NCBI RefSeq assembly: GCF_964204645.1
Contig: NC_134029.1
Coordinates: 6,838,001-6,902,000, forward strand
Length of the DNA: 64,000 nt
Origin: Tubulanus polymorphus
Taxonomy: Eukaryota > Nemertea > Palaeonemertea > Tubulaniformes > Tubulanidae
Direction: 5' to 3'
Shown: positions 1 to 64,000 of the stretch, one piece after another
Layout: every line of letters begins with the position of its first letter
How positions within the stretch are numbered: the first letter of the stretch is position 1
Position numbers and translations under genes: made by a program
Notes under the pieces: model-generated
What the model was told of the DNA's origin: nothing
The model's database searches: none
What the model saw: only the letters and a program-made list of their open reading frames with translations

Positions 1-689
1 TATAACAGCAAAGCAGGGTTTTCTGACTCACCAAGCTGTTGTCACAATTTAGGGTATAAGAGAAAACCCTAATGAGGTAATTAGAGAAAACCCTAATGAT
101 GGGCTTTCTGTGATGGATCCAGGGAGTTTGATTGGTCATTCAAAAATGAAACAAAAGACCTGAATTTGTAAATGTTTAAACTTGTGACGTGATATTGTAA
201 ATGTACATATTTTGACTTTTAACTCCCACAATCAATGAAACCAAAAAGTTGAAATATCGACTGGTTTTCTTTATTATGGGACCATAATATTTCGTGCGAA
301 CTGCAGACGTTATTGTTTTATTTGAAATAAAGATGAATTTTCTGTGTTGTTCTAGTTGTGATTACAGACGCCAGTGGTTTCACACACTCAGCGCGTCACA
401 CGTGAATCCCACGGTTTCAGTTTCTTTGAGATAATTTTCTCAAAAAATATTCATTTATTGAGGCGAAAACCCAAATTGAGTGACGTTTTTCTTAGAAACT
501 GAGCTGAGGGTCCAGTTTCACAACCAATTGCATTCAAACACGTTTTATTTTGAAAAATGTCTGAAGCAACTGCAATATACTGGGCGAACTGGATTAAATA
601 CCGTACTCGCTATTTAGTGTGCGAAACTGCAGCATCTAAAACTGATTGAAACCTTCGCATCATGAACCAAATCCTATGGGTACGGTTTC
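1..689. other. No gene recognised; AT-rich spacer
   Basis: No exon with a recognisable protein frame, no tRNA and no clear transposon end is visible. A short direct duplication (gagaaaaccctaatgaggta and gagaaaaccctaatgatggg) lies at about 60-100. Confidence 0.5.
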
Positions 690-918
690 ATGGTGGCTGA
701 TTCGGCCATACTAGAAAAATTCTCTGTACGGCTAGAGCAAAAAAATGTTCGCATTGACCTGTTTTTGGTTTTTCTCGCGCGAGAATTCAAAAAGTTTGGT
801 TTTCCCGCGCGAGAGAACAAAAATTGGGCCAATGTAAAAAAAAGTTTGTCTATCCAGCCTGCCAAGCTTAAAACGGGCCAATGTGAACATTTTTTATCAT
901 TGCTCTAGCCGTACAGAA
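690..918. mobile_element. Inverted-repeat MITE-like element, one end only clear
   Basis: Two arms face each other: CTGTACGGCTAGAGCAA near 724-740 and TTGCTCTAGCCGTACAG near 899-915, with similar extensions inward (AATGTTCGCATTGACC against GGCCAATGTGAACATT). The left flank ATGGTGGCTGATTCGGCC (690-707) matches the terminal sequence of the intact element at 7240-7529, so both may belong to one family. The right-hand copy of that terminal sequence is not seen. Two GCGCGAGA-type palindromic pieces lie inside. The open frames here come from the symmetry and do not look like a gene. Confidence 0.55.
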
Positions 919-1794
919 AATGAACAAAACTGAGTGAATGAAAAAATCACAGTTGTACAAACTGGTTTGATGGGAAACAGTTTTATCTGATAATACATGT
1001 ATTGTATAACATCTATTCACGCGGCGTGGGATTCATTTAGCACGGTAATTCTAATCCTGGTGTGCTAGGGTCAAATCATGGGGAGGACATGGGAAAGGTC
1101 ATTATAGTTTGCTAGTCACATGCGATCTAATGAAATGCTGACAAGAAAATACTGCCCAACTTTTTGAGATATTATTTCCTATGAATTAGTTTCGGTTCGT
1201 TTCTCTTTAAGTTTTGATCAATTATATCAGTTTTTCGAAAAAACATGTGTCCACCATCTTCAAATCGTATCAAATCACCTCTATTTGATTTGACCAATCG
1301 ATTTGAATTTGATAAGCTTACTGTGTTAAATTCAAAAGTTAGACCAAATCAATTTTGATAATCATATGATGATTTGACGTATTCGCCTCTTATCCCGTCC
1401 CTCGGTACGAATCCCGATCAAAAATGATTCGAACTTCAAGCACCTTTGCTTGACAGTGCTTGCTCACCTGTGTGTGTAGCGCTTACTTTGACTTCAGGGG
1501 CGGATCTAGGATTTTCCAAGGGGGGGGTGTCCAAAGAAAGGGCACCGCGTACTCCGGATAACAGATCCCCTAAAATGTTTTCACACGGGTCAAGAGGTGA
1601 ATGAGGATAACAAATTATTGAAATATTGGTAGTTTTAGAATGAACCAATCAATTTAAAAAAGGCTGCCGTACATTTACTCAATTGTTGACAAGTTTCTTT
1701 CACTCTCACAAGGCATTCGGTCATTTCGTGCGTTGAAAAATTTGTTATATAAGCCCAAAAATTTTGGGGTGACAAGATAAAATCCCACTTTTTA

Positions 1795-2011
1795 GGCTAA
1801 AAAAAATTGATACCTTGTTTCTCCGCTCTGCTGAGCTTAAATGTTGACCCGGCCGGCCGCCTATCTACCCTATACATTACTTTTTTTTAAAATCGTGATC
1901 AATTTAACCATAACAGACCCGGCCGCTATGGGAACTGTTTATAAATTTTATCATATTTCACAAAAATGACCCGGCCGCTGCGGAGAAACAAGGTATCATT
2001 TTTGTTTAGCC
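1795..2011 (+). mobile_element. Harbinger-type MITE, copy 1 (CCCGGCCG family)
   Basis: The ends are GGCTAAAAAAAATTGATACC and the inverted ...GGTATCATTTTTGTTTAGCC, flanked on both sides by TTA (1792-1794 and 2012-2014). A 3-bp TWA duplication is characteristic of PIF/Harbinger elements. The interior holds three GACCCGGCCG boxes in otherwise AT-rich sequence. A second copy in inverted orientation lies at 43439-43657. The element is inserted inside the hAT-like sequence, so it is the younger of the two. Confidence 0.8.
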
Positions 2012-2072
2012 TTACCGATTAAAAGAATTTAAAAACAAGAATTTATTTATTCAATCAAAAATATATAAAAGA

Positions 2073-2110
2073 CACGACGTTTCGATTTCACCCTAGAGAT
2101 CATCGTCAGG
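2073..2110 (-). repeat. Ribozyme-like dispersed motif, copy A
   Basis: On the minus strand it reads CCTGACGATGATC, a loop, then ATCGAAACGTCGTG. This resembles a hammerhead core (CUGAUGA, helix II, GAAAC) with one base changed in the core and helix II arms GAT/ATC. Related copies are at 6001-6035, 15820-15857 and 33499-33534. The catalytic reading is inference, because the core carries an extra U before helix II in all copies. Confidence 0.4.
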
Positions 2111-2400
2111 TGACGATTTTATTATCCGTTCACCACGTTTGATTGTGGTTATCGATCTATTTGGGGTGACATTTTTGGGGGCACTTCAAATTTGAGGGGG
2201 CGGTCCGAACACCCGACATCACCCTAGATCCGCCTCTGTGATTTCGTCTTCCGATGATGTTTTTTAACATATCGACACAAGAAAGTTTGAATTGCATGTA
2301 AATAAAACCCTGGCAAGTGAAGAATCGGCGAGCGTGGCAGCGGCCTTGGGATGATGTGGAGCTGGTGTTTTTTCATTTCCGGGTTTTCGAAAACAAGTTA

Positions 2401-3761
2401 ATGATGAATGTTTATCTGTTTTTCGCTTGCCTCGCGGGTTTATTTATCGAAACGTTTCAAAAAGATGATTTTTCCAAGGTTGCCGATGTAGAAAATTCAG
2501 CGACGATTATCGTCAAACCCGGTGGAGTGACGCACACCGAGCAGAAAGAAGTGGTGAGAATTTCTTTGGTACTATGTAACGAAGAAAACCGTCGAAATCA
2601 TAGCCGGCATCAATGATTCACCATATACCTCTCGATTATTGTTTGTTCTAAGTGTAGAAAGTCTTATATGTTTTATTATTTTTAAGTGTGAACGGTAGTA
2701 GTTTGGTAGTAGCTGTGTTCTAATATGTTCATGCTAAATACATCAGTAATTCTGATGTTTATTTTTTGTAGGAAGGAGTAAAATGTTTTTTCACCTATAC
2801 AGCCCAAGGAGGAACTGGAGAAGTAAGATTCTTTCTTATCCTTAACCTGTTAGATTCTTTCTTATCCTTAATCTGTGTTAAAGCTCCAGTAGATGTGACT
2901 AATCCAGATCATTTGGGATGGAGCCCTCAAATTGACAGTTTAAGAAAATCTGGTTTACAAATAATCCTCATGCATCTTAAGTGTGCTAGAAATATTAGAT
3001 ATATGTCCAGCATAGTTTAAAACCTAATTTGCAATTATAGAGTTTTACTTATGAATAGAACATTTATCTTGAAACCTTAATATTCATTCATTGAATGTCC
3101 ACTGATTTTGATATTGCAGGAATGGACAATGACAATGACTCACAGCAACGATAAGAAATACTTTTCATGTGCGGTAGAAAGGCCGACGAAAACGTCTTAT
3201 TTATTTTTCATGAATTTCAAGCTGTCGATGGAGGGTGCAAAACTAAAAAATGTTCAAGCATTCGTAAGTATGGACTTCAGTATTAATCTGTAAAATCCCT
3301 TTTCAGCATTATATTTGGCTACTTTCAATATGAAAGATTTTGCAAATTTTCCATGACCCTATCCTTGTGCGTGTGTGTATTTTAAGCATTTAGAAATTTC
3401 AAACCCTTCTTCAGGTGGCATAGATACATTTTTTCGTATACCTCATATTGCAGGGTAATTCGAATGCACCCTTACAACCAGGGGAATACAGTTTAGATAA
3501 AAAAGAAAATCATAGTAAGTAAGAGCCTATTGCAAACTAATAATACCAAAAATTAGTAAATGTTAGGTAGAATATCACATCATATTTCTAATCCACATTT
3601 TCTCATCCTAAACTGTGGTCATCTAAACAAACTTCAGAAAAGATGTGTGCTTTTGTATTTTAGTCATGAATGCCGATGAATTCAAATCACAATTAGCACA
3701 CATACGAGTGGAGGCTAAAAGGTCTAAGAAAGCAGCAGCGAAAACTAAAAAAGAGCTATAA
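2401..3761 (+). CDS. MYDGF: Myeloid-derived growth factor (MYDGF/UPF0556 family)
   Basis: Secreted or ER-lumenal protein of the MYDGF family, in mammals a paracrine factor in heart repair. Five exons: 2401-2553, 2772-2822, 3120-3263, 3454-3514, 3664-3761, giving 168 residues (human 173). All junctions are GT-AG and keep the frame. The start at 2401 gives a short hydrophobic signal peptide (MMNVYLFFACLAGLF); an in-frame ATG at 2317 would bury it. Family landmarks are VKPGGVTHT, CFFTYTAQGGTGEEW and YFSCAVERPTKTSYLFF, the last two holding the conserved cysteine pair. The C terminus KKEL is a KDEL-like retrieval signal, comparable to RTEL in human. The 3' UTR probably runs to the AATAAA at 4992 and contains a short MITE (4466-4575). 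Identification is by recognition of the family, not by a search. Confidence 0.93.
2826..2877 (+). repeat. Two tandem 26-bp units in MYDGF intron 2
   Basis: AGATTCTTTCTTATCCTTAA plus CCTGTT is followed directly by the same unit with two changes. The first unit starts within the intron donor region, three bases into the intron. Confidence 0.85.
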
Positions 3762-3894
3762 AAATGGCCAATTTCACGTCTCCATCCATCCAGTGCAACA
3801 GTAAACTACGGATATATCATACCTGCAAGATAACTACTGATTAATAGATTCTAGATTATGTCTTGACTACTAAGCTTATTTCACACAGGCACGT

Positions 3895-3920
3895 CATACA
3901 TACTTATATAAGTATGTATG
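3895..3920. repeat. Perfect 26-bp palindrome in the MYDGF 3' UTR
   Basis: CATACATACTTAT followed directly by ATAAGTATGTATG. It is perfectly self-complementary with no loop. It could form a cruciform or an RNA hairpin; no function is known. Confidence 0.8.
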
Positions 3921-4465
3921 TAAGTGTAAATAAGTAAATTATCTCCTTCATTATTTGTGTACATGTACAATGTTTAAGAGATAACTGCAGAAGAAAAGAA
4001 GTTGAAAATATTTCGAGAATTTTGAAAAATTGATTGCCCCAGTGGTAAAGTAAAGCTGCGCATTTTTCTCAGGCAATAACAAATATCCGTAGTTTATTGC
4101 ATTTCTCACTTAAAACCTTTTTACAACGATGTTTATTTTCTATATTTCTTTCAACAAAAGGTGTTTATGTTCATGTTCTTTGTCATGTATCTCTTGCTTC
4201 TAAAGTCTCATATGGATGTGGAAATTATTTTCGATCAGAAAATTTTTTTACTTTTTACTATATATCTCAAAACCTGTAGATTCCAAAACTATACTGAAGT
4301 CATTTAAGATGAACTAATGCAACAGATAAGATTATGGTATTTTATTTTTTTTTTAATGGGTGCGAAAATTGTGGGATAATTGATTCTTAGTAAACTGTTT
4401 ATTAGCTTGCGTGATAAAATCATGATCGAACGGTCTTACCCTAAAGAACCAAGGTGTAATCATGT

Positions 4466-4575
4466 GGACCCAGTCCCACAGTTGTGAGTTAACTTTGAGT
4501 AAGTAGTGCAAAGTTCATTTTCAATGTCTTTACTCTTAAGTCAAATCTTAACACAAAACTGTGGAACTGGGTCCT
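4466..4575. mobile_element. Short inverted-repeat MITE, ACTGTGGAACTGGG family, copy 1
   Basis: The left arm GGACCCAGTCCCACAGTTGT and the right arm ACAAAACTGTGGAACTGGGTCC are inverted copies about 55 bp apart. Related elements occur at 50826-50917 and, more weakly, 62917-63027. There is no coding capacity. Confidence 0.65.
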
Positions 4576-4991
4576 GGAGTATTCTTATTTATGAAATACG
4601 CAATATGCTTGTAATATTTCAATCAGAATTGTATTCAATGGTATCGCAGTGTTATAGCCTCATTATTAAGATTAAACATACATATATAACTCTGAAAACG
4701 ATTTTTCCTCAAATCCGAAAATTTCGACGTACCAAATATTTTCACCTAAATTTTGGAAATTTGAACTATCGCTGGGTCAATGAACAGACCATATGTTAAT
4801 AGTTAACGATATTTGACTGTAAGACTTATGTTTGTTTTAATATTGTAAAATCGTGGATTCTTCAAAACGATGTTCTGAAGTTAAAAGTAACAACTGTAAT
4901 ATGCAAATTATATGTATTGATTGATACATATTATATAGATATTTATTCTATGATTTGTTTTTTGAGGTATTTCAATAACTTCAATATTTGC

Positions 4992-4997
4992 AAATAA
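4992..4997 (+). terminator. Probable MYDGF polyadenylation signal
   Basis: AATAAA, with a second AATAAA about 24 bases downstream (5016-5021). It is the first good pair after the MYDGF stop, implying a 3' UTR of about 1.25 kb. Confidence 0.45.
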
Positions 4998-5021
4998 AAT
5001 CTAATATCTCTTCCTAATAAA

Positions 5022-5847
5022 ATGGATTTGTTGTCTTCTTTGAACGGAGCCTTTTGATAGACGGATTTAATAGGCTTCCCCATGGAACGAAATTCTCCCG
5101 AATTTCCGTGAAGTGAGAAATATACTGTGAAATATTAAATTTTCGATTTGAATTTGGACGGGACAAATTATTGTCCTTAACGCGGTCGGGTCTGAGGAAT
5201 ATAAGAATTCGGATCTAACCCGATGTAATTAAAACGTAATTAGTTCTCGGCCAGTTGTCATACACATTGCAAAGTTTAGTACACTTTCTGAAAAGACCAA
5301 ACGCGCGCAACACCGATCACTCGAATCACGTATTTAGATACATTTCATGTATGTTATTATTGGTTCTTTCTTTTCGCGCGCGGCTAAACTGTGCGCAAAT
5401 AGCCAGCGGACACGCAACTAAAAATATTTAGCATTTTGTAAAGAAAATGTTGACGCGGCCGAAGACAGGTTTTATTCTTAATCACTGGTACTTGGAGAAG
5501 GTTTAAGCGTTGAAAATCTGATCGCAAAAAATTCATACGGTAGGTTCTCCTTTGAAATATCTAATCCGTTTGTTTAACTAATAAATACCCAAATACGCCA
5601 TACTAACATCGTTTTGTTGGATAATCCGATTTGAAATAAACCGAACAACTCGAGGCAAAATAGTCGGAAACACGAAAATCAATAGTATATAGATGAGACT
5701 AGATTCAACTAGAAATGAACAATTTTTTTTTACTCGAGGCAAGATTTAATGTAATTTGTTTTATTTTTTTAAGTTAAGCAGTGCCTGGGGGCTTATACTA
5801 TCAGTATACATGAGTTGAGAAGATACACAATATCCATGTAAGATGAC
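5022..5847. other. Intergenic, no gene recognised
   Basis: Spacer between MYDGF and the INF2 locus. It has some CpG-bearing stretches (for example around 5300-5460) that could be upstream promoter or non-coding first exon of INF2, but I see no specific signal. Confidence 0.4.
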
Positions 5848-6106
5848 TAACGAGAGAAATCCCGCGATAGATTCAGCCAAAAAATGAACAGTCATCATCA
5901 GGCGAACTGAGAACAGAATGAAATAACAGAATATTCAGAGAATCAGAAAAAAAGGATTAAAGATTCAAGGATTAAGATTAAAATAATTTAACAACAAAAA
6001 CATGATGATGGCTGATAACTAGCCGAAACGTTGCTCGAAATATAAATCATTTTACCATAGAACTTGACCTTTTTTGGCTGAATCTACTGTAAGATTTCTC
6101 TCGTTA
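5848..6106 (+). mobile_element. Inverted-repeat element carrying ribozyme-like motif
   Basis: The left end TAACGAGAGAAATC...GATTCAGCCAAAAAA (from 5848) is inverted at the right as TTTTTTGGCTGAATC...GATTTCTCTCGTTA (to 6106). The ribozyme-like motif sits at 6001-6035, and an inverted core fragment (CATCATCAGG) lies near 5893-5902. A degenerate relative of the 3' half lies at 58627-58727 on the minus strand. No target duplication is obvious and there is no protein. Confidence 0.65.
6001..6035 (+). repeat. Ribozyme-like dispersed motif, copy B (best helix II)
   Basis: CATGATGAT, then GGCT, loop GATAACT, AGCC, then GAAACGTTGC. The GGCT/AGCC arms pair perfectly. The layout follows the hammerhead order core-helix II-GAAAC, with a degenerate first base and one extra U. 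Penelope-like retroelements are known to carry hammerhead motifs, so derivation from such an element is plausible but not shown here. Confidence 0.45.
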
Positions 6107-6624
6107 CTACTATCACAAAAAATTCATAAAGTTTATGAATTTTCGCTATTACTGAATTACATACACAGATTCAGCTTTAGATTTCGTGCGTTCTGAACGT
6201 GCGTCCATAAAAATGATTTCTTTTAATCACCTTAGTTTTGGAGTTTCGATGAGCTATTCGGCATGCTTCGTTGATTAGGACACGCGACTCAACAATCAAA
6301 TGTTTCATTTTATTATTGCCATCGTCTTTAAACGTGCGCGGATAATTGCCATCATAAACGGATTAAGTTCAGTAAAGTATATTTCTTTGATAAAGGCCGA
6401 GTTCAAAATTTCAAATGGATCGTAATATGGCCTCTCTTACGCCCCAACCTTCCTAAACATGCATTAGAAATTACAATTTAGTATGTTTTAGGCTATGTTA
6501 GCATTATTTATATAAAAATAGCAGAAAGGGCATCGCATCGTGGGTATCCCCACGAATTGTTTATAAGGACGTGCATGAACGCTAATCGCGCCTAGGCGTT
6601 AACCGGTATAGTGAGTCGTTATAC

Positions 6625-6673
6625 TGTTCATCCAAGTAAACTTAATTTGAAATTAAGTCTAGTTGGATGAACA
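6625..6673. repeat. Imperfect 49-bp hairpin
   Basis: TGTTCATCCAA and TTGGATGAACA pair at the base, and ACTTAATTT pairs with AAATTAAGT at the tip, separated by a small internal loop. The terminal loop is about one base, too small for a typical pre-miRNA. Confidence 0.65.
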
Positions 6674-7014
6674 TTGTTACGAATAAAGTAATACCGTTTC
6701 AACCTGCCAACTTTCATTCTGATTTGATTATACGTATATAATCAGTCACATGCGCCATATCGATGTGTCGTAATTCGCGCAGTGGATTGAGCGACAAATA
6801 TCAAATTTTTAGCGTTAAATCTTTTGCTATCATCTGCTGAAGTAGAATTCTCACGAGGCGGTTACTGTTTAGCCGATAAGCTACCGTATGCCGGACTTTC
6901 TTAACGTTGTGGAGCTAATTAGCGCGAATGCGTCGGAAACGAATGTCAGACAAATGCATGTGTGTCACTAAATTACGCTGATCGGTGAAACGTCGTAAGC
7001 AGCCGCGGTGGTCG

Positions 7015-7160
<146 letters not shown>

Positions 7161-7239
7161 ACGGAAAAATTCGCGAGATACTGTTGTTGTTTTTTTTCAA
7201 TCACTTTGATTATATGATTTTACTAGCAGGTGAGAATAT

Positions 7240-7529
7240 TATGGTGGCAGATTCAGGTCATAACGTAAAGTTCCTCATATGCAAATGAGGGTGCTAGAAC
7301 GCCAGAAACGAAAAAACGTCGTATCTTCTTCAAAAATCTTTCGTTTTGGCGAAAATTCGACGTTTTTCATTTTTTTTCTGGCGAAGTCACCAAAAAAAAA
7401 ATTCTGGTTTGGTGGGGCGCTAAAAATGATTTTTAGAAAACTTTCGACGTTTTCCTTTTCGTTTTGGTGTTCTGGTGTCCTCATTTGCATATCAGAAATT
7501 TTACCTTAGGCCCCGAATCAGCCACCATA
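7240..7529. mobile_element. Intact 290-bp MITE with 6-bp target duplication
   Basis: Ends TATGGTGGCAGATTC and GAATCAGCCACCATA are inverted copies. Identical GAATAT lies immediately outside each end (7234-7239 and 7530-7535), which reads as a target-site duplication. The arms remain similar well into the element (CTCATATGCAAATGAGG against CCTCATTTGCATATCAG), so it is nearly one long hairpin. Frames on both strands translate to related peptides because of this symmetry. The terminal sequence recurs at 690. Confidence 0.8.
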
Positions 7530-8709
7530 GAATATACGTATACCTGTCCAGCAAATATTTCACGTTCGTTAATTTAGTTTTATTTCCTAATTCAGTTATC
7601 CGTTCATGACGGATCATCAAATTCACCTGTCATCGATTTTTTTAAGTTCTTTTTTTTCAATCATTCGTCGTTCGTTCGAACGGATTATTGCACATGTCAT
7701 TTTGCATTACCTCTGGTAAATACAGCCCGGTTTTATATCCATAATTCTCTAATTAACAGCGCGCTGAAAAGGTATAATGAAAATCTTTGATGCCGTATTG
7801 AATGAAGGAAATCGGAGACGTTTTGTACGAGAAAGAAGTTGACGTATTCAGGCCACAACACATATGCGGTTAGTCGGTACGACTTCGAATATACATATAT
7901 TTCTCTTCGGCGACATTCGATCGGCTTGAATCGATTAAATACACCGAGATCCTTTGTCGATTTTGTTTTAAAGCAATACAAACGGAAAAACTCAATAAAT
8001 ATTTATTTCTTTATTATGAAAGCACAAAATCCTATACATATGCATATAGTTAAGTGGCCCGACCATACGGGAGCCAGCAAATGACATTGCGCAGTACTTA
8101 TTTCATAATAGTCAACGTTCATACCTATATACAGATTGTATTATAGTTATTCGATAGAATTCGTTCGCGCACTTGACTTTTATAATTGAATAGGTGGTTG
8201 GGACATGTAAAAAGATACCATTTGTAAAATATTTGTGGATTTGGAATGCTATACTTGTGGTAAGTTGAGCTAGTATTTGCTTTTAAAAACATTGTCTATA
8301 TCCATTGCCTTTAGAGTCGTTATTCGGAGCCATTTGAAATCAATTTATGTGTTTGCAGAAAGATTATCTTTTCTTTTTTTACGAATCACATTTAGTCGGC
8401 CAAATATTTGATATTTGTACATCTCGTCGCTTAGCTCTGCAATTATTTGAAACCCATTTTAGAAACGAATTAGGTGCATTCTCTCAAGTCCGAACAGTTC
8501 GTAATAAAACTAAATGTTTGTAGCCACATTTTACAACAAGAAGATTTTTTGCTTTGCAAAACTTGCCGCCCGACCATGATCTATTTTCTCATATTATTCA
8601 GAAACATATTTCGATGCAATTCAAACTTGGGGAACCTGTGGTTTTATTCTTCAGTTGTTGTTAAGAGAAAGTCAGTCAATGAAACTTCAGGTAGCACGAA
8701 CAAGTAGAA

Positions 8710-11700
8710 ATGGAAAGACAATTGGAATGTCGAACCTCTTCACAAGATAGCGACGCTTTGTCACCGACCGAAAATCTATCAGGCGCTCAAAAGTGGTCTT
8801 CCCTTGTGCGAAAAATAATCCTGGGCCGAAACGACTCATCGTTGTCGTCGTCGTTGCCAGATGTCGCTTCCAACCGTACAACGCAAGAAGGTTCAGCGGT
8901 TAGTTTTATTAAGCTATTCATTAGTAGACTACGACAGCCCACGATTAGCACGTTCGCCCATTTCAAGAGAAGGTTGCGTTCACAAACGAATAAGTCCGAA
9001 TGGGTTCGTGAGTTCATCGAAAGGAATGGAGTAACCGAACTGATCGAAAGTCTTGCACGACTATGCCATCATAAAAAGGGATATCATATTTCGGATACTT
9101 TGCTTTTATTGGAGTGCGTGGCATGTTTGAAATCGGTCATGAATTCGCAAGTTGGACTCGACTACATCATTGAAAACAAGGAATTTACGAGAAAATTGGC
9201 CCAAGGTAAGGAATAGGTATCAGGATTAAATTGCAAAAAAACTTGGTATCAAGTTCATTTTATTTTACTTTCATTGCGTCATAAATGAAAAATATGATAG
9301 TATATATTTGCAGATTTCATAATTCTTCAGAAAGCGTTGCATTTTATACGACATCAAAAAATTAACTCACTTTGAATATTGTGGCTAATCTGTCCGATGA
9401 CTCATTGAGTATTTATGCGCCAATTTATGAATTCTATTGTCGTTCTTTGTACCAGAAGTATAAGAAACATGTGCGCAATACACATCAAACCGGCCCGTCG
9501 GATCTTTTGGGTAACATTGTCGTCTGAGACTTATAGAACCAACGACCACTAATGAACTAAAATGCGGTTAATACTTTTTTTTTTATAACGTCAACTATGT
9601 CATATCTGATTGATCACCAACCGTTTTTCTTCATATTAGAGTATGCTTTTATCGCGGTGATTGAAGAAATCTAGGTATATGGAATGTTTTTGATCGCAAA
9701 TAGATGCGTCTTCCTGGCGTTTAGAGAATGCGGACTAGAAATCAATAGCGTATATAACGTATCGACAGATTGATGTTAGATTATGAAATAGAAACATTCG
9801 GTTGATTCAATTATAGGCCGAGTACATACCTTCGAAAGGTAACTAACTTGTTTGTTACAAAGCCTGCGGAAATAGAGCCCATTTCCACCATGTGTGGCAA
9901 AGAATTATGAAGAGCGTCGCGTTGCCTCGGTCAAAGACCTTGGCAAATACGATGTCGTCATTTGATACGGCAGCAAGTCTTTAGGTCAAATTAGACACAA
10001 AAGATACATATAAGGCGAAAATTAGAAAAATAAAAGACCACTCTTAGTTGAGGGGTTCTTGTTCTGAGTAGATAGCTTATAATCGAAACTTTTTGTTGTG
10101 GGCACCTCCCCTTGCACCAAAATCGAATTCATTATACAAATCTGTGTCGGTCCTCTTAGGCTTCACGCATCTCGATAATTTCGCCTGTTGAAAATAGTAA
10201 CTCACTGCGGGCCACCAACCTCATGAAAAGGACATGTATAAAAACTCGTTTATGACCGATGATTTGATTATGTAGAAGCGAGGTATCGTTCAAGTGTTTC
10301 GGTGTAGTGTATTAAAGCAAAAATCTCGATAATTAAATGTTTCCTTTTAACCTATTAGCAGATCTATAATGTCCGGATGGTCGACCATCCATGTGTCACT
10401 TGTATAAATTCGTATATGTAATTTGGCATGTTCTACTTCCAATTATTCCACACTAATCTATTGCAGTTTCATTTGTATACATGCATTTATTTCAACGATT
10501 CTGGCAGAAATCGGTTAAAAAGTGAATTATATCATGTGCTGACCTTTCGGACATTCGAACGAAGCTATTTTCTTTATTCCGTGGCGTATTATCTGCGTAT
10601 TTTTCGTTAAAACCGTTCAATTTCCCCGATTTTTGCGGATGGACAAGATTGAAATATAGGAATTATTTTTTCAAGCTAGTAATAACAACCCGATTTGTGG
10701 TATAGGTGATAAAGGCAACATCATTGTCGGCAACTTTCCCGAGTTGATTAGGTTCGTGTGACGGGTGCCACATGTGATCGGCTGTTGTTGTCGTACACGG
10801 GGCTGATGGTTTTGCGCGATTGTCTTTTACACGCATCGGTAACGCGTATGATTGTCGCCTTACGTAATTCTCGTATATAGTTCCAAATCGTGAACAGTTA
10901 AATAAAATCCCATTGTCGTAGTAATAAGCTCTTCATTTATATTTAATATCAGACGCACGCGCGCGATTCACTAAAATCACCAGGAGCCTTCCATAATATT
11001 GGATAAAGTTTTACGCTACTGTATTTCGCTAATTAGCTGATACTTAAATATTATATTATCATTATCGTTATTATCAACAAACTTGTCTTTTTCACGCGCA
11101 TTTTAATGAAAATGAACATGCATACAGCCCCTCGATTTGGCATATTTCCAGCTGGTGCATTCCCACGGACCGCTACACACACAACGCATACTTGGGTCAG
11201 CTTTTTAGCGTCTCCTTACGAAGAATATCAACGAGCATTTTGAATTCTTAGCCCTAGGGCAACATACCCATATCTCGCATTTTTTCTTCCAACAAACTGG
11301 AAGTAATTCGGTGAGAAACTTGGTTATTCAATTTCGCAATTACATAATATTCGCCTTGTATGTATAAACACTTGTGATATTTGCGCGTACAAATAGAGGA
11401 GGCAAACATTAATGGAAACCATTATTTTTCCAAATATCCAAATATATTTATATATTCTAATGCACAGCGTAGGAGATTTGCAAATGACTAATTCTGGTCA
11501 CCATCCTTTGTCTAGACGGCTGCTACGCAATGTACATACACCGACGGTATTTTTTATCGTCTGCGGATTCCAAGTCCCGCCGTTTCGACATTACGATCTG
11601 TCGGTAATGGACGCGCTAATACAGCGACCATGATTAAACTGGACAGACGATACACCCATGTATGTATATCAGAATTTAGTCTGAATACCAGTCGTTGTTA

Positions 11701-14700
11701 CGGTTCCTCACAACCGTTGTTTGGAGAACGACGGCTAGGTACTAGACTAATCAGAATTACAATCTATGTTCCGTCTATAAATCAGCAAGTTGGTACACTG
11801 GCGATGAGAATCAAATTTAAAATTAAATATCTAAACAACAATGAAAATTCGCAATTGTGATCTCCTACTTTCGTTCCGGATTCGTTCCTCATCCATTTGC
11901 TTTTTCTGGAGTCGGCGAAAGCGCTTTGAAACTGAAATGAAAAGTGAACTCCTTTATACTCGTTAATTTCTGCCATCGTCTTAACGGCATTCCATTTATA
12001 TCAGCTTCGTTTACGACGCAATGGATAATGGAATTATTCAAATTTTCTTCAAAAGAATACTTTCATTTTCATTGCGGAACTTCTGCGCAGCTATCACCTT
12101 TTGCGAGGATTTTACTTCGCCCATGGGAACAACATGTCAGGTTGTTTATTACAGTGCAAACTGTAGTAAGGTGCTGCAAATAATTTCCAGCAAGCGATAT
12201 TGTTATTATGTCATTTGATACTCCTTACAACGGTGTATATTTCGCTATGTGTTTTCAAGATCGTGTTTTTTTCAATCCAATTTGAATATCAAAATCAGTT
12301 CAACGATCGTGTACGTATTATTTCGAATAACGCAACATTACACAATGTTCTAATTTTTTGCGCGAAGCCTCTATAACTTGTCAACGATATAGTCTTGACA
12401 CTCTGTTTGTAAAAAGTCAAGAGTCATTTCAATGGAAAGTTCGGTTTTTAAATCAAACGAAGAAAAATATTCGTAATCTAAACACGTTCGCCACTCTAAC
12501 GCCGAGTTGAAAAATCGCCTAAGGAGCAGTCGGGATTTTGTTGATTTTTCCCCGCTTGAATTTAGTGACCGATTGTATACACGTAAAGAGCTGTCTGTCA
12601 ACGAATTGCGTTTGTAATTTCTTGAGCGCAAATATATGTGCTGTTTTTCGAAGTTCTTCAAAGACGTATTATCGAGTAAACAAAGACGAAAATATTTGAT
12701 TTGCCTTCAATTTATTCAAGTTTCACTCTCAACAACAATGGTTTTATACGAAACCGCCGCGGTTAAAGCTTGAATCGTACCTTTATTTCATTCTGGGTTA
12801 AACGTATTGGCTGAAATTTCCAGAAGTCTGATTTGTTAAATTCGCCCTGTCACATTGAGACGGTTTTCGATGGCGCGCGCGTTATTTGCAGACGACTTTT
12901 TGGAGTCCCCCGTTTTTTTGTCTACGCAACTCCCGAAATAATTCGGCATATTGACCCGGGATTGCACAGCAAACGACATGTATACTTGAAAAGAGAATAT
13001 ATGAATTAGTTTGTTGTTTATGTGGCTTTTCGAGAATAAAATGTTGTTTTGTCATGGTTCTGCAAACACACCAAGGAGCGCCTAGTGCGTATTCAAGTCC
13101 TAAATACTGTTTTGTCGGAGATTTTTCTGTGGTTTAATTACATGCATAGAGGAAAAAGCCATGTTCCATATACTTTTTACCAGTAGTTTTTATATATGGA
13201 TTTTGCTACTTGTTGATATATGTATTTATAAATCTCACGGCCAGATTAGATGATCCCGTAGTGGGGTGCATTTCACGATAAAAGAAACATTCTTCGATTC
13301 GGCTTTTGTCGATCTTGTGTAATGGCTGATCGGCTTTTTGTTGGAAACAACTGATATATTCATGCAATCTTACACTTCACCTGGCAATTAAAAATACCGA
13401 CACAAAATGTATAATAGATGTTTTTTTGGACTGAACGACTTCGGTACTGAAGTGTTTATTATGATTTACCCAAAGTTCTTTTGACGGTCTTCAGTCGACC
13501 TCCTTTCTCGGTTGGGTCTTGTAACCATGAAAAGAATTTTCGTCACGGCTCAGTTTTAGAGTTCCCAGAGGCACGTTTACCTCATACGCTCGTCTACGCT
13601 TGTGTCCATATTCTATGTTTACCGGAAAATTTTGGTCGGATGGGAGGAAATGCATTATTGGTAGGAGACCGTGGTTAGACTTATCCGAAAGCCCTTCTGC
13701 TGAACATACGTTCGGCTTTCAGGGTAGTCAGTTTTTTCAAATGAATTATTCAATAACTTTGAAACATCATCAAATCTCATTTTACATTGAATAAGAGCAG
13801 CGAGGCAATACACTATATATCAGCCGGTTTTATAATGACTCTTGTCTGGACGAAAAAAAATGGAGTGGATAAAATGAGAATGGTACATATACATTTACCC
13901 CGATTTATCAAATACAACACAAACTATCGATTAACCCGATTATTTGATTCCTGCAAAAAATAGAACCACAGTATTATGTAACCTCCTTGTTTTTGGATGC
14001 GAACGAACGTATGACTGAACGAGGACGACCCTGGCGGTAACTTGCAAAGTTTTAAGCCCTATTTGATAGCTACACGATTCAGGATTCAGTTTACATCTCA
14101 CCCGGCATGCGATGAGGGAGATTCTTGACCACGTATAAGGTTTACCAATTTACGACATATCTTGTCATTTTGTTCATTCCAATCATTTATAACACTGGTA
14201 TATATATCTCGGCTCTCAAGTTAAGGATAAATCTGTTTCGACACGATATCTTATCGTTTCTGTAATAATACGCATTTTTCAAATATTCTTCTAGTTACGA
14301 TTACAAACGCATAAAACATTGTAAAGTAGAATGTGTTATCGGAAGAACACGAATAAAGCATGTCATGCTAATCTTCCGGACATACAAGTTATTCACCTCA
14401 TTCACTGTCGTTATGATTAAAAAAAGATAAATCTATTTTGGGGCACGCACTCCATAAGTTAGAATAATCCTACGCACGTATCCTATCCACGGGATAGATA
14501 TCATAATAAAGGAAATCACGTATCGGATGGAAACAAATATGCATGTACAGAGTAACAGAACATTGCAACACTGGTGATCGAATTAACGAATAAATCTCTG
14601 AGGTGAACATTTACAAGCATCTGTAGAAAAATAGACTACTCGAAAACATATTTTAAATGTCTGTCAAGTCGTTCTCAAGAACTCATAAAAATGAATTAAC

Positions 14701-17700
14701 TTGACTCAACAGTATGTAAACAGGGTTCGTAATGACTTAACCATTTATATCATCAATTTCTTAAGTAGTTATATAACTGGCTCGTTGAACTTAAGTAAAG
14801 ATATTGATAAGCATAGTGTGTAGATCATGTCTACTCGATGGAAACCAGTTGAACTTGCGTCAGTTCGAAAATAAACCCGCCATTGGCTACGTGATTGCGA
14901 ACACGCGTGTACTTCATTAAAGTCCGCATTATATTTCTAAGAGATCTACCAAAAATAACCTTTGTATAATAATGCATTGACTTTCGGGCCAAATTTTTTC
15001 TCATTGCAACATTGCATTTTCTGAAAACCGAAAATATCGTTGGTTCATTAGGTGTCTATAGAATTGATATCAATTTGTGTGTATACGTTACATAACGAAG
15101 TTGTGATTGTGATTTTTAAAGCCATTGACATAATTGGCTAATGAACCTTTCTTTCATATACATACGTGCCAAAATAGGGTTGAGTAGGATTGAATTCTAT
15201 ATCGCCCGAAACAAGGAAAGATTGAAGAGCGGTTTAATGAATATGTATATATAGTGCTTGGAAATGTTTGACATGCGTGCCGGAGGCAAGAATGCATAGT
15301 TACTTCAACCCCCCAAACAGTATACAATTTCTACACGACCGTTTGACAAGGCAGACACCTGCAGTTAGAAAATCCGCTCTTCACACTTCTATTCTGAAAT
15401 AATTGGATCGCGATTTTAATCGGAAATGCTCGGCGGTGTGTCTTAAAAGTTGGCCACCGTTGTCTCCTGCGGTCGGAAATGTGTTATACGTTCGCGGATT
15501 AGTCCTTGTCGCGGTGAAGATATCCCGTATTCTCGGTGATTTTAGGCGAAATTGAATTCATAGAAATTTTCTCACCATTGAAAACACCTATTCTTAGTTG
15601 CTTATACCGCAAAACAACTAAGATAACTCGATGATGAATTAAGATCCCGATGAGCATTTTATAAACAAGACTCAATAAAAGCTGTCGAACTTAATTGTCC
15701 CAGTCTTCCGAGTAATCATCACATGTGCTGGGGCTTAGTATCTACGATTATTTCAATATAAGTGTAGAAAATCCCACAAATCCAAAAAGACGAAATGTTT
15801 AGTAGAAAATGAATATCCTGCAACGTTTCAGCTATTATCAAAGAGCCATCATCAGGCATACTGATAACAGATAAAGTCACATATAAATCGGGGAAGGATC
15901 CATAAGGGAGGAATACGGGGGATCGCACCCCCTTAAAAAGGTCAAGTTGCACTGAAATATCATGTAAAAATGAAAAATATTAAGCTGCTACCTAAAAAAT
16001 GTTAAATTAAGTTTGTTCTTTGTAGGTTCGAAAGAGATTTTAAAACACCAAAACTATAAAGAATTTATTAAAAACTCGAATTTTCGGTTTTATCCTAAAA
16101 ACCATTCTCAAGAGGAACACTCTTGAGAATGGTTTTTAGGATAAAACTGAAAATTCGAGTTTTTAATAAATTCTTTATTATAGTTTTGATGTTTTAAAAT
16201 CTCTTTCGAACTTGTGATTGTGGGACTCATATTTCATTCGTCTCTCGCGATTTATTGCGTAGTTTTATCACGTTGTTCTTTGTATTTCCAAATTTGAGTT
16301 AATATTTTCCGATGAGCTTTCTGTCAGATTGCCTTTTTAAATTATTTGGGAGGTGCACCCCTCCCTGAATCAGACCCTCGGTCCACCCTTGACAAGAATC
16401 AAACGAAGGAACTAAGTGAGCGAGTAAGTTCTGAAAAACAATCTTCCATCCTCAGTCGCTGTACGGAGAAATCGATGTAACCAAACGAAACGGAATGTAA
16501 ACGTTCGAATAAACTACATTTATTTTTGACTTTCGTAGATTTCAATAATTAGATCGCACTCGGCGCAGAATTGGGCCAATAGGTACTTGATGTACTTGAC
16601 GTGTTTGCCCCGGGTCAATTTACGAGAGCGCTTCACGGTTCTTGCTGACAATCCTCGGCAAACAACAACGACAAAAACGTGATCAGAGAATACCACCGTC
16701 GACTCATCGATCCGTAGCAGAGAAATGAAATATTTTACGCCGATATTAATAAGTTCATTTCCAATAACTGTTCCCACTGTTATTTTTCGCGAATAATAGA
16801 TCTTTACCGGTAAAACAATTTTCACCCGAATCTGTATTCGTATTTTCCTAAAATCTTTAAAGGGATTTGGCATGTAGATTCCATATAAGATTAATGAGTC
16901 ACTTATTTTAAATTAGAAGATTAAAGTAGATGATTATGAATTGTCTCTGAACAAATATTTGACAAAGTGACAAATGGGGTCGCCTGAGATTTATACCGGT
17001 ATCATATTTTAACTGTTCGTTAATAGAAAAAAACTGAATTGCAATCGTTAGAATTTAGATAATGACCGTCGCCAAGGAATGTATTTGTTGGTAGGAATTT
17101 TTCCTAAAATACGCGAATTCTCATAATTTTGTTTGTCGGTTCAGCGTAGAATAATTGAAATTCTGAATGTGTAGTTGCATGGACTCGATGGGACCACGAG
17201 AACATTTTTCTGCTCGGTGGGATATGAAATACTTACACGCATTCTTGAAAAATGAAAAGTAAATGTTTTTTGGCGTTGTCCACGCGCAACTCTCGACAAC
17301 GGTCTTCGCCCCTGGGGATGTAGGAACGTTCGGTGCACATTCCTATCATTTTTGCACGAAAAACGTGGAAGGAAATTAAAATTGCGCAACGATTTCCCAC
17401 GGGCTGTTTGCAGTTCAGAACATTGGAATTCCGTAATCTCTGTAGCATAATCCAAAGGCCCGGTTATTTGTAATAAAAATCAGTACTTCGAAAATTAATT
17501 GAAATAATGCACGGGTCTTTTTTTAATTTGAATACTGCCATGACGATTCAGTATATATTTCTAAATCTCGTTGTTTTTTTCAGCGTTAGATACCAGTAAT
17601 GGGGCCGTCAAGAAACAAATGTTTGAATTGCTGTCGTCGCTCTGCTACTATTCTACCGACGGGTACAATAGAGCTATTGATGCACTCGAAACTTACAAGG

Positions 17701-20700
17701 TACGTAGGCCATTCTCGTCCAAAAACTAAACCATTCTACGTGAAAAATACTGGAGTAAACGACCAACATGTACACCGTGTCCTATTTCAATGTTTCCTCT
17801 GACAGAGTTTGCTTATACATACACAGGAAATGAATTCGGGCGGAGTAATCGACATTCAAAGACATAACCAGGAATCGAACTCTCTATGAGAACCTCTGTG
17901 ACTGCAATTCACACATTTTACCGCACATTTTTTAAACAAACACCAAATTGCCTCGGGTAAACACTTGTGCGACAAATCTACACCAAAACATCAAATACTA
18001 GAATGCGTTTTTCGCCGATTAAAGATTGTAGAGAGGTTCGCAATAATAGCAACACGGGTCGCAATCGAATATCCCCTTTCGGTGTTATAAAGTGGACCGA
18101 TGTTTATTTTAAGAACGTTGCATGTACCTACAAGGATATGTTTCAGCTTAGGCTATTAGACATTTCCAGAAGAGTAAACATATAAATCTATAAACTTCGA
18201 CAAATAGAGAGTTTCTATACGACAATAAAGACATGTTCCTGGTCATAAAAAATAATTCGACTGTCATGCGGGGGAGTTTTTGATTGCAGGCCAATATTTG
18301 CAATATGATTTGGGAGCTGATGATAAAGGGCAGGTAATCATGAATATTTAGGGTAGGGGAAAATCGCTGTTTTGTCATTGCTGTTAAAGGGTCTAATAAA
18401 ATAATCAACCCATATCTGTTAAACCTGAACTAAAAATAATCATTCCCGATTGGACAGTTTGCTACGATATGCATAAGAAGCTTGGGGACCTTTCTAAACT
18501 GGGGAAATAGGCTCCAAAAGATAGTGTTCGGTGACGACGGGGTCTGTGTCTAATTTCTTCTTGTTCGGCTTAGTGACCATTGCAATATTCGCACATTCAG
18601 TACACATGCGTTTAGAGCGTCAATCTAACCTTCACAGGCATTATCATTCATAATAATGTATATACCTCTCAATGCGCCATGTCCAGAGAAAACCTTATTT
18701 CGCCCACAAAAACCACCGCTATTCATTATTAGCGTTTTATGACAAGTTAATATTGCCAGCGCGCGCTTAATATTTTGTGGTTTTATTTCCTTCAACCGGA
18801 ACTCTGTTATTTTCAACGGCTCACTGCCCTGGTTTTTCTGTTGACATTCTATCAATGGAGGCGCGTGTCACATCTTTCAACGTGCCCACTCCCTAACGAC
18901 TTGACAGGGAGAGTCTTCTTTGAAATTTCAGTAAAATCTAACCGCAAAAATTTTCTAATAGCCACGATTCGAGTGGATTGCAGGGATATTTGCTTTATTA
19001 TACCCGGATATTCTGTCTAACTTTTGGCCCATTTGAGGTCTGCCCTTCATTCAGGGAGGTATCAATTCCGAAACTGCATTATGAGAATTCAAATGCCGGT
19101 AGGTACCAAGTTTGATATCTTTATAGATTTATTAAGTTATAGTTATACTGTGGAAATATTTAGCAATTCGATTATCCCGAAAACCATTCTAGGTACTTAA
19201 GATTTGGTTAGTAAATTTTCTTTTCCAGTTTCGGTTTAGCCACCATTTGTTGCAAGACTCACTCAGGCGCATCTTTGATATTTCGAAAATTATCTAGGGT
19301 TAAGATAGAATACATACGCAAACTCATACACCCTGCCTCACTCCCGGCATGGTGTGGTGGGTTTTTAAGGGACAGCAAATCAAAACGAATCAGACAAAAT
19401 CTATCAACCAAATCAAGAATAGGGATAATCCTTTTTTTAAGATCAAACCATTATCAAACACTAATTCTATCGAATCTCTTGTCTGAGAAACTCAATGATG
19501 ATACCATCGCAACTCAATGTAACGCCTGTCGTTTGCTGTGCGACCCTTGATCCGAATTCGTATTTCATTCAAATATATACAATTTGAGGATTTTTGAAAT
19601 TGGCCTCAATTTCCAACCAGCACAAAAATATGTTACGTATCTACTCTTGTAAATATGTAAATAGTGAGATCAAATATCTTTATAGTACCAATGTAGAATT
19701 TAGAATTTAGTGAGTAGAAATTTCTACGAATTATTGAGATTATCTAAATATTTTCCTGTATAGATTTGTGTCATTTCCTGATAAATCTTAAGACATTTCC
19801 TTGCACCTGTGGACACGACTCTTTCTTGTTAAGACAGACACATCATTTATTTGTTCCCTGCTAATTTTCTTGAAGTGAAATTACACGAAATTAATTCAAA
19901 CGCACGTACACACAGCGGGCAAATATTGTTTGTTAGCTCAGTAGAATTAGCCATTAGAAACTTAAGTTTGAAAAGATTTAGTTTTATAAGCTACTCATTT
20001 ATGTTTAAATAGTTAGGTTTATAATGTCCCCCGTAAAGACGTCCTCAAAACGCTCACGGTCTAATTGGAAATGATAATTATATCTGAGGTCACTGCCTGG
20101 AAAGCTCACACCTTTGCTAATAATATATAGATACTCGTTGAAGTACATACTGAATGTTCCAGTATAAGCTATCTAAAAGCCGCTGAATTGAACACTACAT
20201 TTTAAGTAGAATAATTAGTTCCAAACTGGAATCAATCTTCAGAGTCCCTGCTCCTTCCTTTTTCATTCAAACATTTAGAATACCCCGCTTATATCGGGAA
20301 TACGAAATATTTAAGACCTATATCTTACTTATTGCTTCATTCCCATATATTTAATGTCATTCTTTATTTTTTTGGCAGAGTGAGAAAAAGACTCGTCATC
20401 GCTTTAGTATTTTAGTCGACGAACTGAGATTGGCAGAATCCACGCTGCCTTACAAGGGAATCATTCTAGCTTTCATCAACTGTATCATCAACCAGACCGA
20501 GTCATTAGATGAACGAGTCCGCGTTCGAAACGAATTTCTAGGTAAGTATATTCCCGGTTTCATACGGACGTTAGTCTCCGAATTTAACCATATGAGTTCA
20601 TTCGCAAGGGCCGATTTCATCGACTAGGAGGATTGAGATTTTTTGTGAAGCAAGGGTGAGCTTGTTAAAGACACTCTACACTAAACCCCGTGGCCGGTTT

Positions 20701-23700
20701 CGTACTGACTGTTCTTTGTGGAGCTATCGCCTTGGTTGTAGACTGTTAGTGCAAAAAGACCAGATAATCAATGGAGACAAAATGATATTGCTTTTATGAT
20801 ATCGACATTTCCCACTTTATTAATAAATTTCCATCATCAATGTAACAGATTGAACGTGCCAAACTTAGTAAAGAGAACGTTGTATAAACGCAGAGACCCC
20901 TTAAGTATATATGTGAGTTATAGCCTATAATTTCGATGAGTTTTACTCGCACTTTCTCTAGCGAACTTCTTTTAATCAATGAATTGCTTTTTTCCACCGA
21001 ACAACTTGACGAGGTATCTATCAAAGGAGACCAAACTACGTATAATTTAACAGAGGAAAAGTTGAAAAGTTTCTATTGGTAGAAAAGGTTTCGTATGTAG
21101 CCGTGCTTGCCAATTAGAATTTTACGTTTACGTTGAGGTTTTAAAAGCAATTTACCCGAGCCGAAGCAGACGATTTCAATTAGCAACCGACATATGTATA
21201 CCAAATAGATTGGGTTGAAGATAACATTTACGTCTGAGACAAGTAAAAAATGAAAGGAATATTTGTTTTTCGGTCTTGAAAATATATGCAGAAAACGTGC
21301 AGCCCGACCCGTTCGGGACAACCCTGTAATTCAGCCAATTTGATTTATTTAAGCTTCGTTAATCAGTTGTTATTTTGGCTTTTATGTGCGACGCAACGGG
21401 TTTTATCGCGTTTACTTTGATGTCGAAAATATAGCCTCAATGACCAACCGTTAATCAAATGAGTTCTTATAAAAAGTTGACATCGGTACAAGGCGTGTCC
21501 ACGGAGCCGAGACTTCGCCTTGTGTTTACGCACTCCGCTTGGGATCCGCGATAATAGCCAGGAAAATCATAGGTTTACATTTCACCAATTATAACAATAG
21601 GTGCGTTACTAATTAAAACGAAATAGATCTAATTGTACGCAAATAAAGGATATACGGATATATGTCGGGTGTAGGTTTACGAAAAGACATAATTCATAAA
21701 ACTGAAATAATTCCAACTGCGCACAGCGATAAAAAAACTTTTTGCAGAATTTCTTCTATACGTATTAACCTGCAACAACTTTATCTAAAAAATAACTGTA
21801 TGATTTCTTTCACACGCGTCAAGAATTTTAAACCCCGATTATAAATATGTGTCTCGACCCCGGAATGCAGGCATTCTATATATGAAATATGAATATGCAT
21901 TAACGTCGGAAAACCCCTGGATACAAAGCCCAAATAAAAAGTTGTTTTGACCACGTCTTTACAAGTATAATTCACCGACAAACAGCCTTGAAACTGCTTC
22001 CAACTAAACTTTTGTATTTGCGGAATTCAAGATATGCAGCGGCGTATTGGTATTATTATTGAAATACGGATTAATATTGTAACGCTCGTCGAATATGAAT
22101 TGCCGAAAATAAATTTCAGTATTTTTTTCCACTTTCGCCGACAGGGTTTTTAAAGAGAGAGATACTCTATTCACAGATGACGTCAATTCGTCTTGTTCGC
22201 GTTAACCCGAAGATCAGGTTTTTGAAGTGTAGACGCGTATATTTAGGTAGCCCCTGACATAGGGCTGTCGTATGCAAAATGCATAATAGATACTTCAATG
22301 CAAATCATGTATATGTATACAAATAAAGAATATAGCTTCGAAAGATTTCATTCGGCGCTTTATTTAGATGATTTCATAGTTAAATGCACCAACGCGTTCA
22401 TCGTTTGTAGAACTGTCAACAATTCGTTAACCAAAATGGCGTCACATCGAATTCTGGGAACGACGCTCAAGAATAACAAATACTTCCTTGAATCAAGCAC
22501 ACAACTTTTTAGAATTCTTTTTTTTTCTTACAAAATGAAATTCAAATATGCTAGGTCCCAGTGTCAGTCGTGAAACTGATCTTCCTAAAAAGCTGAGTCC
22601 ATTGGGAACACGAGGGACGCCCATGCAATGTCGGACCCAGGGTTTTTCCCGCCCACCGACCAAAATGGCCCCATTTCATCAACATTTTACACAGAATAGA
22701 ATAGATAAAAGCAGTCATTTATTTAACTTTTTAGGGTTTGGTTTTTGCGCGTAGCTAATTGTTCTCTACGAAATATCGAATGCAATATATTGATCATAAC
22801 TTTTTACACACATAGTTTTCTAGGATATCAACGTAATTTTGTGAACTTGTAGATATTTTTGCTGAAAGATTGCGCAATCAGTTGCGTCTGTACGGCGTAG
22901 TATTCTTCACTGAATATTCAAAAGGAATTGTTTTTCCTTTCAGTTAATTTAAGAGCTTATTTTCATTCTAAAAACCAACTGTCATCAGAAACGTGCTTAA
23001 ACCACGAATCAAGATCCTATTAAAAAAGACACGCTAGTGTTGTCGCGTTAAAAGAAAAATGCACCGAAAAAATATCGAATTAATTAAGACTGTTTGACCC
23101 ATATACGGCATATAATCGAAGGGAACACTTAATTCGCATAAGACTTGATTAACGACCGATTTAAAAGCTCTGCACTTTATGATCTTGCTGGAGTAAAAGC
23201 GAAAAAGTTTCATTCAATATGAATTTTTAAAATCGAGGTTAGTATCGTAGGAGAACTGGTGTTTTAATGTTTATGTGACGGTCTATACCTAGACGCCTCA
23301 AGTGGCGCAATAAAATTCGCTTTCAAATGTTGGTTATACGTTATAAAACGACAAAACGTGATAACCACCAAAAGACCAGCGAATATAGCGAAACAAAGAA
23401 AGTTAAATTAGCTTTTTTCGATAAACGAGTAACTTTCTCGCACGTGCGTTTGTCGGAATTTTAAAAATTGAACTTCAAAGTGACTTTGGAACAGTTTTGA
23501 AAAGAAATGAACAATAACCGATATTACGTCCTCGGGATTTTCTTTTCGAAATTGCCCATCAAAGATATATCGTTATTATTTACGATTTGCATCAGTGCCC
23601 TTTCTTTAAAGTTGCCACGTAACCAAACACGAAAACAAAAGATAAACTATATCAAGCCCAATACCTGGAAACAAAAAGCCCATGAACTAAATTGAATTGA

Positions 23701-26700
23701 AAAATAGAAGTGAAAAGAGAGATTACGAACAGTTTGCGATGAAAATAAGCATGATCTTCAATTGCAGCTTTAAAGCTTCTAGACGCAATTAACCAACTAA
23801 AAAAGGTGAATGATATCGAACAGAATTCTGACGTAGCCGTTCAGTTGGAAGTATTCGACGATAAGAAAACGTCTGACGATGAACATTCGCCATCACTCGA
23901 AGGGGTAGACATCAGTAATTGCGTTGATGTATTCCACGCAATATTCAAACAGGTAAAATTTACGATATTTGCCTTAGATATGATATCTACTGCATCTACT
24001 ATACGAACATCGGGCTAGAAATATCAATTTTGGAAAAAATCTCGAAATCAAATGGAAACGACCAACTTAAGGTCTCTATTGATTAGCTGCAACGGGTTGA
24101 AGATTTTTGGTATTTTGTTTGTTATTTTTTTCCAAGATAATTTTTCAATTTTCACGAATTAAACTCAGGATTGTGAAAATTGGTGGTCTCTTCGGAAAGG
24201 TGGTTAAATCGCATCTACTTTATTCCTGTTTTTTTTTTCATAATGACAGTCCACGGAAAAACCACGTTATTCATGACAGTTCAGGTTCATGATTATATTT
24301 CAAAGCTCTCAGTGCCTTTTCATCCATCATTTGCTTAAGTAGACGTGGATAATAATTGTTCCTCATACATGCCCACGCTTCCCGGGATCTTGTAGACTTC
24401 TACTGATGGTTGACGCGCATGATTGAAGCCATCAAATAGGCAATTACCGCTTTACTTACCTTGGTTATAGATAATTAATCATCGATTAGCCTTGCCTCAG
24501 GGACATAGAATAGTCTTATGCGAAAACTCCCGGAAAAAATCGCCGCAAACGACCCGAACGAAATATTTCATTTTTCAAAACATCCGAATTTCTCATTCTT
24601 TCAGGTTGTCGACACAACTTTCGAGATTCCGTTCATCGCCATTCTTCAGCACCTGCTACAAATCGACCAATCAGATCCCATGGCGGATATCGTCTGGGAG
24701 ACTGTGGAAAAACTAGTTTATAGAGCAACACTAATGGAAAAGGGCGAAAAACCTGAAAAACTCATACAAACGGGTACAAGACGCTTGAAAAAAGCAGTTA
24801 GCGGACAGTGTATTTGTACATGTCATAATTTAGCCAGTCAAGAACGTTTACATCGCGCTTCATCGATAGTTAGACCGAATCGGTTAGGATTATCGGCCGT
24901 GTCGAATCCGTCGTTATTATCTCCGACTGGGATTGACGATATTGACGGGGAGGTCCCTCCACCACTTCCGCCTAAACGTGGTTCACAAAGTGCTCCGCCA
25001 CCAGCACCGCCCCCACCCCCGCCACCACCACCCCCGCCGCCGCTAATGGGTGGTGCTCCAGTGCCGCCACCTCCCCCTCCACCTCTACCAGGTGGAGGCC
25101 CACCTCCACCACCCGGATTTGCCAAACCCGTCGCAAAACTACCTCAACAGGATATTCCTAAACCAAAACGTAAAATGAAACTTTTCCAATGGAACAAAAT
25201 TCCGGCCACAAAAGTCGTCGGTAAAGACAACATGTGGACGACAGTTGGAAATATGTTCAGTGGATATAACGTTAATTTCGAGCAAATTGAACAATTATTC
25301 TGTAAATCAGAACCACAAGAAAAGCAAACTCAGAAAAAAGATTCAGTAGAGGGACCGAATCAAGTTGAAAAGAAGAAATCAGAAACGGTAACAGGAATGA
25401 AATAATTGTAGTACACGTGTACATTTGTAATGTCGGGTAGATTTTAATACAGTATGATATTTTCGTTCGTTTAGGTTAATCTATTAGACGGCAAGCGAAA
25501 TTTGAACATCAACATATTCCTGAAACAGTTTCGCCTGTCGCACGAAGATCTAGTTGAACTCATTGAGGAAGGGGACAGTCAGGATTTCGGAGTCGAAAAA
25601 CTCAAAGGATTGACGAAATTACTACCTACTTCAGATGAGGTACGTGTGTGTAGATATTTCATACCTAAAAGAGGTTTTCAAGTGGCTTGTTCCTCCGATA
25701 CATGTTCAACGACGAAGGAGACATGTGATATTAGTAAAGAGACCCGGATAAGAGCTAGAAAAGAGCAAAGAATTCAATAATCGAGCAACAAAAGTGGTTA
25801 GTTCTTCAGCATATCATAGAGGGGTTTTCATGTGTATTTCAGAGCTGAAGAACCGATCAAATATGAGGTCAACATGCGAAGGTTTCTACTAGTTATTCTT
25901 ATAATATTTTCAACGATATATATCACTCTTTAGGTCATGGTTGACCTAATCCTAGATTTTCTCATGGAATAGATCGTATATGCATTTTTCTAATCTAGGA
26001 TCTACAGCACGATGACATAAATAGCCCATTAAAATTCAATGGTTCCCTACGGTAAAACCTGCAGTGTATTGCCTCGATAATTAATGGCTTCTCGATATCT
26101 TTATGAGTTTATAGTTTGATCAAAAACATATCGATAATTTCCTTGACCCGATTCGTGAATCTAGGCCAAGCTATTTTTCTTTACTCATTGTTTGATAACA
26201 ATCGTACAGTCGTAAGAATGTTTTTCGTTCATTCCGTCAAAATCGATGGGTTCCCGAAAGACAAAAATAAATTCCGTACGGATTGAATAGGTTTACCATT
26301 CGATCGACAAACTAGATATTGTTCGATTGTAAAGACCAATTTATAATCGTTGAATTTGTTTAATCTGTTGGATTTTTTTTGTATCTCTTTTCTGTGAGTC
26401 AGCATATCTACCTGCTTAGTGAGTATCGAAATACCATATCCCGTTTTAAGGCCATAATCAAACCCACCACAAACTTAATGAGGTTGTTCAGTTATCAGTT
26501 TTGGCCTGATATGGGGAGCTGGATATACTGAAACCTAAGATATGACTCAGCCGAAAATAACCGAAACCTGCTACGACTTCATTTTACTAACATACATGTT
26601 ATATAGAGAATCCCTCACTAACAAAACGAGAAAGATGGAGTCCGAATAGTTTCCTTTAAGCTAATGATTCATTGATTCAACGTTTCGACAATAACCTAAT

Positions 26701-29700
26701 AGTCATCTCCAGAATAGTCATCTTCATCCCTGAATATGTCGTATTAACATGCATGTTGCCTTTTTATATTTTCAGATTGAAATGCTTAAGTCTTTCGACG
26801 GTAATAAAGGCAAACTCGGAAATGCCGAGAAATTCCTTTTACAGCTTATCGAATTACCAAAGTAAGATTAAAATCACGTAATTAAATATCGAGAATTTCG
26901 GTCTAGTTGCATCAGACTGATGATTTCATTCAGCTAAGCTTGGTCTCAGTTTACTAATCTTAGCTGTTGGTGCAGTCATCTGACAAACTGCTAATCGATA
27001 AAAATGCTAGCGAAAGTATGGGATGTAATTTTCAGTTACAAATTGAAGATTGAAACAATGCTTATCAAGGAAGAGTTTACGCAAAATATGGATTATATCA
27101 AGCCGACGATTGATACGATCATCTTAGCCGCAAGAGGTAATGGACGAAATGCAGCTCCCAGTAAACATGTTTACGTATGGTGTTGTGAATATAATCATGA
27201 TACGAATTTATGTTTCTAGACTTGAAAGAAAGCAAAGAATTGAAAGAGTTATTTTACCTTATATTAATCGCTGGAAACTTCCTGAATGCTGTAAGTATCA
27301 GGGGAAACCCACAAAACACGTGGTGTTTTCATATTTGTTCTTTCGGTTATCGCTTCAAACCAACGAATTTTTTTAAGAATTTAAGATAACAAAGCATCAT
27401 GAAGTACATTGATTTTTCGTAATGGTAACATTCTCAACAGACTAAGATTCTGTATCGATGGATTTGAATTGTTTCAAAGGGTGGCTATGCGGGTGATGCA
27501 GCGGGATTCAAGATGTCTTCTTTATTGAAACTAACGGAAATGAGAGCGAACAAACCGAGATTGACATTACTTCACTACGTCGTTTCGGAGGCTTCGGTAA
27601 AGAATCCTGACTTGTTGAAATTTCCGGAGAAAATGAGATTCTTGAAAGAAGCGTCGAAGTAAGTCTTTTTCGAAATTCAGGATACCGACATCGAAATGAA
27701 AGAAACGAAGCCTTATTTTTTGATTGATAATCTGTTTTCAGTGCATCGCTTGAGTCGGTGGAAGCGGACGTCAAAGCTCTCAAAACAAAATTAGAAAGCA
27801 TTTCAAACCAACTCAGCAACTCTTCCCATGAACTCCACGGCAAAATGATCTCTTTCTTACAGGTATGTTATTTGTATTTCTCGTTTCTGTATTCTAGTTA
27901 TCACCCCAAAGACTAAGAACGCTGATCTAAAAAGTGCATCCTAGTTTTTCCTCATCTTAACGATATACGTGTAATGCTTTTTTCTAATGATGTCTTGACG
28001 CATGATTTTTGCAGTGCTCGAAAGAAGAGATAACAGAAATTGAATTAGATTTAGAAGAAATCGACGAACTGAGAAAAGAACTTGCGCAATACCTTTGCGA
28101 GGAAGTTGCTTCATTTAAGTTGGAGGAATGTCTGAAGATATTTCAAACATTCGTCGACAGATTCAAGAAATCGATTGAGGTATGGTGACCGATTTTTGCT
28201 AGACCGTTTTTAAAGAAATTTTGAAATGTATGTTTATCTATTATGTACAAGTGAATTTCTCATGAATTCCCAGGAAAATAAACAACGCAAAGAGCAAGAA
28301 GAAAAGGCCGAACAAAGGAAAAAACAAAAGGAAATTGATATGAAAAATAAACATGGTAGGTTTGGGAATCATGTGTGTGGTTGAAGGAAGTAGATGGGAG
28401 TTTTCGAATCGGCATAGATGACGAAATATATGAAAATATGAGAACAGGTTTTCCCTTATCTTTTACAGTGCGTCAGGGATCGGCGGAAGAACAACTACCC
28501 GCCGTTAATAATAACATCATAGATCGGTTACTGGGAGATATCAAGTCCGGATTCACAGGAGGCGAACGACCGAAATCGCCGCAAATGACGGTTACACCAC
28601 CTACGCCATCAGACGAATTCGTCAGATTCGGCTTAGCTCGTAACAGTGGCGGCAAGAAGAATTCCGGTCACGTTCGCTTGCGATCGATTACCGAAAATGA
28701 ACTGGGTGATATGAAACGCCCGCATAGCGCGAATATCGAAGAGATGGGCAGAAAGAAAGATAGTCTTCAAGAGCGACGTATGCGAGGCGCTTCCGCCAAC
28801 GACGGTGATCTGTTCGATGTACTCTGCCAGGGGGACGAGTTGCAGAATCCAGCGGCCATGTTGGTCACTAAATGGGAGGATGTTGTTATTGACAAAGCCG
28901 GCAGCATGAGCAGACGGCGTAGAAAAGATCGCAAACCCGTCGATAGCGTGTTTGACATGGACCGCGAGAGGCCGCCGACTCCACGTACGCCAACACTCGA
29001 TCTTCGTAGGAATAGTCGCAGCTCAGTTGATTCCAGCGACGTCGAATTTGCTCTAGATCTTGAAAAGAGTCGTTCGCTTACTTATCCATCGGAAACATCG
29101 AGTGCTCTGTCATCGCCGCGAGGGGATGTCTCGACGCAGAGGAGATTCCGTTACAGCGACGATTTGAATAAGGACAGTGGTTCAAATAGGAGCAGCGCGG
29201 ATATGACTCCTAGAAAGGGAAGTGGTGAAAATACACCGACGAAACGACTGAGCGCCGAAATTACCCAAGTCCCCGAAGAAGATCCGAAAGTAGAACTGGA
29301 AAATGAGAGGAAACGCCGACGACAGCGAAGAAGTAGACATAGCATGGACCAGAAATCGTTAGGAGATGTCGTCAATGCAGCGAAAGCACTTGAAAAAGTT
29401 GCTCCTACGATTGATGCAACTGAAAATACAGAAACTAAGAACGTAAATATTCCTACAGAGAGCAAGAACCTGCAATCTGTGGTACCAACTGAAAAAGAAA
29501 ACTTATCCTTTGTTGAACTGGAGCCGTCTAAAATCAAAGTAGATACTGAAGACGGTAGCGTAGATCAGATTCAGAAGCCACCAATCATGCATTGTCCTTT
29601 AGTTTCGTCAGAAAGTTTAACAACTACACAGTCTCCTACTCAACAACGTAAGCGCAGCTACAGCCATAAATTTGGTATTCAACGGCGTACCAGTATGGAA

Positions 29701-32700
29701 CCTACTGAAATAGCTAACATCGTTAAACACATCGAGGATAACTACACCGAACAAAAGGAAACACGTACGGAGGAGAATAATAATAAATCCGCTGTAAAAC
29801 CACCGAGCGTGAATGACAAGTCGATTGAAAATGAGCCTTCATCAGCTGCTGAAAGCACCAAAGAAGAAAAAGTCGTATATCCACTTATAGAATCGAGAAG
29901 GAAAAAAGCTAGTAACATACGACCGTCTAATTTCGAGTGGAGGGATAAAACAGATAAACTGATCGCGTGCATGACGCCGGAGACTCCGGAGTCTTCATCC
30001 ACCACGCCGGTAACAAGTGAATCGGCGACCGACTCTGGTATAGCTACGGCTTCACCAAGCCCGCTAGGTTCGGAGAATTCGATACAGTCAAGATTCCAGC
30101 GTCGATGGAAAACGTTTGTCGGCGCGAAAGGTGACGACTCCAACGCCAATGAACAGCCGTCGAGGGAGGACCAGTCGGTCAGCGCACGAATGCGACGCAA
30201 TCGTAACTGGCGTCAACAGCTAGCTAAACACTACTTAAACGAAGATGACAATTCGGAAAATGACATATCACCGCCGAGTACATTTGATCGTAATAGCAGA
30301 TGGCGGCACACATATAGTGCTGGCGACCGCATCAAAACGCAGTCTCCGAAGCAGGACGCGTTACCGGAAGAACCGGTGAAAAATGCAGACGATGCAAAAT
30401 TACCAGAACGGCCAGAAATAAAAGTTAATGCTGTGCCATCAGTGGAGGAGTTGGACAATTCTACCACGTCCCTAGCGTCAATCGCCAGTCAAGAGAGCGT
30501 TGTTTCACAGACACCAGCTGCGAAACGACCGACAAATCTCCTCGGGCCAGGATTGAAACTCAACTTACTGTCCGTCGCGCCATCGTCTCCGTCATCGCCA
30601 GTATCTTCCCCGACGTCACCAGAAAAAGCGAAACGACCAATCATCGACGGGAAAGAGAGTCTTACCGAGAAAGCATTGCTGGAGCATACGTCGCAGTCGT
30701 GGCGCGACGATTCGGATCGAAGTCGAAATTCGTCCCCCGAGCGACATGCACCGAGGGAAACGTCTCCGTTGTTCAGACGAAGAACACCAGAGCCGCTAAC
30801 GCCGACAACTCCGACTAATCCAACAGATGGAGTTATAACTCGGAAGTCTAGCAGTCCCAGCGATCATAAATCCAGTACCCGACGATGGGGCTGTTACTTA
30901 GGCGACGGTGACCTGAACGTTTTACCGGAAAACAAATCAACACCTAATTCACCAGTGGTTCAGAGGCGCCCGTTGCTTTTTGATAGTAACAGCTCGAACG
31001 ATGTTGTTAAGAATAATGACAGACGGTGCAAAAGTAATATCGAAGGTAAGGATGCTATCGAGGCGATCCAGGCATTTGAGGAGAGACCAACAGTAGTTCG
31101 AGCACCCGGTATCAACAATGCCGTCGTATTGCGACGTTCGCGAAATAAATCCGACTCGGAAGAAAAATGCAACAGCGAGTCACGAGATTCCGGTCTCGTC
31201 ACGGATAAACTGATAGAAGGTAACGATAATCTGGATGAATCGGAATGCGATACGGGCTTCGAAACGGCTTCGCAATCGGACACAATCTCGCAGAGAACGT
31301 CGATGAGCAGTACGCTCGATTCCGATCTACCGATGACTCCGAATACGCAACGACGAAAGATAATGACACCCCAAAAAGAAACGGCAGAGGAGTTGGCGGA
31401 GGTGTCTAATCAGTTGACGACGAGTCAAGAACTGGTGAATAGAATGGTTGAAGATAGCGCTAAAGCGTTGGGTAATGGCGACTATGATAACGTCCCTATT
31501 CGTGACGATACTGAAACTAGAAGAAAGATTAGTGATTCTGTACTCGTAGAACCTAAACCGAAAATATCGGAACCCGTTTCACGTCCGACCAGCACAGCTG
31601 GACTATCTACAATGAAATCTGTCTCAAAAACAAAATTAACGTCTAGTGCTAGTTCTTCCCGTTCTGGTAGCACAGATTCGTCTATTCCGACCAAGAAATC
31701 GACTAATAGCGTACGCAGATCAACGGCGACGAAACCGATCTCTAATTCAACCCGATCGAGACTGACGAACGCTACGGAGTCGTCGTCTGGTCGGTCGAAA
31801 ACAGATTCCGTCCCAGTGAGTAACATTCGTCGCTCAACATCGACAACAAAAACCGCGAGATCGGGTTCAATTGCCTCATCCGATAGTCGAGCGACTAGTT
31901 CCCGTTCCTCGCGTGCCAGTACAGACTCTTCCGACTCTATACCGGTCTCAAAGTCGGTGCGCAGCGGAAGCATTTCGTCGAACTCGAAAACGAGCCCGTC
32001 AAAAACGCTTATCGCACCTCGCGGTAAAGCCGATTCGTCCCGCGGGAGTTCTTCGTGCGCGTCGGGGATCAACTCACCGCGTCCGACTTTTGCGTCAAAA
32101 TCGCGTCTTGATTCGCCCAGAGGGAGCATCAGTTCAAACAATGACTCAGGATCGAAGCGCTTGAATTCACCTCGACCTAGCATAAGCAAAACGGATGTCG
32201 GTACACCGAAACCGACTACCACACCCAGGCGAACTCTTATGAAGACTTCTGAAAAAAGTGCCGTTAATGTAACAAAAACTCAAATTTCTCCCAAACCCGA
32301 CAGTGCAGCCCAATCCCCTCGTGTTAGCGGCCGATTGGAACCATCACCTTTGAGTCGATCGAACTCTTTGAGACAAACATCGTTGTCGTCACCACGTTTC
32401 CGCGCGACAACCACTTCGTCTGCCGCAAATCAACCGACTGCTGCCAAACCATCCTCATCGTCGGGCTTTGCGCGAAATGCTTCGTCCCGTTCGACCTTTA
32501 AAGCCGACGCGGTAGCTACTTCTAGATCGCTGTCCGGCAAAACAGCCAGCGCTCGACCTCGTGCAACCATCGCGAAACAACCGATAACTTCCAGCAGTAG
32601 TGTAGCGTCGCCCAGACTCAGAAGCAGTCGATTAGCAACGCCGAAAACAGTCGCGAGCGAGACCGCCGAAAAGGGTTTTCTTCGTAAGTTTGGTATCATC

Positions 32701-32784
32701 GGTCGTCCGAGAAGTGAGGTCGGATCGCCAGGTATTCCAAAAGGAATAGGGGTAATACGAACTACCGACGTAGCACGGGTCTAA
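8710..32784 (+). CDS. INF2: Inverted formin INF2 with giant Ser-rich tail
   Basis: Formin that nucleates, elongates and, in vertebrates, also severs actin filaments. Fourteen exons: 8710-9205, 17584-17699, 20379-20541, 23768-23952, 24605-25387, 25475-25639, 26776-26861, 27036-27136, 27220-27290, 27480-27658, 27742-27862, 28015-28179, 28274-28355, 28469-32784. They join in frame to 2,342 residues (human about 1,250). Approximate domains: GBD/FH3 (DID) 25-345, including [19 protein letters not shown]1 polyproline 437-498; FH2 515-880 with lasso [16 protein letters not shown] and GNFLNA; charged coiled coil near 880-905; DAD-like [13 protein letters not shown] near 920. The last exon encodes about 1,410 Ser/Arg/Pro/Thr-rich residues that are probably disordered and have no recognised domain. 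FHDC1 also has a long Ser/Arg tail but lacks the FH3 seen here. Intron 1 is 8.4 kb. The start follows an in-frame stop. Confidence 0.93.
15820..15857 (-). repeat. Ribozyme-like dispersed motif, copy C
   Basis: The minus strand reads CCTGATGATGGCT, loop, AGCTGAAACGTTGCAGG. The core CTGATGA is intact here. The GGCT/AGCT arms pair with one G-U wobble. It lies antisense within INF2 intron 1, about 170 bases from the long hairpin at 16026. Confidence 0.45.
16026..16211. repeat. 186-bp near-perfect hairpin in INF2 intron 1
   Basis: The left arm starts GTTCGAAAGAGATTTTAAAA and the right arm ends with its complement TTTTAAAATCTCTTTCGAAC. The arms are about 90 bases with only a few differences, and the loop is five bases (GAACA) between CTCAAGAG and CTCTTGAG. 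A transcript would form long dsRNA. It is either a fold-back mobile element or a recent inverted duplication. Confidence 0.9.
16520..16873 (-). other. Antisense open frame of 117 codons, unproven
   Basis: An open frame inside INF2 intron 1 on the opposite strand, ending TAA at 16520-16522. The C-terminal half is basic ([20 protein letters not shown]) and its third positions look more coding-like than the surrounding sequence. Another minus-strand frame upstream (17448 to about 17236) ends next to a good donor, GTAAGT, so a two-exon nested gene is conceivable. I recognise no family. It may equally be chance or a relic. Confidence 0.2.
17700..20378 (+). other. INF2 intron 2 (2.7 kb)
   Basis: GT-AG intron. 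A box-B-like tRNA fragment (complement of CCAGGAATCGAACTC, near 17868-17882) is the only item noticed; nothing else is recognised. Confidence 0.7.
20542..23767 (+). other. INF2 intron 3 (3.2 kb)
   Basis: GT-AG intron between exons encoding RVRNEFLG and [11 protein letters not shown]. Several 60-90 codon chance frames occur; none resembles a known protein or has supporting splice structure. Confidence 0.7.
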
Positions 32785-33498
32785 TGATGTTGAATCATTG
32801 TATGAAAATTATGTAAACCTCTATAGATCTAGTCTCTTAAAAATCATTTTGTTCTTTGTACTACCTCAAATGGATAGATTAACGCGTAACTTCCATCGTC
32901 TTCCTTTAGTTTTTAAGTACAGTCATTTTTCTTAGCTGTCTTTGAATGATTTTATCAGTTTAGAAACATTATTTATTCAGTTGACTCCGAAGTAGCAATC
33001 GTACACGTAGTCATGAGTTTCTTCAATAGTTCTATTTGTTGTTACGATGCCTTGTCTGAGTTGAATTTGACAAGTAGTATATACTAGAAAGGGTCAAGCA
33101 GGTCTTTCGATGACAGTGGTTCTGTTGAAAAAGAGTAAAGGTGCCAGAGCTTTTGTAGCTTAGGACAGGGATACATTCCTGGTGAGGTCACGGTCCAGGC
33201 TTTATATCCTATTCTTTTTTACCGGTGAACAAGCGAAAGGTTGTATGTAACAGTCGTTTCATTGCACGTGTAAGAATGAAAACATACGATACTTAATGAA
33301 GCAACATAGATGTTCCTTTTACCGGTGCTATAATATCATATTTATCATAAGCAGTTGTTATTCTATTTTTATATATATTTTCTTGTAGTTATACCCACGC
33401 GACTTCTATATCTAACTTATGTATATATATCCTGTAAACATTTCAAATAATGGAATAAGTCCTAGAATTATGATAGTTTGTATCTTGGATTCAAAACA

Positions 33499-33534
33499 CA
33501 ACGTTTCGGATTCAAACTAGCATCCATCATTAGG
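33499..33534 (-). repeat. Ribozyme-like dispersed motif, copy D
   Basis: The minus strand reads CCTAATGATGGAT, loop, ATCCGAAACGTTGTG. Helix II arms are GGAT/ATCC, a perfect pair that differs from GGCT/AGCC in copy B at paired positions. The core has one change (CTAATGA). It lies antisense in the INF2 3' UTR. Confidence 0.45.
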
Positions 33535-34165
33535 TGAAATTGAAGGATTTGTTGAAATCGTACATCGACACTAATTCATTCTGTTGAAACGTTTATGGTC
33601 TTCATTCGATTTTTATCATTTGTGTAGCGAATGGTTCCTGTGAATTCGTTTTTAAATTGTTAGCACTTTTAGATATCAGTTTCAATCTTGTTTTTTATGA
33701 AGCTAAGCAGAAAAACGTAAAACGTTCGCTACATCAATTCACCCGTAGTGTCACTCTGTCACTAACCAGACGCGACTTCCAGTGTACCGGAAGTGACGTA
33801 GATCTTTAACCACAATCGAATTTATGCCGGATATCCAGCGCTAATGATAAACGCTTCGGTCTTTATTCCGTCCAATAACTTCATTATCACGCAATTTTGT
33901 ATTTTAAAGCTAACTTCTCCGAGCTACGACCTTTATATTCATGCATTCCGATTATGGTAACGAAAATGTGCTCCAATCCCAAAGTACGTGGTAATATGAA
34001 AATATGAATCAACCTATCGTGTATTGTCGTGTATTATTTCGATTTTTTAGAAGATTATGCAATGTAAACCTTAACACACAGAAGACATTATGAACGTACC
34101 GATAACCGTTGAATGATGTAAATAGAAATATCCGAATACATTATATCATAACGTTAAGTTTACTA

Positions 34166-34171
34166 AATAAA
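34166..34171 (+). terminator. Probable INF2 polyadenylation signal
   Basis: AATAAA on the plus strand. On the minus strand, AATAAA for the converging neighbour lies at 34339-34334, so the two genes end tail-to-tail about 165 bases apart. Confidence 0.5.
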
Positions 34172-34800
34172 GAATTTAATGATGAATCTATTTTTGTAAT
34201 TGATTTCCAAGGGATTCGATGATTAATTAATTAATGCCGTTATATGTATGTGGAAAGAGACAATTTCGCCCAGACTTGAGAAATCAAGGCAGGTAGAAAA
34301 AGCAAATACATGTACACACTTCTGGAACAAACCTTTATTTACAGAGCCGAAGACTTCTGACTTTGACAGTGCAAAGTCGAGCATTCACAAAGAAATATAT
34401 CTGACTGATCGATCGCCTCTGTAGATGCAAGTTCTCCAAAAATAGTTGAATTGAACAAAACGGGCGATTTCATGGGATCTTAACATATGAACCGATGGCT
34501 GCGAAAGTCTAAGTAAGAGAGGGAATGAGAGGTTTTATGACCAGAAGACCACGCCATCGAAAAATCTAAAACAATAGGCACTATTGACCATGACCAGTCC
34601 ACAGGACTTATATCAGGTCAAGTGTCCTGACCACCACTCGTCAGACGGAACAGTATTGTCTATAGATTATGACATGCTCTTTATATCTAATTAACCCAAA
34701 TCAACTATCATGAGTCCGACGCAAATATCTCTGAAAACAGAACCCAAGCTTTTAGATTAAATGTTAAAACATCGACAAATGATTGGTCGTGCGTCAAGTT

Positions 34801-35795
34801 TCATTTGACAGAAAGACTTTTAGTTTTAACAGTATCGTATATGCTACTATCTGATATTGTGCCTGCATTCCCGTAGGTAGGTCTGGATTTATCCAACTCA
34901 GTCCAGTAATCGATGAATTTAATTTGCCAGATGGAACAATTTTGTCGTCTTTTATCGTCGACCTGTTTGTCCCTGGTTTCACTAGTCGCTTTTACGCACG
35001 TATTCCGTAGTGAATAGATCGCGTTATCGTCAGCTGCGCTGTTCATTCTGTGAACTGATGATACGGATTTCGCAAACTTATCGATTCTCTCCTCAAGTCT
35101 TTTCGTTGAATTGACGTAACCAGACGAGAATCGACAGAAGTATTTGTCGTCTGTACGCTTATGGTTTTTGGTCTGAAAACTACTGGCATCTATTTTTTCT
35201 TGGCGGCTTTCAGTGACGTGGATCGTCGTTCCATCACAAGTTGCACGTCGATTCAAGCTATTACCAATGCGAGAACGGTTAAGCGGTGCTGTCTGCGCTC
35301 TAACCCTCTCTACCCGTTTATATTCGGGTGGTAATTGACCAATGCCGTTCAATTTCGAATTCAATACGACTTTCGATTCGGTTGTTGCATTTGCATCGCT
35401 CTGAAAATTAAATGATACCGATACACGCAAATTGCTTGTCGCCTACAAATTCAATCGTTATTTCACACGCTGATCGCTAGTGCAAATAAAATGAAATTGA
35501 TTTCTGTGTAAACAAGACAGCTGTAGCTGTTTCTTTTAGTAGCGCAGAGGATTACCTTAACGTTACTCTTTCTGTTCGGTGAGTCTATCTCCTCCTGTAT
35601 GGCAGACGAACGAAGCAACTTCCGTTGTAGTATTTCGTGTCGTATAATCATCGGTCTCTTCTTCAGTTCGTTGAATTTTTCCGCGTAGATTTTCTGCTTC
35701 AAAAGCAAACGCACGGTTTTCTCCAAATATCGCTGTTCCATTTTGTTCAACGTGAAAGCCTGTAGCTCGTTATCAGACCACCGTAATGTCGACAT
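34801..35795 (-). CDS. Uncharacterised basic two-exon protein
   Basis: Two exons join in frame: 35795-35556 (80 codons) and 35400-34801 (199 codons plus stop), through a 155-bp GT-AG intron in phase 0, giving about 279 residues. The N-terminal 80 residues are charged and probably helical (KTVRLLLKQKIYAEKFNELK). The rest is Ser/Arg/Asn-rich and probably disordered, with the motif RAQTAPLNRS; similar QTAP segments occur in some microtubule- and cilia-associated proteins, which is only a hint. I recognise no family, membrane segment or signal peptide. A consistent intron, an open frame on both sides and an AATAAA 460 bases downstream support a real gene. Further upstream exons cannot be excluded. 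Confidence 0.6.
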
Positions 35796-35859
35796 TTCTG
35801 GGCGAGAATAAATCTTTCGTAAATGTTTTCCCTAGATAGAAAAATCATCCGATTATTCC

Positions 35860-37341
35860 ATCAATTTCGATTCGCTTCATTATTGTTACACCACTCAGTA
35901 CGTTGTCCTTCCAACATCAGCCCCAGCTACACTGCGCGGATGAAAATGAAAAGGGCATATTTCCGTACTCCAGCAACCGCGTAGTCACTAATGCGTAAAA
36001 ATTTGTTCTCCGACATTGAAGTCCACGGCGATCGAGCATTTTCTAATAAAGCAGCATTTTAACCGCAGCCTCGTAAAGCCATGATTGATCGAATAATGAC
36101 GCGTTATCGCTTCGACGCCGTGAAGGGAATTTGGTGCTTCGATTATTGATATTGTTAATAACGGCTTGATACATTACCCAGCAATCTATCGGATATTGCA
36201 AAGTAATCATTAACTAATGACCGTAAACCAAACACGAATATGCAATTTTACTGTAACTGAAAAGCGCTATTTTTCGCCATACGGAGTACATACAATTTGC
36301 TTTTACGTGTTTGTTTCGTATTTCAATATCGGTTTACGCATCGAAAGTGCTTTGATAGGGGGCATACATGTTATTCTGTGTCCAATTTTCAAAACATTTT
36401 TTTAGAATAGCCATTTCGCTTAGCAATGGGTTCGTTGAAATGGGCGTTTAGTTGAAATAGAATCCCGTAAAAGAGAATTCTTTTGAAATGAGTATCGAAT
36501 TCTCTAAAGTTCTTTTTTTTCAATACAAATAAAAAGTATTTACAAACACTTCCCATCTTCTGTACCCACATCTCCGCCGTTAAAAAAAAAATTAAAACGC
36601 GTTATAAGAGATTCGGAATTAGTGGCCTCCCCTACCTATCAATGAACATGGAAACTTTAAAAGGGTTGACTTAACATGATTTGTCTTGTGTGTTAATGTA
36701 TTTTTCTTTATAGTGGTTTTTTGCAGTTAAAATCTTATGTGGAAGGTTTCCCTCATCCTTATCTTGATTGTGTGCAATCCGATGTTTTATTTGTAAATCA
36801 CAAGGAGCAATAAAGTTTTGAATCCAATTGAATTGGTCTGAACACATTTGAACATTGTCTGAACGCCTGCTTCTCTGTAAAACGTGTAGGCTGTATATGC
36901 AGTTACGCTACCCATAAAGTATCGGTGTTTTCTAAATATTTTCTAAATAAAACAGGTGTGCTGTATGAATTCGATAGCAATATCATTATCCATATAGGTA
37001 AAACTGTGTCAAGGGCCCATCCAAGCGAGGGTACAAAGCTGCGCACCTCCCCTCTCTAAAATTACCCTGTTATCCCCTGAAATTTTAGAGGGAAAAAGAA
37101 ATTAAATTGATTACTATAAGCTTGTACTCGCCATTTCCGGAAACGAGTTGATGTTTTCCGACGAGCTTTCCCGGCTGAATTGCCTGAATAAAACTAATAT
37201 GGAGTTAAAGAGTCTTTGCAAATGCAGCCTAATACATCAGACTGAAGATTTTTTATATCAATTTCTTGCCCATATGCAAGACAAAGTTAAATAATATCTT
37301 CTATAACGCGGACCACGCCTCCCTCTTACAATTATTTTGGT
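35860..37341. other. Intergenic, no gene recognised
   Basis: AT-rich spacer upstream of the uncharacterised gene and downstream of the first GPCR gene (both minus strand). No exon, RNA or transposon end is clearly seen. Confidence 0.5.
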
Positions 37342-38409
37342 TTAACAAAGACAGCGATTGGATGTGTTGCTTAGAATACTAACAGCTGACTTTCTGAATT
37401 TTCCATTTGTCAAGCAATATATGAGGAAATTTATTGACGAATCGATGATGGCAAATCCCAAGGTTATTTGTATAAAACCAACACTCATTTTTATTTTGAA
37501 ATAACGGAGATTTTTCAAACGATCCACAACACCTAAACCTTCACAAACTATAAACAATGTAACTACTGACAAAACCATCTTCAAAACCCTCATCTCCCTC
37601 CTAGACGATTCTTTCGTCACACCAAGCTCCGTGCGTCGAATAGCCCGACGGAAAAATTTCGCTGAAATAAGAATTGAATTGAGAACTACCAAAGCACAAA
37701 CAGGAAACATTACAGTAAGATAAAGGAAAAAGTACTGGCCCGATATTAAGGAATCCCAGAATCCTAATTGAATACCTGGATATGAGTACCGGTACCGCTC
37801 ATCACGCCATGTAATGTAGGGCCAAAATCCTGGACATTTCACAAAATCGAGTGCGAATTTCGGTAGAAATTGGCTAAAATGTCCACAAAAACCGATTAGT
37901 GAGATAAGTATCATCGCATATATTGAGGCCGACTTTTTTGGAAATTTTCGAGGTTTCATTGGAAATAATACAACGATTAATCGGTCAAGACTGAGCAGTA
38001 CCGTACACCAGTTACGAGTCATTTGAAATATGTAAAAAAATGGCAGTGAAATTGATATTAAAATCCATCCGAAATTCCATTCATTTTCGCGAAACAAAGC
38101 TTTGCCAAATGCGGCATAGATGTAGACAGTTCTCAGCGGATAGAGAATGAAGGTAGCGATCATAAACAGAAGATCTTGTACAGCCAAAACTTTTACAAGA
38201 AAATAAACATCAGATTTGAATCGTTTAAGAACTAACAACGTGAACGCGTTGAATATTATGCCCAGTATGGATGCGGGTAGATACCACCACAAGTATATAT
38301 AGATGCTAAATTTGTAACTCCGTCTAACACGACCATTCAACATGTTCTGACATAACTCGAATTGATATGTCAGAGTGGTTCCGTTATCAAACATTGTCAT
38401 AAGCTGCAA
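37342..38409 (-). CDS. Class A (rhodopsin-like) GPCR, intronless
   Basis: Predicted seven-transmembrane G-protein-coupled receptor of 355 residues in one exon, probably a peptide-type orphan. TM1 about 41-62 (GIIFNAFTLLVL, Asn54), TM2 67-90 (LAVQD, Asp79), TM3 113-138 followed by DRL at 142-144, TM4 160-180, TM5 228-250, TM6 268-290, TM7 308-332 with DSSINFLIYC in the NPxxY position, as in FMRFamide-receptor-like invertebrate families. N-glycosylation site near residue 9 (NGTT). Oddities: no cysteine at the usual start of TM3 although ECL2 has Cys192, and TM6 has FIVCEG instead of CWxP. It is divergent to the second GPCR with about 945 bp between the starts, and a compound inverted repeat lies just upstream (38417-38478). 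The ligand is unknown. Confidence 0.85.
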   Translation of the reverse strand: MQLMTMFDNGTTLTYQFELCQNMLNGRVRRSYKFSIYIYLWWYLPASILGIIFNAFTLLVLKRFKSDVYFLVKVLAVQDLLFMIATFILYPLRTVYIYAAFGKALFRENEWNFGWILISISLPFFYIFQMTRNWCTVLLSLDRLIVVLFPMKPRKFPKKSASIYAMILISLIGFCGHFSQFLPKFALDFVKCPGFWPYITWRDERYRYSYPGIQLGFWDSLISGQYFFLYLTVMFPVCALVVLNSILISAKFFRRAIRRTELGVTKESSRREMRVLKMVLSVVTLFIVCEGLGVVDRLKNLRYFKIKMSVGFIQITLGFAIIDSSINFLIYCLTNGKFRKSAVSILSNTSNRCLC

Positions 38410-38416
38410 GAACTAC

Positions 38417-38478
38417 GTTAGACCTTGGAGTAATCATTGCTTGGAGTAATCATTCAATGATTACTCCAAGGTTAGACC
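38417..38478. repeat. Compound direct/inverted repeat upstream of GPCR start
   Basis: TTGGAGTAATCATT occurs twice in tandem (from about 38425 and 38441) and then once inverted (AATGATTACTCCAA, 38455-38468). The outer GTTAGACC sequences extend the repeat. It is within 10-70 bases of the minus-strand start at 38409, so it lies in the promoter or 5' UTR. Confidence 0.8.
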
Positions 38479-38727
38479 GTGGACTCGGAGATGTTCCCAT
38501 GTTTCGACTGCTCAGTAATCTGTTTCGGTAATTATCCCATGATTTACCGAGTACGTATATTCAATCCGAAGTTGCTCCGCGGCTTTGAGGAAAGTTGATT
38601 AAATGAGACTTAAAGACTCCATTGGTTGCCAGGTAACTGTGCTTAAAATTCAATAAGCTTTAGTGAAAACTTTATCAAAGATATTTTACAGGTCGCACCA
38701 ACTTAAATTAGATGTGTTCTATTTATG

Positions 38728-38758
38728 CAGGGAAGTGTGATGACATCACACTTCCCTG
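38728..38758. repeat. Perfect 31-bp palindrome between the GPCR genes
   Basis: CAGGGAAGTGTGATG, a central A, and CATCACACTTCCCTG. The core TGATGACATCA resembles a symmetric bZIP-type site. It lies in the divergent intergenic region, about 320 bases from one start and 600 from the other. Confidence 0.85.
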
Positions 38759-39354
38759 ATTTATGTAACTATAGATATGAACCAACTGATATTACTCCGG
38801 TCTAACAAAAGTGCATGGTAAGCAATATGTAATACAGGGAGCAAAAGATCCAAGTATATAATTTCACAGTATTTTGAGAAGGGTGCTGCTATTTTAATTT
38901 GCAGCACATTTCAAAAGAGGTCTGATCTGAAGAAAAATTTTAAAAGCCCTGAAAATTTCAAATCATCACCTAATTCGAATCAAAAGTTAATTCTTGTTCG
39001 TGTAACCGGGCCCTGGATGATGAGGCTCGAAGCAAAAAACGCTTTGAAAAAGTTGTACACACAGAATCTCACGACATTAAGTCATTGACAAAAATGTAAA
39101 ACGATATCTTTCAATATCGTGACATATCGGGTATATTCCACGCAACTATATTGTTTCCTGATACGGTCGACATTTATAAAACCGATTCAGATCTTTAACG
39201 CAGTCATCGCATAAACACGGGATTTTCGCACGTTATCCTCTAAAATAAAGCCATTATATTGTAATCAACAACAAATACGATGTTTCTTCCATCATTTTCG
39301 TATATCGGTGCGTGTCCTTCTCGTTGAATCAACGCGTGTTAAGTTTCCGCAGCC

Positions 39355-40383
39355 ATGTCTGCGCTTGTCACTCTCTCCGATTACAATCTAACTTTAGTAA
39401 CACTCGGTCATCAGAATCCATACAACGACCACGCCACCGGATACTTCGCTTTCGGTATCGTTTTCGACAGTAAATGGATTTTTCATGTGGCTTTGGTGGC
39501 CATGTACGGATTCCTTCCGTTTTCGTTTGTCGTCGGCACCGTCGGTAACTTGTTTGCTTTAAGAGTTCTTTCGAATCGCCATTACACGCGCACGTCCACG
39601 GGCGTTTACATGATAGCTCTGGAAGTATTCGATACGACCGTAGTTTCGCTATGCGTACCCGTATTATTTACTCGTGTTGTCTTCCAACATTTGATAACTG
39701 ACCTATTTTGTAAAATTTACATATTCTTACTGGTGGCTACAGCTTCATTTTCGAATTTAACATTAGCGTTCATGAGTATCGATCGCCTAATTGTTGTCTG
39801 CTTTCCGTTCAAAGCGAAATCTATCTGTACCCCTCGTAAAGCCCGCGTAGTACTACTTGCGATGGTATTAGCTCAGCTAGGATTCAGTATCTACCGAGCC
39901 GTACCACTTAGAGTCTACACAAACGGCCCCGAAAACGACTGCGACTATCCTCTAAGAGGTCGTCCGAGATTCATTATTTCATTCACTCAAAACGTCATCC
40001 AGTTTTGGATTCCATTTGGTCTTATTCTAGGGTGCAATATATCGATCGTTACCCAACTCGTACTTCAATCGAAGCGACGCAAAGAAATGACTAATTCTTG
40101 TTCGGATGGGAAGGAGTCAGCTGATAATTCCGTGTCAGTGACTTTGATGTTACTGTCAGTTTCTATATTGTTTCTCGTGTTACATTTCCCGTTTTTCTTG
40201 TATCGTATTTTGAAATACGTAACGGGAGCTGATCGAATGATTCTGAACGTTGTTTACTGGATTTCTCGAGCTTTGATGGCGGTCAACTCAGCGATCAATT
40301 TCTACGTTTACTGTCTAGCGTCGGAACGATTTCGAGTTGAGCTGCGGGCAATTTTAAATTCTTCATTTTGTCAAACGAACTAG
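39355..40383 (+). CDS. Class A (rhodopsin-like) GPCR, intronless
   Basis: Predicted seven-transmembrane receptor of 342 residues in a single exon. TM1 about 43-72 with the GN pair (VGTVGNLFALRVL), TM2 82-106, Cys119 at the start of TM3 and Cys206 in ECL2 (NDCDY) able to form the conserved disulfide, SIDRLIVVCFP (DRL 143-145) after TM3, TM4 164-182, TM5 210-237, TM6 260-285 (LHFPF, no CWxP), TM7 298-320 with NSAINFYVYC. N-glycosylation site NLT near residue 11. It differs strongly from the neighbouring GPCR at 37342, so the pair is not a recent duplicate, though both have DRL and a NSSINF/NSAINF-type TM7. The ligand is unknown; a peptide or small-molecule orphan. Confidence 0.88.
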   Translation: MSALVTLSDYNLTLVTLGHQNPYNDHATGYFAFGIVFDSKWIFHVALVAMYGFLPFSFVVGTVGNLFALRVLSNRHYTRTSTGVYMIALEVFDTTVVSLCVPVLFTRVVFQHLITDLFCKIYIFLLVATASFSNLTLAFMSIDRLIVVCFPFKAKSICTPRKARVVLLAMVLAQLGFSIYRAVPLRVYTNGPENDCDYPLRGRPRFIISFTQNVIQFWIPFGLILGCNISIVTQLVLQSKRRKEMTNSCSDGKESADNSVSVTLMLLSVSILFLVLHFPFFLYRILKYVTGADRMILNVVYWISRALMAVNSAINFYVYCLASERFRVELRAILNSSFCQTN

Positions 40384-41312
40384 CGTGTACACCATACGGT
40401 ATCACAAATACAAAAAAATAACTTTATTAAGAGGTTTATTAACGCCTTTTTGTTTAACATTGTTAAACAACATGAATGATATACTAATAAATATCAATGA
40501 AATTAATCTGTATTTGAATGTATTGAATTTTTTATAGGGCTTAAATTGATTCATTGACCAGGTCGGATTGACGTGGTGCACATCAACCACACAATATTCC
40601 TAATTTTTGATTAAAATTGGATGAAAATTCATTACATAAGAGTCATTTCGATTAATTACAAAAAAGTCAAAATTTTCAAAATTGTATGACATATATGAAA
40701 ATGGAATTTTGCGCGTGATATGACTGATTTCCGCTGTGGGTGTTGCCACCTTCTTCGGCACTTGAATATCCGTATATTTTCCGGTCATTTCGGCCTACTG
40801 TAAGATAAAGGGTCCAAATATATTTTGGGGATCTTTGGCGAAGACGGCTTATTGACATCCTCGCTTGCCAGGGGTCCGGTATCGCTCCCCGACTCGCTTC
40901 TACCAGTTAGTGCCGGCCTTCGGAGTCCCTACGGTGTGAAGATGGCTTATTGAGAGTCGGACCCGGGGAGTCGGAACAGACCATTCATATTGAACATTCT
41001 TAGCCCGCTCCTGAAAATGATACACATTACGTCACGAATACATATATGAAGGCTTCGGTGGTTGGGCATCGCTCCAGTCCTCCGCTTGCCGTTGCCATTT
41101 CTGGAGAAAATAAATATCGTGATCATAATTCATTGTCATACAGGCCTAGCAAATTTACGAGATTTTGTTTCACAATTCCGACTAATTATGTCGAATTTTG
41201 ACATAATAATGCCAAATTTGTGAATTATCTCGTATGTCACCAAGGGGCTTCCGTACAAATTTCTGCCTCTGGCAGGCGAGATTTCTAACTGTGGCAAGTG
41301 AAGGTAAATAAA
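40384..41312. other. Spacer between GPCR and PTS
   Basis: A GC-richer part at 40840-41100 holds degenerate repeats of CGCTTGCC and GGCTTATTGA (for example GAAGACGGCTTATTGACATC and GAAGATGGCTTATTGAGAGT). It may be promoter-proximal sequence of PTS. No gene is recognised. Confidence 0.45.
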
Positions 41313-43085
41313 ATGGCTGCCTCCAGGCTGAACCAGGAAGACGATCGAATGTCATACGATCCTCGTCGACCATTCGTTTATTTGACCCGCATCGAATGTT
41401 TTAGTGCTAGTCATAGATTGCACAGGTAACGATCTAAATCCTATCCAAACGAAATAAGGATAGAAAATTGTTTTTATAGGTTTTTGGAGGTGCTTCAGCA
41501 TTGATGGTCGTACTAATTATCGGGACAAACTGATATGTGTAATAAATCGTGTGACAGGGGAGGGTCCTACAGAAAGGATAAACTCTTAAATCGATTAAAT
41601 CCCTTCGGTAATTCAGTATGTTGTGTAATTCGTTGTACGAGTAGGGTGAACACAGTGAAACTGGGCCCTGTTGACGATATTCTAGTTTAAGATGTAATTT
41701 CTAACATTTAAAAATCATCGCTATTAATTAACGGACAAAAAGTTAAGCAACTATTCATTTGCGAAATCAGCCTTGAATGAATTGTTTTATTTATTCTTTT
41801 AACGCAGTGTTCATCTTAGTAATGAAGAGAACGAACGGTTGTATGGTAAATGTAATAATCCGAATGGCCATGGGCATAATTACAAAGGTAAATGATAATC
41901 GATTTATCCCTTCAATTCTAAACACGTTTTGTCCATTTTTTTATGTACAAAATGTGAAAATACAATCGATTTTGTAGAACTGACAATTCAGGTTTAATCG
42001 GTTTATGTTTTGCAGTCGAAGTGACCGTCAAGGGAGAGGTAAGAAGAAAAAGATGTCTGCTCATTTGATTAACATTTGATAGACTCTTAACTTTGTTGAT
42101 TCAGATGGATAAGATGAAACGCCATTTTATCTCCACTTATCAATCGATTATCGTCTTCTGTTGATTCATTTTAAGCTGCTATATTTTCTGGTGTTCATAC
42201 CGGTGTATTTCCAAATCTCCTATTTATCGTAGTCAAATTTTGCACAGTTGTTCTCCATTAACCAACTGCTACTTTATATCACAGATTCCTTTTAAGGGTT
42301 TTAGTTCTCTTAATTTTTCTGAAAACCCAGTTTTATATTACAATATATGTATTGATTGTCACATTGTACAAATTGTTGCAATTTATTTCTGAAATAGATA
42401 ACTAAATAAGCATTGATTTTGAATTTATTCTTCAGGTTGACCCTGTCACTGGAATGGTAATGAATTTGACTGATTTGAAGGCTGTTATTCAGGTAATAAC
42501 TATTAAAACTAATACGCAAATGCTCAGTTCTTACGTTATTACACCATATCAATATGATATCGAATGCCGTTTTTATGTTTTTCAGAAGAAAATTATGGAC
42601 ATTCTCGATCATAAAAATGTGGATAAGGATGTTCCTTATTTCGCTGAAAAAGTCAGGTGCGTTCACTATCCTGGCATATGAAGGCCAGTTCCACAGAAAG
42701 TCTTAGTTGATATTTTTATACCAAGGCTTACTTTTCAAAATCATCTACCTAGAAATAGCCTCAAGGTTTGGAAATATCAAGTTTTTAGGCCCTTATGCTC
42801 TATTTGAAATAGAGTAGGTTAACTTAAAAACAATTAGTGATTTTTAAATTAGACAATAGAATTTAGAGCGCATTCTGTTGTAATGGTTCTAAGATTTGTG
42901 TTGGATTTAAGGCTTAAACAAAGTGGAGTCTAATGAAGTATTTGTGAATCTTATTTTACAGTTCAGTCGAAAATATAGCGGTGTTCATCTGGAAGAACCT
43001 GGCTGATCATTTACCGCGGGGCTATCTGCACGAAATCAAATTACACGAAACAGATAAGAATATAGCTGTTTATAGAGGCGAATAG
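41313..43085 (+). CDS. PTS: 6-pyruvoyltetrahydropterin synthase
   Basis: Converts 7,8-dihydroneopterin triphosphate to 6-pyruvoyltetrahydropterin, the second step of tetrahydrobiopterin synthesis, in the cytosol. Six exons: 41313-41425, 41808-41887, 42016-42038, 42436-42492, 42586-42656, 42962-43085, joining in frame to 155 residues (human 145). One exon is only 23 bases. Active-site residues seen: zinc ligands in SASHRLH and GHGHN, catalytic Cys in [10 protein letters not shown], Asp-His in LDHKN, Glu in HETD, and the family terminus IAVYRGE. The chosen ATG gives an N-terminal extension of about ten residues relative to human; an in-frame Met at residue 13 (RMSYDPRR) is an alternative start. 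All junctions are GT-AG. Confidence 0.95.
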
Positions 43086-43438
43086 ATGGTAATGCGGCTG
43101 TCATCTGGATAAAAAAATTCAGTTCAGGGAAAATATTTTTTGTCTTCTGTAAATTAATCAACTGTGATGTTGTAAATAGATACGCATCATGTTTGTTGTT
43201 CACTGAAAAATGGGGAAATATTTTCGAGATGGTCGCGTACATTTTTAACAATATGGCCGATGATTCGAAGTATGATTAGCATCACTGGGAAATTATATAT
43301 ATTTAATGTGTCTTCCTTCCGATCCCATCATTTTTGTTCTATCCCGATGTATTGTACTGTGGAACCTTGGTAAGACAAAACAGTTAACCTCGATTAAGTC
43401 ATCATCATATAAGGTATAACAATCTTCCAGTCATATAA

Positions 43439-43657
43439 GGCTAAACAAAAATGATACCTGTTTCTCCGCAGCGGCCGGGTCATTTTTATAAAATATGATA
43501 AATTTTGTAAACAGTTCATTTCTATAGCGGCCGGGTCTGTTATGGTAAAATTGATCACGATTTTAAAAAAAGTAATGTATAGGGTAGATAGGCGGCCGGC
43601 CGGGTCAACTTTTAAGCTCAGCAGAGTGGAGAAACAAGGTATCAATTTTTTTTAGCC
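43439..43657 (-). mobile_element. Harbinger-type MITE, copy 2 (CCCGGCCG family)
   Basis: The element is the reverse complement of the one at 1795-2011, with ends GGCTAAACAAAAATGATACC and ...TTTTTTTTAGCC and three CGGCCGGGTC boxes. TAA flanks both ends (43436-43438 and 43658-43660), again a 3-bp TWA duplication. The two copies are close in sequence, which suggests recent activity. Confidence 0.85.
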
Positions 43658-45704
43658 TAATGTAGAAAATTTGGCTCATTACCGTTGTCTTTGCCACAGT
43701 TCAAATAGGTTCCACCGTATATCTCAAGCTGTCCTTTAACCTTTCATCTTTTCTGCCTATTTCTTATTTTCTTCTTTGCCCTACTGTCCTACTCGTCTTC
43801 ACTTCAAAGTCTTATACAATCATCACCTAGATAAAGTCTAATCCATGATTTATTTGTATGTTACGAGATGCTTTGATGTACGCAGAAAAAATGAGATACG
43901 AGTCAATACTCTGATTAGGCTTCATATCACAAGAATTGTAGTGTCATAGTTTACAATAGTATTATTAAGCACCAGTATTATAGTTAAAAATGAATGTTAA
44001 GCCGCTGTTGTTGCTTGGAGATAGTTGATATTTTTAGATAGGAAAGCCCTGTCTATACTAGATGAAAAGCTCAGTTTCACTTGAACTATGAATTAGCGTT
44101 ATGAAAAGTTTTGGAATATCTATTAGTATCCGAAAATCCGAATTAAGCGAGTTCTACTGTGGATGCAAGTATATACAGTGAAACCTCGTTTCAATGAACT
44201 TCAAGGGGCCAGAAAATATGTTACTGACAACCGATCCATCCGTAATGAAATTATTGAAATTTTCCTGTGTGGGGCGAAATTCTAGGTTTTAAAGGTTATA
44301 TTGAAGTTTGTGACCGAGAGGTTCCTCGGCCGTGTATTGTATGCAAAAAACCATGATTACAAATGATAAGACCACCCAACCGTGCTCTAGTATAGATAAG
44401 GCTTTATATATACCAGTATAAACACTTATGCGAGTCAATGCAGTGAAATAATAGTTGTGTTCTAGTATGAATATATCATTCCAGCCAAGCACAGAGCGAT
44501 AAGATAAAGGCCACTAGCGGAGATTAGCAACTCAATTCAATTATTGATTCTTCCTGTGTTGCGGTGGAGACGGCTTTCATGAGCTTTTTAGAAGTGCCTT
44601 AAGACAAGAAATGACGATCAATTAGTGCCTGTGTCACGTTATGAAATTAAATTCCAAATTATTGCGATAAAATCTGATGATTATGGCTTTCTCATCATTG
44701 TGATTGAAGCAGTGGTCTTCAAATATTTTTTTATAAATATTCTAGTCTATGAATACGTATACTATTAAATTTTTATTTTCATTGATTTTAGATTGCAATA
44801 AACATAAGATATATGTATTTCAGTTTGAAATACTTATTCAAACGTTAGTGCTTTTATTCCCATGCAGTGGGTTTCTAAGACTCAAGGTCTATTCTGGCCC
44901 CACCTTGGGATTCTCACTCATTTGACATGGAAGTGGATGCTCATCACTACAGCTAAAATAATACAGTGGAACCTCTGGATATAAAACAAGCTATCAGATT
45001 CTAAGGTCCTCACTGTAACCAGTAATCAACAGTAGATAAGGAACGAATGGTCACGCCGTCCTGCAACCCTTATACACGTTTTAAAGCATTGATAGACTTG
45101 TCAGCCCATTCCTTCTTTATATACCCCGCCTTACACCTCCTATAAATGACCCCTTTTAGAAAACCAATCAATACAGCCCACTATTAACAGAATGTAAATA
45201 AGCAAGAAGAATCTTTTTATCAGCAACTTATTATTGTTGTTCATATATTACGTAGATCCTCATGGTTACAATGGCTCTATTTTAAAATAATTTAAGAAAT
45301 GAGTCCTTCCTACATATTCAAAAACATTGATCTGCATCTTGACACATTACCAACGAAACTACGATTTCGCCATATTTTTGAAAACAAAGTTTTTAAAAAC
45401 TTTGTAAATAATGTATTGCATGATCGAAAGCGATCTTCAAGTTTAACGTGTTATGTTTGTACACGTTTTCTCAAAATGAGTCAAAAACATTCAAAATTCA
45501 AATGCCCCAGAGTTTACAATGCAGATATATTTCATAATACGTAAAGCCTAACGTTGTAAGTACCAGTATGTTAATACAGAAGTGAAATGGTTTGTCATGA
45601 TCTCGTAAGCGTGGACACGCAATGACTATAAAAATGACTACGGCACAAAAATAATCCAATAATTTCATAACAACCTCGTTAATAATATACCGGGTATTTA
45701 ACTT

Positions 45705-45816
45705 AACCTCGCCTAACTCGGACAACTACAAAATTATTTTCTGATTTCCTCACGTATTTTTTCCGATCGTCAACTCGGCCTTCACTGACCAATCCGAGTT
45801 ACCGGTAGGTGAGGTT
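45705..45816. mobile_element. Degenerate pogo/mariner-like MITE
   Basis: AACCTCGCCTAACTCGGACA at the left and a diverged inverse (CCGAGTTACCGG...GTGAGGTT) at the right. Its left end is the same as that of the better-preserved copy at 54797-55044. Confidence 0.5.
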
Positions 45817-46056
45817 TATCGTACATCATATCATTTTTAAACCTGAGCAAGTTAATAATAATGGTAATGATAATAATAATCGGAATGGCTGTAAAATCTC
45901 CGAATGATCTGGTATTGAGTCTGTCGATTGCATATTGAGTTAAGTATCGTAGTGAAGCGAATATTCTACAGGAATGATTAAAACAGCTGTATGGGTTAAA
46001 TACACGCACTGGCTGAGACAGCGAGTTCCGTTTAGGTAGATATGTTTTGTATTTGA

Positions 46057-49000
46057 TCAACTACTTCTCTCCGGAACGTGTTCATAAGTGTAGGTATCCT
46101 AGAATTAAAAAGATACATTAGTACATACAGTATGCTTCGATGAATGATTTAGTTAAACTCATGCTTCGACATAATCTCTGGCGAGAACATTCTCTCTTAG
46201 AGGGCAGTGAAATTTCCAAATAACCAAAATGCTACACCCATGTGTCCAGAACTGCATACATCAGATAAAACTGTTGACATTATACCATAAGCATCACATC
46301 AAATAATGCCGACAGAAAATATGCTACTATCGTTTTAAGCCTAACCGGGAGTGACTGCATTAACCAAGATCACAAGACTAAATCCGAGACGGATAGTACT
46401 TTATCAGTGAACTTGTTAATTAGTTAACCTTTAAAATTCTATCCGTCTTGTTGTATTCATTCTACATCAAGTTAACACCTCTACGAATCTTTTCAAGATC
46501 ACTACGTTGCTTAGACCCCAGCTAAATTGCAAACAAAGCTTGTGGCAGAATTCCAACTTACCTTGCCACCCATATTTTCTGGTAGTTGGGCTGCATCCAC
46601 AAACTCGGTGACTTTACTTTTTCCGACCATGTGAACATATTTCCTCACCTCCGCGCTCATCAGATTTTTTAGAACATTCCAGGCGGCTGTGCGTAAAAAA
46701 TGAGTCGTATAGAGTTATACTCTTGAGAATCCATGAATTCTTCTTAGATAACGAAATCAAGCGTCATATTTACCGTTGAGAATCCAGGCCATTTCAAAAA
46801 TGAGCAAGTAAGCTGAAAAATTTATACCAGAATAGTATATGTGAAAAATGTAAGTTTTGAACAAATATAATGAAATAATTTATATCCAAATCATATGCAA
46901 ATTTCTTTCATATATTATATGAAAGTAATATACCTGTATTAGGAAAATAATCAGTGGCACAGGCCAATAGATACTTGAAAAAGTCCATATCCTGAAATAA
47001 AAGATTCATTTGCAATATGATTTGGGAGTTTCATAAAGTACATTGAGCAAGAAGCCAAATATTTCTCTTCTGGTATAGCCTATATATTCATACGTACATG
47101 TCTTGAAAAGAAATAAGTTAAATTTGATGAATGAAAAAATGTTAACGTACCAGGCCCATCAAACCAACACCGGACATGTCGAAAATGAGTACCATCTTTT
47201 TGTCGAGATTATTTTTGAAATGTTTCTCAAACATGTAAGCGATGTACTTTTTAATCGTTTCGGAGCTTTTGATTTCTCTAAACTTGAAAAAAACTGAAAT
47301 GGAGTGCATTAGTGATCAACAACTACCGGTACGCTATCCTAGAATCTCTGGGAAAACTGGAAATTTTTGTTGTTGTTTCGAACACCAAACACTTACACAG
47401 ATCAACGTCATTCTTGTCTTTACCGTGAAAGTAAATATTGCCTTTTTCTAGAATTTCTTTTTCAAAGCAATCTTCTTTCAGATCTATAGAATAAATTCAC
47501 GCATATAAGAGTAATTGACAGCATTTTATGCGACGGATTTCAGGGTTCATAGAAAATTGAATAGAATGACTTTGAATACCGGTACGGTATATTTCAATTG
47601 AAGACCTTTACAACATTGCATACAACACTGTCGTTAAGAATGCACACAAGAAATCCTTATATCATCTTTTTTGGACAAATTAAAAAAAATTCAACTGATT
47701 TTCACTGAGTCCATCTAATTTCAAACACTTTCCTTGCTGGAACACTTACAATGCATGAAAAGAATGAAATTTCTTTTCACTCACTGACCATTTAATCCGA
47801 TACTTTTTCTCCACTTGAATGACACATCTAGCATATCTATCGTTTTCTTCACATCTCCTTTCAGAAACTTGAGAAACGCGTGCGTAAATTCATCATTCGT
47901 GTTCAACTTCTCTATATCTCTTTCATCGTAGTCTTCGGTGTTACCTGTAAACGATTAGCACAGCAACGAAATTATGTCACGCTGACATCCTACATGTAAC
48001 CTTGGATCGCAGGGGGATGAAGATTTCTCATCGGTAAACACTAAATTAACAATCTGTTTCTTGTTTTACTTGCCTCCATATGTTTCTTTAAAGGCAGTTC
48101 TCACTTCGGGAATAGTGTCTGTGTAATCCTATAGAAAGACATTACATTTTAGCGCTTTAGAATTAATGAATAGGTCGAGAGTGTACTGCATGGTGTCTGA
48201 ATACCACCAATCGATAAACCAAATGCTATATTAGCTGGCGGGACGGGTCGCCTCTATTGAGCTTCATTTCGTGTATGATATTAATGATGATGATAGGGCT
48301 AGACAAAGGTTGTTAGGCGGAGGCACTAAACAGCAGGTAAAGGGTAATACTTTTTAGCTTCTGAATGAATTCTGAGGCGACTAGTATAGTATAAGCCTAA
48401 GGACTATGTTATGAGATTCAAAAAATTACTATAACTTTAACAAGCTGTACTGTCATACTACATTTTTTTAATCATAGTAACCAAAATTTCTAATGTCTAT
48501 TTATTAATTGATGAGACCTGTTTTTCTGGGATATTTTGCTTACTTTTTGGGGCACATACCTCATTTATGTCTTAACAGAATGCCAAAAATCGCGGACAAC
48601 AACAGAATATCCGATATATTTCCAGTTCTGTACCAATTAGATGGATTGGCAAAAAGACTCCTTAAGTCCAATTGAATGAGAGAGAAAATCCTCCATTTTG
48701 TCAAATTTCTAATTTTTACATTGTCACCATGCCTACGAAATGAAGTTATTTTTCTTGTGGGGTCTCAACAACTAAATCAGGGTGGCGTAGGCATGGTAAC
48801 AATGTTCAAATCCAAGAAATTTGACAAAATGGAGGATTTTGTCTCTCATTCAACTGGACTTAAGGAGTCTTTTTGCCAATCCATCTAATTGGTACAGAAC
48901 TGGAAATATATCGGATATTCAGTTGTTGTCCGCGATTTTTGGCATTCTGTTAAGACATAAATGAGGTATGTACCCCAAAAAGTAAGCAAAATATCCCAGA

Positions 49001-49230
49001 AAAACAGGTCTCATCAATTAATTAATAGACATTAGCCACTGGTGCCTTTACATGTTTGTTACATTTAGTAAATGTAAATTTTGGTTAAATAGGGCCTAAG
49101 GCTTTTAAGGCTAATAAAAAGCGACTAAAAAACCACAATATTTACAAATAGTTCATGCCGTCGTGGTAGAAAAGACCCTAATTTTCAGTATAAATGTTAA
49201 ATGTAATTCATATTTGAAAAAACTTGCCAT
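46057..49230 (-). CDS. MOSPD2: MOSPD2-like CRAL-TRIO protein lacking the MSP domain
   Basis: CRAL-TRIO (Sec14-type) lipid-binding fold; human MOSPD2 is an ER-anchored tether with CRAL-TRIO, MSP and a TM tail. Exons, 5' to 3': tentative ATG exon ending 49228, then 48128-48074, 47944-47789, 47483-47397, 47293-47151, 46991-46934, 46812-46774, 46686-46562, 46098-46057, about 235 residues in all. MOSPD2-like landmarks: DYDERDIEKL, DMLDVSFKWRKSIGLNDL, NIYFHGKDKND, VLIFDMSGVG, DMDFFKYLL, LIFEMAWILNAAWNVLKN and LPENMGGKDTYTY. The frame then stops, so MSP and TM parts are absent. The 48074 donor is GC (GGAG then GCAAGT) and the first exon would also use a GC donor; the first exon is the weakest part. 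It is head-to-head with FANCB, as in human, which supports orthology. Confidence 0.8.
48490..49035. repeat. 546-bp fold-back repeat in the MOSPD2-like first intron
   Basis: The left arm begins CTAATGTCTATTTATTAATT and the right arm ends AATTAATTAATAGACATTAG. The two arms, about 235 bases each, match nearly base for base (for example GGATTGGCAAAAAGACTCCT and its complement) around a central unpaired part of about 75 bases. The arms carry few mismatches, so the duplication is young or conserved by conversion. There is no target duplication and no protein. Confidence 0.92.
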
Positions 49231-49383
49231 GTTGAGAGAAATAGCCAGACAACGACGCGGCAGCTAGCAGTAGGTTTTTGGTTTTTGACACTTCCTGGCC
49301 AGTTGGTTATGTTACCTGGCTTGTGATTGGCTTAAAAGCCGCAATATTACTATTCGACTGTTTCATTGGCTCATTAATCCAAG
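49231..49383. promoter_or_regulatory. Shared bidirectional promoter, FANCB / MOSPD2-like
   Basis: The two predicted start codons, on opposite strands, are only about 153 bases apart. The interval contains two inverted CCAAT boxes (ATTGG at 49326-49330 and 49365-49369) about 39 bases apart and no TATA box, which is the usual architecture of divergent housekeeping promoters bound by NF-Y. Promoter function is inferred. Confidence 0.55.
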
Positions 49384-52300
49384 ATGTCCGCGCCCATGAG
49401 CGGTAAGTTTGGATTTTTTTGCTAGTCATTTCTTCGGGATTTCCTTTTAAACCAGCCAGCAACGAGTCAAAAGCTCCCGTCTCCGTTTACAAATCTGATC
49501 ACAGGAGATTGGCACAGGGGTCTGATGCAGATTTATTTTAATCCTAGGCTTACTGTCCGCTTTCCTTTTCTTGTAAAAAATAGCCTAAAATTTAAAACAC
49601 TCTGATTTTAGACCCGTGCCTAGCTATTTACCCCTAATCAAAGAATTGTTAAAAGTCTCCTTTTACTTTAAAAATAAAAATAGACATTAGGGCCTATTTG
49701 TTCGAAAATACAAGAAGGAGAGTGAGAAAGAGACTGTTGACTGATTTATTTTCAGGTGTTTGTCAGTCTATAATCGGAATGACTACCGCCGCCAGTAGAA
49801 CTCTGCTTGTTCATCGCGGTGAAGTCGTAGCCATCGATGTTTGTCCCGTCGAACGAAAACTGAAAGGGACCTGGCTGAAATACGACGTAGAGAAACACGA
49901 ATGGAAACGAGTTTGCGATCGCGTTGTCGGTTTGCCATCCCGAGCTAAACAAGATACTCAGTACTATATTCTCACGACGAACACTATACTGGAATCATCG
50001 ACTGGATTACGATTGCCGACTATATTGCTTACGGAACAACCGAAGAATTTAGAATTCAGTTTTGGATCGGCTATAAACTTTCAAGTTATTTCCGTCACTT
50101 CGCGGAGAAATTTTATCGAATTCGGCGAGTTTTTCGCCAAGAACAATAGCAACATAAACCCGCTGGATATGAAGTATTATATACTGGATGGGCCTAAAGT
50201 GCTGTTCGCTTCGGGGCATACGGTTTATTTGGCTCAAAGCGATGCGAAAAAAACGGGGAAATTTGTGGCGAACTTTCGAAAGATTTCATCCGACGTCGGC
50301 AAACTGAAGAACATCGATTATCTTTGGTGCGCGTCCGAGACGCACGAAAAAATTCGACTGCTTTGCAGCGGTCAACTTGTCACCGATCCGTCGTCGCATA
50401 AATCGTTATTAGTGACTCTAACTTGCGGTGAAAAGGCCGGAGAATTCACCTGTGTTACGACTGATGGCAATAGGGTGCTACAACACATATATGCTGGTAT
50501 TGTTTCTTGTCTACATGTATCAATGGCTCAAAGTAGCGATCGCTTTTCGGCAACTGTACTGACGAACAAAGGACAACTGTTAAATTTTGATAACGGAAAA
50601 CTTGTTACTTTCAAAAATGTTGATATTTTCACTGGAAAATGTCATATCAATCATCTAGAGACCTATGATGAAAGCTATTTTGTCATACATGATTCTAAAC
50701 AGAATGTGGGTCTATTTGATGTCAGTAGCCTGCAGAAGGTATAGCTTAAGATTTAACATTTATAAAATCAGTCACCTCTTCGTAATGTATTTGTACACAA
50801 TTAAGTGGTTCCTAGAAATACCAACTTTGGGACCCATTTCCGCAGTTGTGAGATTTGTCTTGAATTACCCGGTAGTTGATTTGAGCTTAAAGTCACAACT
50901 GTGGAACTGGGGGCAAGTAAATCTGTAAATTGTTATAACCATTCAAACTTCGGATTGAATCATTAGTTTACATTGGATATTTGCATCCATTTCTAGAGCA
51001 TCGTAGGATGGCAACCTGATTCTTATGAACACATGATAATCGGTGATTTCCTTCGACTGGGAAGTGATCAACTACTGCTATGTTCAACTGATGAAGAATC
51101 AGATGATGGGAGTATTGTATTCAACAAATTCATTTTAACCGATCTTGGACGCTTTCATATAAGTTCCCAGGTAAATTCATATTCATGTGGAATAACTTCC
51201 ACCACAGCCGACTAACAATTTCATCATAAAATGTATTTTCAATGTACATGTGTTGGATTTGAAGGCCGACACTGCTGCAGAACAGGATTCAGTAGATGAG
51301 GGAACGCATAAAGCTGTTTCTGCATTACAAGCTCGTCAGCAGGTACCATATTACATGACTTTTGATCTCTCAGTATTTCCTTACAAAGATTTGGCCAGCA
51401 ACCAAGTCAATAATCTGATCCTGGTCAGAAAACTGTTATTATGTTAACTCTGTTAATAGGTTGGGTTGAGATCTTTGAATGAGACGGAGAAATTGTGTCA
51501 GGAAAAACTTTCAGTTATCTACAAAACTTGCAAAAACATGCACAAAATGGTCCTTGGGGAAGAATTCATGGAAAAGGTCAGACCTGTGTTCATCAATAAT
51601 GTTGTTCAAAGTCATCCTCGTCGATTTAGCGAAGCAAAAATGTTTGTTTTGTTCTTGTGATTTCCAGGGTGCTACATTGGTTATTTTGGACTCTTGTCAG
51701 AAGATAATTAAGGATAAGTGGATAATAATTCTTGATATACAAAATCAGTCAAGCGGGTAAAGATTACTTGATACGCATATCATCTCAGTGAAACTTGGTT
51801 AACTCATCCTCATCAAATAAGTGGTCACATCCTTTAAGCTATCACTATTTTTTAGTTTCAATTTGTGTTCCAATTCAATTTTACTAATTGTAAGTTGTCA
51901 TTTGGATAGGGCATCAACATAATGACGGTCCCAATTGTGATGACAAGTTTGACTGTATTAGTTACTTGATCGTAAAGTACTCACCTTATTATCGTCCTCA
52001 GTGTCCATAGTTCCTATACTTGTGTACACGTATGCCGTAGGTCCTGCTAAAACGAAAATCAATTTTTCTTTTTACTTCTTTTGTGCATAAAATAGCCCAA
52101 AACTCTTATCTGAAATGATAAACTAGCTATCGTTATCTGTAAAAACAAAAATATTCCACAGACCTTCGATTTTTGCACATCCTTGAACTACAAACTGAAG
52201 TGGTATAACTGTATACGCATGTGCTTACTTCAGTACAGATAATGACAAACTGCTTTTCAACGAGGAAGTCAAATTGCAATGTGACAATGAAAAAAATTGA

Positions 52301-54273
52301 ATACTGGTATATACATACTTTTCTACCAATTCTAGCTCTGAAGCCCTTATTGCTGTCTGAAGTCAATTTGATGAATTTTTGTCTATTTTACAACCATAAG
52401 TGATGATTCAGCCACTGTTAGAGTGCTATAGTAGTACTTAAAGTCTGTATTATGTAGCGGGGTCTGTACCATGTGTTGTTTTATTTGATCTCTATCGGAC
52501 ATCTGTCGTTTTAAAACGCGAGTTTAAATCTAAACGCATAGGGCAGGCATATTGATTGATGTTTACATATGTATTTCTGTCAGTTTGATAGAATTGTAAT
52601 TGGAAAACCTATTTTCATTACGCATGAATTACGTACTACTCGCTTTTTGATGTTTTCCAATTCAAAAGAAATCAACTGGTATTGAAATGGTATTTAGATT
52701 GGGATTTTTAGTTTGCGGAGTGTTTTTGAAACAAAATTCATGCCCTCTTTTCCGATGTTTTACAGAACTGTCAGGAGTCTGAGCGTTTCGCTTGTACCAA
52801 ATCAAAGATCGGAGATAGAATCTTATTGCACAAACACCGAACAGACAGCTATGACCACTTCATATTCAGTACCAGATGCTACAGATCCAAACTATCAACC
52901 TTCAAAGAAACTTAAAACTATGACCGAAACTACAAAACGATCTTCAGACACTGTGAAAGTTGGTGAAATGACTACCGTTGTTTGTGTATCTGATTTGCCT
53001 AGTTTTATCGGTTCCGATTCAGTAAATTGTGATTTACTACTTGCGTGGACAAATGACTGCACAAATATAGCTCATAGCTCGATAGCTGGGAATGTTTGTA
53101 TCAGTGTTTCGGATATCGCGGACGAGAAAATGTTTGTTGATGTTTCACAAAAATTGATAGGTAACAAACTTGCTTCGTCCAGAACCAAATGAATACCTTA
53201 AAATACTTTCATAAAATATCAGTAAGGCTCATTCATCTACAAAGGTCAATTTGATATATATTTCATAAAAGGATTTGAAATACAGTCATGACAAAATCTG
53301 TGGTAAATTCAAGTTACAGCAAAATTGCGATATTCACCCATCATTGACTGATGCCAATAGGATTTTTGACGTACGTGTGTACATATCATTCTTTCTTCAC
53401 ACATTAGGACGAAGGAACATAGAAGCGTTAGATGCTGTGCAGATGTGCGTAACGGTCGAAGTCTCATCGACATTCACCCCCATTCAGGGCATCTCGAAAA
53501 TATCAACTCAGGACATGAATATGGTTTACAAATATCAGGAACAATGCTACGTTTATGAGAGTAAACCGGGATTAGAACTTTCACGCGTTAAAATCATCTC
53601 ATATTCGAAGCAAGCACTAGAATTATGTATTTATGTCTGGTTAGTTCAAATATGCTCAGTTATATAGACAGTAAAGCCTGTTTCAGCCCGACCTTTATGG
53701 AGCATGGATTTTTGTCTGCCCTAAAGTGAAAATGCGACTTGAGGAACAAATCTAATTGCAAATACTGGTATTGAAAATAGTCCAAAATACTATGCAGAAA
53801 TTTGGCTTTAAAAATCCAACTAAAGCAGGCTTGACTGTACAATTAACAGAAATCGAAACACAATACATCATTGACATTTACATTTCTTCCATTACAGGAA
53901 TTTACAACAGTTGACAGTCATGGTGCATTCGCTGTATAAATTTCTACCGGATAGTGTTACGATTTCGCAGAAACAATCTCCTGACCTACTGAAAAACACA
54001 GTTGAAGCAATCAGTCGGGAAGCCTCATTATTCAAGAAACTGTTGGAAAAAAATCTATCCGATCAAAACCGGCGTCACGAATCGATGGAGGTCGATGAGG
54101 AAGTAGCTGGCGATATCGTTTCGAAAACTCGAGTAGAATTCGAGAAACGGCGAAGTATGGTGAATGAAAATCGTGGCGTGTTGGAATTGAATTCGACAAA
54201 TGAAATGAACGATTATCTAAGACAAGCACAATTAGAAACGGACTCTAGTTTATCACTGCTTCTGAAGCAGTAG
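49384..54273 (+). CDS. FANCB: Fanconi anaemia group B protein homologue
   Basis: Subunit of the Fanconi core ubiquitin-ligase complex (with FANCL and FAAP100) acting in interstrand-crosslink repair. Exons: 49384-49402, 49756-50738, 50997-51170, 51265-51342, 51460-51576, about 52698-53160, about 53272-53639, 53898-54273. Their sum is close to 859 codons, the human length. Landmarks against human: LLVHRGEV, ILDGPKVLF, VLTNKGQLLNFDNGK, IIGDFLRLGSDQLLL, FILTDLGRFHIS, FYRTVRSLSVS, CYVYESKPG and LTVMVHSLYKFLP. Exons 1-5 and the join 53639/53898 are phase-consistent. The start of exon 6 (52698 or 52712) and the 53160/53272 join do not resolve cleanly in frame, so a small exon or other splice is missing there. 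Intron 2 holds a short MITE. The N-terminal exon encodes only MSAPMSG. Confidence 0.85.
50826..50917. mobile_element. Short inverted-repeat MITE, ACTGTGGAACTGGG family, copy 2
   Basis: CCCATTTCCGCAGTTGTGA and TCACAACTGTGGAACTGGG face each other in FANCB intron 2. It is the same family as 4466-4575. Confidence 0.65.
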
Positions 54274-54333
54274 ATGAACTAACTATCCATGTATTGTATA
54301 TTTGTCAATTGCAATATGGTTTATGTGCCGAAT

Positions 54334-54339
54334 AATAAA
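54334..54339 (+). terminator. Probable FANCB polyadenylation signal
   Basis: AATAAA 61 bases after the FANCB stop codon. Confidence 0.6.
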
Positions 54340-55828
54340 GATCATACTGTATAATACATTATTGTGTTATACTTACTGCATACCAAGCCGGTATGCAGTA
54401 GGTGTCCAACGATTAGTATAGGGAAATTCGGTGGGAACCATTGATGGGCTAGGGATCATACTGTTAAAACAAATGAAAAATATCCTTTCATTACTTCGAC
54501 CTCCAGCGAAAAAGGAACTATCAATGAAACAACATTAAAACCACTATTTGATTTTATCAATTAGTTTTATACATTATCCATTTATTCATTTTTCATCGTA
54601 AAGTACAAAATAACCAACACACACTTTATACAAAAAGGGCTTCAATCATATGACTAGATTTGTCTAAGTCTATCTACATACATACATGTATCATGTATAA
54701 TATTCTGTAGTATCTTATTTCAAATAAAGTACAATAAAAGGCAATTCATGTACCTGTACATATAACAATGTACATACTCTAATACGTACTTAAGTAAACC
54801 TCGCCTAACTCGGACATGGCCAACTGGGACTTTCGTTTAACTTGGACAAAGAGCAATTTATTTTCTGAATTCCTATAGTTTTATGCCCAATTCAGATCGG
54901 ATTCTTTCAACTTGCACTTTTGTCTTAACTCGGACAGAATTTCGAGGAATTTTTATTCTCCCCTGTAACTCAACTCAGAGCTTTCCCCGATAATCTGATA
55001 CTGATAAAGATAAGCATTATTTACTGTCTGAGTTAGGCGAGGTTTAATGTATCAAGATATCATAATCAACCACTTCTACTAACTGAGTGAAATCAGGGAT
55101 GTAGAAAATTCCCAGCAGTTGAAATAATCAATTTATTATAGGAAAATCATTTGATGAAAGATCCATGAAATCTCTTCGGTATTATAAAAAGACCAAGTTA
55201 AACATTGTCATTTAAGTCATGCAGAATCAAATATAGAAAATAAAATCGTTTTTTGTAACCAGCTGCAAAACAATGTTCATAGCCTTTTGCGCACATGCAC
55301 AAGCTCTTGAAAAACTTATACTGTCCTACAATCTTACACGATGCCATCCTCCCTCTCAGGAATTCGGGTCAAATCAGAAATTCTTGCACTCAAAGAGCTA
55401 TGGAGATTTGATATGAAAGAGAGCCTAAGTGGATGAATTCAAGGACTGGATCCTTTGGGTGGCCCAGTTTCTTGGTTAAAGGGTCTTCTCTGGCCTCTAT
55501 GTCACGAAGAAATCTCCATAGGAGTCCCATAAACCCATCAGGGTTGAATCCTACCTGCCAAAGAGGATGACATTACTGACATAGAAAGATCACATTTTAG
55601 TTCCAATTACTAACCTACAGATCAATGGCACACTTTAGTAGAAATCTTTATCACATACTACATTTTTTGAAAATTTTTCTAAAATATTGATTTTCAGTGA
55701 CATCGCTTTTTCGAGTTACAAAAGGAATTTCGATTCAAATAACATGAGAATGCTGCTACGTACAGAGATTTACGTACTGGGTACCTGAAATTTTCATTAA
55801 ACCCGTTTTAAGTCTTTCGTAATGAGTA
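54340..55828. other. Convergent intergenic region
   Basis: Spacer between the 3' ends of FANCB (+) and the glucose transporter (-). It contains the pogo-like MITE at 54797-55044; nothing else is recognised. Confidence 0.6.
54797..55044. mobile_element. pogo/mariner-like MITE with TA target duplication
   Basis: Ends AACCTCGCCTAACTCGGACA and the inverse GTCTGAGTTAGGCGAGGTT, each flanked by TA. The AACCTCG...AACTCGGACA terminal sequence is typical of pogo/Tigger-type mariner relatives. It has no transposase, and internal copies of ACTCGGACA or ACTTGGACA also occur. Confidence 0.7.
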
Positions 55829-58800
55829 TCATGTATCACCGACCATACCGCGTGATGCGTCGTCACCTCGTTTGCTACGCGAATGCCTTTTTCTAAACGA
55901 CATCGATATCTGTTCGATCGTTTTGTTTTTCGTCTCAGGAAGTTGAAAGAACATGTACAACCAAAACATAGCGTTCAGTACAACGAACGGTATGAACGTG
56001 TATTTCCCCATATTGAACTGAAAAACGAACACAAAATTCATTCATCATTTCATGTATAAAATTCTCTGGAAACTTTCTAATTCATGTTAGATTAATTTTT
56101 CAAAACAAATTGATAGTTCCAAAAATTCATTTGATGTCATAAGGGGTTTGCGGAGAGAGGAAGACATTTAAAAAAAAATTTTGAACTTTTTCTAAAAAGA
56201 CAGTTTAACAGCTCATTTATTTCATGAACTGATTCTTAACAGAAAGGTGGCAGTCAGTTATAAGTTACCATGGCAACTAGCAGTACATCACGGATACACT
56301 CATCCCTTCCATAACTGATATTGATTTCAGTATTTCATAGTTAATAAACAAAACCCGCAGTTGATGATTTGACAATTTATTTTCTGACAGTTCAGAAGTT
56401 TTGACTTAACTTTCAGAAACTGTCAGAAAATTGTCAAATCATCAACTGTGGGTTTTGTCGATGAACTCATCCCTTACCTGCATTTGAGGAAAGCCTAATG
56501 CTATTATAATTTGACAAAGCCAATTAATGAGTACAGCTATACTCATTGCAGCGCCGCGTGGGCCTTGAGTGAAAAGCTCAGCTACGATAAACCATGGAAT
56601 TGACCCTAATAAATAATCATTCAAACAAATGATATTACGCAATGTACTCAAATTAATGAAATAGATGAACGATTTCTGTGGTATTGAAATGTACGCTTAC
56701 CTAATCCGATAGAAAAGAAACCAACAAATGCCATCACCGATACTATACTGATGTATGAAAGCCAACTGTAACTATCCTGGGAATCAAAGAGTAGAAATTT
56801 TCATAAGAAAAAGTTTAAAGACTTTGTCTGCTTCGAATGTAATGTTACTTATGAGCAATATTATGAAGGACTGCCAATCTTTTTAAAACTGGATGCCGCC
56901 CAGTTTTCGCAAAAATTCAGAATTTCAACTCAATTTTTCAGTACGCCGTTAGCTATTGAAAACACCACTTTTCAGTAGCAATTCATGAATGACTAAGACT
57001 TTACCTTGAATGAGAATGTTATCGTGAGAATTGTTATGAAGATCCACATTCCACCGAGTGACGCGAGTATCAATAAACGTCGACCGGCTAGATCGATTAG
57101 AAGAACCGATATCACCGTCACGAAAACGATAACACCTCCTACACCTAACGTCGCGTAAGACGCGTGATCCGGTGTCAGCCCTGAATCACGGAAAATACTC
57201 GTAGAATAGTAGATAACCTACAAATAGCACGAAATGAAATACACTTATTTTTTGTAATTTTAACATTTTGATGAGTCCACCATATGTTGCTGAGAGCAGT
57301 GAAAACTTCTGTGGTTTTATACTATTATGGCAGAAGAATTGTAATTAGTCATAAAGCATATCTTTAACTTTCAATGTGTGCATATTGCCGAATGCAGACC
57401 AAGGGTTACCTGGCCTCTGTACAGTATCTCGTAGGTTTTATTGATGACTGGGTAAATGGAAACAGCGGGTCGTACCTAAGGTACCACCCAGGAAAATCTG
57501 GAGATGGTGGACATTTTGTTGCTGCGCGTAGTACTTACTGCATTTATTCCGGACAATTGTTGCGCAATCTGCATAACAATACTCAAAATAGCTGGTGTAC
57601 GTAGATGGCTCACACGGAATAGATCACACATTGCGAACTGAAATCAATCACACAGGCTATCTGCAGTTAGAATTTTGCTAGCACAGCATTTGCCATAGAT
57701 TTAATTAGAATTATGATCTGATCAATGGACCCATGTGTCTGAAAGTGATTGCAAAAAGAATTTACCTTTGGTTCCAACCGTGCTAATTCTTGTTCGGCTT
57801 TCATTTCAATAATCTCCATATCTACATCCGGAGTACCCCTCAACTCAGTTAGAGCTGCAGAATGGATGAAATAACTTTAGTTAAGGTCATCATTTTCTAT
57901 ATATTTCTGATAGTAGATATTTTGCTGATCCCAAGTTATATAATATACATTCGTACTACTCGTTAATCTAACATATCACTTAAGAAATTGTGTTTAAAAC
58001 CGACCTTTTCTGGCCATGTATTCATCATGTTTCATCAACATCAAATAACGCGGAGATTCTGGACAAAATGGGAAAATCACTACTTGAATCAGGGACATCA
58101 GTCCACTTAAACCTGAAACAATCATGAAAATCATTTATTAAAATTCTGTATGAGAGTACTTTCAACTTGGTGAATGTATTCAGATTAGTGCCAAATCCAG
58201 GGGTTATCAGTTTAATACTGATGTTGTCAGTTACCCTCGACAAAAAGGAACTGACGATATGTGAGGTCTGAAGAACAGAAACATTCACAAATTTTTCTTA
58301 AATAAACAGTTATTAGAAACAGAATGCGAAATACCTAAAAGAAAAGGCCAACGATCGTGTGTTCCGAGACAAACTTCTAAGCCGAGTACTTGAGATACGA
58401 GCACAGCGATTGTAATAGTCAGTTGATTTACAGAACCAGAAGCCCCTCGTAGTTTAACAGGCGCAATCTCTGACAGGTACATTGGAGCTAATCCAGTATT
58501 CAACCCTAGATATAGATTTGAAAATACATGTATATTACTTCATTTTTCTTCAAAATAATCATTACATATCGACGATTGCTTTGATTTCTGATTTCAAGTC
58601 TGGTTTTTCACGATAGAATATAAAAGTATCTATGAGACAAATCCCGCAATAATTCAGCCAAAGATGTTGAAGTTCATGAGTAAATGGTTTATGTATTATT
58701 CGAGCAATGCTTTGGCTAAAGACTGTAGACTAAACATAATGTGTAAACATCACAACTTAGAAGTATCCATACCTGCATTAATTCCCATTAATAATCTTCC

Positions 58801-61085
58801 AATGATAAGCATTTCATAAGATGGTGCATATTTGCTACCAAGCATTAAACCAGCGCCGATGAATGATAAAATTGAATTTAGCAATATTGCCTTCTTCCTG
58901 AAAATATGAACAAGATATATCTTGTATATATACAAAATTGCACTAATTGACATCTGCAATAAGGAATTCTTTTGTCACACATGAAATGTTCATGAACTAA
59001 GGATTTAATCGCTGGCAGCTAGCCATTTTAAAAGACCGTTCCTGACAAAGACAGGGATAGTTGACCAGTTGTATAGAAGGCAACCCTTCAAAACAAATAA
59101 CTAACCTTCCAAAGAAATCAGCTACAACTCCGGCTGAAATTCCTCCTATCATTCCACCGAGACAAAAAATGGCTACAATGATTGACCACATCAATGTGAT
59201 TTCCGAGGCAGAGAACGGGTCACCACCAGTCTTTTTAGCATGAGTCTCATTTAGAAACTCTTCCAGCACCTAAAAGATATAAATGTTTAGCACTTTGTTT
59301 GATAAATCCGCAAATTCTTTAGGCCCGCCAGAGAAAATTATCAAATATCAGTCATCAGGCATTTGTGTTCAGGCATTTGAGTTTGTGCCAAAGAAAGAGT
59401 TAAGGTTAAAATCGGTCAGTAAAACTGCCCCCTAACATGATGCATAAACAAGAAAACTTTGAAAGGCATGTGGAAATTTTGGTAGGTAGTAATCAATTTT
59501 GCATCTAAGTTATAATGAGCAACTTTTGATTATCAATTTGGAATGACAAAATAGCATGGTTCACTGGGATCTAACTGACCAAGGAATCTTTCTTCAAACA
59601 GTCTTTTCATACGAAAGCTATGGAAAACCATGGCAGCTTTAATTATGGGTCTAAGCGTAGTTTACTTACCAATTGGGGTGCATTGACGACCCCCGTATTA
59701 TAACCGAAGTTAAACGAAGTTCCGATAACGCATGCCGATATAGAAAACAAAAGCTTCCCAGTTAGCAACTAAAAATAGAAGATAAAAGATAAACGTAAAA
59801 TAAATCAACCACTGTCTGGGTGGGGGCTATTGGCAGTAAAAGAGTAGTTGTATATACCTGGATACCTCAAACAGCGAGCACTTCTCTTGCTCTCTGTATA
59901 TAATTAAAAGATACCCACATTCAAGGCTTTTACAAAAATACCATACCATTCTCTAGTCTGGTGGCGTAGTAGGACATTTTAGCACCTTATAGGGACACCT
60001 GATAAAGGGTTCTATACGTTATACGAATGTATATGGGTATTAACGTAAAAGATGAGAATAAAATCATATCCGTCGACCTAGTTTTACATGCATTTTACTA
60101 TGATATCATCATCAAAACTAATTACCTCCTAACTAACTAATTAACCTAAAAAAACCCTATTTGAAATGAAAATACAATATCCTCTATGATATAAGGTCTA
60201 TAGTTTGAAGAATGTCATTTCAACTCAATAAATAAACTTTTTACATATACTTTTTTATTTTCACTACATTTCAGAGTGGTAATTCTCAACTGTCATCATT
60301 GTATACTCAACAGTACTACTGAGTTTTACATAACCCAATTTCCATTTTTTTTTTTTAGAGAAAAGCATACACAGCAGACTGAAATGAACATGTTAGTTAT
60401 CAACCGTAAGGTGATACAGTGACAGATCCAGGGGGTCTTCTGAGACTTCCCGAAAACCCTAAAAATGTCTACTGCTCCTTTTATACAGAGACACTTTAGA
60501 TAACAAAGCGGCGTTCGCATGTGGATAACTAACACTATGGCACTAAGTGTTCACATCTAAGCTCAGAATCTCACTCATTTTACTCTCTAATGCGTATGTC
60601 AAATGACACAATTTTATCAACAACAGAAGAACTCTTTGAAAGGGGTGGAACTTAACAAAGGGTGGGAAAAGGGCATGCCTGTCAAAAGGACCACATATTC
60701 TCAGAACTGCCATCAAATATTGGTACATTTGTAGATTTCGCCATGTGCATGTTGGGTTCCATGAATCACAAAACCAACAACCAAAAAAGTGTTTATTGCA
60801 CCCGGAGAGACATATTCATTCATATATAGTGCATATACTAAGAGAATATTCATTAAAAATCATATTAAGTTTATGGAACTACTCAGTCAGTGATCACATG
60901 CGTGCCACATGGTATGTTGCATTCGAATATGTATCACATGCTTTATTCTATACCTTTCCCCTGGGATCCTCGTTTAGATGTTCAGCTATTTCTCTAACTT
61001 CCGATATATCCGGCATATGTTCATTGTTCGATTCATTCTCGATGCATGGTTTTAATTCGACGGACTCATTCTCTTCTTCACCCAT
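55829..61085 (-). CDS. SLC2A: Class I facilitative glucose transporter (SLC2A/GLUT)
   Basis: Twelve-TM plasma-membrane hexose uniporter of 530 residues. Exons, 5' to 3': 61085-60954, 59768-59670, 59269-59106, 58897-58773, 58505-58335, 58112-58005, 57854-57766, 57637-57539, 57217-57005, 56776-56701, 56605-56478, 56017-55829; every junction is GT-AG and in frame. Landmarks: [14 protein letters not shown] (TM1), NET glycosylation site in the first outer loop, [56 protein letters not shown] with the QLS motif of glucose-selective class I members, [19 protein letters not shown] and NW (the two tryptophans lining the cytochalasin/glucose site), PETKNKT at the end of TM12. The first 44 residues are acidic and cytosolic. 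Which vertebrate GLUT1-4 it matches cannot be told; it probably predates that split. Confidence 0.95.
56349..56457. repeat. 109-bp hairpin beside an SLC2A splice donor
   Basis: CAAAACCCGCAGTTGATGAT...CTGACAGTT pairs with AACTGTCAGA...ATCATCAACTGTGGGTTTTG. Arms are about 43 bases around a loop of about 25 bases. In the minus-strand transcript it begins 20 bases after the donor of the exon ending at 56478. Confidence 0.85.
58627..58727 (-). repeat. Degenerate relative of the 5848-6106 element
   Basis: On the minus strand: TTAGCCAAAGCATTGCTCGA, then ATACATAAACCATTTACTCATG, then CTTTGGCTGAATTATTGCGGGATTTGTCTC (split here for length). These follow the order AGCCGAAACGTTGCTCGA, ATAAATCATTT and TTTTTTGGCTGAATC of the 3' half of the element at 5848-6106. 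It lies in an SLC2A intron. Confidence 0.55.
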
Positions 61086-62916
61086 TTTCTGCTATAATCC
61101 CCGCAGTCTTCGCACAATATATATATGTATATTATATTCTATTCTATAATTCCGACCGATCGATAGATTTACACAGTTATCTGAACATCTGCTACTGAAA
61201 TCAATGAATCCCACGACAGGCACAAAAATTAACAAACTGAATCGTTTTTCGTAGTTCCGACTCTCTGTATACCGCTCCCATCACAACACAACTGAAGCTA
61301 ACACCTATACCATCGCTCTGTATAGTCACAGGTTGCTGCTCTACAAGCTCGTCTTAAATATCAATATGCATCTATGCTCTCTCTCATGGCGAACGAGCCA
61401 ATAATGCTCGCTATAGTGTTTATATTTGACCCTCAGTTGACAGGTGAAAATTGGCATTAGCTAATATAATACCCCAACAAACGCTAGCGCTTAGCGTAAA
61501 ATATTCAGTTGTAAATGTCATTAGCAATGTAATGCGACCAACTATGTATAACGAAAGGGCACATAAATAGGTATCCTCATTTCAATTGAACAAAGGTCAC
61601 CTGAGGGTTTCCCAAATACCATCACAAAAAGCAAGCAGCATATTTTTGTAAGCCATTTGTCTAGCATTTCATGAAATGGATATTGTGCGCAGACATTTGA
61701 ATACAAGTTTGAATAAAAGAAAATATTCGGATATTTGTCAAATGGGCAATTAACTCAGAATTCTTACACGGAAAATAGTTTTTCCACTGTTTTTTTTTCT
61801 ATGTTTTCGACCAGAATAGACGGAATAACGAGAGTAACACGCAGTGGTTTTATCGATTCAAAGACTTGTTTTCGATATATTCCATTTTCATTAGTGTTTT
61901 CAAACTCAGTTAAAGGTCCAATTTCTTTTAAACGAACCACCCAAATATTTGGACTGGAGATGCCCTCCTCGCATATATAAAAATTCTATTCACTACACCA
62001 ACAATGACTATCACCTTGACTAACGTTCAGTTTTACGATAATAACGTTCACAACAGAAGATTGCCCGGGATCTAAAGCCATACTGATATAGGGCCTATTT
62101 CTTTGGAAAAATCTAGGGGCATTGTAAGAGCTAGATCACAGGATTCATGGTTAAGCATTTGTAGGCTAGAGCAGGGGTGGATCTAACATGAAAGAAGGTG
62201 GTTGCTCTGGGTTCGCGCATGCTAAGGCAGTTCTTGCAGAAACGTATCACTTAGTTTTTCAACCTACTTCATTCCATGTGATTAAACTAAAAGACCTCGA
62301 GATGAATATATGCATAAGATGCCTAGATGTGATTTGATAACTTGAGATTAACTAATGAATTAAAACAGTAGAGTATCATGTTAGCACATCATGTATTCAG
62401 TGTGATGGATTCATGTGATCCTACATGATAAAATGAGACACTCTCACATGATGAAACGAGATACTCCGACATTGAAACGATGTTTTGGCAACAAAAGATG
62501 AATTTATTGCACGCGTTTTATTCGCTGAAAATAGAACTAAAGTGGTATGCGAAATATGTGCGCATGAAACTAAATCATAGTCCAGTTACCTGGGCTGACT
62601 ATAGGGTGGTAGGCAACTTTTGTTTAATGAATGAGTTACTAGTCAAGTATCCTGCTGTCGTACTCGAAAAATTTTAAGGTCATCTGGTAGGTCTGTACGA
62701 ACAGGCAATGCCTTAGATCGACTGGTATTTTCTTTTTCTTTTCTATCATGTACAACATAACCAACAAACAGTCCAGACAGCTTGTCTTTTTACACCACAA
62801 TGCCTATTCTCCGCAAACTCGAATATCCGGTATTTTGGTGTCCGGTATCCGTGATACTAGAATAACCATAAAATAATCAAGTATTCAGATAGGGGTAAAA
62901 CCCTAAAACCCTGGGG
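61086..62916. other. Upstream of SLC2A; no gene recognised
   Basis: It includes the probable promoter and 5' UTR of the glucose transporter just above 61085, then AT-rich spacer. Short ATACTC/GATGAA direct repeats near 62400-62480 (tgagacactctcacatgatg and cgagatactccgacattgaa) are the only pattern seen. Confidence 0.5.
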
Positions 62917-63027
62917 CCAGTTGCACAGTCGTGACTTAAGTCCAAAATTGGTCTTAAATCTTAAGATTGGCTTTAGAACTGAGTTGGTCTTAGACTGGTC
63001 TTAAGTCTAAGCCATGACTATGGAAAA
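62917..63027. repeat. Imperfect inverted repeat rich in GACTTAAGTC/GGTCTTA
   Basis: CCAGTTGCACAGTCGTGACT at the left is loosely inverted at the right as AAGCCATGACTATGGAAA. The interior repeats TTGGTCTTA and GGTCTTAAG. It resembles the ACTGTGGAACTGGG short-MITE group at 4466 and 50826. Confidence 0.45.
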
Positions 63028-63047
63028 TTAGGTGCCCAATTTCGCGG

Positions 63048-63355
63048 TTTCGTGGTGAGCTTTTATAATCGGACAGTCTGATACCAACTTATGGTTATAA
63101 TATCCGCCCGTGAAACTAAACCACATACATGTAGTGCCCATCCGATTAAAGCTTTAAATGTTTTGCCAATTCAGCACTTTTGGTGTAAATGCTTTTTTGC
63201 CCATAGCTCATTCTGATTGGTTACTTATCTTTCACATACAGAAGGTAGGCCTACTAGACTGATGATTTAAGATCAAGACGGCATCAAAGAGAAATTGGTT
63301 AAAAATCAGGATTTGAACCCATCTCCTGTTGTACTAGAGTAGCCATCAACCTAAC
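63048..63355 (-). mobile_element. tRNA-derived SINE-like copy 1
   Basis: It shares with the sequence at 63385-63690 the block GTGGTRAGCTTTTATAATC, then CCAACT, TTTTGCCAAT, TGATTGG, and ends in the reverse complement of a tRNA B box (GGATTTGAACCCATC near 63308-63322). Head on the minus strand, body extending leftward. Confidence 0.5.
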
Positions 63356-63384
63356 CCTAACCTGGTTAATTACTCAATTATTTG

Positions 63385-63700
63385 TGGTAAGCTTTTATAA
63401 TCAGATAGGCTTATTCCAACTATTTGGTACGTGAAAATATCAGATTGTGAAACGAAGGCAGGTGATATTTTGCCAATGCGGCATTATACTTGTTAACGCT
63501 ATTTTACCGATGGATCGTTTTGATTGGCTAATTTGCTAATTTAAACCACGCATGCACACAGAGGTGCACAACTTGGAAATTCAAGAAGAGTGTGTAGAAC
63601 AGAGTTAGAAAAAATGGGAAAATGCAGCGGACGGAGCACTATTCGAACCCGGGCCAGCAAATTGCTAGCGCAGCGTCTTTCAATGGGAGGTTCCACTGAG
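63385..63700 (-). mobile_element. tRNA-derived SINE-like copy 2
   Basis: Same order of blocks as copy 1 (GTGGTAAGCTTTTATAATCA, CCAACT, TTTTGCCAAT, TTTTGATTGGCTAAT). The tRNA-like head is on the minus strand, with B box GGGTTCGAATAG (complement near 63641-63652) preceded by GCTGCGCTAGCAATTTGCTG. The two copies are adjacent and diverged by many substitutions and indels. Confidence 0.5.
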
Positions 63701-63758
63701 GTTCTTGCCAGGAAAGTGAGGAGAATAGAGGTAATTGAGAATTGCCAGTCGTCGATTT

Positions 63759-63831
63759 GCCCAGGTAGCTCAATTGGTAGGGCAGTTGTCCGGCAAACGA
63801 AAGACCCGGGTTCGAGTCTGGTCTAGGTTTT
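63759..63831 (+). tRNA. tRNA-like pseudogene or SINE head (Ala-GGC-like)
   Basis: Box A TAGCTCAATTGGTAGGGC and box B GGGTTCGAGTC are at the right spacing, followed by a T-run (TTTTTT) near 63828-63833 that could end Pol III transcription. The D arm pairs (GCTC/GGGC). The anticodon arm pairs at four of five positions around CCGGCAA, which places GGC as anticodon, but position 33 is C instead of U. The acceptor and T stems have mismatches. I read it as a degraded tRNA or tRNA-derived SINE, not a functional tRNA. Confidence 0.45.
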
Positions 63832-64000
63832 TTCGAATTCCTCGAAATTGATTATTTTTCGGATTCCCCTTTACTCTTATCCTAAGCCTAAAACCTTACT
63901 CGCATGCCTATCAAAACAAATTTTCAGATCATATAATGGCAAAATAGTGTTTATAGAATAAAGGGGCACCAGCACCTGAGCAGGGCCAGTCAATGAATCA

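Follow-up and report, generated by a model that had tools for sequence, protein, structure and literature searches.

The FANCB gene of Tubulanus polymorphus lies head to head with a gene whose predicted product retains only the CRAL-TRIO part of MOSPD2, and the elements between the two start codons stand in the same order as those upstream of a complete MOSPD2 gene on the same contig. On balance we favour an account in which FANCB and MOSPD2 would have formed an ancestral pair, MOSPD2 would have been duplicated together with its promoter, and the copy beside FANCB, here called W, would have been truncated and would share a divergent promoter with FANCB. Within this account the gene order, the gap, the truncation of the W model, the paralogy and the common element order are observed.

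The FANCB gene occupies 49384-54273 on the plus strand, with its start codon at 49384. The model joins exons 1-5 (49384-49402, 49756-50738, 50997-51170, 51265-51342, and 51460-51576) and 6-9 (51668-51756, 52766-53160, 53272-53639, and 53898-54273) by GT-AG introns, and an AATAAA follows the stop codon 61 nt downstream. Using phmmer, the first 618 residues of the model were found to match human FANCB in the PDB (7kzp_B) with E=1.5e-9, residues 70-453 aligning with residues 93-459 of 7kzp_B. The same 618 residues as genome query identified this as the sole FANCB locus found, with 6/6 matches at E up to 0.1 falling in this gene (best five candidates scored). The splice phases of exons 7 (52766-53160) and 8 (53272-53639) clash, which we counted against our preferred explanation. 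The last 247 aa, encoded after this clash, had no significant match in the PDB, and their best blastp hit to a provisional human sequence (E=0.049) was not colinear. Judged by its protein match, the predicted gene is a genuine FANCB.

W lies on the minus strand at 46057-49230, with its start codon at 49230. Its model has nine coding exons (exons 1-5: 49230-49228, 48128-48074, 47944-47789, 47483-47397, and 47293-47151; exons 6-9: 46991-46934, 46812-46774, 46686-46562, and 46098-46057) and encodes a protein of 235 aa that contains a CRAL-TRIO domain (Pfam CRAL_TRIO PF00650, E=2.6e-23) and stops just after it. The last exon (46057-46098, minus strand) encodes DTYTYEHVPERSS followed by a stop and has as its homologue in full-length MOSPD2 the linker exon (DSFEYKYTPSPSPEN...), in which the reading frame is open where W has its stop. 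W shares 35% identity over 231 aa with a provisional human MOSPD2 sequence (33.6% in another comparison). These models bear out the original prediction that FANCB on the plus strand and a MOSPD2-like gene on the minus strand start about 153 bp apart, including the strands, the starts, and the outer ends at 46057 and 54273.

MOSPD2 combines a CRAL-TRIO domain, an MSP (Motile_Sperm) domain and a membrane anchor, and is an ER tether of the VAP family. W resembles it in the CRAL-TRIO region and, by comparison with the full-length copy described below (FL), in its introns, but the W model has neither the MSP domain nor the anchor. Pfam detected no MSP domain in the 235-aa model, and tblastn searches of the window, i.e., the whole 64-kb stretch of DNA analysed, with provisional VAPA and MOSPD2 sequences and the MSP exons of FL gave nothing better than E=0.23 for MSP. 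The highest 19-residue Kyte-Doolittle hydropathy is 1.4 in W vs 2.5 in the C-terminal anchor exon of FL; no C-terminal transmembrane anchor was found in the model, which ends DTYTYEHVPERSS, and no convincing anchor within the window. Neither AATAAA nor ATTAAA occurs in the 1056 nt downstream of the W stop codon. On this domain content we classify W as a member of the MOSPD2 family, a CRAL-TRIO-only paralogue without the ER-tether half. Its product would be a soluble lipid-binding protein lacking ER anchoring and FFAT binding.

Two candidates for the missing half were considered and set aside. A match to the FL anchor peptide at 47479-47529 on the plus strand (E=0.029, a score reached in 0/200 simulated windows) was rejected because it is antisense inside W and contains two stops. 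A weak pair on the minus strand, 43391-43326 and 43324-43211, resembles the MSP and anchor exons of FL (E=0.23 and 0.22, respectively) and was judged probably to be due to chance or repeat-derived. Its single scores were reached in 4/200 and 10/200 Markov-simulated windows, and inspection by eye showed that the conserved core KTTAPEKY is missing. None of the 200 simulated windows contained a neighbouring pair with at least 20 bits each within 1500 nt, and a decayed remnant is a possible reading of 43391-43211.

The complete MOSPD2 gene, FL, is located 980 kb from W on the same contig and carries both MSP exons and a hydrophobic C-terminal stretch (19-residue maximum 2.5). A genome search with the W protein at a threshold of E=1 recovered two loci through nine matches, six of them in W and three in FL. 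The two proteins are 42.1% identical (99/235), and 7/8 introns of W are found at the same place and in the same phase in FL, among them the intron that follows the first codons and the intron at MGG(K/T)|D. Based on these alignments we regard W and FL as paralogues. The orthology that had been proposed for both neighbours was upheld in part: FANCB is genuine (E=1.5e-9) and its neighbour belongs to the MOSPD2 family, but this neighbour is a CRAL-TRIO-only paralogue, and we rejected W, given FL elsewhere on the contig, as the ordinary MOSPD2 orthologue of the genome. A PF00650 family search of the genome returned 14 matches, FL among them, and none of W's own exons, which indicates that genes such as W escape family searches run one exon at a time. 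The genome search for MSP domains may have missed some loci too.

In an alternative account, MOSPD2 may have been duplicated in tandem before the split between vertebrates and invertebrates, with vertebrates keeping the full-length gene beside FANCB and the Tubulanus line keeping the short one while the long one moved. W would then not be a recent truncation, although the pairing would still be ancient. We compared the three topologies of W, FL, and human MOSPD2, the last with a provisional sequence. The W+human topology fitted worst (excluded by the AU test with p=0.024, not excluded by KH with 0.093 and SH with 0.132). An early duplication would agree with the pairing of FL and human in 1415/2000 resamplings of a four-point distance test with CSR1, with an AU p of 0.32 that does not exclude FL+human, and with the divergence of W, which is 42.1% identical to FL and 33.6% identical to the provisional human sequence. 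In contrast, maximum likelihood mildly prefers W+FL (bootstrap 61, RELL 0.66, AU p=0.715), and we consider so early a duplication possible, though unlikely. The seven common introns and the promoter order are compatible with either age of the duplication.

The presumed shared promoter is the 153-bp intergenic stretch at 49231-49383, measured between start codons and not between transcript starts. At 153 bp, FANCB and W form a head-to-head pair in the usual sense of starts less than 1 kb apart. The two inverted CCAAT boxes of the original prediction are present, both on the minus strand: a distal box (AGCCAATGA, 49363-49371, ATTGG at 49365) 12 bp short of the FANCB start codon, and a proximal box (AGCCAATCA, 49324-49332, ATTGG at 49326). 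Both match the NF-Y consensus RRCCAATSR on the minus strand. An ETS-type site (CAGGAAGT), one of four in the 64-kb window, follows at 49290-49297 on the same strand. The consensus RRCCAATSR occurs 13 times in the window, corresponding to 0.031 per 153 bp, and at least two sites fall together in 106 of the 63,847 overlapping 153-bp stretches. No TATAAA, GGGCGG, or AAGATGGC pattern was found in the 153 bp.

The W and FL promoters have the element order AGCCAAT - AGCCAAT - CMGGAAGT - ATG in common, which is a new observation. In 267.8 Mb this pattern, drawn up after both promoters had been seen, has two matches, at W and at FL, against a first-order Markov expectation of 0.036; read backwards, it has 0 matches in the same 267.8 Mb. 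A variant with the ETS site flipped has three matches elsewhere, showing that such CCAAT/ETS arrays are rare, not unique. The two promoters gave no blastn alignment (best E=0.05). We tentatively suggest that the conserved unit is the promoter rather than the partnership: the CCAAT-CCAAT-ETS cassette of an ancestral FANCB/MOSPD2 divergent pair would have been copied with MOSPD2 and kept its order though the flanks cannot be aligned, W, kept for the sake of FANCB, would have been free to lose its MSP/anchor half, and the freed full-length copy would have taken the original job.

In the account that we prefer, FANCB and MOSPD2 would already have stood closely head to head in the ancestor that T. 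polymorphus shares with vertebrates. MOSPD2 would then have been duplicated at the DNA level, and its upstream promoter elements, two CCAAT boxes and an ETS site that are each oriented along MOSPD2, would have been copied with it. In the copy left beside FANCB, a stop within the linker exon would have spared only the CRAL-TRIO domain; the other copy, still of full length, would be the gene now found on the same contig at a distance of 980 kb. The 153-bp interval is most likely one compact TATA-less divergent promoter, in which an NF-Y-like factor bound to the CCAAT pair, together with an ETS/GABP-like factor, would clear a stretch of nucleosomes and let polymerase start in both directions. The factors bound, co-expression, selection and the order of events are the interpreted parts of this account. 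Because the distal CCAAT box lies so close to its start codon, FANCB would have hardly any upstream region to itself on that side. We consider promoter sharing by FANCB and W plausible, as is the predicted selection on a shared FANCB/MOSPD2 promoter; the proposed link of DNA repair to lipid binding would not be favoured by the loss of W's tether half. PMC3121118 reports an enrichment of NFY and GABPA sites in divergent promoters of human. The interval resembles divergent promoters of the compact TATA-less type that carry NF-Y and ETS/GABP sites: it has no TATAAA and holds a pair of CCAAT boxes and one ETS-type site within 153 bp. It differs in that all three are oriented with the MOSPD2-like gene.

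The pair might also have persisted by inertia, without selection, if few rearrangements hit the 153-bp gap and the promoter elements act on each gene independently. As a general argument, a break is unlikely to fall in a very short gap, and divergent pairs are common, making up 25% of neighbouring amphioxus genes in PMC6292497. The same study found that most of the 372 divergent promoters considered putatively ancestral did not survive in vertebrates (54.5% were lost in stem vertebrates), so that the keeping of such pairs is not automatic. The 12 bp between the distal box and the FANCB start codon also speak against inertia, which we find rather doubtful.

The divergent transcription of human FANCB and MOSPD2, also part of the original prediction, agrees with PMC2386062 and PMC3149625. 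Table 1 of PMC2386062 lists MOSPD2 as the bidirectional partner of human FANCB with 372 between the TSSs; its mouse row gives the partner only as AK035985, at 257, and does not name MOSPD2. In PMC3149625, FANCB alone among the FA core genes has slight bidirectional promoter activity, ascribed to the overlap with MOSPD2. PMC9957280 places both genes inside a block conserved across the 12 species compared and does not state their orientation there. The human pair at Xp22.2 is like the present one in both families, divergent orientation and short gap. Its partner, however, is the full-length MOSPD2 (according to PMC7610837 the sole VAP-family member with a CRAL-TRIO domain), whereas here it is a CRAL-TRIO-only paralogue and the full-length gene lies at a distance of 980 kb. 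PMC3149625 describes human FA core promoters as lacking obvious CCAAT boxes, so that the two boxes here may not be shared with human. Our literature search, in which sources were available in part, recognised no published account of the pair outside vertebrates.

That a MOSPD2-like copy landed head to head with FANCB by convergence or chance is conceivable, since duplication and relocation in the MOSPD2 family did happen in this line of descent. Assuming about 25,000 genes and two family members, we estimate such a landing at about 1 in 10,000, which makes chance adjacency very unlikely, and we give this reading hardly any weight. The ancestral FANCB/MOSPD2 pairing appears well supported.

When divergent pairs persist over hundreds of millions of years, the usual explanation is either shared regulation or a functional connection between the two genes. 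This locus allows these explanations to be told apart, because one partner lost half of its domains and its complete paralogue, located elsewhere, has the same promoter order. Should FANCB in other invertebrates also adjoin a MOSPD2, whether full or truncated, the promoter would be the thing retained. For annotation, the gene adjoining FANCB in such genomes need not be a functional MOSPD2. The FANCB/W locus suggests that an old shared switch can remain in place after its partner has given up the job it first had.

FANCB and W, a MOSPD2-like gene with CRAL-TRIO as its only recognised domain, lie head to head exactly where the original prediction had placed them (FANCB, 49384-54273, plus strand; W, 49230-46057, minus strand), with 153 bp between their start codons (49231..49383). 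FANCB has nine coding exons and GT-AG introns. Its first 618 residues matched human FANCB (7kzp_B) with E=1.5e-9, the remaining two matches listed at E up to 10 being weak and unrelated. When the 267.8-Mb assembly (77 contigs) was searched with these residues, all six matches at E up to 0.1 fell inside the FANCB gene. Identity to a provisional human FANCB sequence is 22% over a 475-column alignment. The last 247 residues gave no significant match in the PDB. Local alignment to the provisional human sequence produced nothing clear either (best E=0.049, out of colinear order), so their assignment is based on exon order. At the junction 53160/53272 the donor leaves phase 1 and the open frame of the next exon needs phase 0, which could equally be due to an overlooked short exon, a wrong base or damage.

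W encodes 235 residues in nine coding exons, the first holding nothing but the start codon and ending at a GC donor. In the gene model two of the eight introns carry such donors (GCAAGT, at 49227 and 48073 on the minus strand), which is unusual. A Pfam search of W returned CRAL-TRIO families only. W is 35% identical (81/231) to human MOSPD2, and identities to human in the MOSPD2 family are 34-42%, all human sequences being provisional. Low identities of this order, together with spliceosomal introns and the presence of an FA core gene, suggest that the animal is an invertebrate. Neither AATAAA nor ATTAAA occurs on the W strand within 1056 nt beyond the stop codon (45001-46056). Intron 1 holds an inverted repeat, 195 bp from the W start codon, with arms of 221 bp (48490-48710 and 48815-49035) that are 98% complementary and 104 bp apart; its RNA has a folding energy of -417 kcal/mol, versus -113 for shuffles, and it looks like a young fold-back element.

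A genome search with the W protein found two loci, W itself (6/9 matches) and C5:5909051-5910159 (3/9), on the contig of the window, which spans C5:6838001-6902000. An MSP-domain search of this genome gave two matches, one on C15 and one at C5:5911505. The second of the two W-matching loci is a full-length MOSPD2 (FL). Its start codon lies at C5:5907071, and it has exons for CRAL-TRIO, for the linker and for MSP, besides one that encodes a strongly hydrophobic stretch. Our model of FL runs from the start codon to the linker exon, the junctions beyond being partly solved. All seven introns of the modelled part match W in place and phase; an eighth W intron, between GLMGL and DMDFF, is peculiar to W compared with FL. 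The last W exon is the counterpart of the FL linker exon but stops after 13 residues. W is thus a truncated paralogue of MOSPD2, by these tests without the ER-tether part. Two weak adjoining similarities to the FL MSP and anchor exons, in the correct order, were seen at 43211-43391 (minus strand); they may be a decayed MSP/anchor remnant but are probably due to chance.

Identities over aligned positions are 99/235 for W and FL, 106/253 for FL and the provisional human MOSPD2 and 79/235 for W and human. The best tree of five sequences (W, FL, provisional human MOSPD2, CSR1 and SFH5) joined W and FL with a bootstrap of 61. In the AU test W+FL had p=0.715, FL+human 0.32 and W+human 0.024; the KH (0.093) and SH (0.132) tests did not reject W+human. 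A four-point distance test with CSR1 favoured FL+human in 1415 of 2000 resamplings, W+FL in 578 and W+human in 7. Of the three groupings, only the one that places W nearest to human MOSPD2 is disfavoured; the duplication could have happened within this lineage or earlier.

The two CCAAT boxes predicted between the FANCB and W starts are present, in the same orientation and with an ETS-type site; the gap contains no TATAAA. Read along W, AGCCAAT stands at -141 and -102 and CAGGAAGT at -67; read along FL, AGCCAAT stands at -99 and -68 and CCGGAAGT at -30, the spacings being 32 and 28 bp in W and 24 and 31 bp in FL. In the whole genome, AGCCAAT-N20-50-AGCCAAT-N20-50-CMGGAAGT matched twice, at the W and FL promoters, and never when read backwards. 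Since the pattern was designed after inspection of both promoters, the two matches are no test, and what is informative is the absence of a third. A first-order Markov model fitted to the window predicts 0.036 matches; with the ETS site flipped, three matches occur elsewhere in the genome, so the actual background amounts to a few matches per genome and exceeds the Markov figure. That such an array stands at the paralogue's promoter by coincidence is unlikely (about 1 in 10,000, an estimate that assumes some 25,000 promoters and ignores the post hoc choice of motif). Directly upstream of the FL CCAAT pair lies a palindrome, TGACGTCA (C5:5906953-5906960; 3953-3960 of the stretch L026), which we take to be CRE-like and which does not occur in the FANCB/W gap. 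On the opposite strand upstream of FL (C5:5893001-5908000) are repeated ORFs resembling, on visual inspection, a fatty-acid hydroxylase family, the closest ending about 2.6 kb from the FL start codon.

Most likely, the 153 bp would act as a single compact divergent promoter, in which NF-Y-like and ETS-like factors would serve both starts. We ascribe the CCAAT and ETS-type sites to these factors presumptively, from consensus sequences. The naming also leans on enrichment reported in PMC3121118. Within the human FA core set, PMC3149625 describes some reverse activity for the FANCB promoter fragment only and reports no obvious CCAAT boxes in the core promoters, which therefore lend no support to the elements themselves being ancient.

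The human FANCB/MOSPD2 pair appears in Table 1 of PMC2386062, where the mouse row gives the partner only as AK035985. For chicken and other vertebrates, PMC9957280 places MOSPD2 beside FANCB, within a block described there as conserved across 12 species. For amphioxus, PMC6292497 describes divergent promoters as shared by 25% of neighbouring genes and the majority of putatively ancestral ones as lost in vertebrates. Among the papers listed for FANCB together with MOSPD2, none could be recognised from its entry as an invertebrate study. The ancient FANCB-MOSPD2 pair originally proposed is thus borne out by half: the pairing with the MOSPD2 family holds, but the partner is a reduced paralogue, with full-length MOSPD2 elsewhere on C5. 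The best reading is an ancient FANCB/MOSPD2-family pair, from a comparison of this animal with vertebrates. Because the partner is a reduced paralogue, weight moves from DNA repair being linked to lipid binding towards a promoter kept in place.
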